The notes under the pieces were generated by a model that saw nothing but the letters and a program-made list of their open reading frames with translations, had not been told where the DNA came from and did no database searches. A program made the translations under genes and the position numbers. This document shows, one piece after another, positions 1-64,000 of a DNA stretch of 64,000 bases (positions are counted from its first letter, which is position 1; the number at the start of each line of letters is the position of its first letter). Location: positions 1,550,001-1,614,000 of the forward strand of contig NC_019792.1 in the NCBI RefSeq assembly GCF_000230715.2. The letters run 5' to 3'. The stretch is from Natronobacterium gregoryi SP2. Its GTDB lineage: Archaea; Halobacteriota; Halobacteria; Halobacteriales; Natrialbaceae.

Positions 1-68
1 CACAGTCGCTGTACGAGGACCACGGGTTCGACGTGAAACGAAAATTCTTCGCAAAACGGCTCGAGTAG
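1..68 (+). CDS. C-terminal end of an unidentified protein (partial)
   Basis: An open frame enters from the left edge and stops at TAG 66-68, giving about 21 residues that end in KRKFFAKRLE. A tail of this kind (tyrosine, glycine-phenylalanine, then basic residues) is seen at the ends of GNAT acetyltransferases, but the fragment is too short to assign. It converges with the GIY-YIG gene that ends at 78. Confidence 0.5.
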   Translation, partial: QSLYEDHGFDVKRKFFAKRLE

Positions 69-77
69 TCGTTCTGG

Positions 78-338
78 CTAGTCACTTGTCTCGAGTCCGA
101 CCAGCCGTTCTTTCTCCCGGCGACTCAGCTGTTTGATCTCGTACTCGCGGGACATCGCCGCCGAGCGACTCTCGTAGCGTTCGTGGTAGACGAGTTCGAC
201 CGGCGTTCGGCCGCGAGTGTACTTCGCGCCGTCGCCGTCGTCGTGTTCGGCGACGCGTCGCTCGAGGTCGGTCGTGTAGCCGGTGTAGAGGGAACCGTCG
301 GCACACTCGAGGACGTAGACAGCGTGGTCATCGGCCAT
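78..338 (-). CDS. GIY-YIG domain protein (YhbQ/UPF0213 type)
   Basis: The 86-residue product starts [12 protein letters not shown] and has the single-domain GIY-YIG nuclease fold pattern: [16 protein letters not shown] for the paired YVL/YTGYT motif, then ERRVAEH and KYTRGR with the conserved arginine and lysine. This is the full length of UPF0213-type proteins, whose role is thought to be DNA repair or processing. An in-frame ATG at 389 exists, but the domain begins directly after the ATG at 338, so the shorter start is used. The specific substrate is unknown. Confidence 0.85.
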
Positions 339-419
339 CGAGGGGTCGTTACAGGAGGGTGGGCAAAAGCGTCTCGGTGAGAGGGACACGTGGTCGTCCG
401 AGGTCGATTCGTTTGCGGG

Positions 420-569
420 TTATATGCCGCGAGCACGCTCTCTCGCGACTTCCGCGATCCCCGCATTGGCCGAGCAACTGATACACGCGTGGATCTCGCC
501 GTGTTCGTCGGCGAACACGCGCGCGAAGCGCTCGGAAACGTGCGCGTCGCAGTGGTCACACTTGGGCAT
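420..569 (-). CDS. Small zinc-finger protein (DUF7563-like)
   Basis: This 49-residue ORF reads MPKCDHCDAHVSERFARV and then HACISCSANAGI. The two Cys pairs, CDHC and CISC, about 25 residues apart make a classic small zinc-binding knuckle. Haloarchaea encode many such one-domain proteins of 40-70 residues, and this one resembles the DUF7563 group. Its function is unknown; a role in protein-protein or nucleic-acid contacts is only inferred. The frame runs from ATG 567-569 to TAA at 420-422. Confidence 0.8.
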   Translation of the reverse strand: MPKCDHCDAHVSERFARVFADEHGEIHACISCSANAGIAEVARERARGI

Positions 570-933
570 TGGGCACACCGGCCGGAGCCGGTACTCTCTG
601 GTATTCGCCGTGTGCTTAAAAACGCTTTCCCAAACAGAGTTTTGATTTTGGGTGTAGGACTAAATCTTTGTTTTCCATTAATCTATTCTCGTCGGCCGCG
701 TCGACTGGACGGATTACCACGTTGCAGTCGTGAAACCGCGCGAGCATCCACTGTTGGCGCGCGCGAGCCGGAATCGGGGCCAAAACGGTGTGAGGTATCC
801 GCTCCTTGACTCATCCGACATATACTTTCCGGTAGGTTCGGCAGCCGAAACCGACGGGTCAACCGCTCCAACCCCAGTATCGGAGTCAATAACCACAATT
901 TTTATATAATGGTGGAAGGAATCGGTGAATCGT
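570..933. other. Intergenic region with divergent promoters
   Basis: No coding frame is convincing here. The stretch 610-690 is AT-rich (runs such as CTTAAAAACG and TTTTGATTTTGG) and probably holds the promoter of the leftward zinc-finger gene. The right end holds the TATA box of the histone-fold gene. Confidence 0.5.
900..908 (+). promoter_or_regulatory. TATA box for the histone-fold gene
   Basis: TTTTATATA lies about 28-30 bases upstream of the ATG at 934, so the transcript should start close to the start codon, as in leaderless haloarchaeal mRNAs. Confidence 0.7.
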
Positions 934-1101
934 ATGGCAGATCTTATCGTCAAAGCCGCCGTTAAGGAAGCGCTCGATGACAAGAACGTCGCTTCGGACT
1001 TCTACGAAGCACTCGACGAAGAGGTTGACGAACTGCTCGAGGACGCCGCTCGACGCGCCGAGGCCAACGACCGGAAGACGGTCCAGCCTCGCGACCTGTA
1101 A
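934..1101 (+). CDS. DUF1931/histone-fold small protein
   Basis: The 55-residue product begins MADLIVKAAVKEAL and ends RKTVQPRDL. The helical pattern (KAAVKEAL, then VDELLEDAARRAEANDRKTV) matches the short archaeal DUF1931 proteins, which resemble a histone fold and may bind DNA. It is complete at the usual size for the haloarchaeal form. A TATA box at 900-908 supports a leaderless start at 934. Confidence 0.85.
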   Translation: MADLIVKAAVKEALDDKNVASDFYEALDEEVDELLEDAARRAEANDRKTVQPRDL

Positions 1102-1179
1102 GGACCGGTTCGAGAGATTTTTTATTGCGCCTACGGTCGGTAGCCGCGGCTATCGACTGATGGCAAAACAGAGCACTCG

Positions 1180-2241
1180 CTAGTGACTGCGCTGTTCTAT
1201 GTACTGCTTTGTCCGACCGAGCACGACGTACTCCGTCTCACGGAGTTCGTCGATCGAGGCCGATCCGGTGACGAACATCGCGGTCCGCAACTCGAGTTCG
1301 AGTGTCTCGATCAAATCGACGACTGCATCAGTGCCCTGGCCGGCCGGTCCGAGGAACGGCTTGGCGAGTCCACCCGCCTGTGCTCCGAGGGCGATCGCCT
1401 TTGCGACGTCGAGTCCAGATCGGACGCCGCCGCTGGCGACGACGGTGTCGTGGACCTGCGCGGCCTCGTAGGCGCTGACCGCCGTCGGAACGCCCCAGGC
1501 ACGGAACAGTCGTCCGACCTCCTCCTGTCGATCGGCACCAACCGCGGCGGCGCGATGGGACTCGATGCCCGACCAAGTCGTTCCACCCTGCCCGGCGACG
1601 TCGATGGCGTCGACGCCAGCGTCTGCGAGCCGCTGGGCTGTCTCCCCGGCGATACCGTTGCCGGTCTCCTTGACGATCACCGGGACAGAAAGCCCGTCCG
1701 CAACGCGTTCGATCGCCTCGAGGCAACCGCGAGCGTCGACGTCACCCTCGGGCTGAATCGCCTCCTGGAGGAAGTTGAGATGGACGGCGATGGCGTCGGC
1801 CTCGATCATCTCGACGGCTTCCTCGACATCTGCGACGTCGTACTCGAGCAGTTGGGCTGCACCGACGTTACCATAGAGGAAGGCATCGGGTGCCACGTCG
1901 CGGACGACGGCGTAGGACTCGATTAGCTCCTCGTCGTCTAACTCGAGGCCGGCCCGCTGGCTCCCGACGCCCATCGCGACGTTGGTTTTCTGGGCCGCCT
2001 CGGCGAGTGCCCGGTTGATCTTCGTCGTGTTCGGGTGGCCGCCCGTCATGCTCTCGATGACGATCGGGGCCGCGAGTTCGTGCCCGAACAGCGTCGTCGT
2101 CGTGTCGATCTCGTCTCGATGGACCTCCGGGAGCGCCTCGTGAACGAGGTCGATGTCGGCGAAGCCGGCCCCTGAGGTCTCGACGTCTTCTTCCTCGATG
2201 ATACGGATATGGTCGTCTTTCCTGTCGGATGTCTCGGGCAT
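1180..2241 (-). CDS. fni: Type 2 isopentenyl-diphosphate delta-isomerase
   Basis: The 353-residue enzyme interconverts isopentenyl and dimethylallyl diphosphate with FMN and NADPH, supplying archaeal isoprenoid lipids. The sequence shows the N-terminal RKDDHIRI substrate-binding motif, the IESMTGG segment, [24 protein letters not shown], and the C-terminal [10 protein letters not shown] phosphate/FMN loop. The ATG at 2241 ([11 protein letters not shown]) is chosen over longer in-frame starts because the family begins just before RKDDH and the extension carries no conserved sequence. The gene ends close to the histone-fold gene and converges with it. Confidence 0.95.
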
Positions 2242-2332
2242 CGAATCGTCTCCAATGGAGAATGGGACGAGAGCATTGAAAAGGTGTCCATCGATTCCAG
2301 TCAAAGCTATTCGGCTGTTGACAGCAGCACTG

Positions 2333-2413
2333 ATACGGATTGCTGTAACTATTTCCCACCGATCGCCAGAACGGGGCCGGCGATCGGCGGTAATTGAATA
2401 CAGCAAACCGTAT
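2333..2413 (+). repeat. 81-bp palindromic repeat, family 1, copy a
   Basis: The ends are ATACGGATTGCTGTA (2333-2347) and TACAGCAAACCGTAT (2399-2413), a 15-bp terminal inverted repeat with one mismatch. Inside lies a second stem, CCGATCGCC (2359-2367) against GGCGATCGG (2379-2387). The same 81-bp layout recurs at 34983-35063 and, inverted, at 59457-59537. It sits just upstream of fni. No target duplication is visible. Confidence 0.8.
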
Positions 2414-2582
2414 GACGAGGACGCCACGAGAGTCTCGGCGTCCAATCGAGACACTCACTACAGATTCACTCGGCGCTCGAGACGATCCAATCCTCGACGG
2501 TCGAGTGCCAACTCGCGGTCGTAGACGAGAGCAGCGAGGACCGCGAAATCGCGAGAGCAGCGTCCAGCCGCCGACGATCGGG

Positions 2583-3314
2583 TCAGTACTCCCGAACCGC
2601 GAGACCTTCCCCGTCCGCGTCGCCGGTACCCTCCTCGAGGCCGACGTAGGTCGCGTCCGCCAGGTCGACGAAGAGTCCGTGCTCGACGACGCCCGGAACG
2701 CTCGAGAGCGTCGCGGCCAGTTCCTCGGGATCGGCGATCGCTCCGAACTCACAGTCCAGTACCAGGTTGCCGTTGTCCGTCACGACCGGACCGTCCTTTC
2801 GCTTGGCCTCTCTGAGCGTCGGTTCGCCGCCCAGTTCGTGAACCCGAGCCGTGACGACGGTGTAGGCGTCCGGCAACACCTCGAGTGGTACCGACCGCTC
2901 GAGTCGGTCCGTGAGCTTCGAGGGGTCAGCGACGACGACGAACCGGTCGGCCGCCGCGTCGACGAGTTTCTCGCGAGCGTGCGCTGCGCCGCCGCCCTTG
3001 ATCAGTGTGCCGTGGGCCGACGATCCGGGATCGTCGACGATCTGGTCAGCGCCGTCGATCGCGAGATCGACCGTCTCGACGGCCTCGAGCGTCGTCAGTT
3101 GGATGCCGACTTCGAGTGCGAGCTGTCGGGACTGGAAGGAAGTGGGAATGCCCTGCACCTCGAGGCCGTCGGCGACTGCCTCGCCGATCGCTTCGATGGC
3201 GGAGGCGGTCGTCGAGCCGGTTCCGAGACCGACGACGAAGCCGTCCTCGACTTCTTCGGCGGCGCGTTCGCCGGCACGCCGTTTCGCTGCCGGGGTGCCA
3301 CCCTCAGTCTTCAT
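2583..3314 (-). CDS. rpiA: Ribose-5-phosphate isomerase A
   Basis: The 243-residue protein interconverts ribose-5-phosphate and ribulose-5-phosphate. It shows the RpiA phosphate-binding loop GLGTGSTT (about residues 29-36), the catalytic DGADQ motif (about 87-91) and the KGGGAA loop followed by REK (about 105-115). Its length is normal, with a short acidic C-terminal extension (GTGDADGEG) of the haloarchaeal kind. It probably supplies ribose for nucleotides; no operon partner is close on the same strand. Confidence 0.95.
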   Translation of the reverse strand: MKTEGGTPAAKRRAGERAAEEVEDGFVVGLGTGSTTASAIEAIGEAVADGLEVQGIPTSFQSRQLALEVGIQLTTLEAVETVDLAIDGADQIVDDPGSSAHGTLIKGGGAAHAREKLVDAAADRFVVVADPSKLTDRLERSVPLEVLPDAYTVVTARVHELGGEPTLREAKRKDGPVVTDNGNLVLDCEFGAIADPEELAATLSSVPGVVEHGLFVDLADATYVGLEEGTGDADGEGLAVREY

Positions 3315-3436
3315 GATTCGTGAGGAGTGTGCCGAACGGAAAATGGTTGCCGGTTATCGTCAGAATCCGTCGGCGTCGCCGAACGAGTAACGCTGACACC
3401 CCCCGTAATATAACAGGTGAGTGCGAACGAACCGGT

Positions 3437-3931
3437 ATGTCGCCCTCCACTCGCCGAACCGTTCTCGTCTCGTGTGCCACCGGTTCGCTCGTAACGGGCG
3501 GATGTATGGCGTCGAGAAGCGAACGCCAGGACACGATAACGCTGTGTGACGTGAGCGTCCACAACCGGCAGGAGGAACCGATCGAAGCCGAAATTCGCGT
3601 TCTCGAGGGCGAGACGATCGTGGCCGAAACGGCCGGTGAGATCGAGCCTGCCACCGAAGACGTCGTCGACGGAACCGAAACCGCAGTGTTCGACGGGTTG
3701 ACTGTCCCAGACGAAGACGTACCGAGCGAGCCGGGAGCGTACCACGTCCAGATGCGAATCGCTGGGAAAGAGTGGCGAGAGCTTCGTGCCAGAGACATCG
3801 CCCCGAAAACCGAGGCGGACCACGTTACGATCGACGGGAAGATAGAACGACAGCAGCGAGAGGAAACCAAACGAGAGCGTCGCCTGACACTCGGGACGGT
3901 GCTGCACTCGGACGGGTGTCAAAGCGTGTGA
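3437..3931 (+). CDS. Predicted secreted lipoprotein, unknown function
   Basis: The 164-residue product begins MSPSTRRTVLVSCATGSL and continues VTGGCMAS. A twin-arginine-like TRRTVL is followed by a hydrophobic stretch and a lipobox (TGGC), typical of haloarchaeal Tat lipoproteins. The mature part is acidic and probably a beta-sandwich (EPIEAEIRVLEGETIV, then a long hydrophilic segment), with a basic KRERR patch near the end. A TATA-like TAATATAAC about 26 bases upstream supports the ATG at 3437 over the longer frame from 3320. No specific family is recognised. Confidence 0.7.
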   Translation: MSPSTRRTVLVSCATGSLVTGGCMASRSERQDTITLCDVSVHNRQEEPIEAEIRVLEGETIVAETAGEIEPATEDVVDGTETAVFDGLTVPDEDVPSEPGAYHVQMRIAGKEWRELRARDIAPKTEADHVTIDGKIERQQREETKRERRLTLGTVLHSDGCQSV

Positions 3932-3935
3932 ACAG

Positions 3936-4628
3936 TCACCGACGGATCGACGGGCCAACGCCGAACGCAGCCAGCGCACTCACTCCCGCGACCAACGATC
4001 CAAACAGGAGTCGGACGTGGCCGAGCCACGGGAGTCGGACGGAGGCTTTACCGACGATCCAGTCGGATGCAACGACGTTCGTATCGGCATACTGGTACTC
4101 GACTGCCTGATCGTAGGCACCGTTGGCGTCGCCTTTCGTCACGAACCCGTCGTGGGGCGCGGGACAGGACGGTAGGTCCTCGCAGTCGTGTCCGGCAAGG
4201 TATTCCTCGTTCGCCGACGTCTCGACCCAGTTCTCGCCGTCCTCGACCCAGTAGTGAGCGCGGTGGATGACCGGCGTCTTCGCCGGATCGCCGTCGGGCG
4301 CGAAGACGATCACGTCGCCGGGTTCGCCGAACGTCTCGTGGCCGTCGTTTGCGCCTGTCGAGGCCGGGACGACGCCGGTGTCTGCGACCGCGAGGTCTGG
4401 CGCGAATCGCTCTTCGTCGACGACGAAGACGAGATCGCCGACCTCGGCGTTTGGCTCCATGCTTCCACTCTCGATCGCAACGAACGGCGGCCAGATGCCA
4501 CTGATCCCGAACAGCAGGGCAGCGACGACCGCGACAACCGCGACAACGGTGACGACATCTCGAGCGAGGACAGAAAGCGAATCCGTCCCCGTCGAACTGG
4601 GAGGGTCGTCGGTGCGGGGATCAGTCAT
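3936..4628 (-). CDS. sec11: Archaeal signal peptidase I (Sec11 type)
   Basis: The 230-residue membrane protease cleaves Sec signal peptides. A transmembrane helix (VVTVVAVVAVVAALLFGI, about residues 22-45) is followed by ESGSMEP, which carries the catalytic serine. VIHRAH then supplies the histidine used in place of lysine by archaeal/ER-type enzymes. The sequence GDANGAYDQ holds the conserved aspartate region. A second C-terminal helix is present. An ATG at 4652 would add eight residues and cannot be excluded. A paralogue lies at 27956-28849 with the same motifs. Confidence 0.9.
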   Translation of the reverse strand: MTDPRTDDPPSSTGTDSLSVLARDVVTVVAVVAVVAALLFGISGIWPPFVAIESGSMEPNAEVGDLVFVVDEERFAPDLAVADTGVVPASTGANDGHETFGEPGDVIVFAPDGDPAKTPVIHRAHYWVEDGENWVETSANEEYLAGHDCEDLPSCPAPHDGFVTKGDANGAYDQAVEYQYADTNVVASDWIVGKASVRLPWLGHVRLLFGSLVAGVSALAAFGVGPSIRR

Positions 4629-4715
4629 CGACGTCACGTACGACGGGGCCACCAGTCAACGTTCCGGCTCGACGTTCGGCCGTACCTTTTTTGCTGGCTC
4701 CGTGGTCCGACGACT

Positions 4716-5471
4716 ATGGAGACGGGGACGGCAGTGCGCCTCGAGGATGTCCGCAAGACCTACGAACTCGGCGAGCCGGTGCACGCGCTCGACGGCGTCT
4801 CGCTGTCGGTGCCACGGAGTTCGTACACGGCGATCATGGGGCCGAGCGGTTCCGGGAAGTCGACGTTGATGAATCTCGTCGGCTGTCTGGACACGCCAAC
4901 TGACGGAACGGTCGTCGTCGACGGTACCGACGTGACGACCCTCTCCGATCGCGAGCGGACCAGTCTCCGGGGAACCGAGGTAGGATTCGTCTTCCAGACG
5001 TTCAACCTGATGCCGCGGCTGACGGCCCTCGAGAACGTCGCACTCCCGCAGTTGTTCCAGGGGATCGATAGGTCGGCGCGTCGCGAACGAGCGCGCGACC
5101 TGCTTGCCCGCGTCGGGCTCGCAGACCGCGAGGACCACCTCCCCAGCGAGCTCTCGGGCGGCCAGCGCCAGCGAGTCGCGCTGGCTCGAGCACTGGTGAA
5201 CGACCCGGCGCTCGTGCTGGCGGACGAACCCTCGGGAAACCTCGATACCGAGACCGAAGCCGACGTCCTCGACCTCTTCGCGGAGTTTCACGAGGCCGGA
5301 ACGACGATGCTCGTCGTCACCCACGAACGTCACGTCGCCGAACGCGCCGAGCGGATCGTCCACCTCCTCGACGGAACGATCGAACGAATCGAGGACCTCG
5401 AGGGGGCTGGCGCGGACGCGACGCCAGGACCGTTGGGCGAGTCCGATCGAAAAGTGGAGGACGACAGCTAA
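4716..5471 (+). CDS. ABC transporter ATP-binding protein (MacB/LolD type)
   Basis: The 251-residue ATPase has Walker A GPSGSGKST (residues 42-50), the Q-loop FVFQTFNLMP, the signature LSGGQRQR, Walker B LVLADEPSGNLD and the switch histidine in VVTHE. The ADEPSGNLD motif and the FNLMPRLTALENV segment are typical of the MacB/LolD branch, which powers export or lipoprotein/peptide handling. The start at 4716 follows directly after the divergent signal peptidase. It overlaps the permease gene by one base (TAATG), so the two are translationally coupled. Confidence 0.93.
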   Translation: METGTAVRLEDVRKTYELGEPVHALDGVSLSVPRSSYTAIMGPSGSGKSTLMNLVGCLDTPTDGTVVVDGTDVTTLSDRERTSLRGTEVGFVFQTFNLMPRLTALENVALPQLFQGIDRSARRERARDLLARVGLADREDHLPSELSGGQRQRVALARALVNDPALVLADEPSGNLDTETEADVLDLFAEFHEAGTTMLVVTHERHVAERAERIVHLLDGTIERIEDLEGAGADATPGPLGESDRKVEDDS

Positions 5472-6772
5472 TGGACCCACTCGAGCACCTTCGGCTGGCG
5501 TGGCGCTCCATTCGGGGGCACAAACTCCGGTCGACGCTGACGACGCTGGGTGTCGTGATCGGAATCGCCGCCGTCATCGTCTTCGTCACCCTGGGTGCGA
5601 GTCTGCAGGCCGGCATCGTCGGCGACATCAGTCCGGACGACCAGCGCAACCTCTACGGCTGGGCTGCCGACCCCGACACCGAGGGCGGCCCGCTCGCGGG
5701 CGCACAACCCGTCGTCAGCGACGCCGACCTCGAGACAGTCGAGGACCTCGAGGCAGTCGAGGCCGCCTACGGCTACGCGACGATCCAGAGCCAGGGACTC
5801 TCCGACAGCGAAGAGGAAGTCGCCCAGGGCGACGGGGTGATCGCGTCCGGCCCCTCCTACGTTCGCGAGGGGAGTCTCGCGGAGGGCAGACAGTTCGAGA
5901 TGGGCGAACGCGAGGCCGTGATCAATCCGGCCGCAGCAGGACAGTTCGAAGAGAACGTCACCGTCGGCGACGAACTCGAGATCACGTTCCTCGGCGGTCT
6001 GAGAGCGACCGTCGAGGTGGTGGGGATCACGGACACCTCCGAGGGGTTGAGTCCGTTCGAGGGATTCGAGTCTTCACCGCGTGTCTACGTTCCGACCGAT
6101 CCCTATTACGCCGAGCAAGCCGGTGGACTCGACCTGGGAATCGGTGCTGGTGATGGAGACGACGTGGGCATCGGCAGTGACGACGGCGACGGCGAGACGC
6201 GCTTTCTCGCCGTCGTCGTCGAGGCCCAGTCTGCCGCCCAGGCGGACGTCGACGCCGCTCGTGACGCCACGGCCGCCTACCTCGAGAGCGACGAGTCGGA
6301 CGCGAGCGAGTTTCTGGACGACGATCTCGCCGTCACCTTCCAGACGAGCACGGAGTTGCTCCAACAGCTACAGGACGTGCTCGACCTGCTCCAGAACTTC
6401 ATCGTCGGTATCGCGGCCATCTCGCTGGTCGTCGGCTCGATCGGCATCGCGAACATCATGCTGGTCTCGGTCACCGAGCGGACTCGCGAGATCGGGATTA
6501 TGAAAGCCGTCGGCGCGCAGAATCGTGACGTTCTTGGGCTCTTTCTCACGGAGGCGATCGTTCTCGGTGTGGTTGGCGCGATTCTCGGGACGGCACTAGG
6601 ACTCGCCGCGGGCTATCTCGGCGCGTGGTACATCGACCTCCCGCTGGTCTACCCCTACGAGTACGTCGCGCTTGCGATCGCCGTGGGCATCCTCGTGGGC
6701 GTCGCCTCAGGACTGTACCCCGCCTGGCGCGCGGCGCGAACGGACCCGATCGACGCGCTCAGACACGAATGA
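5471..6772 (+). CDS. ABC transporter permease (MacB/FtsX-like)
   Basis: The 433-residue permease has an N-terminal transmembrane helix (TLGVVIGIAAVIVFVTLGA), a large extracellular MacB-periplasmic-core-like domain of about 260 residues, and three C-terminal helices including IAAISLVVGSIGIANIML, followed by the conserved ERTREIGIMKAVGAQ loop of the FtsX domain. It ends with the usual YPAWRAARTDPIDALR. Together with the ATPase in front it makes a complete MacB-type unit; the substrate is unknown. The acidic loop near residues 220-240 (GDGDDVGIGSDDGDGE) is low-complexity. Confidence 0.92.
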   Translation: MDPLEHLRLAWRSIRGHKLRSTLTTLGVVIGIAAVIVFVTLGASLQAGIVGDISPDDQRNLYGWAADPDTEGGPLAGAQPVVSDADLETVEDLEAVEAAYGYATIQSQGLSDSEEEVAQGDGVIASGPSYVREGSLAEGRQFEMGEREAVINPAAAGQFEENVTVGDELEITFLGGLRATVEVVGITDTSEGLSPFEGFESSPRVYVPTDPYYAEQAGGLDLGIGAGDGDDVGIGSDDGDGETRFLAVVVEAQSAAQADVDAARDATAAYLESDESDASEFLDDDLAVTFQTSTELLQQLQDVLDLLQNFIVGIAAISLVVGSIGIANIMLVSVTERTREIGIMKAVGAQNRDVLGLFLTEAIVLGVVGAILGTALGLAAGYLGAWYIDLPLVYPYEYVALAIAVGILVGVASGLYPAWRAARTDPIDALRHE

Positions 6773-6836
6773 GCGACACACCACTTCGATTCGGTGTCAT
6801 CGGTACTCGTCGCTATCGACCTCCTCGTGCCACGGG

Positions 6837-7283
6837 TCACCGTCTCCGTGTCCTCGGTCGGTCCCGTCTCGAGTCTCGGCTCGACCGGTCGCGACCGGTG
6901 CGGTCGGAGACCGAGTCGCCTGCGTACGCCCAGTCCGTCCCGTCCCGATCGCGGACCAGTTCTGGTCGCCGATGCCGCGGAGCCGACGGGTCGTGGTCGG
7001 ACGACAGCCGATCACCGGTACCGATCCTGCGGCGCGTGTGCCGTTGCTTCTGTGGATATTCGCGTGCGAGAGACACCCCGAGGTAACCGCCCAGCATCGA
7101 GAGTCCGATGGTGTAGAACGCGACGCCTGATCCGATCACGAACAGGACGACGGCGACGAACGTGACCCCCTCGAGAAAGCCGGCGACTGCGCCGACGACG
7201 ATGGTCGAGAACGGCACAAACGAGAGGACGATGCCGACGACGGAACCGACGATCGCGTAGCCGATGGGACGGCTGGTCGGCAT
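6837..7283 (-). CDS. Small membrane protein, DUF5518-like, abnormal C-terminus
   Basis: The 148-residue frame starts MPTSRPIGYAIVGSVVGI and has three hydrophobic helices ending LSMLGGYLGVSLAREYP, like the DUF5518 membrane proteins of haloarchaea. After about residue 85 the translation becomes Arg-rich and low in hydrophobics (DRTGRDRSSRDSRRDRPRTRRR), unlike the acidic haloarchaeal norm. A different frame ends in an acidic tail (WHEEVDSDEYR, stop at 6797), so a frameshift near 7000 is possible. The N-terminal half is probably a real gene; the 3' end is uncertain. Confidence 0.5.
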   Translation of the reverse strand: MPTSRPIGYAIVGSVVGIVLSFVPFSTIVVGAVAGFLEGVTFVAVVLFVIGSGVAFYTIGLSMLGGYLGVSLAREYPQKQRHTRRRIGTGDRLSSDHDPSAPRHRRPELVRDRDGTDWAYAGDSVSDRTGRDRSSRDSRRDRPRTRRR

Positions 7284-7352
7284 ACTGGATCGACGCCTGC
7301 AGAGAAAAAAGCGCCCGTGATCGTCGGCGGGCAAAACCGGAACCGCGACGCG

Positions 7353-8489
7353 CTAGTCGACAGTCCGTGACTCGGATTCTGCTGTAGTCGATTCGGGTCC
7401 GGAATCGCCGTCCGGACCGGCGGTGCTATCTGCGTCTGAGTCACCCTCTACCGTGAGCGTGTCGTCGGGGTCTACGTCGGCGAGTTCTGCGAATCCGGCG
7501 TCTCCGTTGACTTCGTCGGCGAGGAGGTCGACGGCCTCGACGAAGACAGCCACGATCAGCGGTCCGACGACGATCCCGATTGCCCCCAGCGTGAAGAGAC
7601 CGCCCGTAAACCCGACGAAGTAGAGGCTCCCAGGCAGCCCCGCGGAGTGGCGAGCGAGACGGGGTCGGACGCCGACGTCGGGGAACCAGGCGACGAGCGT
7701 GATTCCGAGAACGCCGATCAGGATCGCGGCGATCATCTCACCCGCCACAACGTGATAGAGCGCGATAGGAGCGATCAGCAAGCTTGGACCGATAATCGGG
7801 ACGAACTGCAGAATGGCGGCAAAGAGCGCGAGCGTGAACGCCATCTCGTACCCCAGCGTCCAGAACAGCGGGTAGCCAATGATGAACGTTGCGCCGGAGG
7901 TCGCAAGTTGCAGGACGTATATCGCGTACAGCGTCTCACGGGCGCGACGAGCCAGGGCGTAAACGTCGTCCCTGTACTCGAGTGGAACTGGTGCGATCGC
8001 AGCCCTCCCTGCAGCGTCGCCTCTCAGCAGGATCGCGAACAACAGAATAACGAACAACGCAAACTTGATCGCGAGCACCGGCAACGACGAGGCAATCGCA
8101 ACTGCAAACTCCCGGAGATACGAGACCGCAAGCGCCTGGATCTCGACTGCATCGACGACGTAGGTCTCCTCGAGCACTGTCACCGGAACCTCCTGTGGGA
8201 GGCTCTCGATGACCGTGATCACGTCTTCGACCCGGAAATAGAGTGTGACGAAAATCGGCGAGAAGACCGCGATCACGCCACCGAACCCGACGAGAGTCGC
8301 AGTCACGGCCGCCACCCACTCAGAGAGGCCGCGCCTGGTCAGCCAGTCTTTGACCGGTAACAGGACGTACGCGACCGTCAGGGCAAACAGAATCGTTCCG
8401 AGAACCTCGAGCAGGATCGCACCGGTGAGGACACCGAGTGCGGTGACGACACCTGCCAGAACGTACCGGCGAGTACCCGTCTCAGTCAC
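7353..8489 (-). CDS. AI-2E family (PerM-like) membrane protein
   Basis: The 378-residue product has about eight transmembrane helices in the PerM/AI-2E arrangement: two at the N-terminus, a central amphipathic domain, and a C-terminal block with LQFVPIIGPSLLIAPIAL followed by GLPGSLYFVGFTGGLFTLG. The tail is acidic and unstructured. Family members are permeases or antiporters of mostly unproven substrate. A GTG at 8489 with GAGG upstream is taken as the start. A GTG at 8549, near a possible TATA box around 8570, is an alternative and would add 20 residues. Confidence 0.85.
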   Translation of the reverse strand: MTETGTRRYVLAGVVTALGVLTGAILLEVLGTILFALTVAYVLLPVKDWLTRRGLSEWVAAVTATLVGFGGVIAVFSPIFVTLYFRVEDVITVIESLPQEVPVTVLEETYVVDAVEIQALAVSYLREFAVAIASSLPVLAIKFALFVILLFAILLRGDAAGRAAIAPVPLEYRDDVYALARRARETLYAIYVLQLATSGATFIIGYPLFWTLGYEMAFTLALFAAILQFVPIIGPSLLIAPIALYHVVAGEMIAAILIGVLGITLVAWFPDVGVRPRLARHSAGLPGSLYFVGFTGGLFTLGAIGIVVGPLIVAVFVEAVDLLADEVNGDAGFAELADVDPDDTLTVEGDSDADSTAGPDGDSGPESTTAESESRTVD

Positions 8490-8649
8490 GCCGGATTCCT
8501 CGGAGCCCGGCCTCGAATCCCGGGGCCCGCCGTTCGTGCTCGTTACCACACAGACGAATCTCAGCGGAAGAATAAAGTCCTTCGGTCGCACGGGTACTGG
8601 AGGTGATCGCCGACCGAAGGAAACTGGTGCTGACAGCACGCAACTCATA

Positions 8650-9477
8650 GAAATAGTATTATTTCGTATTAGTGCTTTAGTCTGATGTTTTCTGAAAGCG
8701 ACTCCGGTGAATCCAGATTCGGCCGCGTACAGCTACCGAGTCCCGCCTGGACACTCGAACTATTTACTATCGTCTTAACGCACGTTAAGTCACCTATAGC
8801 ACCATTTAGAGAGTTCTTTCGATCGATGCGGTACAGTTCGAGCAGGGCTTTTGCTAGCGTTTGAACCTCCGAACTGGTCGTAGCGGAGGCGGGTCGAGAA
8901 CTCCCTTCAGTATATAGATTATCTTTAATAATTGCCGAAGTGTAGTTTTATGTAAGAGTCGAGAGCTGCAAGACAGGCGAGTCGACCCAGTGGCTCTTTC
9001 CGAGTACAGCTCGGACGGACGACGCCGACAGGCTCTCGCCCGGATAGTCGAATCGGGTTGCCGTTTCCGACAGAGACGGAACAGAGAGACGGGATGTCGG
9101 CGGCATCCCGCAGACATTACACGTGTACTCGTGTAATCACTCTCGGAAAGCCAGGGCAAGAGAGCACGTGTCAGAAGTAGCTTTTCGGTTCTACCGGAAG
9201 TTATTCCATGGTCGGACACGCCCAGAAAACCGCCCTGGTTACGGGCGAGAGGGTACCGGAAGAGACGAGCGAAACGTACGAACGAGAGCAGAGGTCGGCA
9301 TTCGGACGACTTCTTTCACTGCAGACGTCCGCTCTTCGGGTGTAAGCAGTCGTCTCGAGAACAGCTATGGTCCGGATAGTCGTCCGGCTGTACCGGAAAA
9401 TCGAACCGGCAACGTATGCGAGTAGCGGAACCACTGCAAGCGATCGCCTGTGTCGTGATCGACGTGTCGCCCGACTC
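8650..9477. other. Long intergenic region with palindromes, no gene recognised
   Basis: All frames here give Arg/Ser-rich translations without family features, and base composition is more AT-rich than the surroundings. Visible structures are the palindrome CTTAACG-CA-CGTTAAG (8774-8789) and the inverted repeat ATTACACG...CGTGTAAT around 9117-9138. There are AT-rich stretches near 8650-8690 and 8920-8955. It may hold a regulatory RNA or decayed DNA. Confidence 0.4.
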
Positions 9478-9636
9478 AGTCGGATTACTGGAGTGAAGTA
9501 CCGCTGCAAGCGCCTCGGGGCACGGCTGCACCGGCAGGACGGCAGTAAACCGTATCAGACGGATGCTGTGCCGATTGACCGGCGCGACCGCAGGAGGGCT
9601 CGTGGTCCCGCCGGAACTGACTGACACAAACCGTAT
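9478..9636 (+). repeat. Tandem, diverged pair of family 1 repeats (copies d and e)
   Basis: Two end-like motifs AAACCGTATCAG occur at 9547-9558 and 9628-9639, 81 bases apart. Each is preceded about 80 bases earlier by a diverged left arm: AGTCGGATTACTGGA at 9478-9492 and GACGGATGCTGTG at 9558-9570. This matches two head-to-tail copies of the 81-bp element seen at 2333 and 34983, with more mismatches. The last copy supplies the stop codon of the oxidoreductase that ends at 9636. Confidence 0.55.
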
Positions 9637-10631
9637 CAGTGGCGACTGGAGTTCGAACTTAACGGTGCGAACGCCTCGATCGTCGATACGGCAATCTCGT
9701 CGGCGGCCTGTTCGGGGATCGTGAGCAACGGTCGATCGACGACAGACTCCGAAACGAGCGCTCGGAGTTTCTCGCGTGCGCACCCCGGAGTGCCTGCGAC
9801 GCCGAGTTCGTCGACCATTTCGTCAGTGACGAGCCCCGTGGCCCCGTCCCGATCGCCGGCCTGCCAGGCCTCGGCAACCGCTTCGACTCGATCGGAAAAC
9901 ACCGTCGCGATCGCGTTCCGGTACCCCGCGGCGCTACCGGCGTAGTAAGCGACGTGGCCCCGAACTGCATCGTACGCCTCCTCGGGGTCCTCGCTCACCG
10001 CGACTGGAACGTAGGGAGCGACCGTGATCTCCGCAGGGTCGCGATTGCGCTCTCGAGCGGCGTCGGCAACGACCTCGAACGCGTCGTCGAGCGTGGTAAA
10101 CGGAATATTGTGCGGAATCCAGCCGTCGCAGAGTCGGCCCACGACGCGGCGGTTTGCTGGCCCCAGCGCCGCCTGATAGATCGGGACTGTCTCATCCAGC
10201 GGCGGGACGTCGGTAACCGAGATCAGTTCGCCCTCGTAGGAGACGGGATCGTCGTCGCCGAGGATACGGCTGACGACCGCGATCGTCTCGTGAGAACGCC
10301 GGATCGGACGCTCGAAGCCCATTCCGTGGACGTTCTCGATGGCCGTCGGCGTACTCGTCCCCAGACCGAGGGAGACGCGGCCGTCGGCGACGCGATCGAG
10401 CGTTGCAGCCGTCATCGCGAGGACGCCGGGGCTGCGCGAGAAGACGTTGACGATCGCAGTGCCGAGTTCGATCGACTCGGTCCGCGTCGCGATCTCGGTG
10501 AGTTTCACCACCGAACTCGTTCCCCAGAGTTCACCCATCCAGACGGAGTCGTAGCCGAGTTCCTCCGCGTCGACCGCGAGGTCCGTCGGATCGTGCGAGG
10601 CGATGCGTGGAACGACCAGGCCGAGGTGCAT
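9636..10631 (-). CDS. LLM-class F420-dependent oxidoreductase (Mer-like)
   Basis: The 331-residue protein is a bacterial-luciferase-like TIM barrel. MHLGLVVPRIA opens the barrel, followed by AEELGYDSVWMGE, IELGTAIVNVFSRSP, RVSLGLGTSTP and ALGPANRRVVGRLCDGW, which are hallmarks of F420-dependent reductases related to methylene-tetrahydromethanopterin reductase. The substrate cannot be told; in haloarchaea these enzymes are often annotated as Mer. ATG 10631 is chosen because the barrel starts there. It shares its direction with the enoyl-CoA hydratase gene next to it. Confidence 0.85.
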   Translation of the reverse strand: MHLGLVVPRIASHDPTDLAVDAEELGYDSVWMGELWGTSSVVKLTEIATRTESIELGTAIVNVFSRSPGVLAMTAATLDRVADGRVSLGLGTSTPTAIENVHGMGFERPIRRSHETIAVVSRILGDDDPVSYEGELISVTDVPPLDETVPIYQAALGPANRRVVGRLCDGWIPHNIPFTTLDDAFEVVADAARERNRDPAEITVAPYVPVAVSEDPEEAYDAVRGHVAYYAGSAAGYRNAIATVFSDRVEAVAEAWQAGDRDGATGLVTDEMVDELGVAGTPGCAREKLRALVSESVVDRPLLTIPEQAADEIAVSTIEAFAPLSSNSSRH

Positions 10632-10688
10632 ACGAACCGGTGTGACGTGCGACGACAAACCAGTATCGCTGCCGGCAGCGTCCGTCCG

Positions 10689-11477
10689 CTAGCGCCCGAC
10701 GAACTCGGGTTCGTCGTCGCCGAAGAACGCCTCGAGTCCCCGTTCGTAATCTTCCGTCCGGGCGGCGTCCGCGAGGGCATCGGCTTCGGCTGCGAGGTGG
10801 CTCTCGAGTCCGTGTGCGTAGCTGTCGGTCAACAGCCGCGTCAGTGCGCCGAGCGCCTGCGTCGGGCCGTCGGCCAGTTCCGTCGCGACCTCCTCGAGGC
10901 GCTCGTCGAACTCGCCAGCGGGCGCGACCTCGGTGGCCAGTCCGAGCGCGACGGCCTCCTCGGGGCCGATCGGCTCGTCCCGGAGGACGATCTCTTTCGC
11001 GGTCCGGAGCCCGACCAGTCGCGGGAGGAAGAACGTCGAGCCACCGTCGCCGGTGAGCCCGATACTCGGGTAAGCGAACTGGAGCGTCGCGTCCTCGCCG
11101 AGGACGAGCAGGTCCGGGATCAGCGCGAAGCTGAAGCCGATCCCGGCCGCGGTTCCGTTCACGCCGCCGACGACCGGCGTCTCGGTCCGGTGGAAGTGAA
11201 CGATCGCCTCGTGGGCGCGGCTTGCCAGTTCGCGGAGCCGCGGCGCGTCGGCGGCGTCGCCCTCGAGTTGCGAGAGGTCGGCACCGGAGCCGAAAAAGGG
11301 TCCCTCGTGGGTGAGGACGATACACCGTACCTCGGGGTCGTCGCCGAGCGTCGAGGCGACCGAGGCGAGTTCGTTCGCCATCTCGAGGGTGAGCGCGTTC
11401 CGGCCCGCACTGCTCTCGAGCGTTACCGTCGCGACGCCGTCGTCACGGTCGACGGACAGGTTTTCGTAGGTCGACAT
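10689..11477 (-). CDS. Enoyl-CoA hydratase/isomerase family protein
   Basis: The 262-residue protein has the crotonase fold markers: ESSAGRNALTLEMANEL near the N-terminus, the oxyanion-hole segment GPFFGSGADLSQLEG, and GGVNGTAAGIGFSFALIPDLLV with FAYPSIGLTGDGGSTFFLPRLVG. It probably hydrates 2-enoyl-CoA in beta-oxidation, as suggested by the acyl-CoA dehydrogenase divergently transcribed at 11621 and the 3-hydroxyacyl-CoA dehydrogenase at 13078. The start at 11477 (MSTYENLSVDR) is preferred; the longer frame lacks conserved residues. Confidence 0.9.
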   Translation of the reverse strand: MSTYENLSVDRDDGVATVTLESSAGRNALTLEMANELASVASTLGDDPEVRCIVLTHEGPFFGSGADLSQLEGDAADAPRLRELASRAHEAIVHFHRTETPVVGGVNGTAAGIGFSFALIPDLLVLGEDATLQFAYPSIGLTGDGGSTFFLPRLVGLRTAKEIVLRDEPIGPEEAVALGLATEVAPAGEFDERLEEVATELADGPTQALGALTRLLTDSYAHGLESHLAAEADALADAARTEDYERGLEAFFGDDEPEFVGR

Positions 11478-11620
11478 ACAGGTCGTCGGTTCGTCACGAC
11501 GAACGTAACCCTTGTCCATCGACGCCACGAGTAGTGGAGAGACGTTCCCCGAATTCGGGTTCGACAACTCCTTCGTTGCGACATCGTACGCTTTAGTAGC
11601 CGACTCACGAATGTCGTGGC

Positions 11621-12751
11621 ATGGAACTCACAGACGAGCAGGAACTCGTCCGCGACACCGTCCGGGAGTTCGTTGCGAACGAGGTCGGCGAGGACGTCCG
11701 GGAACTCGACGACCGCCAGGAGTTTCCCGAAGACATCTGGGACGGCCTCGCGGAACTGGACTTCACCGGGATGACCGTCCCCGAGGAGTACGGCGGCTTA
11801 GACGTCGACGAGGTCACCTACAGCATCGTCAACGAGGAACTGGCCTACGGCCACCTCGCGGTCGCGACCGCGCTGTCGGTCCACTGCCTTGCGACCTCCT
11901 GTATCCGGCAGTTCGGCTCCGAGGAACACAAAGCGAAGTGGCTCCCGGAGATGGTCGACGGCCGGCCCGTCGGCGCGTTCGCCCTCTCGGAACCCCACGC
12001 GGGTTCGAACCCCGCCGAGATGAACACCGAGGCACGACTCGACGAGGACGCCGGGGAGTACGTCGTCAACGGCAAGAAACAGTGGATCACGAACGGCGAG
12101 CGCGCCGGCGTCGTGATCCTGTTCGCCAAGACCGACCGCGACGACCCCGACACCGTCACCCAGTTCCTCGTCCCGAAAGACGTGGAGGGACTCGAGGTCG
12201 GCAAGAAAGAGGACAAACTCGGCCTGCGAGCCAGCGACACGACGACGCTTCTCTTCGACGACGTCCGCATTCCGGCCGAAAACCGGCTGACCGAGGTCGG
12301 CAAGGGACTCAAGGCCGCGTTCTCGATCCTCACGGGCGGCCGGATCGCCATCGCGAGCCAGGCTGTCGGCGTCGCACAGGCGGCCCTCGACGCCGCGGTC
12401 GCATACGCCAACGAGCGCGAGCAGTTCGACCAGCCGATCATCGAACACCAGTCGATCGGCCAAAAACTCGCGGATATGCAGACGAACGTCCAGGCATCCC
12501 GGCTGCTGACTCGAGACGCCGCCCGGAAGAACGAGGACGGCGTCGACCCGATGTCCGCGGCGATGGCGAAGTACTTCGCCAGCGAGACGGCCGTCGACGT
12601 GGCAAACGAGGCCGTCCAGGTCCACGGCGGCTACGGCTACACGAAGGACTTCCCGGTCGAACGCTACTACCGCGACGCCAAGATCACGACGATCTACGAG
12701 GGGACGAGCGAGATCCAGAAGAAGATCATCGCTCGCCATCTCACGGAGTAG
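11621..12751 (+). CDS. Acyl-CoA dehydrogenase
   Basis: The 376-residue flavoprotein starts MELTDEQELVRDTVREF and shows the full acyl-CoA dehydrogenase pattern: FALSEPHAGSNPAEM, GKKQWITNGERAG, KLGLRASDTTTLLFDDVRIP, and VHGGYGYTKDFPVERYYRDAK followed by YEGTSEIQKKII. The glutamate of the YEGTSE motif is the usual catalytic base of short-chain enzymes. It would oxidise acyl-CoA to 2-enoyl-CoA and pass electrons to an ETF. A paralogue is at 17689-18879. Confidence 0.95.
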   Translation: MELTDEQELVRDTVREFVANEVGEDVRELDDRQEFPEDIWDGLAELDFTGMTVPEEYGGLDVDEVTYSIVNEELAYGHLAVATALSVHCLATSCIRQFGSEEHKAKWLPEMVDGRPVGAFALSEPHAGSNPAEMNTEARLDEDAGEYVVNGKKQWITNGERAGVVILFAKTDRDDPDTVTQFLVPKDVEGLEVGKKEDKLGLRASDTTTLLFDDVRIPAENRLTEVGKGLKAAFSILTGGRIAIASQAVGVAQAALDAAVAYANEREQFDQPIIEHQSIGQKLADMQTNVQASRLLTRDAARKNEDGVDPMSAAMAKYFASETAVDVANEAVQVHGGYGYTKDFPVERYYRDAKITTIYEGTSEIQKKIIARHLTE

Positions 12752-13077
12752 CGCCGTCCTTGACTCGGGATGGCACACGCTGACAGACAGCCGAACAATA
12801 GCGAGGCTGGCTGTCGAAATCGTGCGAGTGGTGAGCGAGTGAGCACCGCGAACGAGCGAATCGGCTGGAGGGTGCGAGGCGCGATCGAAGTGAGCGCCTC
12901 GAGATAGCGAACGGGGAACGCAGTGACCCGTGAGTGGTGTGGCAACCCCCTGTTGGCTGATAGCAGGACGCTTTGTTCTCGTAGTCACCTCGAAGACGCT
13001 GCTATACGAGCATCACAGACATCTGTAGCAGTTGGTAGCGCCACGAAAACAGGTATCCAAAACCGCAACAGAGCCGA
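12752..13077. other. Intergenic, no gene seen
   Basis: Between two convergent metabolic genes lies a 326-base stretch with GAGCGAG/GTGAGC-type short iterations (12830-12890), a pattern common in haloarchaeal spacers. No coding frame, tRNA or clear hairpin was recognised. Confidence 0.4.
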
Positions 13078-13932
13078 CTAGTCGTACTCGTAGAAGCCTT
13101 TCCCCGTCTTCTTGCCGAGTTCGTCCGCCTCGACCTTGCGCTTGAGGAGATAGGCCGGCTTGTATCGGTCGCCCAGTTCCTCGTGAAGCGTCTCGGAGGC
13201 GTGCAGACAGACGTCCAGTCCGATGTGGTCGGCGAGCGTCAGCGGCCCCATCGGGACGTTCGTTCCGAGTTCCATCCCGGCGTCGATGTCCTCTTTGCTC
13301 GCGACGCCCTCGTCGAAGGCGCGGATGCCCTCGTTGATCCAGGGCATGAGGATGCGGTTGGTGACGAAGCCAGGCTTGTCGTCGGACTCCCAGGTGGTCT
13401 TCTCGAGCGATTCCGACAAGTCGTGGGCGAAGTCGACGACCTCCGAATCCGTCTTCTCGCCGACGACGACCTCCACGCCCTCCATGATCGGGACGGGGTT
13501 CATGAAGTGGAGGCCGACGACCCGCTCGGGTCGGTCGGTCGCACTCGCGATCGAGGTGATCGAGAGCGTGCTCGTGTTCGTCGCCAGCACGGTCTCGCCG
13601 TCCGTGACCTCGGCGAGATCCTCGAAGATGTCCTTTTTCACCTCGAGGTCCTCGACGGCGGCCTCGACGACGACGTCACAGTCCGCCAGATCCTCGAGGT
13701 CGGTCGTCCCCTCGATCCGGCCGCGGATCGTCTCGGGGTCGTCCTCCAGGGCATCTTTCCCGTCGAGGCGCTCGAGACTCGAGTCGATCGAGTCGAAGCC
13801 GCTCTCGACGAACCCCTGCTGGATATCCCGCATCACAACGTCGTAGCCGTGCGTGGCGGCGACCTGTGCGATACCGCTGCCCATAGTTCCCGCGCCGACG
13901 ACGCCGACGCGGTCTACCGTCTCGAGATTCAT
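13078..13932 (-). CDS. hbd: 3-hydroxyacyl-CoA dehydrogenase
   Basis: The 284-residue NAD enzyme oxidises 3-hydroxyacyl-CoA to 3-oxoacyl-CoA. It has the Rossmann loop GAGTMGSGIA (about residues 13-22), ATNTSTLSI, the catalytic histidine in GLHFMNPVPIM, the NRILMPWINEG segment and a C-terminal helical domain ending KTGKGFYEYD. This is the short monofunctional form without a hydratase domain. It lies next to the acyl-CoA synthetase gene on the same strand, 51 bases downstream of it, so they may share a transcript. Confidence 0.95.
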   Translation of the reverse strand: MNLETVDRVGVVGAGTMGSGIAQVAATHGYDVVMRDIQQGFVESGFDSIDSSLERLDGKDALEDDPETIRGRIEGTTDLEDLADCDVVVEAAVEDLEVKKDIFEDLAEVTDGETVLATNTSTLSITSIASATDRPERVVGLHFMNPVPIMEGVEVVVGEKTDSEVVDFAHDLSESLEKTTWESDDKPGFVTNRILMPWINEGIRAFDEGVASKEDIDAGMELGTNVPMGPLTLADHIGLDVCLHASETLHEELGDRYKPAYLLKRKVEADELGKKTGKGFYEYD

Positions 13933-13983
13933 CAGGAAATCCTGTTCTCACGACGATAATAAGTGTAGCGCTCCATCGAGCGA

Positions 13984-15648
13984 TCACCCGTGTTTTTCTC
14001 GTTCTTCCTGGCGTAGTTCGACCCGTCGGATCTTGCCGCTTGCGGTCTTTGGCAGTTCGTCGACGAACTCGATGCGCCGAGGGTACTTGTAGGGAGCCGT
14101 CTCCGCTTTCGTGTACTCCTGGAGTTTCGTCTCGAGGTCGTCGTTTCCGTCGTAGCCCTCGGCGAGGACGACGTAGGCCGTGACGACGCTGCCGCGTTTT
14201 TCGTGTGGGCTGTCGACCGCAGCGGCTTCGGCGACCGCCTCGTGGCTGACGAGGGCGTCCTCGACCTCGAACGGGCCGATTCGGTAGCCCGCGGAGATGA
14301 TGACATCGTCGGCGCGACCCTCGAAGAAGAAGTAGCCGTCCTCGTCGCGGGTCGCGAGGTCGCCGGTGCGGTAGTAGTCACCGGAGAGGGTCCGTTCGTC
14401 GAGGTCGGGCTTCTCGTAGTAGCCGTCGAAGATCGCCGGCGAGTCCACCGGGACGGCTATCTCGCCGATTTCGCCGGGATCGACCGGTTCGTCCTCGTCG
14501 AGACCGAGGATCGTCGCGCCGACGCCCGGCGTCGGCTGCCCCATGCTGCCGGGTTTGACGTCGATCCCGGGGTAGTTCGTCACGAGCGCGACCGTCTCGG
14601 TCTGCCCGTAGCCGTCACGCGGCGTGACGCCCCAGACGTCCTCGATGCGCTCGATCGGCTCCTGATTCAGCGGTTCACCCGCCGACAACGCGTCGGTGAG
14701 GTCGACGTCGTAGGCCTCGAGGTCGGCGTTGGCGAGCATTCGGTACTGCGTCGGGACGGCACAGAGTCTAGTGACGCCTTCCGACTCGAGGAGTTCGAGG
14801 AAGGTCTCGGGATCGAACTCGCCGTCGTAGACGAACTGGGTCGCGCCAGTGGTGAGGCCAACGCCGACCGGACTCCAGAACCACTTCGCCCAGCCGGTGC
14901 CGGTCGTCGCCCACAGCAGTTCGTCCTCTAGGTCGGTGTCTTCGTCGATTCCCCACCAGTAGGGGGCGTTGATCCGATTGAAACAGTACTGCCAGCGGTG
15001 TTTGTGCAAGACGGGTTTCGGTTTCCCTGTCGTTCCGCTGGTGTAGTTGATCGACATCGGGTCCTCGGCCTCGAGATCGGGGCCGTCGTACTCGGTCGGT
15101 TGGCCGTCGACGATCGACTCGTAGGTCCGAAAGCGGTCGTCGTCGCCGTCATCGCCGCTCTCGCCCTCCTCACCGCCCTCACCGCTTTCGCCGTCGAGGA
15201 CGATCACACGCTCGAGTGGCGTTTCTTCGAGGACAGGTTCGACCATGTCCGTGAGACTCTCGTGGACGACGATCGTCGTCGCCGAGCAGTCGTTTGCCCG
15301 GAATGCGACGTCCGCTGGGCGTAGCATCGACGAACACGGGACGACGAGCGCACCCGTCGAGAGCACGCCGAGCTGGATCGTGAACGCCTCCGGGTGGCGA
15401 GGAAACAGGTGCAACACCCGGTCGCCGGTCCCGACGCCGTGGTCTGTGAGGGCGTTTGCGAACCGGTTTGTGTCGTCACGGACGTCGGCGTACGTTCGTT
15501 CGGTTCGGGTGCCATCCTCGTCGCGGAATCGAACTGCGACTCTATCGCCGAACGTCTCGGCGTGGGACTCGACAGCCGACACGACTGTGTACGACGTTGG
15601 AACGTCCCACTCGAACTCCGCTATCGTGGTATCGGAAGACACACCCAT
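13984..15648 (-). CDS. Acyl-CoA synthetase (AMP-forming)
   Basis: The 554-residue adenylate-forming ligase activates a carboxylic acid with ATP and CoA. Motifs in order are YTSGTTGKPK (P-loop-like, A3), SAGEPLNQE, GYGQTETV (A5), YYRTGDLA with GRADDVIISAGYRIGPFEVE (A7-A8) and PKTASGKIRR with the catalytic lysine (A10). It resembles the medium-chain/acetyl-CoA-synthetase-like branch. A Glu/Gly-rich insertion near residues 170-185 is low-complexity. The ATG at 15648 (MGVSSDTTIAEFEW) fits family length. It probably feeds the beta-oxidation enzymes around it. Confidence 0.93.
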   Translation of the reverse strand: MGVSSDTTIAEFEWDVPTSYTVVSAVESHAETFGDRVAVRFRDEDGTRTERTYADVRDDTNRFANALTDHGVGTGDRVLHLFPRHPEAFTIQLGVLSTGALVVPCSSMLRPADVAFRANDCSATTIVVHESLTDMVEPVLEETPLERVIVLDGESGEGGEEGESGDDGDDDRFRTYESIVDGQPTEYDGPDLEAEDPMSINYTSGTTGKPKPVLHKHRWQYCFNRINAPYWWGIDEDTDLEDELLWATTGTGWAKWFWSPVGVGLTTGATQFVYDGEFDPETFLELLESEGVTRLCAVPTQYRMLANADLEAYDVDLTDALSAGEPLNQEPIERIEDVWGVTPRDGYGQTETVALVTNYPGIDVKPGSMGQPTPGVGATILGLDEDEPVDPGEIGEIAVPVDSPAIFDGYYEKPDLDERTLSGDYYRTGDLATRDEDGYFFFEGRADDVIISAGYRIGPFEVEDALVSHEAVAEAAAVDSPHEKRGSVVTAYVVLAEGYDGNDDLETKLQEYTKAETAPYKYPRRIEFVDELPKTASGKIRRVELRQEEREKHG

Positions 15649-15896
15649 ACGTGACGACTCACATCGTCGTCTGGTTAATAGTTTGTCAGTGTTTTCGACA
15701 GCAGATATCGACGCTGACTCGAGGTGTGACGGTCTGCTGTAGCGATCAGACGACGGGTTGGGCACCGTCGTCTCGGTTACAGCCACGATGCCGTCGTACT
15801 CGTCTCGGATGGTGTCTCACGACGCGATCTCGCAAGGACCGATCGTTCAGTGTCCGACAACAAGACTTTAGAATCTTGGTACTGATGGTCATACTA

Positions 15897-17597
15897 ATGT
15901 TCGATCAGCAAGAGCTCGAGGGAATCCGCGAGCAGCGAGAGCGCTGGGAGAACGAGCGACTCGACCCCACACTCGAGGCCCACGGGGAGCGCCAGGACCG
16001 CTTCGCGACGGTCTCGAACCACGAGGTCGATCGGCTCTACACGCCAACGGACGTCGACGATCTGGACTACCTCGAGGATCTCGGCTTTCCCGGCGAGCCG
16101 CCGTACACGCGGGGAGCCTACCCGACGATGTATCGCGGTCGGACGTGGACGATGCGGCAGTTCGCCGGCTTCGGGACGGCCGAGGAGACGAACGAGCGGT
16201 TCCACTACCTGATCGACCAGGGTCAGACCGGGCTCTCGACGGCGTTCGATATGCCGTCACTGATGGGGATCGACTCCGACCACCCGATGAGCGAGGGTGA
16301 GGTCGGCAAAGAGGGCGTCGCAGTCGACACGCTGCGTGACATGGAGATCCTGTTCGACGGGATCGACATCGGCGAGGTCTCGACTTCTTTCACGATCAAC
16401 CCGTCGGCGGCAGTCATCTACGCGATGTACATCGCGCTGGCCGACCAGCAAGGCGTCCCCCGCGACGAGGTCCGGGGAACCCTCCAGAACGACATGCTCA
16501 AGGAGTTCATTGCCCAGAAGGAGTGGGTCGTGCCGCCCCGGCCCTCACTGGACATCGTCACTGACACCGTCGAGTTCGCCGTCGACGAGACGCCGAAGTT
16601 CCACCCGATCTCTATCTCCGGCTACCACATCCGCGAGGCCGGCGCAACCGCCGCACAGGAGGCTGCTTTCACTCTCGCAGACGGGTTCGCCTACGTCGAG
16701 GACTGTCTCGATCGCGGCCTCGAGGTCGACGAGTTCGCGCCGCTGCTTTCTTTTTTCTTCAACTCTCACAACTCCATCTTCGAGGAGGTTGCCAAGTTCC
16801 GCGCCTCCCGTCGGATCTACGCCCGCGTGATGGAAGATTGGTACGGTGCCGAGAGAGACGAGTCCAAACGGCTGAAGTTCCACACCCAGACCGCCGGCCA
16901 GTCGCTGACGGCCCAGCAGCCACTGAACAACATCGTTCGCGTGACGATCCAGGCGCTTGCCGGCGTGTTCGGCGGCACCCAGTCGCTGCATACCAACAGC
17001 TTCGACGAGGCACTTGCCCTGCCCAGCGAGAAGGCCGTCCGAGTGGCACTGCGCACCCAGCAGATCATCGCCGAAGAGTCAGGTGCAGCCGACATCGTCG
17101 ACCCGATGGGTGGCAGTTTCGCCATCGAGACGCTCACCGACGAGATAGAAGCAGAGATCATGGCCTACCTCGAGGAGATCAAAGAGAACGGCGACGGCTC
17201 CGTCCGCGACGGCGTCCTCGACGGCATCGACCAGGGCTACTTCCAGCGTGAGATCCAGGAGTCAAGCTACGAGTACCAGCAACGCGTCGAACGCGGCGAA
17301 GAAGTCGTCGTCGGCGTCAACGAGTACACCATCGAAGAGGACACCTCCCCCGAGATCCTTCAGGTCGACGAGACTACCCGCGACCGACAGTTAGAGCGCC
17401 TCGAGGCGGTCAAGGAAGAACGCGACGACGAGGAGGTCGAGGCGGCCCTCGCCGCCCTCTCCGATGCGATCGAGAGCGACGAGAACGTCATGCCCTCCAT
17501 CGTCGACGCCGTGAAAGCCTACGCGACGATGGGCGAGATCATGGCGATATTCGAGAACCATCACGGCGCATATCAAGAAGAGCTCAGTCCGGTCTAA
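15897..17597 (+). CDS. Methylmalonyl-CoA mutase, large (catalytic) subunit
   Basis: The 566-residue subunit converts (R)-methylmalonyl-CoA to succinyl-CoA with a separate B12-binding subunit, as in other archaea. Typical stretches are RGAYPTMYRGRTWTMRQFAGFGTAEETN, GLSTAFDMPSLMG, FTINPSAAVIYAMYIA and the active-site region TQTAGQSLTAQQPLNN. No cobalamin-binding domain follows, and no small subunit is seen in this window. The start at 15897 is favoured by an AT-rich TATA-like element about 28 bases upstream; ATG 15885 is in frame. The stop codon is followed at once by ATACGGGCTACTGT, like the left arm of repeat family 1. Confidence 0.95.
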   Translation: MFDQQELEGIREQRERWENERLDPTLEAHGERQDRFATVSNHEVDRLYTPTDVDDLDYLEDLGFPGEPPYTRGAYPTMYRGRTWTMRQFAGFGTAEETNERFHYLIDQGQTGLSTAFDMPSLMGIDSDHPMSEGEVGKEGVAVDTLRDMEILFDGIDIGEVSTSFTINPSAAVIYAMYIALADQQGVPRDEVRGTLQNDMLKEFIAQKEWVVPPRPSLDIVTDTVEFAVDETPKFHPISISGYHIREAGATAAQEAAFTLADGFAYVEDCLDRGLEVDEFAPLLSFFFNSHNSIFEEVAKFRASRRIYARVMEDWYGAERDESKRLKFHTQTAGQSLTAQQPLNNIVRVTIQALAGVFGGTQSLHTNSFDEALALPSEKAVRVALRTQQIIAEESGAADIVDPMGGSFAIETLTDEIEAEIMAYLEEIKENGDGSVRDGVLDGIDQGYFQREIQESSYEYQQRVERGEEVVVGVNEYTIEEDTSPEILQVDETTRDRQLERLEAVKEERDDEEVEAALAALSDAIESDENVMPSIVDAVKAYATMGEIMAIFENHHGAYQEELSPV

Positions 17598-17688
17598 TAC
17601 GGGCTACTGTCTCGGTTCCCGCGATCGGCGAGGGCCGTCCGAAAGGCAGTGGAAAACGGTCCCACGGAAAGAGCGTCGACGGAGCCGT

Positions 17689-18879
17689 TCAGTCGAGCAG
17701 ATCCTGTGCGATCGTGTTCCGGAGCACTTCGCTCGTCCCCTCGTAGATCTCGTTGAGTTTGGCGTCGCGGTAGTAGCGTTCGACCGGGAAGTCTTTCGTG
17801 TAGCCGTAACCGCCGTGGATCTGGATGCCTTCGTTTGCGACTTCGCGGGAGATCTCGCTGGCGTAGAGTTTCGCCTGGGCGGCCTCCTTGATGAACGATT
17901 CGCCGCGGATCTTCTTGTCTGCTGCGTCGTGCATCAACAGCCGTGCAGCACGGATCTTCGTGTCCATGTCGGCGATCTTGTGCTGGATCGACTGGAACTC
18001 CGAGATCGACTGGCCGAACTGCTCGCGGTCCTGGCTGTACTCGAGGGCCGCATCGAGTGCCGCCTGGGCGATGCCGATCGAACGGGCGGCGATCGTGATC
18101 CGGCCGCCGTTTAACGTCTTCAGCGCCTGGACGAAGCCGTCGCCTTCCTCGCCAAGCAGGCGGTCTTCGGGAACCCAGAGGTCGTCGAACCGGAGTTCGG
18201 CAGTCGGACAGCCCTTGTCACCGAGTTTGTCCTCCGTTCCTTCGACGATGAAGCCGTCGTCCTCCCCGGGTCGGACGATAAAAGAGCTGATACCCCTGTT
18301 GCCGGCCTCGGGGTCGGTCTTTGCAAACACTGTCACCGTGTCCGCGACCGAGCCGTTCGAGATCCAGAGTTTCTCGCCGTTGATCAGGTAGCCGTCACCA
18401 TCTTTCTCCGCGGTTACACCGCTGCGCTCCGGGGCTTCGTCTGCCTCGCACTTTTCTGCCGTCGTCACCATGGAGGGAACGTCACTGCCTGCACCGGCCT
18501 CTGAGAGGGCGAACGCACCGATATCCGTTCCCTCCGCCAGCGGCGTCAGGTACTTTTCTTTCTGGGACTCGTCTCCGAACGCGTAGACCATGTTGCCCGC
18601 AAGCGAGATGTGGGCGGCGACGATCGTTCCCAGGCCGCCGGAGCCACGCGAAATCTCCTCGAGTGCCGCGGGGTAGGCGTGGTAGTCGAGTCCGGCACCG
18701 CCGTACTCTTCGGGGAACGGCATGCCCATCAGTCCGAGTTCGGCGAGTTCGTCCACGAGATCACGAGGGAACTCGTCGGTCTTGTCGACCTCGTCGGCGA
18801 CGGGGACGACTTCCTCGTCAACGAACTCGGTGACCATCTCTTTGATCTGACGTTGTTCGTCCGTGAGACTGAACTCCAT
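17689..18879 (-). CDS. Acyl-CoA dehydrogenase
   Basis: The 396-residue flavoprotein has FALSEAGAGSDVPSM, GEKLWISNGSVADT, DKLGDKGCPTAELRFDDLWVP, and IHGGYGYTKDFPVERYYRDAK followed by YEGTSEVLRNTIAQ. It has the same fold and catalytic glutamate region as the dehydrogenase at 11621 and probably differs in chain length or substrate. Residues about 149-160 are a lineage-specific insert (AEKCEADEAPERSG) before the flavin region. It faces an intergenic stretch that may hold its promoter. Confidence 0.94.
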   Translation of the reverse strand: MEFSLTDEQRQIKEMVTEFVDEEVVPVADEVDKTDEFPRDLVDELAELGLMGMPFPEEYGGAGLDYHAYPAALEEISRGSGGLGTIVAAHISLAGNMVYAFGDESQKEKYLTPLAEGTDIGAFALSEAGAGSDVPSMVTTAEKCEADEAPERSGVTAEKDGDGYLINGEKLWISNGSVADTVTVFAKTDPEAGNRGISSFIVRPGEDDGFIVEGTEDKLGDKGCPTAELRFDDLWVPEDRLLGEEGDGFVQALKTLNGGRITIAARSIGIAQAALDAALEYSQDREQFGQSISEFQSIQHKIADMDTKIRAARLLMHDAADKKIRGESFIKEAAQAKLYASEISREVANEGIQIHGGYGYTKDFPVERYYRDAKLNEIYEGTSEVLRNTIAQDLLD

Positions 18880-19505
18880 ACGTACGACTTCGCCGATTGT
18901 CCCTATAGAAGTTCCCCTTCGATGTCACAACGTCGCAACTAACGGGGCAAGGGTCGGTACGACGTGTCGTGACGGAACGAGTACAGCCGACGCTTGGGTT
19001 GGCGTGTGCAGTCACCGTGGACTCCGAACGCGGCGTATTTGTACGGTTCGATAGACGCGATCATAATTATGATATAAAGTGTTATAAATACAGACAGATA
19101 GTCTGTCTAGAGCCGACCTTTCGGACGAGTTGCAGACACTACCAGAAAGGACCATAGACGCCAAATAACGTAATATACTTCTTTCGTGCCAGAATAATAA
19201 CCCATGTTGTCGGCTTCGACCTATCGAATAAATAGTGATACGTATATCTATAGTTCTTGCAACTGGTATTAGTTCATATGTTTCTTCGGCCGCGGACGAT
19301 AGGCTTTTCTACCGGGCTGACTAACCGGTCAGTCGAACACGGTGACAGGCGTGACAGACGGACGAACTGCTCTCGGCGACGCGGACGCCCGAGTACTACG
19401 GCAACGAAGCACAAAACGATGCGGGTACGGAGCCATCCCTTCGATCACAGGTTTCCGGCTGCCGAGGTCCCAGTATCGGATACTGAGTAGCGACAGTACT
19501 CATCC
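18880..19505. other. Long intergenic region rich in AT and palindromes
   Basis: No coding frame is convincing. It contains the perfect 14-bp palindrome ATCATAATTATGAT (19060-19073), two TATA-like runs (19072-19089), the inverted repeat AGACAGA-TAG-TCTGTCT (19092-19108) directly after them, and another AT-rich block at 19160-19280. These look like promoter and operator elements whose target gene is not obvious. The TetR-like operator for the MATE gene lies at its right end. Confidence 0.45.
19319..19334. promoter_or_regulatory. Palindromic operator (TetR-like) upstream of MATE gene
   Basis: GACTAACCGGTCAGTC reads almost identically on both strands (one mismatched pair), of the form GACTNACCGGTNAGTC. 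Such 16-bp palindromes are typical binding sites of TetR-family repressors, which often control multidrug exporters. No tetR gene is in the window. Confidence 0.45.
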
Positions 19506-20951
19506 GTGAGTCGCGTCCCGAACCCGTTGCGGCTGGTGATTCTCTACATCGGTCTCGCGCTGGCGCGTCTCGGTCTGATCGACCGAGAACGCGCTATCAA
19601 GACGACCGTCCTCGCGTGGCCCCGCATCGTCACCGGAATCGCGCGCATGTCGAAAAGCGCAGTCGACGTCGCGATGGTCGGCGTCGCCGTCGGCACCTCG
19701 GCAGTCGCCGGCGTCGGCTTCGCCGGTCCGTTCTGGGGGCTCGCGTTCGCGATCGGTGGCGGCGTCGCCGGTGGCACCATCGCACTCGTCTCACAGCGAT
19801 ACGGAGCCAAAGCGTACGACCAACTCGGACTTGCCGTCCGCTCGAGTACACTCCTCGTCGTCGTGATCAGTGCTCCAGTGACCGCCGTCTTCTGGGCTTA
19901 TCCGTACGAGTTCATTTCGTTGCTCAGCAGCAACGAGTCGGCGATCGAGTACGGCGCACGCTATCTTCAGTACGTCGCGTTCGGCATTCCGTTTGCAGGG
20001 CTGAACCTCGTCGGCAGCCGGGTGCTCGTCGGTGCAGACGACTCCTACACCGCGATGCAGGTCCGTGCCGGCGGCGCGATCGTAAACATCGGACTGAACG
20101 CGGTGTTCATCTTCGTCCTCGACCTGGAGGTCGTCGGGGCAGCTCTCGGCACGGTGCTCTCGAACGCCGCGGTGACGGCGACGTTTGCCATCGGGCTCTC
20201 TGCGGGTTGGTTCCCGGGGATCGGTGCGTTCCCGGTCCGGATCGATCCGGTCGCGTCGTACCTCGACGGAGAGACGATCCGCGATCTGGTCACGATCGGA
20301 CTGCCGGTCGGGGCGCGAAACCTCGTCTTCGTCGTCGCCGAGTTCCCGATGCTCGGCATTCTCGACATATTCGGAGAGAACACCGTCGCAGCGTTCGTCA
20401 TCGCTCGCCGAATCTGGGGGCTGATGAACACGCCCGGCTGGGGGTTCGGCCTCGCGTCCTCGAGTCTCGTCGGGCAGTCACTCGGCCAGAACGACGAGCA
20501 GACGGCGGAAGCCTACGGCCGAGACATCATCCGATTCGCCGTCGCGACCTACCTCGTCTCTGCCGTTCTCATTGCAGTGTTTGCAGAACAGATCGTCGTT
20601 CTGTTCGCGGATAGCCCGACGAGCCCGGAGATCCCGATCGCGATCGACCTCGTCTACGCGGCCTGCGTGGCGGTCGTTTTCCAGGGCATCTCCGGTGCAG
20701 CAGCGGGTCCGCTCGACGCGAGCGGTGACACACAAGTGCCGTTCGTGAGCCAGTTTATCGGAATGTTCCTGGTCGCGATCCCGCTTGCATATCTCGGTGC
20801 GACGACCGCACTGGGATACTGGGGGCTGTACCTGGCGTTTCTCGCGGAAACGACCGTTCCGGCCGCAATCAACTACTGGCGATTCAGAACCGACGAGTGG
20901 AAAGCGATCAGCCAGTCCTACCGACCCGAGCCGGCAGTCGCGGACGACTGA
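19506..20951 (+). CDS. MATE family efflux transporter
   Basis: The 481-residue protein has about twelve transmembrane helices in two similar halves (MSKSAVDVAMVGVAVG and FVVAEFPMLGILDIFGEN each followed by GPFWGLAFAIGGG and GWGFGLASSSLVGQSLGQ), the pattern of multidrug and toxin extrusion antiporters, which use Na+ or H+ gradients. The start is GTG 19506. The substrate is unknown. A TetR-like palindrome lies 170 bases upstream. Confidence 0.92.
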   Translation: MSRVPNPLRLVILYIGLALARLGLIDRERAIKTTVLAWPRIVTGIARMSKSAVDVAMVGVAVGTSAVAGVGFAGPFWGLAFAIGGGVAGGTIALVSQRYGAKAYDQLGLAVRSSTLLVVVISAPVTAVFWAYPYEFISLLSSNESAIEYGARYLQYVAFGIPFAGLNLVGSRVLVGADDSYTAMQVRAGGAIVNIGLNAVFIFVLDLEVVGAALGTVLSNAAVTATFAIGLSAGWFPGIGAFPVRIDPVASYLDGETIRDLVTIGLPVGARNLVFVVAEFPMLGILDIFGENTVAAFVIARRIWGLMNTPGWGFGLASSSLVGQSLGQNDEQTAEAYGRDIIRFAVATYLVSAVLIAVFAEQIVVLFADSPTSPEIPIAIDLVYAACVAVVFQGISGAAAGPLDASGDTQVPFVSQFIGMFLVAIPLAYLGATTALGYWGLYLAFLAETTVPAAINYWRFRTDEWKAISQSYRPEPAVADD

Positions 20952-21026
20952 CGCTCCCGACAACCGATCGAACGATACGCCACAACTGGGGCAAGAACTT
21001 AACCCACTCCGACGTGAGACCAAACG

Positions 21027-22166
21027 ATGAAGCGACGGACGTTCGTCCGTGCCGTCGGTGCCGGTCCGGCCGTCGGAGTCGCCAGTCTCGCCGGCTGTCT
21101 CGAGCGCGAGACCGGCGAGGAAGAAGCGCCCGCACCGTCCGACGAAGACGAAGACACGCTCCGCGTCGCGACCTACTCCTCGATGGTCACCGGAGAGTCG
21201 CCGGCAGGAGCGTGGCTCGCCGAGGCCTTCGAGACAGAACACGAGGACGCCGAGATCGTCTGGACGGTTCCCAAAGCAGGTATCGAAAACTACGTCCGTC
21301 GTGCAAAACTCGAGGCATCGATCGACGCCGACGTCTACCTCGGACTCACGCTCGGCGAACTCGTCTCCGTCGACGAAATCCTCGAGGAGGACCGTCTGTT
21401 CGAACGCCTGCAGCGAGATCGACTCGGCCGCGACGACCGCGTTCGTGACGAGCTCCGCTTCGACGATCCCCACGATCGGGTCCTCCCGATCGATACGGGC
21501 TACATCACGCTCGTCGGCGACGAAACCGAACTCGAGGGCGGCATGCCCGACTCCTTCGACGCGTTGCTCGAGCCCGACTACGCCCACAGCCTGCTCGTGC
21601 AGGACCCCCGTCGATCCGATCCAGGTCTCGCTTTTCTGTTGTGGACGGTCGCCGAGTACGGCGACGACTCTCTCGAGTACTGGACCGAACTCCTGGACAA
21701 CGGTGTACAGGTACACGAGCGCTGGACGGCGTCTTACCGCGAGTCCTACCTCGAGGGCGAACGGCCACTCGTCGTCTCCTACTCGACGGATCGTGTCGCT
21801 GCGAGTGCGGCCGGACGGGAACTTCGCCAGCACGTGGTCGGTCCGCTCGATAGAGAGGGATACGAGAACACGGAAGGGATTGCGGTCTTCGCGGACGCGC
21901 CACGGGAGGAACTCGCCTACGAGTTCGTCGACTTCGTCCTCTCGCGGCCGGCCCAGCGCGAACTCGCCGCTCGAAACGTCCAGTTCCCTGCCGTCGGCGA
22001 GGAGTACGTGGACCTCGACGAGCGGTTCGGAGAGCACGCCCACGAGCCCGACGAATCGGTAACGGTTAGTTACGACGAGTTGTACGGCAACGTTTCCACC
22101 CTGCTCGAGAAGTGGGAGACAGAAATAGCCTCGTACACCGAACAACGGTTTACGAGTCCGCTCTAG
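21027..22166 (+). CDS. Thiamine-type ABC substrate-binding lipoprotein
   Basis: The 379-residue protein begins MKRRTFVRAVGAGPAVGV and has a Tat motif (KRRTFVR) and a lipobox (SLAGC), so it is exported folded and anchored by lipid. The mature part resembles ThiB/TbpA binding proteins: LRVATYSSMVTGES, ADVYLGLTLGEL, PIDTGYITLVGDE, SYSTDRVAASAAGRE and EGIAVFADAPREELAYEFVDFVLS. No thiamine permease or ATPase gene is next to it, so it is an orphan binding protein unless the partner genes are elsewhere. Substrate assignment is inferred. Confidence 0.75.
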   Translation: MKRRTFVRAVGAGPAVGVASLAGCLERETGEEEAPAPSDEDEDTLRVATYSSMVTGESPAGAWLAEAFETEHEDAEIVWTVPKAGIENYVRRAKLEASIDADVYLGLTLGELVSVDEILEEDRLFERLQRDRLGRDDRVRDELRFDDPHDRVLPIDTGYITLVGDETELEGGMPDSFDALLEPDYAHSLLVQDPRRSDPGLAFLLWTVAEYGDDSLEYWTELLDNGVQVHERWTASYRESYLEGERPLVVSYSTDRVAASAAGRELRQHVVGPLDREGYENTEGIAVFADAPREELAYEFVDFVLSRPAQRELAARNVQFPAVGEEYVDLDERFGEHAHEPDESVTVSYDELYGNVSTLLEKWETEIASYTEQRFTSPL

Positions 22167-22199
22167 TTTTATCACTGGGAACGTGGTACGTCGGCCCGC

Positions 22200-22565
22200 A
22201 TGGCACTGCAACAGTTCCTCAGTGGCGACCCCTCGAAGCAGTCGACGCTCTATCTCGCGATCGGCATCATCTCGCTCGTGAAAGCGATCGCGGTCCGGAA
22301 CGACCCCAACCGGTTCCGTCGAGAGCTACTCGATGCTGGTCTCTTTCTCGGCGTCGGCATCGTACTGCGACGATACAGCACGCTCAAAGAGGAGAAGCGA
22401 GCCGAGATCAAGTCCGGCCTTCCCGACTGGGCTACCACTCGAACGGCGTCGACGGATAGCGAGACCGGCCTTGCGACGCTCGCGAATCGGCTGACGGGCG
22501 GACCAGGCAGCGAGCAGGAACCCGAACCAACGCTGCGGGATCGTGCTCGTGGCGTCGTCTCCTAG
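22200..22565 (+). CDS. Conserved hypothetical protein, unknown function
   Basis: The 121-residue product starts MALQQFLSGDPSKQSTLYLAI and has one or two short hydrophobic stretches (IGIISLVKAIAV, LFLGVGIVL) before a charged C-terminus. I do not recognise a family. Its stop TAG overlaps the stop of the opposing tryptophanase-family gene in a shared CTAG (22562-22565), so the two genes have no spacer. Confidence 0.65.
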   Translation: MALQQFLSGDPSKQSTLYLAIGIISLVKAIAVRNDPNRFRRELLDAGLFLGVGIVLRRYSTLKEEKRAEIKSGLPDWATTRTASTDSETGLATLANRLTGGPGSEQEPEPTLRDRARGVVS

Positions 22566-23905
22566 GACAGCGGCTCGAGCTCCGCAGTGAAGTGGCGAAT
22601 CTCCGGCATCTCGGGTTCGGTCGCGAGTTCGAGTCCTGGAACGGACTCGCCTTTCTCGAGGACGGCTTCGACGGTGTCGGCGACGTGTTCGAAGTGCTCG
22701 CGGTGGTAGGTCCGACGCGGGACGGCGAGTCGAACCAGTTCCGGCCGGTCCGTGTCGGGAAACGCGAAGCTCCCGAGTTCGACGCCGCGAACGCCGCCCT
22801 CCCGGTAGAGCTCACAGACGAGCGCCTGCCCAGGAAACGCCTCGTCCGGGAGGTGTGAGAGCGCAGCACCGGCGTCGAGGTAGACCGCGTGGCCCCCGAC
22901 CGGCCGGTAGATCGGGACGCCGGCCGCCTCGAGCAGCGAACCGAACTCCTCGATCTGTTCGATGCGATCCGCGAGGTACTCGGAGTCGACGGCCTCCCGG
23001 AGCCCGACGGCGAGTGCCGCGACGTCGCGTCCGGCCATCCCGCCGTAGGTCGGAAAGCCCTCGTAGAGGATCGCCCGCTGTCTGGACCGTTCGTACAGTC
23101 GTGCGTCGTCGGTTGCGACGAAGCCACCGGCGTTGACGAGTCCGTCTTTCTTGCCGCTCATCACGACGGCGTCGGCGTAACCGAGCTGTTCGTGAGCGAT
23201 TTCGGCGATCGAAGCCGCCGCGAACTCCTCTTCACGTTGCTTGACGAAGTAGGCGTTTTCGGCGAACCGACAGGCGTCGATCACGAACCGGGCGTCGATT
23301 TCGTCGGCAAACGCCCGGACCCGTCGAGTGTTCTCGACGCTGACCGGCTGGCCAGCCGCCGAGTTGTTCGTGATCGTCTGAACGACCACGGGAACGCTAT
23401 CGGCTCCGACCTCGTCGACGAGTTCGCGACCGCGCTCGAGCGAGAAGTTTCCCTTGAATGGTGCCGTCACGTCGGGATCGTGGGCCGACGGAACCGGACA
23501 GTCGACTGGGTCTGCACCCTGGTTCGCAACGTGGGCACGAGTCGTATCGAAGTGCGTGTTGTTCGGGACGACGTCGCCTTCTTCCAGTAGTGCTCCGTAG
23601 AGGACGTTCTCCGCACCACGACCCTGATGGGCTGGAACGACGTGGTCGAACCCCATCACGTCGCCGACGGCCGACTCGAGTTCGTCGAAACTGCGCGATC
23701 CAGCGTAGGCTTCGTCGCCACGGACGAGTGCCGCCCACTGGGCGTCGCTCATCGCTCCCGTCCCGCTGTCGGTCAGGAGATCGACGAAAACGTCGTCTGC
23801 ATCGAGATTGAACGCGTTGTATCCTGCCGACTCGAGGTTCTGTTCGCGCTGTTCTCTGGCGGGGAGGGAGATCCGTTCGACCATCTTCGTCTTGTATGCG
23901 ACCAT
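22562..23905 (-). CDS. tnaA: Tryptophanase / tyrosine phenol-lyase family beta-eliminating lyase
   Basis: The 447-residue PLP enzyme matches the tryptophanase family: SGTGAMSDAQWAALVRGDEAYAGS near residues 45-70, HQGRGAENVL, TITNNSAAGQPVS, DACRFAENAYFV and the PLP-lysine segment MSGKKDGLVNAGGF. It would cleave an aromatic amino acid to indole or phenol plus pyruvate and ammonia; which substrate is not clear. The ATG at 23905 (MVAYKTKMVERIS) agrees with the family N-terminus. The longer frame is Ser/Arg-rich and rejected. Confidence 0.92.
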   Translation of the reverse strand: MVAYKTKMVERISLPAREQREQNLESAGYNAFNLDADDVFVDLLTDSGTGAMSDAQWAALVRGDEAYAGSRSFDELESAVGDVMGFDHVVPAHQGRGAENVLYGALLEEGDVVPNNTHFDTTRAHVANQGADPVDCPVPSAHDPDVTAPFKGNFSLERGRELVDEVGADSVPVVVQTITNNSAAGQPVSVENTRRVRAFADEIDARFVIDACRFAENAYFVKQREEEFAAASIAEIAHEQLGYADAVVMSGKKDGLVNAGGFVATDDARLYERSRQRAILYEGFPTYGGMAGRDVAALAVGLREAVDSEYLADRIEQIEEFGSLLEAAGVPIYRPVGGHAVYLDAGAALSHLPDEAFPGQALVCELYREGGVRGVELGSFAFPDTDRPELVRLAVPRRTYHREHFEHVADTVEAVLEKGESVPGLELATEPEMPEIRHFTAELEPLS

Positions 23906-24366
23906 ACCTACCCTGTGACGGCCGGACAGTTCAAATCGAGTGACGGAACGTGGATAGCTGCGGATCGACTCGCCGTACAGACGACGGGTTCGAACAGCTA
24001 TGGACAGGTTCGGTGTGTGCGACGACGCCTGGGCTGTCCAGACACGACACGAGTAGAGCGTACTGGTCGAAACCGGCCGAGTGGAAACGGCCGGCCGAAC
24101 GAGCCTCCAAACGGGTAATCGGGAAGACGCGGCGGTGGGACCGCCGCGGCAGACTGGCGGGATACGATCGCTCACAAATAGAGTGAGCGTGGCAACGACT
24201 GAAACCCCCCATCCCGCCAGATGATCCATTCTGCCCCTCGACAGTAAAAACTATCGGCTGTCTGAATTATAGCGCTCGGTTACAGATCTGCCGTTCCAAG
24301 CCCCGATTTCTCCGTACCGAGGGCAGTCGAGCGAAGACAGCCCACCGAAAAACGAACGCGTCGCAG
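23906..24366. other. Intergenic region with one hairpin
   Basis: No gene is recognised. A GC-rich inverted repeat, CGCGGCGG-TGGGA-CCGCCGCG (about 24129-24149), could be a structured RNA or terminator. An AT-rich tract lies near 24244-24270. The left end holds the promoter of the leftward tryptophanase-family gene. Confidence 0.4.
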
Positions 24367-25545
24367 TCAGACGATGTGTTGAGTCAACTCGAGGGTTTTT
24401 TCTCGGTCCGCCCAGTCGACAAACAGTGCAACGCTGGTCGCGCTCGTGACGACGTCTTGGAGGTTGATCCGTTCCTCGGCCAGCGGATTGACGATGTCGT
24501 TGACGATCCCCGGACGGTTGGGGAGTTCACCACCAGTGACTCGGACGACAGCGATCGGTGAATCGACGGTAACGCTCGAGAGTTCGTCGCGTGCGATGAC
24601 CTCGCGGTGGAGGATGTTTTCGGCGCGTTCGGCTTCGGTCTCGTCGATGTAGAACGTAACCGTGTCCACTCCGCTCGCGACTGCGTCGACGTTGATGTCG
24701 CTCTCCGAGAGTGCTTCCGAGAGGTGATGGAAGACGCCGGATTGGTTGCGGATCGCCCGACCGGCGATGGTCAGGCAGGCAAGCGGTTGCTCGCGAAGGT
24801 CGACGAGGTTCTCGAACTCACCCTCGATACTGGTGCCGCCCGACAGCAAGTCGCCGTGTTGGTAGTGAACGACGCGAACGTCGAGGTTGCCGTCTTTGTA
24901 CGAAAGCGCCGACGGCGCGACGACTTCGGCTCCGCGAAATGAAAGGTTCCGCAACTCGTCGACCGAGATTTTGCCGACGTTGCGTGCGCCCTCGACGACG
25001 TTCGGATCACCGGTCATAACGCCTTCAACGTCGGTGACAATGACGACCTCGTCGGCCTCCATGTACCTGCCCAACATGACCGCGGTCGTGTCGCTCCCAC
25101 CGCGGCCAAGCGTCGTAATCGAACCGTCAGGCCCCTCCGCGAGGAATCCCGTAACGACCGGCACCACCTCGTCGAGTTCATCGGCGATTTCGAGAGCTCG
25201 CTTTTGGGTCTTCTCGACGTCGACTTCACCGTACTCGTCGGTGACGACCGGCCAGTCGTCTTTGCCCGGCTCCAGAAACACGGCATCGAGCCCTCGAGCC
25301 GACAGCGCAGCCTTGAGCATCCGAACCGACGTTCGTTCGCCCATGCTGACGATCTGGGCACGGTCCGACTCGTCGATTTCGAAGGTGATCTCCTCGAGGA
25401 GATCGTCGGTAGTCGACCCCATCGCACTCGCGACGACGGCAATTTCGTGGCCGTCTTCGACGGTGGCGGCAATCGAGTCTGCAGCGCGGTTGATTCGGTC
25501 ACCGCTGCCGAGACTCGTTCCGCCGAACTTCGCTACAACCCGCAT
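24367..25545 (-). CDS. lysC: Aspartate kinase
   Basis: The 392-residue enzyme phosphorylates aspartate at the head of the Thr/Met/Lys pathway. The N-terminal kinase domain has KFGGTSLGSGDRI, GERTSVRMLKAAL, TLGRGGSDTTAVMLG and VVIVTDVEGVMTGDP. The C-terminal half carries paired ACT domains (ACLTIAGRAIRNQSGVFHHLSEAL and IAVVRVTGGELPNRPGIVNDIVNPL), which normally bind an amino-acid effector. The ATG at 25545 (MRVVAKFGG) is the family start. A short overlapping upstream ORF is listed separately. Confidence 0.95.
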   Translation of the reverse strand: MRVVAKFGGTSLGSGDRINRAADSIAATVEDGHEIAVVASAMGSTTDDLLEEITFEIDESDRAQIVSMGERTSVRMLKAALSARGLDAVFLEPGKDDWPVVTDEYGEVDVEKTQKRALEIADELDEVVPVVTGFLAEGPDGSITTLGRGGSDTTAVMLGRYMEADEVVIVTDVEGVMTGDPNVVEGARNVGKISVDELRNLSFRGAEVVAPSALSYKDGNLDVRVVHYQHGDLLSGGTSIEGEFENLVDLREQPLACLTIAGRAIRNQSGVFHHLSEALSESDINVDAVASGVDTVTFYIDETEAERAENILHREVIARDELSSVTVDSPIAVVRVTGGELPNRPGIVNDIVNPLAEERINLQDVVTSATSVALFVDWADREKTLELTQHIV

Positions 25546-25589
25546 ACTGACACCTCGGTATCGATTCGCGTGCCGGTGGCGTGGTTCAT
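25533..25589 (-). CDS. Possible 18-codon upstream ORF overlapping aspartate kinase start
   Basis: A TATA-like TTATTT at 25613-25618 places the transcript start at about 25589, where an ATG opens a short frame (MNHATGTRIDTEVSVCGL). It ends at TAG 25533-25535, just past the aspartate kinase ATG at 25545. Three of 18 codons are threonine. A leaderless upstream ORF overlapping the main start could couple or limit translation. With nothing but position in its favour it may be chance. Confidence 0.3.
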   Translation of the reverse strand: MNHATGTRIDTEVSVCGL

Positions 25590-25750
25590 GCTCCCTCGTT
25601 ACCGGAGCGCGCAAATAACTGTGTTCCATTTCCCGTGTTTTTGCCGATCCTGACGATTACAACCGGATGGTACCGGCGTTTCGAGAGCAGAAGCCAGCTT
25701 TCCGAACCGCTCGCGGGATTTATGGTTGTGGGAGGCGTTGGCATACGATA

Positions 25751-26188
25751 ATGAACGTACGGGACGCACTCGAGGCCGATGCGGACGCGCTGGCGTCGAT
25801 CGCCGATGCGCCGACGGACGTGATGCGAAACCTCGTCCACGATCGAACGGTACGCGTCGCCGAGGACGGCAGCTACGACCCGAACGAAGACATCTCGAGT
25901 TCGCAGTACGATGGCTCCGACCCCGAAGATCTGCTGGGATTTATTAGCTTCGACGCACGGGAAGAGACGGTCCACGTGACGCAGCTAGACGGAACCGGCG
26001 ACGCCTGCCAGCGACTCCTGGCCGAGCCTGTCCGGTTCGCAGACCAGGAGTCGATGGCCGTGGAACTGCTCGTTGCACCCGAAATGGATGGCGTCTCGGC
26101 TGCTGCCGAGGAACTCGGCTTCGAACGATACGGCACCGGCCCGCGGTTCGACGGCTCGCCGACAGTTCGGTTTCGACTCGAGCCGTAA
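25751..26188 (+). CDS. GNAT-like protein, unknown substrate
   Basis: The 145-residue product has the shape of a short GNAT acetyltransferase: MNVRDALEADADALASIAD as the N-terminal helix, LGFISFDA in the central strand and AAEELGFERYGTGPRF near the end. The acetyl-CoA loop is not of the classical QxxGxG/A form, so catalytic function is uncertain. The start at 25751 removes an Arg-rich extension. It ends three bases before a family 2 repeat. Confidence 0.6.
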   Translation: MNVRDALEADADALASIADAPTDVMRNLVHDRTVRVAEDGSYDPNEDISSSQYDGSDPEDLLGFISFDAREETVHVTQLDGTGDACQRLLAEPVRFADQESMAVELLVAPEMDGVSAAAEELGFERYGTGPRFDGSPTVRFRLEP

Positions 26189-26190
26189 CG

Positions 26191-26278
26191 AGTGGCGGGC
26201 CAAGCCTGAACTGATGGGTCGAATCTGGCGGTGTGGCCCGATTCGACCCGTCAGTCGACGGTTGGGACGGTACTAGCT
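26191..26278 (+). repeat. 88-bp structured repeat, family 2, copy a
   Basis: It starts AGTGGCGGGCCAAGCCTG and ends GACGGTACTAGCT, with a central stem GGGTCGAATC (26216-26225) against GATTCGACCC (26240-26249), extended by one G-T pair. The same flanks and stem layout recur at 56495-56581 (inverted) and 59330-59417. Its right end supplies the TAG stop codon of the PolD small-subunit gene. Confidence 0.75.
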
Positions 26279-27829
26279 GAACTTCTGGACGGTGACGTCG
26301 AGGGTGTCGAGATCGACGATCGGTGCGTATCCCGAGTCGGGATCGATGTTGACGCTCTTCTGGAAGTCGGTCTGGGCCTGCCAACAGCCCGAGTTGATCG
26401 CAAGCACGTTGTGGTACTTCCCGAAGCCGAGTTTGTGGACGTGGCCGGTGTGGAAGACGTCGGGCACCTCGTCGATGACGAGGTAGTCCTCTTCTTCTGG
26501 TGCGAGACGGGTGTGTCCCCCGAACTGGGGGGCGATGTGACGTTTCTTCAGGAGCTGATACATCGCCTTGTGGGGGTCGTCGTAGCTGGCTTTCGCTTCG
26601 GGAAGTTCTGCGATGACTTCGTCGAGGGAGACGCCGTGATACATCAACACAGAAACGCCCTCGATGGTGACCGTCGAGGGATTGCTGACGATGCGGGGAT
26701 CGTGGGCCGACATGATACGTCGAAGCTCTTCGTCGAACCCGGGTTGCGGTTCGGCGAGTCGCACGGCATCGTGGTTGCCCGGAATCATGACGATCTCGAG
26801 ATCATCCGGGACCTGCTTCAGGCGCTCGTTGAAGGCCTCGTACTGCTCGTAGATGTCGACGATCTCGAGTTCTTCGTCCTGATCGGGGTAGACGCCGACG
26901 CCCTCGACCATGTCGCCCGCGATCAGCAGATACTCGACGTGCCGGGCCGCCTCGGTGTGAAGCCAGTCAGCAAAGCGATTCCAGGCGTCTGCCATGAACT
27001 CGTCGCTGCCGACGTGGACGTCGCTTATCAGTGCCGCCTGGACGTGTCGGTCGGCCGTCGATGGCTCGTAGGTGCGGGGCACGTCGGGGAAGTACATCGA
27101 GTCGACGAAACCGATTCCGGCGTCGTCCGAGAGCGTCCCCGCCATCGCCAGCGCCTCGTCACAGAGCAGTTCGTCGACGAGGTCGACGTACTCCCGATCT
27201 TTCATCACCAGCCACGGGAAAGTGCCGGTCGCGTCCTCGAGTTCGATCAGCCAGTGACCGCTGGCGGTCGACCGAACGTCGTTGACCAGTCCAACCATCG
27301 CGGCCTCGTTCCCGCCGGACATGTCCTGAATAGCCGTCGCCGGACGATGGTTGACTCGGCCGCGGAGCTTCGATCCCAGTCGGTCGAGACGGTCACGAAA
27401 CACCGCAACGAAGTCCTCGTACTCCCCTGTTCCGGTACTTTCGCCGGTCATATCGCCGGTAATCTCGAGGGATCGCTTCTGGGGGTCGACCGACCTGTCC
27501 GCCGACTCAGTATACCCCTCCGTTTCAACTGGAGGATTGGTACCCTGTCCGCCGGAAGACGGCGTCTCAGTTCCAGTTGAAACAGAGGAGTCGGTCGAGA
27601 GATCGGGCGGCTGAGCGACCGTGGGTGAAGAACTCCCGATGGCTGCCAGCGCAGCGTCGACGTGTTCTGCCCGCACGACGAGCGCGTCGTCCGGGACCTC
27701 TTCTAGCACTCGCTCGAGGAGTTCGTCTCGGTCGTCGGCAGCCGCGAGACGGGTCACTGCCTCCCGTTCCGCGTTGTAACCGCGACTCGTGAGTTCGCTG
27801 ACGATCCGAACTGGACCCTCGAGTGGCAC
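26273..27829 (-). CDS. polB: DNA polymerase D small subunit (DP1)
   Basis: The 518-residue protein is the exonuclease subunit of archaeal family D DNA polymerase. The C-terminal phosphoesterase domain has ALISDVHVGS, LLIAGDMVEGVG, VMIPGNHDAVR, LMYHGVSLDE and VFHTGHVHKLG, which carry the metal-binding Asp, Asn and His of Mre11-like 3'-5' nucleases. An OB-type domain precedes it, and an N-terminal helical region is joined by a low-complexity linker (TETPSSGGQGTNPPVETEG). That linker is encoded by two origin-box-like sequences. The gene belongs to the origin neighbourhood, as in other haloarchaea. Confidence 0.95.
   Translation of the reverse strand: MPLEGPVRIVSELTSRGYNAEREAVTRLAAADDRDELLERVLEEVPDDALVVRAEHVDAALAAIGSSSPTVAQPPDLSTDSSVSTGTETPSSGGQGTNPPVETEGYTESADRSVDPQKRSLEITGDMTGESTGTGEYEDFVAVFRDRLDRLGSKLRGRVNHRPATAIQDMSGGNEAAMVGLVNDVRSTASGHWLIELEDATGTFPWLVMKDREYVDLVDELLCDEALAMAGTLSDDAGIGFVDSMYFPDVPRTYEPSTADRHVQAALISDVHVGSDEFMADAWNRFADWLHTEAARHVEYLLIAGDMVEGVGVYPDQDEELEIVDIYEQYEAFNERLKQVPDDLEIVMIPGNHDAVRLAEPQPGFDEELRRIMSAHDPRIVSNPSTVTIEGVSVLMYHGVSLDEVIAELPEAKASYDDPHKAMYQLLKKRHIAPQFGGHTRLAPEEEDYLVIDEVPDVFHTGHVHKLGFGKYHNVLAINSGCWQAQTDFQKSVNIDPDSGYAPIVDLDTLDVTVQKFS
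27514..27589. promoter_or_regulatory. Inverted pair of ORB-like boxes inside polB
   Basis: On the minus strand, TCCAGTTGAAACGGAGGGGT (27514-27533); on the plus strand, GTTCCAGTTGAAACAGAGGA (27570-27589). Both match the origin-recognition-box pattern at oriC (31427-31757) closely and face away from each other. They lie within the coding sequence of the DP1 linker, 3.8 kb from oriC. Confidence 0.6.
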
Positions 27830-27955
27830 ACAACTCGTATTTGTGACCGGGGAAAAAAGGATAGCGAATCGATAGCGAACCGCCGACCAGTAGCAGCCTC
27901 GTCACGAGCAAAACGAGCAGAAGGTTGATTGCCACCCCCAGCAAAAAGCCGGACA

Positions 27956-28849
27956 ATGAGCGGTCCCGACGCTGGTGATTCCGACGGGTACGACGACCAG
28001 GACCGCGACAGTACCGCGTCGTCGTCGGATACCAGTGAGCCGGACGAGAGACGAATCGCCGAACGCGAGTCGACGGACAACAGCCAGGACGTGACGATCG
28101 AAAACGACGGACTCGTTCGCTGGTTTCTCGAGACTGACGACGAACCGATCGTCCTCGTCAGAGATATCGTCACGAGTGTCGCGATCGTCGCCGCCATCGC
28201 CTTGTTGCTGTTCGCGATCAGTGGGGTATGGCCTCCACTCGTCGCCGTCGAGAGTGGCAGCATGGAACCGAGCATGGAGCGTGGTGACATGATCGTGGTC
28301 GTCGACGAAGAGCGGTTCGCCGGTGACGACCCCGTCGAGGGAACCGGCGTCGTCACCGTCGAGAACGGACAGGACGGCGGTCACGAGACGTTCGGCGAAC
28401 CAGGTGACGTCGTTGTCTTCAGACCCGACGGGAGCGAGTTACAGACGCCCGTGATACACCGGGCACACTTCTGGGTCGAAGAAGACGAAAACTGGGTCGA
28501 TACCAAAGCAAAAGAAGAGTACGTCGGCGGTGCGAGCTGTGACGACCTCCGAACCTGTCCCGCGAACCACGACGGGTTCGTGACGAAAGGCGACGCGAAC
28601 AGTGGCTACGATCAGTACCAGGGTGGCGCCACGACGGACGTGGTCAAACCCGAGTGGGTCACTGGAAAAGCGACGCTCCGAATCCCGTGGCTCGGACACA
28701 TCCGGCTACTCGTCGACGAGTTGCTTGCGAGCATCCTCGTTCCGTCCGCGACCATCGGTGCCACCGGAGCGACGGGAGCCGCGATTGCAGGCGCGGATAT
28801 CGTGCGGACCTCGAGGATATCGGACTCATCTCCGAACGAACACTCGTGA
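27956..28849 (+). CDS. sec11: Archaeal signal peptidase I (Sec11 type), second copy
   Basis: The 297-residue protein has a long acidic N-terminal tail of about 70 residues, a transmembrane helix (SVAIVAAIALLLFAISGV), ESGSMEPSMERGD with the catalytic serine, VIHRAHFW with the histidine, and GDANSGYDQ. It is closely similar to the copy at 3936-4628 but longer at both ends, with C-terminal hydrophobic segments. It stands between the PolD small subunit and Orc1, an order known from other haloarchaeal origins. Confidence 0.92.
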   Translation: MSGPDAGDSDGYDDQDRDSTASSSDTSEPDERRIAERESTDNSQDVTIENDGLVRWFLETDDEPIVLVRDIVTSVAIVAAIALLLFAISGVWPPLVAVESGSMEPSMERGDMIVVVDEERFAGDDPVEGTGVVTVENGQDGGHETFGEPGDVVVFRPDGSELQTPVIHRAHFWVEEDENWVDTKAKEEYVGGASCDDLRTCPANHDGFVTKGDANSGYDQYQGGATTDVVKPEWVTGKATLRIPWLGHIRLLVDELLASILVPSATIGATGATGAAIAGADIVRTSRISDSSPNEHS

Positions 28850-29044
28850 CTACTCCGCCTACGAACGACGGGTCGGACGCAGTCAGCAGTCAGCGACGTT
28901 GCGTTTCCGGGCGTGACCTCGAAGGGGAGAGCAAACGTTCGTCGAAACGACTTCACTCGCCCGAGCGGCGCAGATGTCGATCTCTTCTTCGAAGAGACAC
29001 CAGGAGAGACCGATAAAGCCGATATCTGTAGTCAAAGCGGTGCC

Positions 29045-29260
29045 ATGCGTTGGTGTACGGACAGGTCGTCATCCTCGTACGTCGTCGGTGGAGTCGGCGC
29101 CGTGGCAGTGATCAGCGTTCCCGTAGATGTCGGACTGCTCCTACTCGCTCGCGAGATTCGAACGAATCGAACCGATAGAACGAGCCGCGAATGGAGGCCA
29201 TCAGTTCTCGAACCGCGCCTGGACGAACGGCTGAACGTCGTCGATGTCGGAGAGACGTGA
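29045..29260 (+). CDS. Doubtful small membrane ORF
   Basis: The frame from ATG 29045 gives 71 residues with one hydrophobic helix (VGGVGAVAVISVPVDVGLLLLA) followed by an Arg-rich tail. Its last 60 bases run antisense into the 3' end of orc1, and no family is recognised. It may be chance; otherwise the 28850-29200 spacer holds nothing visible. Confidence 0.2.
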   Translation: MRWCTDRSSSSYVVGGVGAVAVISVPVDVGLLLLAREIRTNRTDRTSREWRPSVLEPRLDERLNVVDVGET

Positions 29261-30934
29261 ATCCGAGAGGAGCACGGCCTCCGTCTCCTCGAGCGGGACC
29301 GAAAGGCTGATTTCTTTTGTCCGTCCGTATCGGCCCTTGGAGACGACGACGGCGTTGACGATTCCCAGCATGTCGAGTTCGCTGATGAGATCCGTCACAC
29401 GGCGCTGGGTGAGCACGTCGGCGTCGATCTCTTCACAGAGACGCTTGTAGATGTTGAACACTTCGCCGGTGTTGATGCTGTGAACACCGTTTTTCTCGAG
29501 CAGGATGATCGCAAACAGGACGAGTTTACTCTGGGTGGGGAGGGTTCGGACGACTTCGACGACCCGATCGAGTTCGATCTTGTCCTGAGCCTGCCGGACG
29601 TGGTCTTCGACGATTGTCTCTGCCTGGGAGCGCTCGGCGAGTTCGCCCGCTGTCCGGAGCAAATCGAGCGCGCGGCGTGCGTCGCCGTGTTCCTGTGCCG
29701 CGAAGGCAGCACAGAGCGGAATCACGTCGTCAGAGAGCGCACTACCCTTGAAAGCGACGTCCGAGCGATGCTCGAGGATGTCCCGGAGCTGATTCGCGTC
29801 GTAGGGTGGGAAGACGATCTCTTCCTCCCCGAGCGAGGACTTGACGCGGGGATCGAGGAAGTCGGTGAACTTCAGGTCGTTCGAGATGCCGATGATCGAC
29901 ACCCGCGAGTTCTCGAGTTCAGAGTTCATCCGCGAGAGGTTATACAGCGTGTCGTCGCCACTTTTCTCGACGAGTTTGTCAATCTCGTCTAACATGATGA
30001 CGACGACCCGCTCGTCGTAGTCGACTGCATCGAAGAAGACGCTGTAGACCCGATCGGTCGGCCAGCCAGTCATCGGAACCTCGTCGAACGACTCCTTGTC
30101 TTTCTCGAGCGTCTCGATTCGCTCTTGGACCGCTTGCCGGGAGTCGAACGGAGTCGACTCGAGCGGGTGGTCAGGTGGGAGCCGTGCGTCGGCCCGACTC
30201 TCGAGGTCGTGGTCGGACGCGGACGCGGGCTCGTCGTCATCCGAAAACGCACCGAGCGACCCCTTCGTTTCACCTGTATAATCGCCTGCCGTAGCTGTGG
30301 TATCGTCTTCAGTAGAAACAGAGGGGGAATCGTCCGTCGACGTGGATTCGACGTCCGCTGGTTCGAAGAGATCTCCCCCCGTTCCAGCCCCAGGCGCGTC
30401 GGGAGACGAATCGTCGTACTCCGCGAGGTCGTCGAGCAGGTCTTCCAGGGAGTCGATCCGTTCGTCGATCCGGGCCTGGTTTTTCTCGATAAATTTGTTC
30501 GCTAGCTGTGCGAGGACACGGTACTGCGTATCGGTTACCTCACAGTTGATGTACTCGACGTCACAGGGGACGCTGTACTTCTGGGAAGTGCTCTCGAGTT
30601 CCTTGCTGACGAACTTCGCGCTGGCGGTCTTTCCAGTTCCGGTCTTCCCGTAGATAAGAATGTTCGAGGGGGTTTCACCGCGGAGTGCGGCGACGAGAAT
30701 CGTCGCCATCTTGTTTATCTGGTCGTTTCGGTGCGGTAGCTCGTGTGGCGTATAGGACGGGCGCAGGACTTCCTTGTTCTCGAAGATGGGCTCACCGCTG
30801 AGCAGGTCGTCGAACAGTCCTTGTTTTGGCTCGTCGTCGCCGAGGTCGGTCCCCTCGAGGTCAGTCGAGAACCCGTCGATTCCGTCGACGCCGACCTCGT
30901 TCGAGTCGGCCGCTTCCATATCTTCGTCTGACAT
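29201..30934 (-). CDS. orc1: Orc1/Cdc6 replication initiator
   Basis: The 577-residue AAA+ protein recognises origin boxes and loads the replicative helicase. Motifs are Walker A YGKTGTGKT (residues 95-103), an acidic low-complexity insert of about 100 residues (SPDAPGAGTGG...ASDHDLESR), Walker B VVIMLDEIDKL, sensor-1 IGISNDL, and a C-terminal winged helix (TQRRVTDLISELDMLGIVNAVVVSKGRYGR). The ATG at 30934 is used because longer in-frame starts add no conserved sequence. It directs away from the adjacent oriC, and an ORB-like box overlaps its start region. Confidence 0.96.
   Translation of the reverse strand: MSDEDMEAADSNEVGVDGIDGFSTDLEGTDLGDDEPKQGLFDDLLSGEPIFENKEVLRPSYTPHELPHRNDQINKMATILVAALRGETPSNILIYGKTGTGKTASAKFVSKELESTSQKYSVPCDVEYINCEVTDTQYRVLAQLANKFIEKNQARIDERIDSLEDLLDDLAEYDDSSPDAPGAGTGGDLFEPADVESTSTDDSPSVSTEDDTTATAGDYTGETKGSLGAFSDDDEPASASDHDLESRADARLPPDHPLESTPFDSRQAVQERIETLEKDKESFDEVPMTGWPTDRVYSVFFDAVDYDERVVVIMLDEIDKLVEKSGDDTLYNLSRMNSELENSRVSIIGISNDLKFTDFLDPRVKSSLGEEEIVFPPYDANQLRDILEHRSDVAFKGSALSDDVIPLCAAFAAQEHGDARRALDLLRTAGELAERSQAETIVEDHVRQAQDKIELDRVVEVVRTLPTQSKLVLFAIILLEKNGVHSINTGEVFNIYKRLCEEIDADVLTQRRVTDLISELDMLGIVNAVVVSKGRYGRTKEISLSVPLEETEAVLLSDSRLSDIDDVQPFVQARFEN
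30309..30329 (+). promoter_or_regulatory. ORB-like box inside orc1 coding sequence
   Basis: TTCAGTAGAAACAGAGGGGG is close to the oriC boxes (TCCAGTTGAAACAGAGGGGT). It lies in the part of orc1 that encodes the low-complexity acidic insert (SVSTEDD), where coding constraint is weak. Confidence 0.45.
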
Positions 30935-30946
30935 TCGTCGTTCTAG

Positions 30947-30968
30947 CACCCCCTCGTTTCGGGTGGAA
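30947..30968 (-). promoter_or_regulatory. ORB-like box upstream of orc1 start
   Basis: The minus strand reads TTCCACCCGAAACGAGGGGG, sharing the TTCCA, GAAACG and G-run elements of the oriC boxes. It lies 13 bases before the orc1 ATG, in the expected promoter or 5' region, so Orc1 could repress its own gene here. Confidence 0.5.
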
Positions 30969-31426
30969 TCTGGCCCGGAATTAGGAATACTGCGGTGTAG
31001 ACGTTCTATTACAGCATATTTACGCAGTCGACAGTCTAACCCGGGTCCAGTTGATGCAAACGAAACAGAGGAACACGACGGTATTAAATTCTTCCCTTCG
31101 TTCATCACTGTTTTACCAGGTGCTGTATCACAGCATCGTGACGGCGTCCGGTGGTCGTCTCGAAAAACGGCAGTGCACAGCCAGGGACGGGTCCGTTTTG
31201 GATCGATTCGAGCAGGGAAGACGGTGTCGATCGGGCCATGATTTCGCGTCGACAGAGCGCGGAGTCACTTCGCGGGTGAATCCAAAGAGGGACTGGCGAG
31301 AACGAAGGGGGTAGGAGCGGTCGGCTTGTTGGCGGGCCCCAGAGGGAGTGAGTGGTGTTGGCACGACTTTAGTGTGAGTGTATTACCGTGAGAGCATATT
31401 ACCGTGACTGCCGGGAAGCCCCCCAC

Positions 31427-31446
31427 CCCTTCGTTTCAAGTGGAAC
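31427..31446 (-). promoter_or_regulatory. Origin recognition box (left)
   Basis: The minus strand reads TTCCACTTGAAACGAAGGGG, with a further G-rich extension (TGGGG) outward. Bound by Orc1/Cdc6 in related origins. Confidence 0.8.
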
Positions 31447-31470
31447 TGTCCAACGGAGGGGTGGGGGGTG

Positions 31471-31625
31471 AGTCCCTCTTTCTAGAGGCGAATTTTTATT
31501 ATACTGGGGGGAAAACAGTAACCGTAGCACTAGCAAATCCAATTATTTACTAGAGAAGTATTCTTTAGTTGCTAGATCGAACTAGATTAGCGTCTTTTAG
31601 CGTATCGAATTACTAGACTCTCGCT
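31471..31625. other. AT-rich putative duplex unwinding element
   Basis: Runs such as GAATTTTTATTATACT and CCAATTATTTACTAG make this the most AT-rich stretch of the origin. It also carries six CTAG tetranucleotides (31482, 31530, 31550, 31572, 31582, 31613), an unusual density. Confidence 0.7.
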
Positions 31626-31729
31626 TTCTTCGAATTCAGCCGTCTCGCACTCGTCTCTCTCCACTCGAGTGGAAACTGAGGGGGAGATCCCTCACTCGGA
31701 CCGTTCTCCATGGGTGGGGGATCGTTCGT

Positions 31730-31757
31730 CTCCAGTTGAAACAGAGGGGTGGGGGGT
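31730..31757 (+). promoter_or_regulatory. Origin recognition box (right)
   Basis: TCCAGTTGAAACAGAGGGGT is followed by a G run, the longest ORB match in the window. A second, weaker box precedes it at 31663-31686. Confidence 0.8.
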
Positions 31758-31862
31758 CTTGTCGATGCGAGGTAATTGCTACCCTGTCGAATGGGAGTTT
31801 GTATCACAATATCGCAACACGCTATCGGGGCTGGTCGGCAACATACGATCGGGGACCGGTCG

Positions 31863-31885
31863 GGGTGACGGACTCTCCGTCACCC
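31863..31885. terminator. Perfect hairpin between oriC and oapA
   Basis: GGGTGACGGA and TCCGTCACCC form a 10-bp stem with a 3-base CTC loop, followed by TAATTAATACGG. It may be a terminator of transcription toward the origin or a structured leader element of the oap genes; the sequence does not decide. Confidence 0.4.
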
Positions 31886-32007
31886 TAATTAATACGGTAT
31901 CTGGTAACTCCTCTCTTCAGGTTAGTTAACACGTCTGACGTAGGCTTAAGTGAGTTCAGTAAGTAGTTGGTTCAGATGCACCCCGCGGTGCTGGAGGGCC
32001 CCTAAGG

Positions 32008-32646
32008 ATGGGACTGTTCACAGAACTCAAAGATAGTATCTCTCGCGCTAGGGACCGCCTGTTCTCCGAACAGGAGCCAAAACGTATCGGTATCTACGGT
32101 CCGCCCAACGCCGGGAAGACGACGCTTGCGAATCGTATCGCACGGGACTGGACCGGTGACGCAGTTGGCACGGAGAGTCACATTCCACACGAAACGCGCC
32201 GTGCCCGCAGGAAAGAGAACGTCGAGATCGAACGCGACGGGAAGTCGGTGACGATCGATATCGTCGACACGCCGGGCGTGACGACGAAAGTCGATTACGA
32301 GGAGTTCACCGATGAGATGGACGAGGAAGACGCTATCCGCCGCTCTCGTGAGGCGACCGAAGGCGTCGCCGAAGCGATGCACTGGCTGCGTGAAGACGTC
32401 GACGGCGTCGTCTACGTCCTAGACAGTGCTGAAGATCCGATCACGCAAGCCAACACGATGCTGATCGGCATCATCGAATCCCGCGACCTTCCCGTGCTCA
32501 TCTTTGCGAACAAGATCGACCTCGAGGAAGCGAGCGTCAAACGGATCGAGGACGCCTTCCCACAGCACAAGACGGTGCCGCTGTCGGCCAAGGAAGGCGA
32601 CAACATGGACGAAGTCTACGACAACATCGCGGACTACTTCGGGTGA
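32008..32646 (+). CDS. oapA: Era-like GTP-binding protein, origin-associated OapA
   Basis: The 212-residue GTPase has G1 YGPPNAGKTTLANRI (about residues 29-43), switch region HETRRARRKENVE, G3 VDTPGVTT, and G4 ANKIDLEE. It is the first of three co-directional genes (oapA-oapB-oapC) found next to oriC1 in many haloarchaea. Its role near the origin is unproven; a ribosome- or cell-cycle-linked switch is possible. The gene overlaps the possible GTG start of oapB. Confidence 0.9.
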   Translation: MGLFTELKDSISRARDRLFSEQEPKRIGIYGPPNAGKTTLANRIARDWTGDAVGTESHIPHETRRARRKENVEIERDGKSVTIDIVDTPGVTTKVDYEEFTDEMDEEDAIRRSREATEGVAEAMHWLREDVDGVVYVLDSAEDPITQANTMLIGIIESRDLPVLIFANKIDLEEASVKRIEDAFPQHKTVPLSAKEGDNMDEVYDNIADYFG

Positions 32647-32651
32647 TACCG

Positions 32652-33053
32652 ATGCCAAAAGCAACAAACGCAGACGACCAGGATGGACCGGACGGCGTCC
32701 AGATCGACCTCATCAGCAGCGAACGAATGGACGGCATGGCATCTATGGAGAAGATCCGGATGATCCTGGACGGCGTCCACGAGGGCAACATCGTCATCTT
32801 AGAAGAGGGATTGACTCCCGACGAGGAGAGTCAACTCATCGAGGTGACGATGGCCGAGATCAGCCCCGACGAGTTCAACGGGATCGAAATCGAGACCTAT
32901 CCGAAACCGGGTGGCGGTGACTCGTCACTGCTCGGCCGAATCATGGGCTCGGAGCAAGCAGACGCGAAATTGACGGTTATCGGTCCGGCAAACAGGATCG
33001 AAACGTTACACAAAGACGAAACGCTGATCAGCGCGCTCGTGTCCCACAACTAA
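32652..33053 (+). CDS. oapB: OapB/ArvB family protein (DUF2073)
   Basis: The 133-residue protein starts MPKATNADDQDGPDGVQIDL and continues with the conserved segment IRMILDGVHEGNIVILEEGL and the C-terminal LTVIGPANRIETLHKDETLISALV. Function is unknown. A GTG at 32643 overlapping the oapA stop would add three residues; the ATG at 32652 is chosen. Its TAATG junction with oapC (33051-33055) shows translational coupling. Confidence 0.9.
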   Translation: MPKATNADDQDGPDGVQIDLISSERMDGMASMEKIRMILDGVHEGNIVILEEGLTPDEESQLIEVTMAEISPDEFNGIEIETYPKPGGGDSSLLGRIMGSEQADAKLTVIGPANRIETLHKDETLISALVSHN

Positions 33054-34006
33054 TGCCACACGAATGTACGAACTGCGGCCGTGCGTTCCCGGATGGCTCC
33101 AAAGAGATGCTCTCGGGCTGTCCCGACTGTGGCGGGAACAAGTTCCAGTTCGTGCCATCCGGAACGCTTGCGGGGTCCGGTTCCGGTTCCGGTTCCGGTG
33201 TCGGGTCGGAGCCCGATCAGACGACGGGAGCGACCTCACCCACCGGTCCCGGTTCGACGCCAGAGCCAGAGTTGAGTCCTGGCTCGGAGCCGGCCGCAGC
33301 CAACTCGCAGTCGCCCGACTCCGACCGAGCGGGGACGGGTGCTGACTGTACGCCGCCCGAATCGAAGGCCTCGTCCGGAGCCGAATCGGATTCGAACTCC
33401 GACAGCATCCGGACGAAAGCTACCGACACCGTTCGCGAGTGGGTGTCGTCGAACGACGACCAGGACGCGACGACCGACGAGTTCGGTGAGTGGCCTGACT
33501 CCGCCCGACCACCTGCGGATCGCACTCCACCGGAACCGGACTGGGATACGTCTCCGTCCGAAGGCAGTCCCGCGGACTCGAGTTCGTCACCACAGTCGAG
33601 CCCGACGCCGTCTCGGTCTGATCCTCGAGATGGAACGAGGCGGGTTGCAGACAGCGAAAATTCCGCACAGGCAGACGCCCGAAGCGAGGTGGTCCGGCGC
33701 GACGACCTTCCGTCAGATGCCGCTACGGACACCCCTACGCGAGACGATCCGGATGTCACAGATCCGGCGGGTGAGCCGCCGTCTCACGGCCGGGTCGTTA
33801 GCGAGCCTTCGGAAACGGAGCTGTCGATGGAGCAACTTCGCGCGGAACTCAACGAGCAGTTCGAGAGTATCAAAATCCTGCAACCGGGCCAGTACGAACT
33901 CAATCTCATGGAGCTGTATGATCGTGAGGAGTACATAATTTCCTTGCAGGACGACGGCCGCTACGTCATTGACGTTCCGGATTCCTGGCGTGAGTCCGGG
34001 GAGTGA
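33053..34006 (+). CDS. oapC: OapC/ArvC family zinc-ribbon protein
   Basis: The 317-residue protein opens with a zinc ribbon (HECTNCGRAF...LSGCPDCGGNKF), then a long Gly/Ser/Pro/Asp-rich linker of about 200 residues beginning with a GSGSGSG run encoded by repeated GGTTCC units. It closes with a conserved C-terminal domain (MEQLRAELNEQFESIKIL...YELNLMELYDREEYIISLQDDGRY). It completes the oap trio. The linker is disordered and probably length-variable between species. Biochemical role unknown. Confidence 0.88.
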   Translation: MPHECTNCGRAFPDGSKEMLSGCPDCGGNKFQFVPSGTLAGSGSGSGSGVGSEPDQTTGATSPTGPGSTPEPELSPGSEPAAANSQSPDSDRAGTGADCTPPESKASSGAESDSNSDSIRTKATDTVREWVSSNDDQDATTDEFGEWPDSARPPADRTPPEPDWDTSPSEGSPADSSSSPQSSPTPSRSDPRDGTRRVADSENSAQADARSEVVRRDDLPSDAATDTPTRDDPDVTDPAGEPPSHGRVVSEPSETELSMEQLRAELNEQFESIKILQPGQYELNLMELYDREEYIISLQDDGRYVIDVPDSWRESGE

Positions 34007-34108
34007 TCGAGCGGCGTCGAACTCTTTTGATCGTCCCAACGACATAGACAGGTGGCGATGCAGCCGGAGACAGATGGATTTAAGCGACGCGCGTGATATC
34101 CTCTGCCT

Positions 34109-34198
34109 ATGAGCACTGCAACCAAGATCGTCCTCGGCACGGTCGCTGCATCGGCGCTGTTGTCAGTCTTGCTAATCGCCCAGACCGCACTCGCCTGA
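34109..34198 (+). CDS. 29-residue single-helix membrane peptide
   Basis: From ATG 34109 the frame reads MSTATKIVLGTVAASALL and on to QTALA, one hydrophobic helix and nothing more. A TATA-like ATTTAA at 34078-34083 puts the transcript start about at the ATG, so it is probably leaderless. Its TGA overlaps the ATG of the next gene (TGATG equivalent at 34196-34200), a sign of coupled translation. Function unknown. Confidence 0.6.
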   Translation: MSTATKIVLGTVAASALLSVLLIAQTALA

Positions 34199-34983
34199 TG
34201 TTCGAGACCCGCGAGCTCTCGAGCGCTGTCGGGCGAGTTCGGGATGTCAACGCTCCCGAAGCGCTGGTTTTCGACTGTGAAACGGACTTCGAGACGCTAC
34301 CGCCAGCACAGGCTGAAGAGTTCGGGCTCGTTGTCGATTCGCTCGAACCGGCGACCTATCCGTCGTCGTGGCTTCCGGCGGACGCGCCGACGTTGCTCGC
34401 CCGGTACGCTGGCTCGGATCTGACGGTCGGGATGCCGGGCGACGGCAGCATCGCCTGGACTTGCCAGACCGATCCGCCGATCGTCCTCGTCAAACCCAGA
34501 GTCGAGGGAACGCCCGAGCCGTTCCTCGATTTCCTGCTTGCTGAGGCGTTCGTCGAAATCGGACTCGAGGTGCCCGAACACTTCCTCGGCTTCTTCGAGG
34601 ACGCCTATTCCGACCTCGACCGGGCGGTCGCCCTGGATGCTGGCAGCACGTATCAGGTCGCGGCGGCGCTGTACGACGGCTGGGTCGGACTCCAGAGCCG
34701 CGAGGTTTTCGCGGAGTGGCACGACGAAGAGCTGGCTTTGGCCGACGCCTGGCAGGATGCAGGGGGTCGCCTCGAGGACCGCGTCTCAGGACTCCCTCGA
34801 GCGGTCGCCCGTGGTGAGACGGAGTTTGCGGACGCGACGGAACTTGCCTGTGCAGCGATCAAACACGCGATCGAACTCCCTGCCCCGTTCGCCGCGCTCG
34901 ACACGGACGCCTATCGCGACCACGGTGCGGAGTACGCCGTCAGGTGGGCCGAAAAGACCTTCGACTCGCTGGCCGACGACTAA
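34198..34983 (+). CDS. Conserved haloarchaeal protein (DUF7089-like)
   Basis: The 261-residue product begins MFETRELSSAVGRVRDVNAP and is acidic and soluble, with mixed helix/strand prediction (DFLLAEAFVEIGLEVPEHFLGFFEDAY and AVALDAGSTYQVAAALYDGWVGLQ). It matches the haloarchaea-specific proteins annotated as DUF7089 near the oap genes; I make this match from memory of the family. No catalytic motif is visible. It is translationally coupled to the 29-residue peptide in front. The stop TAA begins a family 1 repeat. Confidence 0.7.
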   Translation: MFETRELSSAVGRVRDVNAPEALVFDCETDFETLPPAQAEEFGLVVDSLEPATYPSSWLPADAPTLLARYAGSDLTVGMPGDGSIAWTCQTDPPIVLVKPRVEGTPEPFLDFLLAEAFVEIGLEVPEHFLGFFEDAYSDLDRAVALDAGSTYQVAAALYDGWVGLQSREVFAEWHDEELALADAWQDAGGRLEDRVSGLPRAVARGETEFADATELACAAIKHAIELPAPFAALDTDAYRDHGAEYAVRWAEKTFDSLADD

Positions 34984-35063
34984 TACGGATTGCTGTACCG
35001 GTCTACCGGTGCAACTGCCTCCGGGTCGCGGTTGCGCCGGAATCGACGGACAGGAAACCGTAT
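34983..35063 (+). repeat. 81-bp palindromic repeat, family 1, copy c
   Basis: ATACGGATTGCTGTA (34983-34997) is identical to the left end at 2333. The right end ACAGGAAACCGTAT (35050-35063) differs slightly. Total length is again 81 bp. It lies between convergent genes and begins in the stop codon of the DUF7089-like gene. Confidence 0.75.
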
Positions 35064-35072
35064 CCGTACGAC

Positions 35073-35651
35073 TCAGAATTCGGCGTCGACGCTGCCGTCC
35101 TCGTCGAGGTCGATGACGCCGTCGAACTGTGTGCTGAACTCGTCGACGACTGCCGCGTCGTGGGGTTCCTCCGAGAGGTGGAAGAGCCCGACGGCGTCGT
35201 ACTCTTCGAGCAGTTTGCAGATTCGCTCGACGGCCTCGAGTGCCCGGTCGTCGCCGGCGTAGTAGGCGAGTTCGGTGACGGAGTCGAAGCTGAGCCGGAG
35301 TTTACCGTCGTGTTCGTCGAGGAAGCCGTCGATGTGGTCGACGATGCCGTCGACGTCGTCGGGTGCGGCGACGTAGTGGATGGTGTCGGTTTTCCGTCGA
35401 GAGTAGCCGCGTTCGATCGACAGCGTGTCGAGAATTTCGGCGCGTTCCTCGTCGACGTCGTAGTGCTCGAGTTTTTGTTTGACTTCGCGTGCGGTCGTTC
35501 GGGTAGAGACGACGAGGAAGTGGTCGGTGTCGGTCTTGAGGAAATCGGTGTCGATACGGTCTGTTTCGCCGGTACTTGGATGCAGCAAGAGAATACCGGT
35601 CCCACCCGGCACCGTCTCCGGCGTCCCATCTATCTCGAGCGTGTAGTCCAT
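35073..35651 (-). CDS. Conserved haloarchaeal protein (DUF7090-like)
   Basis: The 192-residue protein has the strand/helix pattern of a RecA/KaiC-like core without a Walker A: GTGILLLHPSTGETDRIDTDFL, DHFLVVSTRTTAREVKQKLEHYDV, KLRLSFDSVTELAYYAGDDRALEAVERICKLLEEYDAVGLFHLS. It is annotated as DUF7090 in haloarchaea (assigned from memory). A TATA-like ACTATTAAG about 28 bases upstream supports the start. It converges with the DUF7089-like gene, separated only by a repeat. Confidence 0.7.
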   Translation of the reverse strand: MDYTLEIDGTPETVPGGTGILLLHPSTGETDRIDTDFLKTDTDHFLVVSTRTTAREVKQKLEHYDVDEERAEILDTLSIERGYSRRKTDTIHYVAAPDDVDGIVDHIDGFLDEHDGKLRLSFDSVTELAYYAGDDRALEAVERICKLLEEYDAVGLFHLSEEPHDAAVVDEFSTQFDGVIDLDEDGSVDAEF

Positions 35652-35716
35652 ACTGTGTGACCAACTTTCGGGATCGACTTAATAGTGCGGATTAGCGGGA
35701 TATACGTGCCGAGAGA

Positions 35717-37372
35717 TCAGCTAAGGGTACTGTCTTCCTGTAACAACAGGACGAGCATCGAGAGTCCGGAGATGAGAATGAGCAGGAGTGCCGGGACGGC
35801 GGCATACCGGTAAGCCAGTGCGTCTTGGGCGTTCCAGATGAGCGTGACGAGCGTCTCCATGCCGATGGGACGCAACATCAGCGTGACTGGCAGTTCCTTC
35901 ATCGTCGTCAGGAAGACCAGTACGCCACCGGCGATCACGCCCGGCATGATCAACGGCAGCGTGATTCGGCGAAACGCCTCGAGGCGGCTGGCGTTGAGCG
36001 TGCGTGCGGCTTCGATGGTCTTGCCGTCGACCTGCAGGACCGAAGAACGGATGGTACCGACTGCCTGCGGGAGAAATCGGACGACGTAGGCGAACACGAG
36101 CAGCAGGATTCCTTGTCGATACAGCGATGGCAGGGCCCGGTTCCCCAGGAACACGAGTGCGAGCCCGATGACGACGCCTGGAACGGCGAAACCGACGTAG
36201 GTCGCTCGCTCGAGCACTCTCGAGAGCAGGGACTTGTGCCGTGCGGAGTAGTAGGCGACTGGTAGCGCAAAGAGACACGCGACAAGTGCAGCGAGTACGG
36301 CAAGATGGACGGAGTTGTAGATAATTTCCCAGCCGCTACCGACGGATAATCCGCCGCTGTCGTAGGTGATCCGCCACTGGAACTCGTAGGACGGGATCGG
36401 ATCGCCTTCGCTGCGGAACAGCCAGCTCGTGAAGATCGAGACGGGGACGACGAGGGTGAGCAGGCCAAGCAGTGAGACGAATCCCATCGCGGGCCACTTC
36501 CAGTAGCCGAGTTGGATCGTGGTGCCACTTCCGCCGCCACCGGTGGCGTCTTCGTCGCGTCCGATGCCGGCTTCGATGACGAGGACGACGGCGACGATCG
36601 CGATCAACTGCAGGGCGAGCAAGGCTGCGTACTCGCGGCCGAACTCAGTTGCTTCCCAGTAGATCCGGCTCGTGAAGACATCCGCTCCCATGAACGCGGG
36701 CGTTCCGAAGTCAGAGATCGCGTAGAGGCCGGCGAGCAAAGCGCCGGCGGCGATCCCTGGCCTGATCTGGGGAAACGTAACTCGGCGAAATGCCTCGAGG
36801 CGGCTGGCGTTGAGCGTGCGTGCGGCGTCGACGATCGAACTGTCCATCGACAGCAACGCGGCACGGGTCGTCAGGAAGACGTAGGGGTACGTATAGAGCG
36901 TGATGATGAATATCGCGCCCGAAAGGCCGTCTACTGACGGGATCGTCGTTCCAAGCAGTGAATCGACCTCGCCACCGGAGCCGAACATGTCGACGAACGC
37001 GATTGCGCCGATGTAACTCGGGATGACCAGCGGGAGTGCGGCAACGACAGTCCAGAATCGTGGATACGGGAGGTCAGTCCGGGTCGTCAACACGGCCAGG
37101 GGGACGCCGAGACCGATCGAAAACAGCGTAACGAGTGCCATCAGGACGATACTGTTGATCGTAATCAAGGCGGTCCGGCCGGAGACGATCAGATCGTACG
37201 CACGTGCCGGTTCGACCTCGGCTACTCGCAGGACCAGCCAGAGCATCGGCGAGATAACGAGCAAGGCGACGAGAGCGCTCGCAGCCGCCAGTGCAACCGA
37301 CGACCGGTCGGTCTCTGTGATCCGGTCGCGAACCGACCGTGAAGAATCGAGATAGGTAGTGAGTGATTTCAT
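35717..37372 (-). CDS. Fe3+-type ABC transporter permease (two-domain)
   Basis: The 551-residue permease has about twelve helices in two halves, each with a binding-protein-dependent transport 'EAA' loop (DAARTLNASRLEAFRRVTFP and EAARTLNASRLEAFRRITLP). This fused FbpB/ThiP-type arrangement serves ferric iron, thiamine or sulfate importers. With the adjacent binding protein and metal-responsive boxes, iron is the likely substrate. No ATPase gene is next to it. The two EAA loops are encoded by almost identical 45-base DNA (see findings). Confidence 0.9.
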   Translation of the reverse strand: MKSLTTYLDSSRSVRDRITETDRSSVALAAASALVALLVISPMLWLVLRVAEVEPARAYDLIVSGRTALITINSIVLMALVTLFSIGLGVPLAVLTTRTDLPYPRFWTVVAALPLVIPSYIGAIAFVDMFGSGGEVDSLLGTTIPSVDGLSGAIFIITLYTYPYVFLTTRAALLSMDSSIVDAARTLNASRLEAFRRVTFPQIRPGIAAGALLAGLYAISDFGTPAFMGADVFTSRIYWEATEFGREYAALLALQLIAIVAVVLVIEAGIGRDEDATGGGGSGTTIQLGYWKWPAMGFVSLLGLLTLVVPVSIFTSWLFRSEGDPIPSYEFQWRITYDSGGLSVGSGWEIIYNSVHLAVLAALVACLFALPVAYYSARHKSLLSRVLERATYVGFAVPGVVIGLALVFLGNRALPSLYRQGILLLVFAYVVRFLPQAVGTIRSSVLQVDGKTIEAARTLNASRLEAFRRITLPLIMPGVIAGGVLVFLTTMKELPVTLMLRPIGMETLVTLIWNAQDALAYRYAAVPALLLILISGLSMLVLLLQEDSTLS

Positions 37373-37418
37373 CGTCCGATCAGTTCCTCGAGAGCACGAA
37401 CCTGATTGAGCGCTTGGA

Positions 37419-37434
37419 GTTAGGTCAACCTAAA
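37419..37434. promoter_or_regulatory. DtxR-like palindrome between binding protein and permease
   Basis: GTTAGGTCAACCTAAA has arms TTAGGT/ACCTAA and resembles the boxes at 38674 and 38805. It lies about 50 bases before the permease start and suggests a second metal-regulated promoter. Confidence 0.5.
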
Positions 37435-37496
37435 TCCACCGGACCATCCCACCGTGCAGGAAGTCACGAAAACGGCAGTCTGAGTGTGTCTACGGT

Positions 37497-38666
37497 CTAT
37501 ACACCCAGTCCATGCTCGTCGATCAGGTCCCCTGCTTCCTGGAGTTCCATGTCGAAGTCGCTCAGGTCGAACTCCGGCGGGTTGATCTCCTCGAGGTCGG
37601 GTAGCGGCCCGACGTAGTCGACGCCTTCGACGACGGGATACTCGCCGTTCGCGTCCATCATGAACTCCTGGCCCTCCTCTGCCAGGAGGTGGCGGACGAA
37701 CTCGGCGACGAGTTCCGCGTCGTTGACGTCGTTCAGTACGCCGACGCCGGCGACGCTGAACAGACAGCCCGCGTCGTTTTCCGTGTACGTCGTTCGGATC
37801 GGTGCGTCGGGATCTTCGTTGAGGATACGGGCAGCGTAGTAGCTGTTCCCGAGCGCGACGATCGGATCGTCGTTGCCGCCCCTGTTGACGGCTTCGGCCT
37901 GGTTGCCGCCGCTCTCGAACGTCTGTGCGTTCTGATCGTCGGCGATCGCCTCGACCCACTCGCGGGTCTCCGGTTCTCCCTCGAGTTCGACCATCGCCTG
38001 GATGAACCCCCGGAAGGTGCCGGAGTTGGGTCGCGTCGAGATGATGTCTTCGAATCGATCGTCGTGGGCGTACTCGCTGATGTCGGTCGGCAGTTCGTCC
38101 CAGCTGTCGAACGGCGTCTCGTCGAGGCGGTCGCTGTTGTACTGGATCGAACGCGTTCGTCCGGTGACGCCGGTCCAGTAGCCGTCGTTGTGCTGGTAAC
38201 TGCTGGGGACTGCGTCGACGACGTCATCCGGGAGCGGCTGGAGGACGTCGTTGTTGTACAGTTCGTTCAGCGCACCCGGGTCCTGAGAGTACATCAGGTC
38301 GGCCGGATGGGTCTGTTCCTCGAGAATCTGGTTGACGTGAACGTCAGTATCGTCGTCGTCGGTGTTGATCGTGAGGCCGTCGTACTCCGTTTCCAGCGCG
38401 TCGAACACGGGATCGATCTGGTCCGGTGTTCGACCGTTGTAGATGTTGATCTCGCCCTCGAGGTCGCCGAGGTCGTCCCACGACACGGCAGTCGAACTGA
38501 CTGCCTGTGACAGTGGGTCGACATCGGCGATCGGTGCGCTGTCGCCGGTCTCGCCGAGACAGCCCGCGAGTCCCGAGATGCCGGCGACGGAAACGCCTGT
38601 GGCGGCGAGGAATCGTCGTCGGTCGATCGTCGACTGCTGTGTCGAACTGCTGTCGCGTCGTCGCAT
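37497..38666 (-). CDS. Fe3+-type ABC substrate-binding lipoprotein
   Basis: The 389-residue protein begins with a Tat signal (IDRRRFLAATGVSVAG) and a lipobox (SGLAGC). The mature part is a family of iron-binding proteins: GEINIYNGRTPDQIDPVFDALE, ADLMYSQDPGALNELYNN, GYWTGVTGRTRSIQYNSD, VGVLNDVNDAELVAEFVRHLLAEEGQ. It would deliver iron to the permease downstream. A TTTAGGC-TC-GCCTAAA box sits between its TATA-like element (CATATAAC, 38692-38699) and the ATG at 38666. Confidence 0.9.
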   Translation of the reverse strand: MRRRDSSSTQQSTIDRRRFLAATGVSVAGISGLAGCLGETGDSAPIADVDPLSQAVSSTAVSWDDLGDLEGEINIYNGRTPDQIDPVFDALETEYDGLTINTDDDDTDVHVNQILEEQTHPADLMYSQDPGALNELYNNDVLQPLPDDVVDAVPSSYQHNDGYWTGVTGRTRSIQYNSDRLDETPFDSWDELPTDISEYAHDDRFEDIISTRPNSGTFRGFIQAMVELEGEPETREWVEAIADDQNAQTFESGGNQAEAVNRGGNDDPIVALGNSYYAARILNEDPDAPIRTTYTENDAGCLFSVAGVGVLNDVNDAELVAEFVRHLLAEEGQEFMMDANGEYPVVEGVDYVGPLPDLEEINPPEFDLSDFDMELQEAGDLIDEHGLGV

Positions 38667-38673
38667 GTCTAGC

Positions 38674-38689
38674 TTTAGGCTCGCCTAAA
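38674..38689. promoter_or_regulatory. DtxR-like operator of the iron-binding protein gene
   Basis: TTTAGGCTCGCCTAAA, a perfect 7-bp inverted repeat with a 2-base centre, overlaps the expected transcript start 8-23 bases upstream of ATG 38666. The form resembles sites of DtxR/SirR/Idr metal-dependent repressors. Confidence 0.7.
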
Positions 38690-38770
38690 ACACATATAAC
38701 TTCCGGTCGATCCCGGAGTATGGGCGCTAAAACGAGCGTGCTGCGATCTGTCCGACGGCGGCGGTCGCTA

Positions 38771-38786
38771 TTTCGGCCGGCCTAAA
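38771..38786. promoter_or_regulatory. Imperfect DtxR-like box
   Basis: TTTCGGCCGGCCTAAA shows the GGCC core and right arm GCCTAAA but a mismatched left arm. It lies between the divergent iron-binding protein and methyltransferase genes. Confidence 0.35.
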
Positions 38787-38804
38787 CTCCGCTATCTGGT
38801 TCTT

Positions 38805-38820
38805 TTTAGGCTCTCCTAAA
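38805..38820. promoter_or_regulatory. DtxR-like operator upstream of methyltransferase gene
   Basis: TTTAGGCTCTCCTAAA (arms TTTAGG/CCTAAA) lies 70 bases before the ATG of the methyltransferase at 38891 and about 130 bases from the iron-binding protein gene. It is nearly identical to the box at 38674. Confidence 0.6.
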
Positions 38821-38890
38821 GAGGTTATCGGTACTTCCAGCGCCGTCGGAACCCGAACCCGTTTTGCGGTCGGAGGACGACCCTGTGGGT

Positions 38891-39571
38891 ATGAGCGTTC
38901 GTGAGGAGTTCGACGAGTGGGCCACAGCGGGCAAGGACAAGGGTATGGAAGAGCGCCACTGGCACACGGCGAAACACGCGCTCGCACGAATGCCGGTCGA
39001 GGAAGGCGATACGATCCTCGATCTGGGGACGGGTTCGGGATACGCGCTGCGAGCACTCAGGGAAACCGCGAACACGGGCCCGTCCTACGGGTTCGACGGC
39101 TCGCCCGAGATGGTCCGTAACGCCCGCGACTACACCGACGAGGACGACATCGAGTACGTCTGTGGCGACTTCGACAACCTCCCGTTCGAAGACGACTCGA
39201 TCGACCACGTCTGGAGCATGGAAGCCTTCTACTACGCCGCCAACCCGCACAACACCCTCGAGGAGATCGCCCGCGTGCTCCGTCCGGGAGGCACTTTCTA
39301 CTGTGCAGTCAACTACTACGAAGAGAACGTCCACTCCCACGAGTGGCAGGAGTACATCGAGGTCGAGATGACTCGCTGGGATCGCGAGCAGTACCGCGAG
39401 GCGTTCCGGGATGCCGGTCTCTCCGTCGCCGAACAGGACAACATTCCTGACCGAGAGATCACGATACCCAGCGGGGCCGAATTCCCGACGGAAGACTGGG
39501 ATAGCCGCGAAGCGATGGTCGAACGCTACCGCGAGTACGGCACGCTGCTGACGGTCGGCGTCACCCCTTGA
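38891..39571 (+). CDS. Class I SAM-dependent methyltransferase
   Basis: The 226-residue protein has motif I ILDLGTGSGYALRALRE, followed by YGFDGSPEMVRNARDY, YVCGDFDNLPFEDDSIDHVWSMEAFYYAANPHNTLEEIARVLRPGGTFY, the Methyltransf_11 pattern. The acceptor is unknown. It is divergent from the iron-uptake genes and shares boxes for a metal-dependent regulator, so a role in siderophore, haem or metal stress chemistry is possible but inferred. Confidence 0.85.
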   Translation: MSVREEFDEWATAGKDKGMEERHWHTAKHALARMPVEEGDTILDLGTGSGYALRALRETANTGPSYGFDGSPEMVRNARDYTDEDDIEYVCGDFDNLPFEDDSIDHVWSMEAFYYAANPHNTLEEIARVLRPGGTFYCAVNYYEENVHSHEWQEYIEVEMTRWDREQYREAFRDAGLSVAEQDNIPDREITIPSGAEFPTEDWDSREAMVERYREYGTLLTVGVTP

Positions 39572-39870
39572 TAGAGATACGAGCGCATACTCCGTCGCCC
39601 TGATGTGGTTCGCTGTCAGTCATGTCCGGCGCGACCGCGCTCCTGCGGTCGAACCAGTACATCGTTACAGCATTCCGTACGAGTGACGAGTGTTCCGACG
39701 CTCTGTCGGAATCGAGGAGCGAACAGGCAGGGGTCGAGCGGACAGCATCGTGTGACAGTTCACCGCCCTATTGTTCGGTCACGTCGCCGATCCGTGCAAC
39801 CTTTCGTTTCTGTTGAAAGACGGTGAAACGAGACGAACGCTTTTATCGACGCAGGGACGTATCACCCATC

Positions 39871-42042
39871 GTGTCCGAAACGAGCGGCTATATGCGCTTT
39901 TTTCCGTACGAGCAGCCGTACGAGAATCAGCGCGAGGCGATGGGCCGGATTCACAACGCCCTGAGCCGTGGTCAGGACGTTCTCTTCGAGGGGGCCTGTG
40001 GGACCGGCAAGACGCTGTCTTCGCTCGTCCCCGCTCTCGAGGTCGCCCGCGAGGAAGACAAGACGGTCGTCATCACGACGGATGTCCACCAGCAGATGCG
40101 ACAGTTCGTCGCCGAAGCCCGCGCGATCACACGCGAAGAGCAGATTCGTACCGTCGTCTTCAAGGGGAAGGGGTCGATGTGTCACATCGACGTCGGGTAC
40201 GAGGAGTGCCAGACACTGCGGGACAACACTCGCGAACTCGTCGATGCCGAGCAGGAGAAAACCCAACTCGAGCGTCGTCAGCGCGAACTGCTCGCGGAGA
40301 GTCAGGACGGCGACGGGTCGGCAGCAGACGCTCGTTCGGCCGTGATGGACGAACTCGAGTCGACCGAGGAGCGCCTCGAGGACCTCGAAGAACAGAACGT
40401 CTGTGACTACTATCGGAACAACCTGACCGAGAACACGGACGACTTTTTCGCCTGGCTGTTCGAGGACGTTCGCACGCCGGACGAGATCTACGAGTACGCC
40501 GAACGTCAGGAGTTTTGCGGCTACGAACTCCTGAAAGAGGGGATCGAGGGTGTCGATCTGGTCGTCTGTAACTACCACCACCTGCTCGACTCGACGATTC
40601 GAGAACAGTTTTTCCGGTGGCTCGGCCGTGATCCCGAAGACGTCATCGCCGTCTTCGACGAGGCACACAACGTCGAGGACGCCGCCCGCGAGCACGCGAC
40701 CCGAACCTGCTCGGAACGAACGTTCGAGTCCGCACTGGACGAACTCGAGGAGAGCGACGATCCCCGTAGCGAGGACGCTGCGAACGTCCTCTCGGCGTTT
40801 CACCGGGCGCTCGCCGAGACCTACGAGGACTCTTTCGGGTTCGGGCAGCGAGAGCGAATCGGCGAGAACTGGTCGGACATCGCCATCGTCAACGAGGACA
40901 GACGCGACGACCTCACGCTCGAGTTCCTGCAGCGGTACTCGGGTCAGGGGATCGACGACGACCTCGAGGCTGCGATGCAACTCGGCCAGCGACTCGACGA
41001 GGAGTACGAAGAGGCTTACCGTGAGGGTGAGACTGCGACGCGAACCGAGTGTCAGACGCTTCAGGCTGCGGGGTTCGTCTCTGCCTGGATGAACGAAGGC
41101 GCGAAGGAAGGGTTGTATCCGGTCGTCTCGGTCACCCGCGACGCCGGGACCGACGAGATCTACGGCCGCGCGGAACTGTACACCTGCCTCCCGCGGCAGG
41201 TTACGGGTCGGCTCTTCGAGGAGGTGTCCGCCACCGTCTTGATGAGCGCGACGCTTCAGCCGTTCGAGGTCACCGAGAACGTTCTCGGTCTCGAAGACCC
41301 GATCGCACTGGCCTACGGGCTACAGTTTCCCGAGAAGAACCGTCGAACCTACGCGGTCGAGACGCCGCCGCTTTTCTCCTCGGACCGGGAAGATCCCGCC
41401 GTCCAGGAGGAAGTCACCGACGCTATCTACGACGCCGTCCGGATGACGCCTGGAAACACGCTTGCCTTTTTCCCCAACTACGGCGAGGCGACCCGGTACG
41501 CGGATCGACTCGAGTCGCGGACGGATCGGGCGGTCTACGTGGACGAACCGGGTGTGGCCGTCGAGGAACGTCGCCAGGAGTTCGTCGGGGACGACGACGC
41601 CGTACTCTGTACCTCGCTGTGGGGAACGCTCGCTGAGGGTGTGAGTTTCGACGGCGAGGACGCACGCACAGTGTTGGTAGTGGGGGTGCCCTATCCGCAC
41701 CTCGACGATCGTTCCGAAGCGGTCCAGGACGCCTACGACGTCGCGTTCGACGGCACGGAGACGGGATGGCGCTACGCTGTCGAGATTCCGACGGTTCGAA
41801 AGACGAGACAGGCACTGGGTCGCGTGATCCGGTCGCCCGACGATGTCGGTGTTCGGGCGTTGCTCGACCGTCGGTACTCGAGTCGGGCGAAGTCGGACCT
41901 CGGCAAGTACAGTGTCAACGGCACCTTCCCTCACGAAGAACGAGAGGAGCTGATCGACATCGAGCCGACGAAGCTCAAGTTCGCGATGCTCAACTTCTAC
42001 GGTGACCGCGACGCTTACGACGACGGGCCGCCGGCACCGTGA
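39871..42042 (+). CDS. Rad3/XPD-like DNA helicase
   Basis: The 723-residue superfamily 2 helicase has Walker A GACGTGKT (residues 41-48), DEAH (VFDEAHN) and the terminal QALGRVIRS motif VI. Four cysteines (MCHIDVG, EECQTL, NVCDYY and FCGYEL) match the iron-sulfur cluster site of XPD enzymes. Such helicases unwind DNA 5' to 3' in nucleotide excision repair. A TTTTAT box at 39841-39846 predicts a leaderless start at GTG 39871, rather than the longer frame from 39823. Confidence 0.92.
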   Translation: MSETSGYMRFFPYEQPYENQREAMGRIHNALSRGQDVLFEGACGTGKTLSSLVPALEVAREEDKTVVITTDVHQQMRQFVAEARAITREEQIRTVVFKGKGSMCHIDVGYEECQTLRDNTRELVDAEQEKTQLERRQRELLAESQDGDGSAADARSAVMDELESTEERLEDLEEQNVCDYYRNNLTENTDDFFAWLFEDVRTPDEIYEYAERQEFCGYELLKEGIEGVDLVVCNYHHLLDSTIREQFFRWLGRDPEDVIAVFDEAHNVEDAAREHATRTCSERTFESALDELEESDDPRSEDAANVLSAFHRALAETYEDSFGFGQRERIGENWSDIAIVNEDRRDDLTLEFLQRYSGQGIDDDLEAAMQLGQRLDEEYEEAYREGETATRTECQTLQAAGFVSAWMNEGAKEGLYPVVSVTRDAGTDEIYGRAELYTCLPRQVTGRLFEEVSATVLMSATLQPFEVTENVLGLEDPIALAYGLQFPEKNRRTYAVETPPLFSSDREDPAVQEEVTDAIYDAVRMTPGNTLAFFPNYGEATRYADRLESRTDRAVYVDEPGVAVEERRQEFVGDDDAVLCTSLWGTLAEGVSFDGEDARTVLVVGVPYPHLDDRSEAVQDAYDVAFDGTETGWRYAVEIPTVRKTRQALGRVIRSPDDVGVRALLDRRYSSRAKSDLGKYSVNGTFPHEEREELIDIEPTKLKFAMLNFYGDRDAYDDGPPAP

Positions 42043-42054
42043 CCGTCCCCGTCG

Positions 42055-42405
42055 TTATTCGATCGATACGGAAGCAGTGCCACCGTATACCGTGACGCTG
42101 TGCTCACCGTCGTTCTCGACGGTTATCTCGTACGTATCCGAACCTTCGATGTCTTCTGTGCGAGCCCAGCTCCCTTCCTCGTGGGCGATCTGGACGCCGA
42201 CGGAGTCGCGTTCGGCGTCGGCCTCACCCGTGGTTTCCTCGATCTCTTGGATGTCGACCGAGACCGTCAGGTCGGCCCCTTCCTCGGCCTCGAAGTAGAC
42301 GGACTCGCCGGTACTCAACGTGGTATCGACACCTCCTCCAAAGAAACTGGAGCAACCTGCAAGTGGCGTTACTGCTGCAAGCGCAACGAACGATCGTCGA
42401 TGCAT
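42055..42405 (-). CDS. Predicted lipoprotein, unknown function
   Basis: The 116-residue product begins MHRRSFVALAAVTPLAGC, a Tat-like signal with lipobox (PLAGC). The mature part is acidic and rich in Thr/Ser, with beta-strand pattern. A TATA-like AATTATTAC lies about 30 bases upstream. I do not recognise a family. It converges with the helicase gene. Confidence 0.65.
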   Translation of the reverse strand: MHRRSFVALAAVTPLAGCSSFFGGGVDTTLSTGESVYFEAEEGADLTVSVDIQEIEETTGEADAERDSVGVQIAHEEGSWARTEDIEGSDTYEITVENDGEHSVTVYGGTASVSIE

Positions 42406-42454
42406 GGCTCGAGGTAGCGACAGCAACCTGTAATAATTTCTGGCCGAATCGGAA

Positions 42455-42955
42455 TCAGGCGGGCAAGGAGACGCGACTCACGGGCAGTTTGTAGGAACCG
42501 TCCCAGAATTCGAGTTCGCTGACCGTCCACGATACGGGATCGATCTCGCGCTCGGCGAGTCGTGCTGCGGCGGCGGCGTCGCCACCGCGGGCGAGCGTGA
42601 CGTGTGGGACGTAATCGGCACCCTCGAGACCCTCGATGATGTCGAACGCGTCGGTGAGGTCGGCGTGGATCGCCTCGAGGCCGGGGCTCTCGACCGCCAG
42701 GTAGACGACGGGGGCAGAGCCCAGTGGTGGCTCTTCGAAGTAGTCGATACCGGTGATCGTCGCTTCGACTGCTGGAGCACCCTCGAGAGCGCGATGTGTG
42801 CGGTGCTGGAGCTGGGCGACGTGGTCGGCCTCGCCGAGCCGTTTGAGCAGACAGGAGTGGGTCTCTCGGACGGAGTCGAATCCCACGAGTTCGGGGTAGA
42901 GCTCGTTTGCGAGCGTTCGAACCCGGCCCGGGACGGGAACGTTGACGCTGTACAC
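42455..42955 (-). CDS. thpR: 2'-5' RNA ligase family protein (LigT/ThpR)
   Basis: The 166-residue protein matches the 2H phosphoesterase layout: an N-terminal histidine segment HSCLLKRLGEA (weaker than the usual HxTL) and a C-terminal HVTLARG, about 80 residues apart. Known family members hydrolyse or ligate 2'-5' linkages and process tRNA-derived substrates. The first motif has Cys in place of Thr, so activity may differ. It reads toward the small lipoprotein. Confidence 0.8.
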   Translation of the reverse strand: MYSVNVPVPGRVRTLANELYPELVGFDSVRETHSCLLKRLGEADHVAQLQHRTHRALEGAPAVEATITGIDYFEEPPLGSAPVVYLAVESPGLEAIHADLTDAFDIIEGLEGADYVPHVTLARGGDAAAAARLAEREIDPVSWTVSELEFWDGSYKLPVSRVSLPA

Positions 42956-43015
42956 GGACTGGCAGTAACGAGGAGAGAGGGAGGTATCAGTCTGACGCCT
43001 CGTCGGTCGGCCAGA

Positions 43016-43201
43016 TCAGAGGCGGTCGACGAGCCAGAGGCCGATGAGGGCGAGGATCGCCAACATCAGCAGCGGCTGTAGGATGCCGAGGAGGCCGCTG
43101 ACGAGGGCGTTCAGGACCTCGATCGCAAGCAGGATCGCGACCAGTGCGAGGACGATCTTCAGCAGCGTCTCTACCTCGAGTTTACCGCGGGAGCCGAGCA
43201 T
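43016..43201 (-). CDS. Small membrane protein (DUF7554-like)
   Basis: The 61-residue protein is almost wholly hydrophobic after MLGSRGKLEVETLLKI: two helices (VLALVAILLAIEVLNALV and LLGILQPLLMLAILALIGLWLV). Such 60-residue two-helix proteins are annotated DUF7554 in haloarchaea, assigned from memory. No function is known. Confidence 0.75.
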   Translation of the reverse strand: MLGSRGKLEVETLLKIVLALVAILLAIEVLNALVSGLLGILQPLLMLAILALIGLWLVDRL

Positions 43202-43315
43202 ACGTTCTCTTTTGGAGGACAGTTTGAAAAACGCTCCGTCGAGTGGGGGTCAAGCAGGCTAGTGATTCGGAGCTGTCGTCGGAAAGACCTATTTAGCCAG
43301 CACCGGCATTGTAAA

Positions 43316-44458
43316 ATGATGGACGCGAGGGGGTTGTGGACCCTGGTCTGTATACTTGCAGTGGTGGGGTGCTCGGTGGCACTCCTGCCAGTCGCGTCGG
43401 CCACGCCCGGTGGAGTCGGGGTGGGTGATGTGGGATCGGAGCAGCCAGTGCTGCAGGAAACGACCAACGAGACCGAGCAGACGGCCAGTGAGAGTGAGCA
43501 ACTCGACGACGCGGACGAAGTCCACATCGACGTGTTCGTTCACGAGAACGGTTCTGCGACGTTCGTCGTCGATTACCGGTTCGAGAACGACTCAGATGCG
43601 AACTGGACCGATCTTCAGGCGGACGTCGAAGCGAACGCCGAGGCGTACACCACCGAGGAGCGGGCGGACTGGAGCGAGATTCTCGAGGATGGGCAAAACG
43701 AGACCGAGCGCGACATGGAGATCAGGAACGTGTCGGTGGTGACTGACGTGAGTTCAGCGCCGCGGGAGCTCGGTCACGTCGAGTTTCGCTTCGAGTGGAC
43801 GTCGTTTGCCTACGTCGAGTTGAATCGGATCGAGGCGGGCGATGCCCTCTCGGGCTTTACGCTCCCGTCGGATACCACGTTACAGGTCTTCCCGCCGGAT
43901 GGGTACGTCGTCGACGCCGCCGAGCCGTCGCCGGACGATCCGCCCGAAGAAGCGGTCTTCTGGGACGGTGACGGAACGGAGTTTACGGAAGACCAGCCTT
44001 GGGTCGATCTCATGGAGGGCGGGAACGTCAGTGATCCGGTCGACGAGAGCGACGCCGATCCCGGGATGCCGTGGGTCACTGTCTTCGGCGCGCTCGCGTT
44101 GCTCGTTGCCGTCGGTGCTGTAGGCTGGTGGATCAGACACGAAGAGATACTCGCGCCGAGCGGTGACGCGAACGAGTCGGAGTCAACAGGAGCGACAGCT
44201 CCGAGCGGAACCGACGATTCTCACGGTGATAGTCCGCCACCAGAACTGTTGAGCAACGAGGAGCGCATTCTCCAGTTACTCGAGCAGCGGGGCGGTCGGA
44301 TCAAACAACAGGAAGTCGTCTCGAAACTGGACTGGACCGAAGCTAAAACCAGTCAGGTCGTTAGCGGGCTTCGAGAGGACGACGAAATCGAAGTGTTCCG
44401 GATTGGGCGCGAGAACGTACTGTCACTCCCCGACGAGCGCGCCGGCGACGAGGAGTGA
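43316..44458 (+). CDS. Membrane-anchored HTH protein (DUF7345-like)
   Basis: The 380-residue product has a signal-like N-terminal helix (WTLVCILAVVGCSVALLPVA), an extracellular domain of about 200 residues, a transmembrane helix (VTVFGALALLVAVGAVGWWI), an acidic linker and a C-terminal winged helix (ILQLLEQRGGRIKQQEVVSKLDWTEAKTSQVVSGLREDDEIEVFRIGRENVLSL). This resembles haloarchaeal one-component membrane regulators. A TATA-like CTATTTAG at 43289-43296 supports the start at ATG 43316 or 43319. Its target is unknown. Confidence 0.8.
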   Translation: MMDARGLWTLVCILAVVGCSVALLPVASATPGGVGVGDVGSEQPVLQETTNETEQTASESEQLDDADEVHIDVFVHENGSATFVVDYRFENDSDANWTDLQADVEANAEAYTTEERADWSEILEDGQNETERDMEIRNVSVVTDVSSAPRELGHVEFRFEWTSFAYVELNRIEAGDALSGFTLPSDTTLQVFPPDGYVVDAAEPSPDDPPEEAVFWDGDGTEFTEDQPWVDLMEGGNVSDPVDESDADPGMPWVTVFGALALLVAVGAVGWWIRHEEILAPSGDANESESTGATAPSGTDDSHGDSPPPELLSNEERILQLLEQRGGRIKQQEVVSKLDWTEAKTSQVVSGLREDDEIEVFRIGRENVLSLPDERAGDEE

Positions 44459-44498
44459 CGAAGGCGTTTGCGGTCGTAACATTTGCGCCACGGGTAGG

Positions 44499-44506
44499 TT
44501 TTAATA
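44499..44506 (+). promoter_or_regulatory. TATA box of the arginine-rich leader ORF
   Basis: TTTTAATA is centred about 28 bases before the ATG at 44531, the distance expected for a leaderless haloarchaeal transcript. Confidence 0.65.
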
Positions 44507-44530
44507 GGGTGGGCGAGTACGACGATACCG

Positions 44531-44617
44531 ATGAGCCAGTCCACCGGTAGCGCGCTCGCTCTTTTCGCTACCGGTGGGTCTGCCGTTTCCCGGCGGCGAC
44601 GGCGACGGGCCCGTTGA
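44531..44617 (+). CDS. Candidate arginine leader peptide upstream of argG
   Basis: The 28-codon ORF begins MSQSTGSALALFATGG and ends SRRRRRRAR, with six consecutive Arg codons (CGG, CGG, CGA, CGG, CGA, CGG) and a seventh before TGA at 44615-44617. The nucleotides 44541-44552 (CCACCGGTAGCG) pair perfectly with 44566-44577 (CGCTACCGGTGG) inside the ORF, and GACGGGC (44604-44610) pairs with GCCCGTC (44618-44624) across the stop codon. argG starts 146 bases downstream. The arrangement recalls bacterial leader-peptide attenuators and fits an arginine sensor. Confidence 0.55.
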   Translation: MSQSTGSALALFATGGSAVSRRRRRRAR

Positions 44618-44681
44618 GCCCGTCATACATACTCACCCTCGATCCCGTCCGTTTCGACGCCCCGAAAACTATATTTCTCCG

Positions 44682-44699
44682 GTTAGAGTACACTCTAAC
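44682..44699. promoter_or_regulatory. Palindromic operator upstream of argG
   Basis: GTTAGAGT-AC-ACTCTAAC is an 8-bp perfect inverted repeat. It lies 27 bases upstream of a TATA-like AATTTAAG (44726-44733), itself about 33 bases from the argG ATG at 44763. It could bind a repressor or activator of the arginine genes. Confidence 0.55.
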
Positions 44700-44762
44700 A
44701 TTAAATTTCTAAATAAGCACCGATGAATTTAAGTCCGTCCCTTCGTTCTATTCGGATACGAC

Positions 44763-46040
44763 ATGACACGTGTGGCACTCGCGTTCTCGGGCGGACTGGA
44801 CACGACAGTGTGTGTGCCGTTGCTCGAGGAAGAGTACGGATACGACGAAGTGATCGGCGTCACGGTAGACGTCGGGCAACCAGAATCGGAGTTCGAAGAA
44901 GCCGAAGAGACCGCCGAGGCGCTGGACCTCGAGCACTACGTGGTCGATGCGAAAGCAGAGTTCGCTGACTGCTGTCTCGAGGGGGTGCGTGCGAACGCGA
45001 CGTACCAGGGCTATCCGCTCGGAACCGCACTCGCGCGTCCGGTGATCGCGAAAGCGATTCTCGAGGTTGCGACGGAGCAAGACTGTGAGGGCGTCGCTCA
45101 CGGCTGTACTGGCAAAGGAAACGACCAGCTGCGGTTCGAAGCCGTCTGGCGCGACTCGGACCTCGAGGTCATCGCTCCCGTGCGTGAACTCGGACTCACC
45201 CGCGAGTGGGAAAAAGAGTACGCCGCGGAGAAGGGTCTGCCTGTCGAGGGTGGCAGCGGTGGCGACTGGTCGGTCGACACGAACCTCTGGAGCCGCTCGG
45301 TCGAAGGTGACGAACTCGAGGACCCGAACTACGTTCCGCCGACGGAAATCTACGACTGGACGGACGAGCCGACGGGCGAAACCGAAGAGATCGAAATTTC
45401 CTTCGAAGCGGGGTATCCCGTCGCCGTCGACGGCGAGGAGTACGAGCCCGTCGAACTCATCGAGTCTCTGAACGACCTGGCGGGCTCCTACGGTGTCGGC
45501 CGCACCGACGTGATGGAAGACCGTATGCTCGGCCTGAAGGTTCGCGAGAACTACGAGCATCCGGCGGCGACGACGCTTCTGAACGCCCACGAGTCCCTCG
45601 AAGGGCTCGTGCTCACCCAGGAGGAGCGCCAGTTCAAACAGCAGATCGACCAGCAGTGGGCCCAGAAAGGGTACGAAGGGCTCGTCGACGCGCCGCTCGT
45701 GAGCGCGCTCGAGGGCTTTATAGCCGAGACCCAGAAACGCGTGACGGGGACGGTGACGATCCGCTTCGAGGGTGGCAAGGCTCGCCCCGTCGCTCGTGAC
45801 AGCGAGTACGCGGCTTACTCGGCGGCACACGCCTCTTTCGACACCGAGACGGTCGGCAAGATCGATCAGGCGGACGCGACGGGCGTCGCGAAGTACCACG
45901 GCTTCCAGCGTCGCCTGGCCAACGGCGTCCTCGAGAGCAAAGCTAGCGACGGCGACGGGAACGAAAGCGAGAGCGAAGACGGGAGCGAAACGGTCGAGCT
46001 CGCGACCGACGGCGGGAACGCCTCCACGGACGGCAATTAA
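44763..46040 (+). CDS. argG: Argininosuccinate synthase
   Basis: The 425-residue enzyme joins citrulline and aspartate at the cost of ATP to AMP. It has ALAFSGGLDTTVCVPLL (ATP pyrophosphatase loop), TVDVGQPESEFEE, HGCTGKGNDQLRFE, and GGDWSVDTNLWSRSVEG. The C-terminus carries a haloarchaeal acidic tail. It begins the argG-argH pair; the two ORFs are two bases apart. Confidence 0.97.
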   Translation: MTRVALAFSGGLDTTVCVPLLEEEYGYDEVIGVTVDVGQPESEFEEAEETAEALDLEHYVVDAKAEFADCCLEGVRANATYQGYPLGTALARPVIAKAILEVATEQDCEGVAHGCTGKGNDQLRFEAVWRDSDLEVIAPVRELGLTREWEKEYAAEKGLPVEGGSGGDWSVDTNLWSRSVEGDELEDPNYVPPTEIYDWTDEPTGETEEIEISFEAGYPVAVDGEEYEPVELIESLNDLAGSYGVGRTDVMEDRMLGLKVRENYEHPAATTLLNAHESLEGLVLTQEERQFKQQIDQQWAQKGYEGLVDAPLVSALEGFIAETQKRVTGTVTIRFEGGKARPVARDSEYAAYSAAHASFDTETVGKIDQADATGVAKYHGFQRRLANGVLESKASDGDGNESESEDGSETVELATDGGNASTDGN

Positions 46041-46042
46041 CG

Positions 46043-47521
46043 ATGTTCGAGGAGAGCGGTCACGACGAGAGCGTCAGCGGCGACGACGAGAGTGTCGTCC
46101 GGCGAGACCGATTCAGCGGGGGTCCTGCCCGGAGTTTTCTCTCCTCGCTCGAGGCCGACCGGCGGATTTTTGCGGCCGATCTCGCGGTCGACCGTGCACA
46201 CGTCGTGATGCTCGCCGAACAGGGAGCCATCGACGACGAGACGGCAGGTGCAATCCTCACTGCCTTGGACGCGATCGAGGTCGACGGCCACGATAGCCTC
46301 CCTGACGGCGAGGACGTCCACGAGGCGATCGAGACGGCCGTTATCGATCGCGTCGGCGAGGATGGTGGAAAGATGCATACCGCTCGCTCGCGCAACGACG
46401 AGGTCGCGACCTGTCTCCGCTATCGCCTGCGAGAAGACGTTCTCTCCGCGATCGAGACGACGCTCGCACTTCGCGAGTCGCTGCTTGCAGTCGCCGAGGA
46501 ACACGACGAGACGATCATGCCCGGCTACACGCACCTCCAGCCGGCCCAGCCGACGACCGTCGCACACTGGGCGCTCTCCTACGAGGGTGCGGTGCGTCGC
46601 GACACGGCGCGCCTGCTGGAGGCGTACGATAGGGTCAACGAGTCGCCACTCGGCGGCGCGGCGTTCGCGGGCACGACGTTCGAGATCGACCGCGAGCGCA
46701 CGGCCGAACTACTGGGGTTCGACGGGGTCGTCGAGAACTCGATGGACGCCGCCTCGAGTCGTGACTTCCTGCTCGAGACGGTGCAGGCGCTGTCGACCCA
46801 CGCGACGACGCTGTCGGGGCTGGCAGAGGACGTGATCGTCTTCGCGAACCGCGGCTTCGTTTCCCTCTCCGACGACTACTCCTCGACGTCGTCGATCATG
46901 CCCCAGAAGAAGAACCCGGACACGCTCGAGCTCGTCCGCGCGGTCGCGGGCGACGCCGCGGGGACGGTCCAGGGGTTGACGACGACGCTGAAAGGACTGC
47001 CCCGCGCGTACAACCGTGACCTCCAGCGTGCGACGACTCACGCCTGGGAGACCGTCGACGCCGTCACCGAAGCCAGCGGGGTCACAGCGGGCGCGGTCGC
47101 CACCGCCGAGTGGAACGAGGAGACCCTCGCGGCGGAAGCGGGGGAGGGGTTCTCGACGGCGACCGGCGTCGCCGACCTGCTGGCGGCGAACGGGTTGCCG
47201 TTTCGGACGGCACACGAGATGGTCGCAGTGGCGGCGGAGAATGGAGGAGACTACGACGCCCTCGAGGCCGCTGCCGAAACGGTCCTGGGCGAACCGCTCG
47301 AGTCGTACGTCGACCCTGTGGCCGTCACTGATGCGCTCGATCCCGCCGAAAGCGTCGCGAGCCGCGACTCGCAGGGCGGACCCGCACCCGAGGCGGTCGC
47401 CGACCAGCTCGAGGCGGTCCGCGAGGCCGTCGAGAACGACGAGACCGAACTCACGGAGAGAGACGATACACTCGAGAAGGCACACGTACAGCTCCGCGCG
47501 GAGGTAACCGAGTATGTGTGA
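46043..47521 (+). CDS. argH: Argininosuccinate lyase
   Basis: The 492-residue enzyme splits argininosuccinate into arginine and fumarate. Signature features are ARSRNDEVATCLRYRL, MPGYTHLQPAQPTTVAHW, and the GSSxMPxKxN-type loop SSIMPQKKNPDTLEL. It follows argG directly. Its stop overlaps an Arg-rich short ORF (47514-47612). Confidence 0.97.
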   Translation: MFEESGHDESVSGDDESVVRRDRFSGGPARSFLSSLEADRRIFAADLAVDRAHVVMLAEQGAIDDETAGAILTALDAIEVDGHDSLPDGEDVHEAIETAVIDRVGEDGGKMHTARSRNDEVATCLRYRLREDVLSAIETTLALRESLLAVAEEHDETIMPGYTHLQPAQPTTVAHWALSYEGAVRRDTARLLEAYDRVNESPLGGAAFAGTTFEIDRERTAELLGFDGVVENSMDAASSRDFLLETVQALSTHATTLSGLAEDVIVFANRGFVSLSDDYSSTSSIMPQKKNPDTLELVRAVAGDAAGTVQGLTTTLKGLPRAYNRDLQRATTHAWETVDAVTEASGVTAGAVATAEWNEETLAAEAGEGFSTATGVADLLAANGLPFRTAHEMVAVAAENGGDYDALEAAAETVLGEPLESYVDPVAVTDALDPAESVASRDSQGGPAPEAVADQLEAVREAVENDETELTERDDTLEKAHVQLRAEVTEYV

Positions 47522-47612
47522 GGCTACACGACGACCGCTGTCGCCGGGAACACCACTACGGGGGTGGACGCGACTGCGGCGAGAGCGGCGGTCCCCTCGC
47601 GGGGACCGATAA
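47514..47612 (+). CDS. Arg-rich short ORF overlapping argH stop (candidate leader)
   Basis: ATG 47514 overlaps the last codons and stop of argH and opens a 32-residue frame (MCEATRRPLSPGTPLRGW, then TRLRRERRSPRGDR) with ten arginines. GGTCCCC (47590-47596) pairs with GGGGACC (47601-47607) near its end. It precedes the lysW-argX operon. GC-rich shadow frames are often Arg-rich, so it may be chance; its position in front of the second arginine gene set makes it worth testing. Confidence 0.3.
   Translation: MCEATRRPLSPGTPLRGWTRLRRERRSPRGDR
47590..47607. terminator. Hairpin after argH
   Basis: GGTCCCC and GGGGACC form a 7-bp stem with a TCGC loop, followed by AT-rich DNA (GATAATACAAAATTTG). Placed between argH and lysW, it may end the argGH transcript. 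Confidence 0.5.
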
Positions 47613-47745
47613 TACAAAATTTGACATGCTAAATTAGATCTTGCCGTAAACAGTTTCGCTGACTCTTTAGAACCATTTATAATAATATAATTTTACTGCT
47701 AATTTCGATAGTTTTAAGAATAGGCGTGTCGCAATAGCGAGTACG

Positions 47746-47910
47746 ATGACCAACTGTGTCGAGTGTGGGGCCGAAACGTCCCTGCACGACGATCTGGAAG
47801 CTGGAGAGATCATCGACTGTACAACCTGCGGTGCCGAACTGGAAGTCGTCGACACTGCGCCGCCAGTCCTCGAGCGAGCGCCAGAGCTCGAAGAGGACTG
47901 GGGTGAGTGA
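47746..47910 (+). CDS. lysW: Amino-group carrier protein LysW/ArgW
   Basis: The 54-residue protein has a zinc site (CVECGAE and CTTCGAE) and the C-terminal EDWGE, whose terminal glutamate carries the intermediate. ArgX attaches glutamate to it, and the later enzymes act on the carrier-bound chain. A TATA-like GTTTTAAG about 30 bases upstream and an AT-rich leader lie in front. It overlaps the GTG of argX. Confidence 0.93.
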   Translation: MTNCVECGAETSLHDDLEAGEIIDCTTCGAELEVVDTAPPVLERAPELEEDWGE

Positions 47911-48833
47911 CATTGCAGATAGGAATCCTCTACTCACGGATTCGCAAGGACGAGAAGCTCCTGTTGAGCGAGTTGCGCGAGCGCGGCCACGAGGTCGAAA
48001 AGATCGACATCCGTAACCAGGAGTTCGCCGTCGGGAAGGTTCCCGAGGCGTTTGCCGACCTCGATCTCGTCGTCGACCGCTGTCTCGCCACGAGCCGCAG
48101 CCTGTACGCCACGACGTTCTTCGAGACCTACGGGATTCCCGTGGTCAACAGCAACGAGACGGCCGAAGTCTGTGCGGACAAGGTCAAGAACAGTCTCGCG
48201 CTCGAGGGAGCGGGCGTTCCCACGCCCGCGACGAAAGTCGCCTTTACGAAAGAGACGGCGATGGACGCCATCGAAGCCTTCGGCTACCCCTGTGTCCTCA
48301 AACCCGTCGTCGGCTCGTGGGGTCGGCTGATGGCGAAGATCGACTCACCCGACGCGGCCGAGGCGATTTTAGAGCACAAGGCGACGCTTGGCCACTACGA
48401 GCACAAGGTGTTTTACGTCCAGGAGTACGTCGAGAAGCCGGGACGTGACATTCGCGTGCTCGCGACCGACGGCGACCCCGTCGCGGCGATGGTCCGCTCG
48501 TCGGACCACTGGATCACCAACGCCGCGAAAGGTGCCGAAACCGACGTCTTCGAACTCGACGACGAGGCACAGGAGTTAGTCCAGAAGGCGAGCGACGCCG
48601 TCGGCGGCGGGCTGCTCGGCGTCGATCTGATGGAGACCGAAGACGTCTCCGAGTCACACTCGGAGGGCAGCCAGACGGAGTCTGGCCAGCGGTATACGGT
48701 CCACGAGGTCAACCACACCGTCGAGTTCAAAGCACTGGACGAGGCCGTCGAGACCGACGTCGCCAGCGCCGTCGTCGACTGGCTCGAGAAGAAGGCAGGA
48801 GCCGACGACGATCAACTCGAGGTGACCGTTTGA
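47907..48833 (+). CDS. argX: Glutamate-LysW ligase ArgX
   Basis: The 308-residue ATP-grasp enzyme attaches glutamate to LysW. Segments FGYPCVLKPVVGSWGRLMAKI, FYVQEYVEKPGRDIRVLATD, NAAKGAETDVFELDDEAQELV and GGLLGVDLME match the RimK/LysX family. The GTG at 47907 overlaps the lysW stop (GTGA), suggesting translational coupling; TTG 47913 is an alternative. A Ser/Glu-rich insert (SESHSEGSQTESGQ) lies near the C-terminus. Confidence 0.92.
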   Translation: MTLQIGILYSRIRKDEKLLLSELRERGHEVEKIDIRNQEFAVGKVPEAFADLDLVVDRCLATSRSLYATTFFETYGIPVVNSNETAEVCADKVKNSLALEGAGVPTPATKVAFTKETAMDAIEAFGYPCVLKPVVGSWGRLMAKIDSPDAAEAILEHKATLGHYEHKVFYVQEYVEKPGRDIRVLATDGDPVAAMVRSSDHWITNAAKGAETDVFELDDEAQELVQKASDAVGGGLLGVDLMETEDVSESHSEGSQTESGQRYTVHEVNHTVEFKALDEAVETDVASAVVDWLEKKAGADDDQLEVTV

Positions 48834-49915
48834 TGGCCGCGGGCACGGAAACCGATCTGTCGGCTGACGACGCCGGCGAGACCGTCACCGCGTCGGTGAT
48901 CGGCGGCACCGGCTTCACGGGCGGCGAACTGCTTCGGCTGCTGGCGGGCCACCCCAACGTCGAGATCAGCGAGGTGACGAGTCGCTCGAAGGCCGGCAAG
49001 AGCGTCGGCTCCGTTCACCCACCGCTGCGTGGGGCAGACCTCCGGTTTACCGAGCCTGACGACCTCGAGTCGATCGACGTGCTGTTTGCGGCGACGCCAC
49101 ACGGCGTCTCGATGGGCCAAATCGACGAGTTCTTCGACGTGGCCGATACGGTCGTCGACCTCTCGGCGGACTTCCGTCTCGAGAGCGAAGCGCAGTACGA
49201 CGAGTGGTACGACGGCCACGACGCGCCGGCGTACTTAGAACAGGCCGAGTACGCCTTGCCCGAGATCAACCGCGAGAACCTCGAGGACGCCGAGCTTATC
49301 GCCAGCGGCGGCTGTAACGCCACCGCGACTATCCTGGGGCTGTATCCACTCTTCGAGCACGGCGTGCTCGAGGGTGGAGAGCAGGTCGTCGTCGACGTGA
49401 AAGTCGGCTCGAGCGAGGGCGGCGCGGGCGGCGGCGAGGCCTCGAGCCATCCCGAGCGATCGGGCGTCGTCCGTCCGTACGCGCCGACGGGCCACCGCCA
49501 CGAAGCCGAGATCGAGCAGTTTCTCGGGACCTCGGTCGCCTTTACCTGCCACGCCGTGGACATGGTCCGTGGTGCGAGCGCGACGAGCCACGTCTTCCCG
49601 TCGGGCCCGGTCTCGAAGGGCGACTGCTGGAAGGCGTATCGTGGCTGCTACGAGGACGAACCGTTCGTCCGCATGGCCGCCGGCGGCTCCGGCGTCTACC
49701 GCTACCCCGAGCCGAAGGCGGTCGCCGGAACGAACTACGCCGAGGTCGGGTTCGAACTCGATCGCTCGAACGAACGCGTCGTCGTCTTCTCGGCGATCGA
49801 CAACATGATGAAAGGATCGGCCGGGCAGGCGGTCCACGCCACCAACGTCGCGCTCGGCTTCGAGGAGACGGCTGGACTCGAGTGTACGGGGTTTCACCCC
49901 GTGGGGGCACCCTGA
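48833..49915 (+). CDS. argC: N-acetyl-gamma-glutamyl-phosphate/LysW reductase ArgC
   Basis: The 360-residue dehydrogenase reduces the LysW-bound glutamyl phosphate. VIGGTGFTGGELLRLL is the NADP loop; FAATPHGVSMG, ASGGCNATATILGLYPL (catalytic Cys), VRPYAPTGHRHEAEIEQFL and FSAIDNMMKGSAGQAVHATN follow. The ATG overlaps the argX stop (TGATG). Slightly longer N-terminus than bacterial ArgC. Confidence 0.95.
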   Translation: MAAGTETDLSADDAGETVTASVIGGTGFTGGELLRLLAGHPNVEISEVTSRSKAGKSVGSVHPPLRGADLRFTEPDDLESIDVLFAATPHGVSMGQIDEFFDVADTVVDLSADFRLESEAQYDEWYDGHDAPAYLEQAEYALPEINRENLEDAELIASGGCNATATILGLYPLFEHGVLEGGEQVVVDVKVGSSEGGAGGGEASSHPERSGVVRPYAPTGHRHEAEIEQFLGTSVAFTCHAVDMVRGASATSHVFPSGPVSKGDCWKAYRGCYEDEPFVRMAAGGSGVYRYPEPKAVAGTNYAEVGFELDRSNERVVVFSAIDNMMKGSAGQAVHATNVALGFEETAGLECTGFHPVGAP

Positions 49916-49916
49916 G

Positions 49917-50771
49917 ATGACGGTCGTCGTGAAAGTCGGCGGCGCACGCGCCGTCGATCCCGCAGGTGCACTCGCGGATGTCGCCTCGCTGGTCGGCGAG
50001 GGGGAAGACGTGGTCCTCACCCACGGCGGTTCGACCGCCGTCGACGAGACCCTCGAGGATCTCGGCACGAAGCCCACGTACGTCGAGACGCCCGGAGGAG
50101 TAGTGGGACGGTTCACCGACGCGGAGACGATGGACATCTTCAAGATGGTGATGCCGGGGAAACTTAACACCGACCTCGTGGAGAGCCTGCAGAACGAGGG
50201 CGTCGACGCCGTGGGCCTCTCGGGTACCGACGGGAAGTTGCTCGAGGGGAAACGCAAGTCCGCCGTCCGCGTGAAAGAAGACGGCAAGAAGAAGATCAAA
50301 CGCGGCGACCACTCGGGCACGATCGAGTCCGTGAACGCGGAGTTGCTCGAAACGCTCCTCTCGAGTGGGTACACGCCCGTCGTCTCCGTTCCGGTTCTCG
50401 GCGCGGAGAAAGACGGCGGCTACACCGCAGTCAACGCCGACGCCGACCGTGCCGCGGCGGCGATCGCGGGCGCACTCGAGGCCGAGCTCGTCGTCCTCAC
50501 CGACGTGTCGGGGATTTACGAGGACCCCGCAGACGAGTCGACGAAGATCGACGTGGCCGCGACGCCCGCAGCGTTCGAGGCGGTCGAATCGGCCGCGGAG
50601 GGGTTCATGACGAAGAAGGTCATGGCGGCCGAGGAGGCACTCGAGAGCGGCGCTTCGAGCGTAACGGTCGCGACGGCAAACGCCGACGCACCGATCTCGC
50701 AGGCGCTCGCAGGAGAGGGGACGACTCTCGATCCCGGCGCAGTCGCCGACGGCGAGGAGGTGAGACAGTGA
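49917..50771 (+). CDS. argB: LysW-bound glutamate kinase ArgB
   Basis: The 284-residue amino-acid kinase has VVKVGGARAVDP, VVLTHGGSTAVDETL, DAVGLSGTDGKLLEGKRK, and GFMTKKVMAAEEALESGASSVTVA. It phosphorylates the carrier-bound glutamate. It lies one base after argC, and its stop overlaps the GTG of argD. Confidence 0.95.
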   Translation: MTVVVKVGGARAVDPAGALADVASLVGEGEDVVLTHGGSTAVDETLEDLGTKPTYVETPGGVVGRFTDAETMDIFKMVMPGKLNTDLVESLQNEGVDAVGLSGTDGKLLEGKRKSAVRVKEDGKKKIKRGDHSGTIESVNAELLETLLSSGYTPVVSVPVLGAEKDGGYTAVNADADRAAAAIAGALEAELVVLTDVSGIYEDPADESTKIDVAATPAAFEAVESAAEGFMTKKVMAAEEALESGASSVTVATANADAPISQALAGEGTTLDPGAVADGEEVRQ

Positions 50772-51922
50772 GCGACCACGACTTCGTCTCCGGCAGCAAG
50801 CCGATCGCCTTCGAACGGGGCGAGGGATCGTCCCTCTACACGCCCGACGGGACCGAGTATCTGGATGCCGGCGCGAGCTACGCCTGCACGCCGCTGGGAC
50901 ACAGCCATCCCGCGGTCGTCGAGGCGGTTCAGGAGCAAGTCGGCGACCTGACGTTCGTCGACTCCTCGTTTCCCGTCCAGTCGCGCGAGGACGCCTACGC
51001 CGCGTTCGTCGCGTCGACGCCCGACGGTCTCGAGTCGGCCTGGTTCTGTAACTCCGGCACCGAGGCCAACGAAGCCGCGCTGAAGTTCGCGCGGTCGGCA
51101 ACCGGCGAGTCGAAGATCGTCGCCGCAACTCGCTCGTTCCACGGGCGGACGATGGGGTCGCTCGCGGCGACCTGGAAAGACGCGTACAAGGACCCGTACG
51201 AGCCGCTGGCTGGTGACGTCGAGTTCGTTCCGTACGGCGACGACGCGGAGCTCGCCGCAGCCGTCGACGACGAGACCGCGGCCGTCATCCTCGAGCCGAT
51301 CCAGGGCGAAGGTGGAATCAACGTTCCGCCGGTAGGCTATCTCGAGCACGCCCGCGAACTCACCGAAGAAGTTGGCGCGGCGCTCGTCTTGGACGAGGTC
51401 CAGACCGGTATGGGCAGGACTGGCGAGATGTGGGCCTGCCAGAACGCCGAGGTGACGCCCGACGTGCTCACGACGGCGAAAGGGCTCGGTAACGGCCTGC
51501 CGGTCGGCGGTATTGCAGTACAGGACTGGATCGCCAACGGCGCGGCCTCGCACAACGCCACCTTCAGCGGCGGCCCCGTCGTCGCCGCGGCGGTCCACGC
51601 GACGATCTCGACGCTTTTCGAAGCGGAGTGGCCCGCTCACGCCGCCGAAATGGGCGACTCCCTCACGAGCGAACTCGAGGCAGCCGTCGGTGACGAGGTC
51701 CGCGACATCCGTGGCGAGGGACTGCTCGTCGGCCTCGAGTTGAAACGGGGGGCGAACCGCGTCGCCCGCGACCTGGCGATGAACCACCAGGTGCTCGCGC
51801 TGCCGGCGGGCCGGACCGTCTTGCGCCTGTTGCCGCCGCTGGTGATCGACGAGACGGAGACCGACGAGATCGTCAGTGCGCTATCGACCGTCCTCGCACC
51901 CGCGGCAGCAGCCGACTCATGA
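50768..51922 (+). CDS. argD: LysW-bound aminotransferase ArgD
   Basis: The 384-residue PLP enzyme is a class III aminotransferase. LDAGASYACTPLGHSHPAVVEA, FCNSGTEANEAALKFAR, LVLDEVQTGMGRTGEMWACQN and the PLP lysine in TTAKGLGNGLPVGG are present. It forms the ornithine-type intermediate on LysW. It starts at GTG 50768 within the argB stop. Confidence 0.95.
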   Translation: MSDHDFVSGSKPIAFERGEGSSLYTPDGTEYLDAGASYACTPLGHSHPAVVEAVQEQVGDLTFVDSSFPVQSREDAYAAFVASTPDGLESAWFCNSGTEANEAALKFARSATGESKIVAATRSFHGRTMGSLAATWKDAYKDPYEPLAGDVEFVPYGDDAELAAAVDDETAAVILEPIQGEGGINVPPVGYLEHARELTEEVGAALVLDEVQTGMGRTGEMWACQNAEVTPDVLTTAKGLGNGLPVGGIAVQDWIANGAASHNATFSGGPVVAAAVHATISTLFEAEWPAHAAEMGDSLTSELEAAVGDEVRDIRGEGLLVGLELKRGANRVARDLAMNHQVLALPAGRTVLRLLPPLVIDETETDEIVSALSTVLAPAAAADS

Positions 51923-53082
51923 ACGCGAAGATGGACGACATGGACGACGTCTCACTCGAGGACGCCCGAAGCCTGCTGATCGACCTCGTCTCGATCCCCT
52001 CGCCGACGGGTGAAGAAACCGAAGCAGCCAAACGGCTCGTCGAGTTCTTCGCGGCGCACGGCCGCGAGGCCTGGATCGACGAGATCGGTAACGTTCGCGC
52101 GCCGGCCGACGACGCCGTGCTGTTGACCTCGCACGTCGACACCGTCCCCGGCGAGATTCCAGTCGACGTGCAGCCAGCGGACACCGAGGACGTAGAGGCC
52201 GAGGTCGCCGACGAGGAGGGTGAAGACGTCCTCTGGGGCCGTGGCAGCGTCGACGCGACGGGACCGCTCGCTGCGATGGCGGCCGCTGCCGTTCGTACGG
52301 GCGTCTCGTTCGTCGGCGTCGTCGGCGAAGAGATCGACTCGAAAGGCGCACGCTACCTAGTCGACGATCGAGACGAGCCTCCGGAGGCCGTCGTCAACGG
52401 CGAGCCCTCCAGCACCGACGGAATCACGTTGGGGTATCGTGGCCTGCTCGCCGGTACCTACGTTGCGACCAGCGAGTCCGGTCACACCTCGTGGCCGGAC
52501 CCGAACGCGATCCAGCGTGCCATCCGCTGGTGGGCGACCGTCGAAGAGCAGTTCGAGAGCGAGGAAGACGGCGTCGGTCCGCCGGACCGACGAAACGGAG
52601 GCGGTGAAGCCGCCGAAGTGCCCGTCTTCGAGCAGGTAACGACCAAACCGGTCGACGTCGACGGCGGCGTCAGCGACGACGGCCTCTCGGTCGAAGCGAC
52701 GATGGACGTCCAGTTCCGGGTCCCGCCCGAACTCGAGGTCGAGACCGTCCGCGAGGCTGCGGAAGCCGAACTCGAGGTCGGGACCGTCACCTGGAACGAC
52801 GAGGTCCCGCCCGTGATGACGAGCCCACGGACGGCGGTCGCACGAGCCTTCCGCGTCGCCATCCGCGACGCGGGCGAAGAACCACGCCTGGTTCGGAAGA
52901 CCGGCACCAGTGACATGAACATCTACGCCGATGCGTGGGACTGCCCGATGGCCACCTACGGCCCGGGTAATTCGGACCTGGATCACGCGCCCGACGAACG
53001 CCTCTCGCTTGCGGCGTTCGACCAGTCCGTCGAGATCCTCGAGCGAGTGGCAACGACGCTCTCCGACGGCGACGATCGCTGA
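51919..53082 (+). CDS. lysK: LysW-ornithine/lysine deacylase (ArgE/LysK)
   Basis: The 387-residue M20 peptidase releases the product from LysW. SIPSPTGEETEAAKRLVEFF, SHVDTVPG (metal His-Asp), GRGSVDATGPLAAMAAAA, VGEEIDSKGARYL (catalytic Glu-Glu) and GTSDMNIYADAWDCPMATYGPG fit the LysK/ArgE clan. It ends the run of overlapping genes from lysW. The ornithine carbamoyltransferase gene argF is not in this window. Confidence 0.93.
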   Translation: MNAKMDDMDDVSLEDARSLLIDLVSIPSPTGEETEAAKRLVEFFAAHGREAWIDEIGNVRAPADDAVLLTSHVDTVPGEIPVDVQPADTEDVEAEVADEEGEDVLWGRGSVDATGPLAAMAAAAVRTGVSFVGVVGEEIDSKGARYLVDDRDEPPEAVVNGEPSSTDGITLGYRGLLAGTYVATSESGHTSWPDPNAIQRAIRWWATVEEQFESEEDGVGPPDRRNGGGEAAEVPVFEQVTTKPVDVDGGVSDDGLSVEATMDVQFRVPPELEVETVREAAEAELEVGTVTWNDEVPPVMTSPRTAVARAFRVAIRDAGEEPRLVRKTGTSDMNIYADAWDCPMATYGPGNSDLDHAPDERLSLAAFDQSVEILERVATTLSDGDDR

Positions 53083-53108
53083 CGCAGTAATCACATGACG
53101 CGGTTCGT

Positions 53109-53600
53109 TTACCGCTCGAGGAGGACGGACACCACCTCGAGCCCGACGCCGTAGACGGCGTGTCTCATCAGGTTCGTTGCGTCGCCGTTCGGGAAGGCCG
53201 GTGCCATCTCGACGCCGACCGTCGAGAGCCAGACCGGCATGACGAGAACCGCGAGGGCCACCCAGACGGCCAGTCCGTAGGCGAGTCCGGCGGCGACCGT
53301 ACTGCGGGGAGTCAGGTCTCGATTCGTGGTCGAAACGATCGCGGCGAAGACGACGCCGAGTACCGCACCGTGGGCGACGTGGGTCGTCCAGCCGACGAGT
53401 CCACCCTCGAGGCCGTACATCGCCGGAATGCCCATCTCGAGGATGGCTGGCGTCTGGACGGACAGCAGGATGCCGAATGCGATCGCGGCGACGATGCCGC
53501 CGACGGTTCCGGCCTGTCAAGGCTCGAGTGCGGTTCCGCGCCCGACGCCGAATCGAGTGCTGTTTTCGATGCCATGGGGAGACACACTACGAGGTGACAT
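53109..53600 (-). pseudogene. Membrane protein gene broken by an in-frame TGA
   Basis: The frame from ATG 53600 (MSPRSVSPHGIENSTRFGV) runs to TGA 53517-53519. The same frame continues without other stops as QAGTVGGIVAAIAFGILLSV and on through MGIPAMYGLEGGLVGWTTHVA to 53109. The continuous hydrophobic pattern across the stop, with no start codon between it and the first helix, suggests one membrane gene disrupted by a nonsense mutation or sequencing error. The intact 3' part (ATG 53435) is 108 residues. Confidence 0.5.
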
Positions 53601-53987
53601 ACCCATGTCTCGGTTGGGAGCTGCCGCCGCACACTCGCCGGTTCCGAACCGTCCCGGGTGAATGAGACGCCGTCGGAATCGACTCGGCGCGCTGCCCTGT
53701 TCTCTCGCATCCTCGAGGCGTCGGTCATGCACTTCCTGTTGGCCCACTGCGGTGGAACCTCCGACCAGGTCGTCGAGAGCGATCGCTCGATCGTCTTCGA
53801 TCGGGACGAGGCCCGACTACACCCCCAGAAGCCGCTGCGCAACTGGTTGCTCGAGTACCGGTGTTTTCGTTTACGAGGCCGAGAGCGGACGGTCTCGCTC
53901 GCCAACGCCGTATGCCGCTCCGAAGTCGAGGGCGAGTCGTGTGGTCGGCTTTATAAGTCCATAGTGTTGTATCTACGACACGGTTCG
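53601..53987. other. Intergenic, no gene recognised
   Basis: Translations are unlike known proteins. A TATA-like CTTTATAAG at 53949-53957 serves the gene at 53988. Confidence 0.4.
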
Positions 53988-54578
53988 ATGAAAGCCCTCC
54001 AGAAGATAGCGTCCGACGACACGTGGCGGTACGCGATTCTCGTCGGTCTCGCCTCGACTCCGTTTTCGGTGCTTATCTACTGGCAGTCGTCGAACGGGTA
54101 CTCGTACGGGTTCGAACCCGTGTTTGTCGCCGGACTGCTCGTCGGGTTTCTCGCCAGCGGGCGCGAACTCGACGAGCGGCGGGTCGGTTCGCGGACCGGA
54201 CTCGTCGCTCTCTTTCCGGCACTCTGGCCGTTCGTCGATACGCTCGTGTTCATCAGTGACCTGACGCAGTCGCTCTGGTTTAGCGGCGTGCAAGTCACGT
54301 TCCTCGTCGTGTTTTACGTATTTGCCGCTGGTCTTTCCATGCTGGTCGGAATGGTCGGCGCACTGATCGGCAACTGGCTGCTTACGACAGTTCGAAACGA
54401 TACTGTGGCGCTGGCCAAAGCCGGCACGCTCTTCGTCTTCATCGTGGTCGTTCTCGCATCCTTCCGGTTGCTCGTCGGCGATCCACCGGGACGCAAGACC
54501 AGCCTGGAACACACGCTGTCGGTGGCAGTTTGGTGGGGCGGCGTCTGTGCAGTGCTGTACTACGTATTCCGCAAGTAG
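53988..54578 (+). CDS. DUF5518-like membrane protein
   Basis: The 196-residue protein has four or five transmembrane helices (YAILVGLASTPFSVLIYW, FEPVFVAGLLVGFLASG, VQVTFLVVFYVFAAGLSMLVGMVGALIGNWLL, LFVFIVVVLASFRLL, VAVWWGGVCAVLYYVF), the pattern of haloarchaeal DUF5518 proteins. Start at ATG 53988 is favoured by the TATA box about 33 bases upstream; the longer frame from 53658 is rejected. Function unknown. Its 3' end overlaps slightly with a leftward ORF. Confidence 0.75.
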   Translation: MKALQKIASDDTWRYAILVGLASTPFSVLIYWQSSNGYSYGFEPVFVAGLLVGFLASGRELDERRVGSRTGLVALFPALWPFVDTLVFISDLTQSLWFSGVQVTFLVVFYVFAAGLSMLVGMVGALIGNWLLTTVRNDTVALAKAGTLFVFIVVVLASFRLLVGDPPGRKTSLEHTLSVAVWWGGVCAVLYYVFRK

Positions 54579-55075
54579 GATCGCCGATTCGAACACGATG
54601 TGTGACAAATCCTACAGTTACTGGTGCACTCTGATGATGTATGGCCTCCCGTGACTCGAGCACAGAACACAGTCGGATAGAAGGCGTTCTCCTTCTCTGT
54701 CTCGGACTCGCTCTCGTCGGATACGGAGTCGGTCAGCGGACGGACACCATCGAATACAGTGTTCCCGGTGTCGTCTCTCTCGTCGGGGGGACCACGCTGC
54801 TGGTGTGGGGGGCTGTCACTGCACTCCCGCTCGTGAATGCAGTCGAACCGAGGGCGTCCACGATAGTACTGGCGCGTGCTGTCCGGCTTCCCGAACAAAT
54901 CCGAGGGCAGCATCGACGACGTCGCGTGATAACCGGACCCGTTTCGGTCTTCGTCCACGTCGTCGGTATCGAGTTCCGTCGTCGCTGTCTCCGACGTAAG
55001 AATCGTCCCGAGACAGCCAGCGAGGGCACCCATCGTACCAGCGGTACAGGTTCCAAGCAGGGGTCGGCACTCCAT
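54560..55075 (-). CDS. Possible small lipoprotein, doubtful 3' part
   Basis: From ATG 55075 the frame reads MECRPLLGTCTAGTMGALAG with a lipobox (GALAGC), then a Thr/Asp/Glu-rich stretch, as in haloarchaeal lipoproteins. A TATA-like CAATATTTG (about 55101-55112) sits at a suitable distance. After about residue 60 the sequence is less protein-like and runs antisense to the ORF at 54641, so the true end is unclear. Confidence 0.4.
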   Translation of the reverse strand: MECRPLLGTCTAGTMGALAGCLGTILTSETATTELDTDDVDEDRNGSGYHATSSMLPSDLFGKPDSTRQYYRGRPRFDCIHERECSDSPPHQQRGPPDERDDTGNTVFDGVRPLTDSVSDESESETEKENAFYPTVFCARVTGGHTSSECTSNCRICHTSCSNRRSYLRNT

Positions 55076-55087
55076 ACGCTTGACTGA
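54641..55087 (+). CDS. Possible two-helix membrane protein, doubtful 3' part
   Basis: The first 70 residues (MASRDSSTEHSRIEGVLLLC, then two hydrophobic helices GVLLLCLGLALVGYG and GVVSLVGGTTLLVWGAV) look real. The Arg-rich remainder looks like the shadow of the leftward lipoprotein ORF on the opposite strand. Either this gene ends early or one of the two has decayed. No family recognised. Confidence 0.35.
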   Translation: MASRDSSTEHSRIEGVLLLCLGLALVGYGVGQRTDTIEYSVPGVVSLVGGTTLLVWGAVTALPLVNAVEPRASTIVLARAVRLPEQIRGQHRRRRVITGPVSVFVHVVGIEFRRRCLRRKNRPETASEGTHRTSGTGSKQGSALHTLD

Positions 55088-55204
55088 ACTGTTACTCGGC
55101 AAATATTGTCTGTCCGTCTCGAGTTCGAGTCTCCGAATTCGTGGACAGCGGAAAATCGGCCACAACCCACGCTCTTTTCCCCCTCGCTTGCCTCTCGGTC
55201 GACA

Positions 55205-56482
55205 ATGAGCCTCAGTCTCTCGGCCGACCAACCGGCCGCGCCCGCCGTCGCCGACGACGGCGTCTGGCTCGAGTGTATCGAGTGTGACGAACCGTTCGCC
55301 CCTTTCGAGGATGTCCGCTACACCTGCGACGAGTGTGACGGCCTGCTCGAGGTTCGCTACGCCGACCACCCCACCTTCGACGACTTCGAAGGCGAGGGCG
55401 TCTGGCGCTACGCCGAGGCCCTGCCGCTCGAGGACGGTGTCACCACCCAGGAGGGTGCGACGCCGCTGTACGAGGTGCCGCGACTCGAGGAGGATATCGG
55501 CGTCGAGGCCCTCCGAATCAAACACGAGGGGATGAACCCGACGGGATCGTTCAAGGACCGCGGGATGACCGTCGGCGTCGCCGTCGCGACGGAACTCGGC
55601 GTCGACCGACTCGCCTGCGCGTCGACTGGAAACACCAGCGCCGCGCTCGCAGCCTACGGCTCCCGCGGCGGGATGGAGACGCTCGTTCTCCTGCCCGCGG
55701 GGAAAGTCGCCGCCGGCAAGGTCGCCCAGGCGAGTCTCCACGGCGCACGCATTCTCGAGGTCGACGGCAACTTCGACGCCTGCCTCGACATCGTACAGGA
55801 ACTCGCCGCGAAAGGGGAGGCCTACCTGCTGAACTCGCTGAACCCCTTCCGGCTCGAGGGACAGAAGACGATCGGCCTCGAGATCCTCGAGGCGTTCCGC
55901 GAGGAGTACGACGCCTTCCCGGACCGAATCGTCCTGCCGGTCGGCAACGCTGGCAACACCGCCGCGCTGTACAAGGCGTTTCGCGAACTCGTCCAGGCGG
56001 GCGCGCTCGCTGAAGACGAGGTCCCGAAACTGACGGGCGTCCAGGCGGAAGGAGCCGCGCCGATGGTCGAAGCGATCGAGAACCGTGCCGACGAAGTTCG
56101 TCGCTGGGACGACGTCGAGACCCGTGCGACGGCGATCCGGATCGGCAACCCGGTCAACGCACCGAAGGCGCTGCCGGGCATTCGAGAGACCGGCGGCACT
56201 GCGGTCTCGGTGAGCGACGAGGAGATCACCGAGGCCCAGCGCGACCTCGCGGGCGAGGGGATCGGCGTCGAGCCAGCCTCCGCTGCCTCGATTGCGGGAC
56301 TGCGGAAACTGCGAGCAGAGGGAGTCGTCGACGACGACGAACGCGTCGCCTGCCTGACGACCGGCCACCTGCTCAAAGACCCCGACGCGGCGGCGGCCGC
56401 CGGCGCGGACCCGGAGCCAGTGCCGGCGGATACGGAAGGAGTTCTCGCGAGCCTTGCGGGTGAGAGCTCGCCGGATCGATAG
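55205..56482 (+). CDS. thrC: Threonine synthase
   Basis: The 425-residue PLP enzyme converts O-phosphohomoserine to threonine. An N-terminal zinc ribbon-like ECIECDEPF...YTCDECDGLLEVRY precedes the catalytic part, which has NPTGSFKDRGMTVGVA (PLP lysine), ACASTGNTSAALAAYGSRGGMETLVLLPAGKV, LPVGNAGNTAALYKAF and KLTGVQAEGAAPM. The ATG at 55205 (MSLSLSADQP) fits. The gene is followed by a family 2 repeat. Confidence 0.95.
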   Translation: MSLSLSADQPAAPAVADDGVWLECIECDEPFAPFEDVRYTCDECDGLLEVRYADHPTFDDFEGEGVWRYAEALPLEDGVTTQEGATPLYEVPRLEEDIGVEALRIKHEGMNPTGSFKDRGMTVGVAVATELGVDRLACASTGNTSAALAAYGSRGGMETLVLLPAGKVAAGKVAQASLHGARILEVDGNFDACLDIVQELAAKGEAYLLNSLNPFRLEGQKTIGLEILEAFREEYDAFPDRIVLPVGNAGNTAALYKAFRELVQAGALAEDEVPKLTGVQAEGAAPMVEAIENRADEVRRWDDVETRATAIRIGNPVNAPKALPGIRETGGTAVSVSDEEITEAQRDLAGEGIGVEPASAASIAGLRKLRAEGVVDDDERVACLTTGHLLKDPDAAAAAGADPEPVPADTEGVLASLAGESSPDR

Positions 56483-56494
56483 ATCCGACGGCGT

Positions 56495-56581
56495 GCTAGT
56501 ACTCCGCCAAGCGTCGACTGACGGGTCGAATCGAGCCCCACCGCCAGATTCGACCCCGCAGTGCAGGCTTGGGCCGCCACT
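56495..56581 (-). repeat. 88-bp structured repeat, family 2, copy b (inverted)
   Basis: Read on the minus strand it begins AGTGGCGGCCCAAGCCTG and ends CGCTTGGCGGAGTACTAGCA, as in copies at 26191 and 59330. The stem GGGTCGAATC/GATTCGACCC is present with mismatched outer pairs. It lies 12 bases after thrC. Confidence 0.75.
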
Positions 56582-56681
56582 ATAGCACCTGCAAAGTTGA
56601 GCGCGTGACGGACGTCCGACGCGTCTGACGGCCGACTGACTGAACCTTTTCCCCGAACGAAACGTACTCGAGGAGTGGCCC

Positions 56682-57008
56682 ATGTCCGCCGAGAACCGAC
56701 CCCACTCCCCCCACGAGAACCGACCCCCCGAGTCAGGCGTCGGACCCGCGACGAGTCCCGACGTCGAACTCGAGTTCCAGTCCCCCTCGCGAACCGAACC
56801 CGAATCCGAACTCCACTTCCAGATCGAACGAACGAAACTGCAGACCCGTGTGACCGCCCTCGAGCGGGCCCTCGAGACGAGCGAACGACAGCGAACGGAG
56901 ATCGTCACCCAGTACGAACGCCTGCTCGAGGAACGAACCGACGAGGACGACGCCACCGGGGACGAGACCGCCGGGTTGGTGGCCCGGTTGCTCGGGTGCT
57001 GGCGCTGA
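56682..57008 (+). CDS. Conserved hypothetical, coiled-coil
   Basis: The 108-residue product has a Pro/Ser-rich N-terminus (NRPHSPHENRPPESG) and a charged coiled-coil (IERTKLQTRVTALERALETSERQRTEIVTQYERLLEER), ending LVARLLGCWR. No enzyme motif is seen. It could be an adaptor or a regulator; I do not recognise the family. Confidence 0.6.
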   Translation: MSAENRPHSPHENRPPESGVGPATSPDVELEFQSPSRTEPESELHFQIERTKLQTRVTALERALETSERQRTEIVTQYERLLEERTDEDDATGDETAGLVARLLGCWR

Positions 57009-57193
57009 GTCGTCTCGACTCGCCGGACGCCGTCTTAATTCGGTTTTCCGTTTTGGCTGTCTTTGACGGCCGACTACGATCGGATTCGGTTGATCTGGTC
57101 GACAATCTATTGTTCGACCGGACGCTCACCGGCACTGCCATTACATCGGTATGTGAAAAAATCATTAAGTTTGTGTTCGGGATAGCGCTCGGT

Positions 57194-58441
57194 ATGGGCG
57201 AGCGTAACAGGCTGGTCGATCGGCGTACAGTGCTTCGAGGAGTCGGTGCTGGAGCGGTCGGACTCGCAGGCATCGGCACAGCGACGGCACAGGAGGCGGT
57301 GACGATAACTGCCGTCTGGACCGACGACGAGGAGGAAGACTTCCTCGCAGTGGTCGACTCCGCCGAGGGGGAAACCGGGCTCGACATCTCGTACGAACCC
57401 CGGGACACCGAAACCCTCCTGACGGAGACGCTAATGGACTACGAGGTAGATGTCGCAACGGCGGACATCGTCGTACTGCCGACGGAAGGACGGGTGCAAC
57501 GCGACGGGGCTGCAGGCCACCTGGAGCCGCTCGGTGAGCTGTGGGACGAAGACGACTACACGACCGAACACGAGCGGGTCGCGGTCGACGGCGAACCGTA
57601 CGCCGCGCCGTTCGGCGGCGACATCAAGCCCGGGTTCTGGTATCGGCCGTCGTTCTTCGACGAGCACGACCTCGAGGAGCCCGACGACTACGACGCGTTC
57701 CTCGACCTGCTCGGGGAGATCGACGGCATCGAGGGTGTGGAAGCGCCGCTGGCCTCGGGGAACGGCGATGGCTGGCCGTTGAGTGACGTGACCGAGGCGT
57801 TCATCCTCCGGCAGGAAGACGGTGCTCAGTTGCAGAGCGATCTCATCGACGGCGAGGCCTCGTTCACCGACGAGCGCGTCGTCACCGCCTTCGAGGAGTT
57901 ACAGGAACTCCTCCAGGCGGGCTACTTCAGCGAGGTTCGGGACTTCGGCATCCAGTACGAGTTCTTCTGGGAGAACGAGACGCCGCTTTACTTCATGGGG
58001 TCGTGGACGCCAGCGTTCGGCGCGATCGAAGATCCAGACGACTTAGATTACTTCATGCTCCCCGGCGCGGAGGCGATGGTGACGAGCATCAACTGGTTCA
58101 CTGTCCCGACGTATGGAGCGAACGTGGACGCGGCACGAGAAGCCGTCGAGGCGATCATCTCGCCCGAGGGACAGCAGGTCTGGACCGAACGGGGCGGCTT
58201 CATTCCGACGGCCGTCGACGTGCCGGACGAGGCCTTCGAGGTCGACATCATGCGCGAGATTTCGGAGGACGCGGACGAGGTCGAACTCGTCCCCGACCTG
58301 GACGACGCGTTAGGTGATCCGTTCCAGGCGGAGTTCTGGTCTCAACTGCTGGGCCTCTGGGCAGAACCGGATCAGGAGATCGAACCGATCGTCGAGGCCC
58401 TCGACGACGTGTTACAGGAGACCGTCGAGGACGAGATGTAA
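57194..58441 (+). CDS. Carbohydrate-type ABC substrate-binding protein
   Basis: The 415-residue protein starts with a Tat signal (VDRRTVLRGVGAGAVGLAGI) but has no lipobox cysteine at the cleavage site (ATAQEAVT), unusual for haloarchaea. The mature part is an extracellular solute-binding family 1 protein (FGGDIKPGFWYRPSFFDEHDLEEPDDYDAFLDLL, MGSWTPAFGAI). It probably serves the permeases and ATPase at 60464-63612, which lie on the other strand. Confidence 0.85.
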   Translation: MGERNRLVDRRTVLRGVGAGAVGLAGIGTATAQEAVTITAVWTDDEEEDFLAVVDSAEGETGLDISYEPRDTETLLTETLMDYEVDVATADIVVLPTEGRVQRDGAAGHLEPLGELWDEDDYTTEHERVAVDGEPYAAPFGGDIKPGFWYRPSFFDEHDLEEPDDYDAFLDLLGEIDGIEGVEAPLASGNGDGWPLSDVTEAFILRQEDGAQLQSDLIDGEASFTDERVVTAFEELQELLQAGYFSEVRDFGIQYEFFWENETPLYFMGSWTPAFGAIEDPDDLDYFMLPGAEAMVTSINWFTVPTYGANVDAAREAVEAIISPEGQQVWTERGGFIPTAVDVPDEAFEVDIMREISEDADEVELVPDLDDALGDPFQAEFWSQLLGLWAEPDQEIEPIVEALDDVLQETVEDEM

Positions 58442-58451
58442 GGACTGAACC

Positions 58452-58799
58452 GTGGCAACGCTCAGCGAGGACGACGCCGACATCGGCGACGAGGAACAGG
58501 GTGGCGACAGTATCGAGGGTGGGGACGAGGGTAGCCTCCTCGAGTCGCTGGTCGTCGTCGGCCAGGAGATCCGACGGAGTAGCGCCAACGCCATCGCCGT
58601 CGACTTCCTGTACCTATTCACGACAGCGTTTTTCGCTACGCTGGCGGTTCGCGGGTTCTGGCCGGCGGTCATCGCGGCGTTGCCGATCGCGGTCCTGCTC
58701 TCGTTTGCGTGGCTGTCCTCGCGGCTGTTCTTCATCACGAACGTCCTCGTCATCGTCGTGACCGTAGCTGTGACTCGAGCGGGGCACGTGCCGTTGTAA
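58452..58799 (+). CDS. Small membrane protein following the binding protein
   Basis: The 115-residue product starts at GTG 58452 with a 35-residue acidic tail and has two or three helices (AIAVDFLYLFTTAFFATLAV, AVIAALPIAVLLSFAWL, FFITNVLVIVVTVAVT). It lies ten bases after the sugar-binding protein gene and may anchor or accompany that soluble binding protein, though this is inference. Confidence 0.7.
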   Translation: MATLSEDDADIGDEEQGGDSIEGGDEGSLLESLVVVGQEIRRSSANAIAVDFLYLFTTAFFATLAVRGFWPAVIAALPIAVLLSFAWLSSRLFFITNVLVIVVTVAVTRAGHVPL

Positions 58800-59329
58800 C
58801 AGTTCGGTTTATCTGGAATCTACCCTAATCTATTGTTTTTGCAGGAATCTTCTCACCCAACCACCAGTACCTGGTTAAAATTCATCCAGATCACACCGCA
58901 ACCAACCATCACCAATTGCCCCAAAGTCGCCGCAGTCTATTGATCCTACAGAGCGGCGGCGGTGCAGAAGTCTTCACAAGGAAGTGGCAGGACGAGTTTG
59001 ATGCGTCCAGCAACAAAGCCGTCCTACCGGGTAACGATACGGTCGCACAGGTTTTCATACTGACGGACAGAAGTCGATGAAGAGAATTCGCTGGACGGGA
59101 GCGACGAATTCTCACAATAGTTCTGTCCGACAGTATCAAAGCTCTGGAGACGGAGACAACGGCACTTCTTGAGCCGCTTGATCTCTCGTTTATCGGCGTC
59201 TGCAAGGACCTCGGCCTCGGATCCCCACGGGTCCGAGGCCGAGTCAGAGTCAAATCGCACCTCTTCCTCACTCTATGCCTCCGGGTTGCCGTTGCGCTCG
59301 CTAACCACCATCGAGGAAACGATGTCGCT
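58800..59329. other. Lower-GC region, possibly decayed mobile DNA
   Basis: No frame is intact. Short protein-like fragments occur (GAEVFTRKWQDEFDASSNK on the plus strand near 58965-59020; DPWGSEAEVLADADKREIKR on the minus strand near 59190-59250), interrupted by stops. Composition differs from neighbours. With repeats and a VapBC module next door it may be remnant mobile DNA, though no transposase is recognised. Confidence 0.35.
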
Positions 59330-59417
59330 AGTGCTTTGGCAAGCCTGAACGGATGAGTGAAACCGAATGCGGTCGTCTGGTTTCACTCATCAGTCGACGC
59401 TTGGCGGAGTACTAGCT
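59330..59417 (+). repeat. 88-bp structured repeat, family 2, copy c
   Basis: AAGCCTGAAC and CAGTCGACGCTTGGCGGAGT flank a perfect 13-bp stem GATGAGTGAAACC (59352-59364) / GGTTTCACTCATC (59379-59391). The stem differs in four base pairs from copy a but keeps pairing on both sides. Inverted relative to copy b. Confidence 0.8.
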
Positions 59418-59456
59418 CACCGATCACGCTATGAGAACTGTTCTGCACCACCGCTC

Positions 59457-59537
59457 ATACGATCTCCTGTAGTCACTTACCGCCGATCGCCGACCCCGTC
59501 CTGGCGATCGGCGGTAAATAGTTACAGCAGTCCGTAT
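59457..59537 (-). repeat. 81-bp palindromic repeat, family 1, copy b (inverted)
   Basis: The minus-strand left end is ATACGGACTGCTGTA (59523-59537) and the right end TACAGGAGATCGTAT (59457-59471), the same spacing as the other copies. The inner stem CCGATCGCC/GGCGATCGG is also present. It lies immediately after the vapC stop. Confidence 0.8.
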
Positions 59538-59547
59538 CAGTGAATGT

Positions 59548-59961
59548 CTAAGCTGGCTCATCACGGAACCGTTCTACATCGTCTTCTAACTCGTCAAAAT
59601 CGTTGTCTGCTCCAACAAGCAATGTTCCGTCGACGGATTCGGCTGTCGCAAGGGCGTATGCATCTCCAAGTGCCATGGTGTACGCTTCTTTGAGCGCAGC
59701 GGCAATCTCCCAGCACTCTCGAGGGTCATACACTGCAACGCCCAGTTCCTCGAGCCGGTTCAGGCTTGCTCGGACATCGTCGGGGCGAAACCCGACTCGA
59801 GAGCCAACATACAGTATCTCTGTTTTTGTGACTGGGCTAATGTACCCATCCACCTCTCCAGATGCTACTCTATCGATCCACGCTTCGACGACGTCACTCC
59901 CAGGTTCGTCGTCCAAATAGGCAACGATTGGTTCAGTGTCGAAAACGACCGTGTCCGTCAT
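59548..59961 (-). CDS. vapC: VapC-type PIN-domain toxin
   Basis: The 137-residue protein has the PIN pattern: VVFDTEPIVAYL with the first Asp/Glu, SPVTKTEILY with the conserved Glu, LGDAYALATAESV with the third acidic residue, and VGADNDFDEL near the end. Such toxins are Mg2+-dependent ribonucleases. It overlaps the antitoxin gene by four bases (ATGA). Confidence 0.92.
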   Translation of the reverse strand: MTDTVVFDTEPIVAYLDDEPGSDVVEAWIDRVASGEVDGYISPVTKTEILYVGSRVGFRPDDVRASLNRLEELGVAVYDPRECWEIAAALKEAYTMALGDAYALATAESVDGTLLVGADNDFDELEDDVERFRDEPA

Positions 59962-60269
59962 TCTTCCTCTCGTTTGCCGGAGAAACGCTCGACTAGCTCA
60001 TCGGCCCGCTGCTTGTCGCGTTCTCGTTCCTCACGAAGGATAGCTGTCGCGGGACGCTCCTCATCGCCGTCCCGCTCGAGGCCGCGAAATTCTCGCATCG
60101 AACCAACTGGACGGACGACGATTTCCCCTTCATCGTTCTCGACGAATTTGACTCGGCCTGGAGCAGGGATGCCGTGTTTTTCTCGGAGGCGCTTTGGGAT
60201 CGTTGCCTGCCCCTTTTCAGTAACCGAGACGATGCGTTCCTCACCGTTCGATTTTGTATTACTCGACAC
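59958..60269 (-). CDS. vapB: AbrB/SpoVT-type antitoxin VapB
   Basis: The 103-residue product has the swapped-hairpin AbrB motif IVSVTEKGQATIPKRLREKHGI followed by GRVKFVENDEGEIVVRPV. The C-terminal charged tail would bind and block VapC. Such proteins also repress their own operon. Confidence 0.9.
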   Translation of the reverse strand: MSSNTKSNGEERIVSVTEKGQATIPKRLREKHGIPAPGRVKFVENDEGEIVVRPVGSMREFRGLERDGDEERPATAILREERERDKQRADELVERFSGKREEE

Positions 60270-60463
60270 AGGTATTACTTTTCTCTAAGGATACTTAACG
60301 CTGTTCCCAGATCAACCCGCACAAGCCAGAACTCTTCTCACAGCAAGTTCGTGAATGGGAATTATACGGTACACGGAATTCAGTTTCGAGGACTCATTCT
60401 ACAGATCGTATTCCCAGCTACCGGTAAGCAGAGGATTGTAGTTCGAAGGGAAGAGGGGCGAAG

Positions 60464-61438
<975 letters not shown>

Positions 61439-61444
61439 GTCGAA

Positions 61445-62404
61445 TCACCGCATGCGCGCGATGTATAGCGCGAGTGGGGCGACGATGAACAGCTGTACCA
61501 GCGCCACCACCATCGCCATGCCGTAGTCGACTGTCGGCCGGAACGCGGCCCGATACACCTCGATGCCCAGCACCGAGTAGGCGTGGTCCGGGCCGCCAGC
61601 CGCGCCGCCGGCGGCGTAGACGATGTCGAACACGCGCATCACCCAGATGATCCCCATGATGACGACGACGGCAGTTACCGGTTTGACCAGCGGCCAGATG
61701 ACGTCCCAGAACCGTCGCCACGGCCCGGCACCGTCGACTTTCGCCGACTCGATCAGCGAGGGATCGATCGCGGAGAGGGCCGAACTGTACAGGAGCATGC
61801 TGAACCCGGTATGGACCCAGATTCCGCCCGCGATGAGCGCGTAGATGGCTACCTGCGGTGACTGCGTCCAGTTGCGAACCCACTGGCCCTGCCCGATCAC
61901 CCGGAGGAACTCGTTGAAGATGCCGGCCTGGGGATCGTAGACGAACATGAGGACCAGCCCGATGACGATCGGCGGGACGGTAAAGCCAGCAAAGACCATC
62001 GAGCGGAGGATGCGCCGGCCCTTCAGATCGGCGAACAGCAGCGCCAACGCGAGGCCGAGGAACGTGCTCGCGGGGACGTGTACGACGACCCACAGGAGGT
62101 TGTGAGTGAGCGCGCCCATCGGATACTGGAGGACCTGTATGTTCGACCAGTGGACGACGAGCGGATCGGTGAGCGATCGAATCCAGTTGTCCAGGCCGAC
62201 GAACTCCTGCATCGTGAACGTCTCCCAGGAGTAGAAGCTCCCGATCACCGAGTACGCGATCGGCCCGACGGAGAAGATTCCGAACAGCGTCAGCCCGGGA
62301 ATCAGGAACACGGCGATGGCGATTGCCTTCTCGCGATCGACGTCCGGGCCGACATCCAGCTCGCGATCGCCCTCGAGTGCATCGAATCGATCTCGTAAGC
62401 TCAT
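61445..62404 (-). CDS. Sugar ABC transporter permease (MalF type)
   Basis: The 319-residue permease has six helices and an EAA loop (ESAKVDGAGPWRRFWDVIWPLVKPV). Residues 1-30 are cytoplasmic. It pairs with the MalG-type permease to form the channel. The intergenic gap to the ATPase is 23 bases, consistent with one operon. Confidence 0.9.
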   Translation of the reverse strand: MSLRDRFDALEGDRELDVGPDVDREKAIAIAVFLIPGLTLFGIFSVGPIAYSVIGSFYSWETFTMQEFVGLDNWIRSLTDPLVVHWSNIQVLQYPMGALTHNLLWVVVHVPASTFLGLALALLFADLKGRRILRSMVFAGFTVPPIVIGLVLMFVYDPQAGIFNEFLRVIGQGQWVRNWTQSPQVAIYALIAGGIWVHTGFSMLLYSSALSAIDPSLIESAKVDGAGPWRRFWDVIWPLVKPVTAVVVIMGIIWVMRVFDIVYAAGGAAGGPDHAYSVLGIEVYRAAFRPTVDYGMAMVVALVQLFIVAPLALYIARMR

Positions 62405-62427
62405 GGCGTGGTTCCTCCGTCCGCATC

Positions 62428-63612
62428 TTATCCGACCAGCTCGCCGTTGTCGTCGTACAGGTACGCGTCCTCGTCGGCGAACGTCAGGTAGACGGTGTCG
62501 CCGCGGTCGACGGTCGCGGTCGGTTCTTTGGCGTTGACGAGTTGGTCGTTGACCGAGACGTTGATGAGGTCGTACTCCCCGAGCGGTTCGATGGTGTCGA
62601 CGGTCCCCTCGATCGCGTTTCCGGAGGACGGCTGCGTGGTCGTGATGGTCAGATCCTCCGGTCGAACCCCGAGTGCGACGTCGGCCCGCTCGGTCGTCGT
62701 CACGACGCCGGCCGCGTTCGGGTCGCCCTGGATGGCCGTCCCGGATTCCCTTTTCGGTTCGGTTTCCACGACGGCTTCGTCGCCGCTGGGTTCGATCCGG
62801 CCCCGATCGCCCGTCATCTCGTCTACTGCGACGGTTCCTGCGTCGCCGAGGTCGATCGTGCCGTTACGACGCGTCCCCTGGAACAGGTTCATCGGCGGCG
62901 ATCCGATGAACCGGGCGACCCACGCCGTCCGGGGGCGCTCGTACAGCTCCTTCGGCGGTGCGAGCTGCTGGATCGTCCCCTGGTTCATGACCGCGACCCT
63001 GTCGGCCATGCTCATCGCCTCCTCCTGGTTGTGCGTGACGTAGATCGTCGTGATGTCGAGCTCGTTCTGGAGGCGTTTCAGCTCGATGCGCATCTCCTGG
63101 CGGAGCTTCGCATCCAGGTTCGACAGCGGCTCGTCGAGGAGGAACACCGTCGGCTCACGGACGATCGCGCGGGCCAGCGCGACTCGCTGGCGCTGGCCGC
63201 CGGAGAGTGCCGCCGGTTTCTTGTCGACCTGGCCCTCGATGTGGAGCAACTCCGTGACCTCCTCGACTTTCCGGTCGCGCTCGTCGGGGGGAATCCCGCG
63301 AACTTTCAACGGGTAGCCGATGTTCTGTGCGACCGTCATGTGGGGATACAGCGCGTAGTTCTGGAAGACCATCGCCACGTTCCTGTCGCTGGACGACCGC
63401 CCGTCGACTCGCTCGTCGTCGAAGAAAATCGCACCCTCCGATGGCTGTTCTAGTCCCGCGACGAGTCGCAACGATGTCGTCTTCCCACACCCCGACGGAC
63501 CGAGAAAGACGAGAAACTCGCCGTCGTCGACCTCGAGGTCGATCTGGTAGTTCGCGACAGTGTTCCCCGCATCGAAATATTTGCTTACGCCTTCCATGCG
63601 GACCAATGCCAT
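62428..63612 (-). CDS. Sugar ABC transporter ATP-binding protein (MalK/UgpC/MsmX type)
   Basis: The 394-residue ATPase has Walker A FLGPSGCGKTT, the Q-loop VFQNYALYPHMTV, signature LSGGQRQRVALARAI, Walker B FLLDEPLSNLDAKLRQEM, and a C-terminal TOBE/OB region (GVRPEDLTI). It is the first gene of the leftward operon with the two permeases. Such ATPases can serve more than one binding protein. Confidence 0.93.
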   Translation of the reverse strand: MALVRMEGVSKYFDAGNTVANYQIDLEVDDGEFLVFLGPSGCGKTTSLRLVAGLEQPSEGAIFFDDERVDGRSSSDRNVAMVFQNYALYPHMTVAQNIGYPLKVRGIPPDERDRKVEEVTELLHIEGQVDKKPAALSGGQRQRVALARAIVREPTVFLLDEPLSNLDAKLRQEMRIELKRLQNELDITTIYVTHNQEEAMSMADRVAVMNQGTIQQLAPPKELYERPRTAWVARFIGSPPMNLFQGTRRNGTIDLGDAGTVAVDEMTGDRGRIEPSGDEAVVETEPKRESGTAIQGDPNAAGVVTTTERADVALGVRPEDLTITTTQPSSGNAIEGTVDTIEPLGEYDLINVSVNDQLVNAKEPTATVDRGDTVYLTFADEDAYLYDDNGELVG

Positions 63613-63838
63613 ACGATGATTGTACGCCGGATTCTATCATTAAACCCGGTTGTACGGCCTGGTTTGCTGATATGACCGTTCCGGAGAAAGGCACGGAAGG
63701 CCGACGTTCGAGCCGGTTGAAGAGTCGGATCGGTCGAGATGAAACCGTCAGAACCGAGACACTCGCCGACATTGCGGCCGTCGGCGTACGATACGGCCCG
63801 GAGACTCGAGAAGAAAAGAGCGGGACCGAGTCGAGCGC
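63613..63838. promoter_or_regulatory. Promoter region of the sugar transporter operon
   Basis: No gene is seen. An AT-rich TTTAATGATAG (minus strand) about 30 bases before the ATPase ATG at 63612 could be its TATA region. Confidence 0.45.
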
Positions 63839-64000
63839 TCAATCTGTCTGTCCGATCGTGGTGGTTTCCGACTCCGTAGCGGAGTCGGCTGCCGACTGGG
63901 GTTCTCGAACGTCGCGAACGTACTCGAGGAAGTTGTCGAAGACGAGTTTCGCGGGGCAGGCGGCGCGATAGTTCTCGGGGGTGATCTCGGCGAGGATCGA
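63839..64000 (-). CDS. C-terminal part of an unidentified protein (partial)
   Basis: The last 53 codons of a leftward gene read in the minus direction: SILAEITPENYRAACPAKLV, then FDNFLEYVRDVREPQ and a Ser/Thr/Glu-rich tail to TGA 63839-63841. The sequence is protein-like and acidic but not recognised. Within it, CCGACTCCG-TAG-CGGAGTCGG (63869-63889) forms a perfect DNA hairpin near the 3' end. Confidence 0.55.
   Translation of the reverse strand, partial: SILAEITPENYRAACPAKLVFDNFLEYVRDVREPQSAADSATESETTTIGQTD

Follow-up and report, generated by a model that had tools for sequence, protein, structure and literature searches.

The argG genes of haloarchaea are preceded by a conserved leader peptide that is probably regulatory and senses arginine supply, with stalling of the ribosome at scarce cognate codons controlling read-through into the operon. 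Within the class Halobacteria, every argG locus studied has this leader, one deep-branching lineage (G034) excepted. An initial annotation of the 64-kb stretch of DNA analysed here (the window), which lies on a haloarchaeal chromosome of 3.79 Mb, had interpreted the region ahead of argG as a candidate arginine-sensing leader peptide, and this interpretation is partly supported by the evidence presented below.

All features of the window locus lie on the forward strand. The TATA element of the leader transcript (P1, TTTTAATA, 44499..44506) is located about 31 nt 5' of the ATG (44531) of a 28-codon ORF (44531..44617), which encodes MSQSTGSALALFATGGSAVSRRRRRRAR and terminates with TGA at 44615-44617; given this spacing, a leaderless start is expected for the P1 transcript. 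The C-terminal end of the peptide reads S-RRRRRR-A-R, the six consecutive arginines being encoded by CGG CGG CGA CGG CGA CGG (44591..44608). Hairpin 1, a perfect 12-bp structure within the ORF (44541..44577; arms 44541-44552/44566-44577), is a candidate pause hairpin. Hairpin 2 (GACGGGC/GCCCGTC, 7 bp and perfect; 44604..44624, arms 44604-44610/44618-44624) carries the stop codon in its loop and is directly followed by a G-free tract of C, U and A (44623..44640); it is a candidate for a terminating or pausing hairpin whose formation a ribosome on the Arg run would prevent. The leader RNA folds more strongly than its dinucleotide shuffles (z -2.9). The first gene 3' of the leader is argG (44763..46040), behind which lie ORFs that we take, from a reading of the pathway, to be argH, argW, argX, argC and argB. 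The initial annotation had described the P1 TATA, the ATG, the ORF with its SRRRRRRAR end and both hairpins, all of which are present. It had also reported a TATA box belonging to argG itself, and such an element (P2, TTTAAG) does exist 35 nt ahead of the gene, at 44728..44733 rather than at 44726. A detector for a TATA element, a short ORF and a stop-spanning hairpin returned the argG leader ORF as its sole match on both strands of the 64-kb window, and two matches in 400 kb sampled from the source genome. A random match of this detector elsewhere (L212), ending in Trp-Asp, was dropped as no supporting downstream gene was recognised, and an apparent second copy of the leader in the source genome (L002) was rejected as a 30-bp chance similarity within an unrelated region.

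Upstream DNA was read at 80 argG loci across the class Halobacteria, those nearest to the window belonging to Halobiforma and other Natrialbaceae. A short ORF ending in an Arg-rich segment, some 31 nt past a TATA element, was present in 80/80. A script found the ATG behind a TATA-like element and the Arg-rich short frame in 77 of these, and the other three were recognised by inspection (L075, with a GTG start, L079 and L082). Twenty haloarchaeal genomes taken from the phylum as a second sample, in which species overlap with the first is possible, gave the leader in 20/20, 18 by script and two by eye from the DNA (L371 and L372, both encoding a peptide that ends VSRRRAGSR). The TATA-to-ATG distance was 29-34 nt in all 81 argG leader loci. 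Conservation of the start codon, the Arg run and the stop hairpin, for which an alignment across Natrialbaceae had been suggested, thus extends even across the class. The stop is displaced downstream in six loci (L047, L061, L064, L066, L073 and L078) and the frame passes through the hairpin without a stop in four others (L004, L016, L024 and L025), the Arg-rich stretch being retained in all of them. No leader was present in the argG upstream regions of 19 genomes from other classes, and the deep-branching relative G034 lacked one at argG, ilvB and pheS.

Most argG loci have a GC-rich hairpin positioned at the leader stop codon or close by. Its arms vary and yet stay complementary (GGGGTCT/AGACCCC, CGGGCC/GGCCCG and GGCCC/GGGCC), and by one strict criterion the stop-spanning hairpin occurred in 57/81 argG leaders and 43/46 ilvB leaders as against 4/67 random TATA and ORF combinations. 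The absence of a U-tract, already conceded as a weak point of the attenuator interpretation, was borne out, since none follows hairpin 2 and the G-free C/U/A tract stands there instead. Just 3' of hairpin 2 there is nearly no G in argG and ilvB leaders (0.00, 0.00 and 0.02 from stop+10 to +24), and by analogy this C-rich tract may resemble a Rho loading site. For hairpin 1, whose conservation had likewise been put up for checking, 88% of the cells of its core were paired and two pairs had changed on both sides, compensatory changes that are accompanied by excess folding; the 5' part of argG and ilvB leaders gave folding z values of -1.5 to -1.8 against codon shuffles (means -1.5 and -1.75). 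The Arg run did not pair significantly with downstream RNA (mean z -0.02 in most loci; where P2 is missing, -0.84), and nothing consistent was found that could serve as a mutually exclusive antiterminator.

A second TATA ahead of argG is present in most Natrialbaceae and in some other families. When the interval between leader and argG was scored for TATA elements, 18 loci, from Halorussus, Haloglomus, Halovenus, Halomarina, Natronomonas and relatives, contained no TATA-like sequence; their best scores were mostly below 0 and at most 2.5, compared with a P1 mean of 12.7. In these loci transcription of argG must therefore pass through the leader, and the possibility that argG is transcribed only from its own TATA, which would have spoken against a leader mechanism, fails for them. 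Loci without P2 (L054, L056, L061, L065, L076 and L081) tend to have a further hairpin 3' of hairpin 2, with arms such as ACGATAC/GTATCGT or GCGCCGAGG/GGCGC. Two other elements were noted around the promoters of the window. A perfect 18-bp palindrome, GTTAGAGTACACTCTAAC (44682..44699), sits 5' of the argG TATA, occurs in degenerate form in relatives (GGTTAGCAGCCGCTCTA) and is possibly a repressor or activator site, a candidate operator for P2. The second, AACATTTGC (44478-44486), lies 5' of the P1 TATA and recurs in several Natrialbaceae (AACATTTGC/AATACTTGC), and is a possible activator site.

From this arrangement we infer translation of the leader, ribosome stalling, hairpin occlusion and premature termination. 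RNA polymerase would start at P1 and yield a leaderless message that opens directly with the leader ATG, with a ribosome trailing the polymerase. When Arg-tRNA is scarce, the ribosome would stall on the Arg run, mainly at its CGA and CGG codons. The last codons of the run reach into or border on the left arm of hairpin 2, and judged by this geometry it is possible that the stalled ribosome would keep hairpin 2 open, so that the polymerase would proceed into argG and the operon behind it. With ample arginine, the ribosome would reach the stop codon and depart, and hairpin 2 would form beside the G-free tract. Transcription could then end early through hairpin 2 itself or through FttA/aCPSF1 acting on ribosome-free RNA. 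The archaeal FttA/aCPSF1 is a Rho-analogous factor for which a role in policing the coupling of transcription and translation has been suggested (PMC11616081). A hairpin lacking a T-stretch brought about termination of 59% of transcripts in vivo in Haloferax volcanii (PMC7237163), and therefore the missing U-tract is not fatal to the proposal.

Several observations nevertheless count against the stalling model. Hairpin 2 would also be covered by a ribosome that pauses at the stop codon, and P2 supplies argG with a bypass promoter in most Natrialbaceae. The lack of a U-tract, the lack of significant antiterminator pairing and the run-through of the frame in four loci weigh in the same direction. 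Some of these features would suit translational control, by which stalling or termination of the leader ribosome alters mRNA folding, stability or re-initiation at argG, with no premature end to transcription. The missing U-tract and the stop codon set in a hairpin accord with such a scheme, as do the ~80-150 nt of RNA that separate the leader stop from argG in loci without P2. It leaves the shared G-free tract after hairpin 2 without an obvious role in re-initiation, however, and no conserved fold covering the start of argG was seen; we consider translational control unlikely.

Two other operons are preceded by leaders of similar layout, in which Ile/Val/Leu and Phe codons, respectively, are predicted to play the part of the Arg codons. 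ilvB leaders (L122-L129, L146-L174 and L283-L302) are located between leuA and ilvB and were detected automatically in 46/50 loci; the source genome has its own (L174, L250) at G000:C1:77029-77112. Their peptides end in forms such as IIVGAA, RIVGAY and PIIVGV, with the stop within GTAGGGGC...GCCCCTAC. Hairpin 1 is common to ilvB leaders (z -1.68), as is the G-free tract, and no TATA was found between leader and ilvB in 28/28 loci. Upstream of pheS (L304-L331), 21 of 30 loci contained a leader ending GFGFFF(x) or a close variant, that of the source genome (L308, L333) lying at G000:C1:1373857-1373940; no TATA separated leader from pheS in 21 loci. pheS leaders often have a hairpin at the stop, followed by a recurring GGYGGA. 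They have neither hairpin 1 nor the G-free tract, which counts against the stalling model. The cognate share of the last 12 residues was 0.40 for Arg in argG leaders, 0.43 for Ile/Leu/Val in ilvB leaders and 0.33 for Phe in pheS leaders, and each residue class was low at the same positions in the leaders of the other operons. In Haloferax volcanii, pheS has a mapped 5'-UTR of 150-250 nt with a 26-aa upstream ORF, according to the table of such ORFs in PMC4983044; this is independent support for one leader family, provided that the mapped ORF is the GFGFFF one. No similar leader was found at trpC, trpE, hisG, pheA, hom or the other PALP-family genes examined, and no Trp-rich ORF occurred in the region upstream of pheS where trpS is expected. 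A recurring inverted element, gtacatatgagtacgtcgatgtac, was seen at the start of trpC, upstream of the gene and with no leader ORF (L089, L095, L100 and L102), and is likely an operator.

The argG leader behaves as a reading frame. Gaps within the aligned Natrialbaceae leader ORFs are all multiples of 3, and Arg makes up 0.33 of the last 15 codons in frame versus 0.18 and 0.13 in the other frames, which hold stops in many loci. Across 28 independent sister pairs, codon changes in the C-terminal part comprised 40 synonymous and 52 others, 22 of the changes being Arg-to-Arg, and those in the N-terminal part 50 synonymous and 149 others. With an Arg end that changes largely by synonymous substitution and a first half that drifts, the pattern fits a control-codon peptide and not a functional small protein. 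The codons themselves are unusual, 57.5% of leader Arg codons being CGA, 27% CGG and 6% CGC, when those of argG are 72% CGC and 2% CGA. The ilvB leaders behave likewise, with Ile as ATT in 71/87 (39/724 in ilvB) and Val as GTA in 55/103 (7/1328 in ilvB). Rare codons suit a starvation sensor, an idea established for bacterial attenuators, and the bias could partly stem from constraints at the DNA level.

This near-free drift of the N-terminal half, unlike that of a functional protein, speaks against the leader ORF being an independent small gene with a promoter and terminator of its own, encoding an Arg-rich microprotein, whose adjacency to argG is incidental or whose peptide acts in trans. The ORF does have its own promoter, and argG has its own TATA in most Natrialbaceae. 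The ORF is, however, invariably beside argG, loci without P2 require read-through, and the parallel ilvB and pheS leaders carry different cognate residues, leaving this explanation quite improbable. Searches against NCBIfam with the leader set gave no match for three leaders besides the window peptide; for the latter, C-terminal sorting domains were matched weakly, with two scores at or just above the cut-offs and the best at 16.6 bits, which we take to be a chance resemblance caused by a hydrophobic stretch with an Arg tail. An RNA element, riboswitch-like or bound by a protein, with an incidental open frame would account for the conservation of hairpins 1 and 2 and for the clear folding excess. 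It would not be expected to have frame-preserving gaps alongside stops in the other frames, Arg codons that change synonymously or a cognate residue that depends on the operon, and no Rfam family matched at E values up to 1 when the window leader, two further argG leaders, an ilvB leader and a pheS leader were searched; this account is thus more improbable still. Finally, while CGN codons come easily at this GC content, Arg-rich frames are frequent in GC-rich DNA and shuffled leader ends are still 16% Arg, a chance Arg run is rejected by the conservation and frame controls, given a frame-specific leader at every argG locus examined in the class outside one lineage, at a fixed position after a TATA and with a shared hairpin and tract.

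The leader peptide with arginine control codons may be compared with known systems. Bacterial attenuators (trp, his, ilvGMEDA, ivbL-ilvBN and Corynebacterium ilvBNC) share with the haloarchaeal leaders a short ORF that has its cognate codons close to the end and lies 5' of the operon, and hairpins within and after that ORF; for the ilv attenuators, target and amino acids are identical to those of the haloarchaeal ilvB leader. The haloarchaeal leaders differ in their archaeal promoter, their leaderless start, a stop inside the second hairpin, a G-free, C/U-rich tract in place of a U-tract, and the lack of a clear antiterminator alternative. The analogy drawn in the initial annotation is strengthened by the cognate codons that the ilvB and pheS leaders each carry and is not supported in detail as regards the U-tract and a consistent antiterminator; the proposed system would work like bacterial attenuation, with no sameness of mechanism implied. 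The leader of bacterial pheST, pheM, is Phe-rich and lies ahead of the phenylalanyl-tRNA synthetase genes, as does the haloarchaeal pheS leader; the peptide of the latter (GFGFFF) is unrelated, its host is archaeal, and a GC-rich region, with no U-tract seen, lies past its stop. The arginine-responsive leader of Salmonella speF is, by its published description (PMC6386406), likewise 5' of a gene controlled according to arginine, but is bacterial and governs polyamine rather than arginine synthesis. Among the Haloferax volcanii upstream ORFs in long 5'-UTRs tabulated in PMC4983044, with mapped transcripts, are those of pheS and of tryptophan-tRNA ligase (23 aa); that table does not list argG or ilvB and makes no link to cognate codons or attenuation.

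According to a 2021 statement, neither transcription attenuation nor antitermination had a known example in archaea (PMC8448881), and in the openly accessible literature, outside which most subscription papers lie, we found no subsequent description of an amino-acid leader peptide in haloarchaea. The leaders before argG, ilvB and pheS suggest that archaea sense amino-acid shortage via stalled ribosomes, and it seems reasonably likely that haloarchaea have a general class of cognate-codon leaders (Arg for argG, Ile/Leu/Val for ilvB and Phe for pheS) that combine stalling with premature termination in the absence of a U-tract. With three unrelated operons bearing matching codons class-wide, the 2021 statement becomes testable in Haloferax volcanii, a genetic model. 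If true, this would make it the first case of attenuation in Archaea, with an evolutionary origin separate from that of the bacterial systems; archaeal transcription-translation coupling would be tight enough for regulatory use, and the leaders would offer a natural substrate on which to study how transcription is ended by FttA/aCPSF1 or by a hairpin once ribosomes leave.
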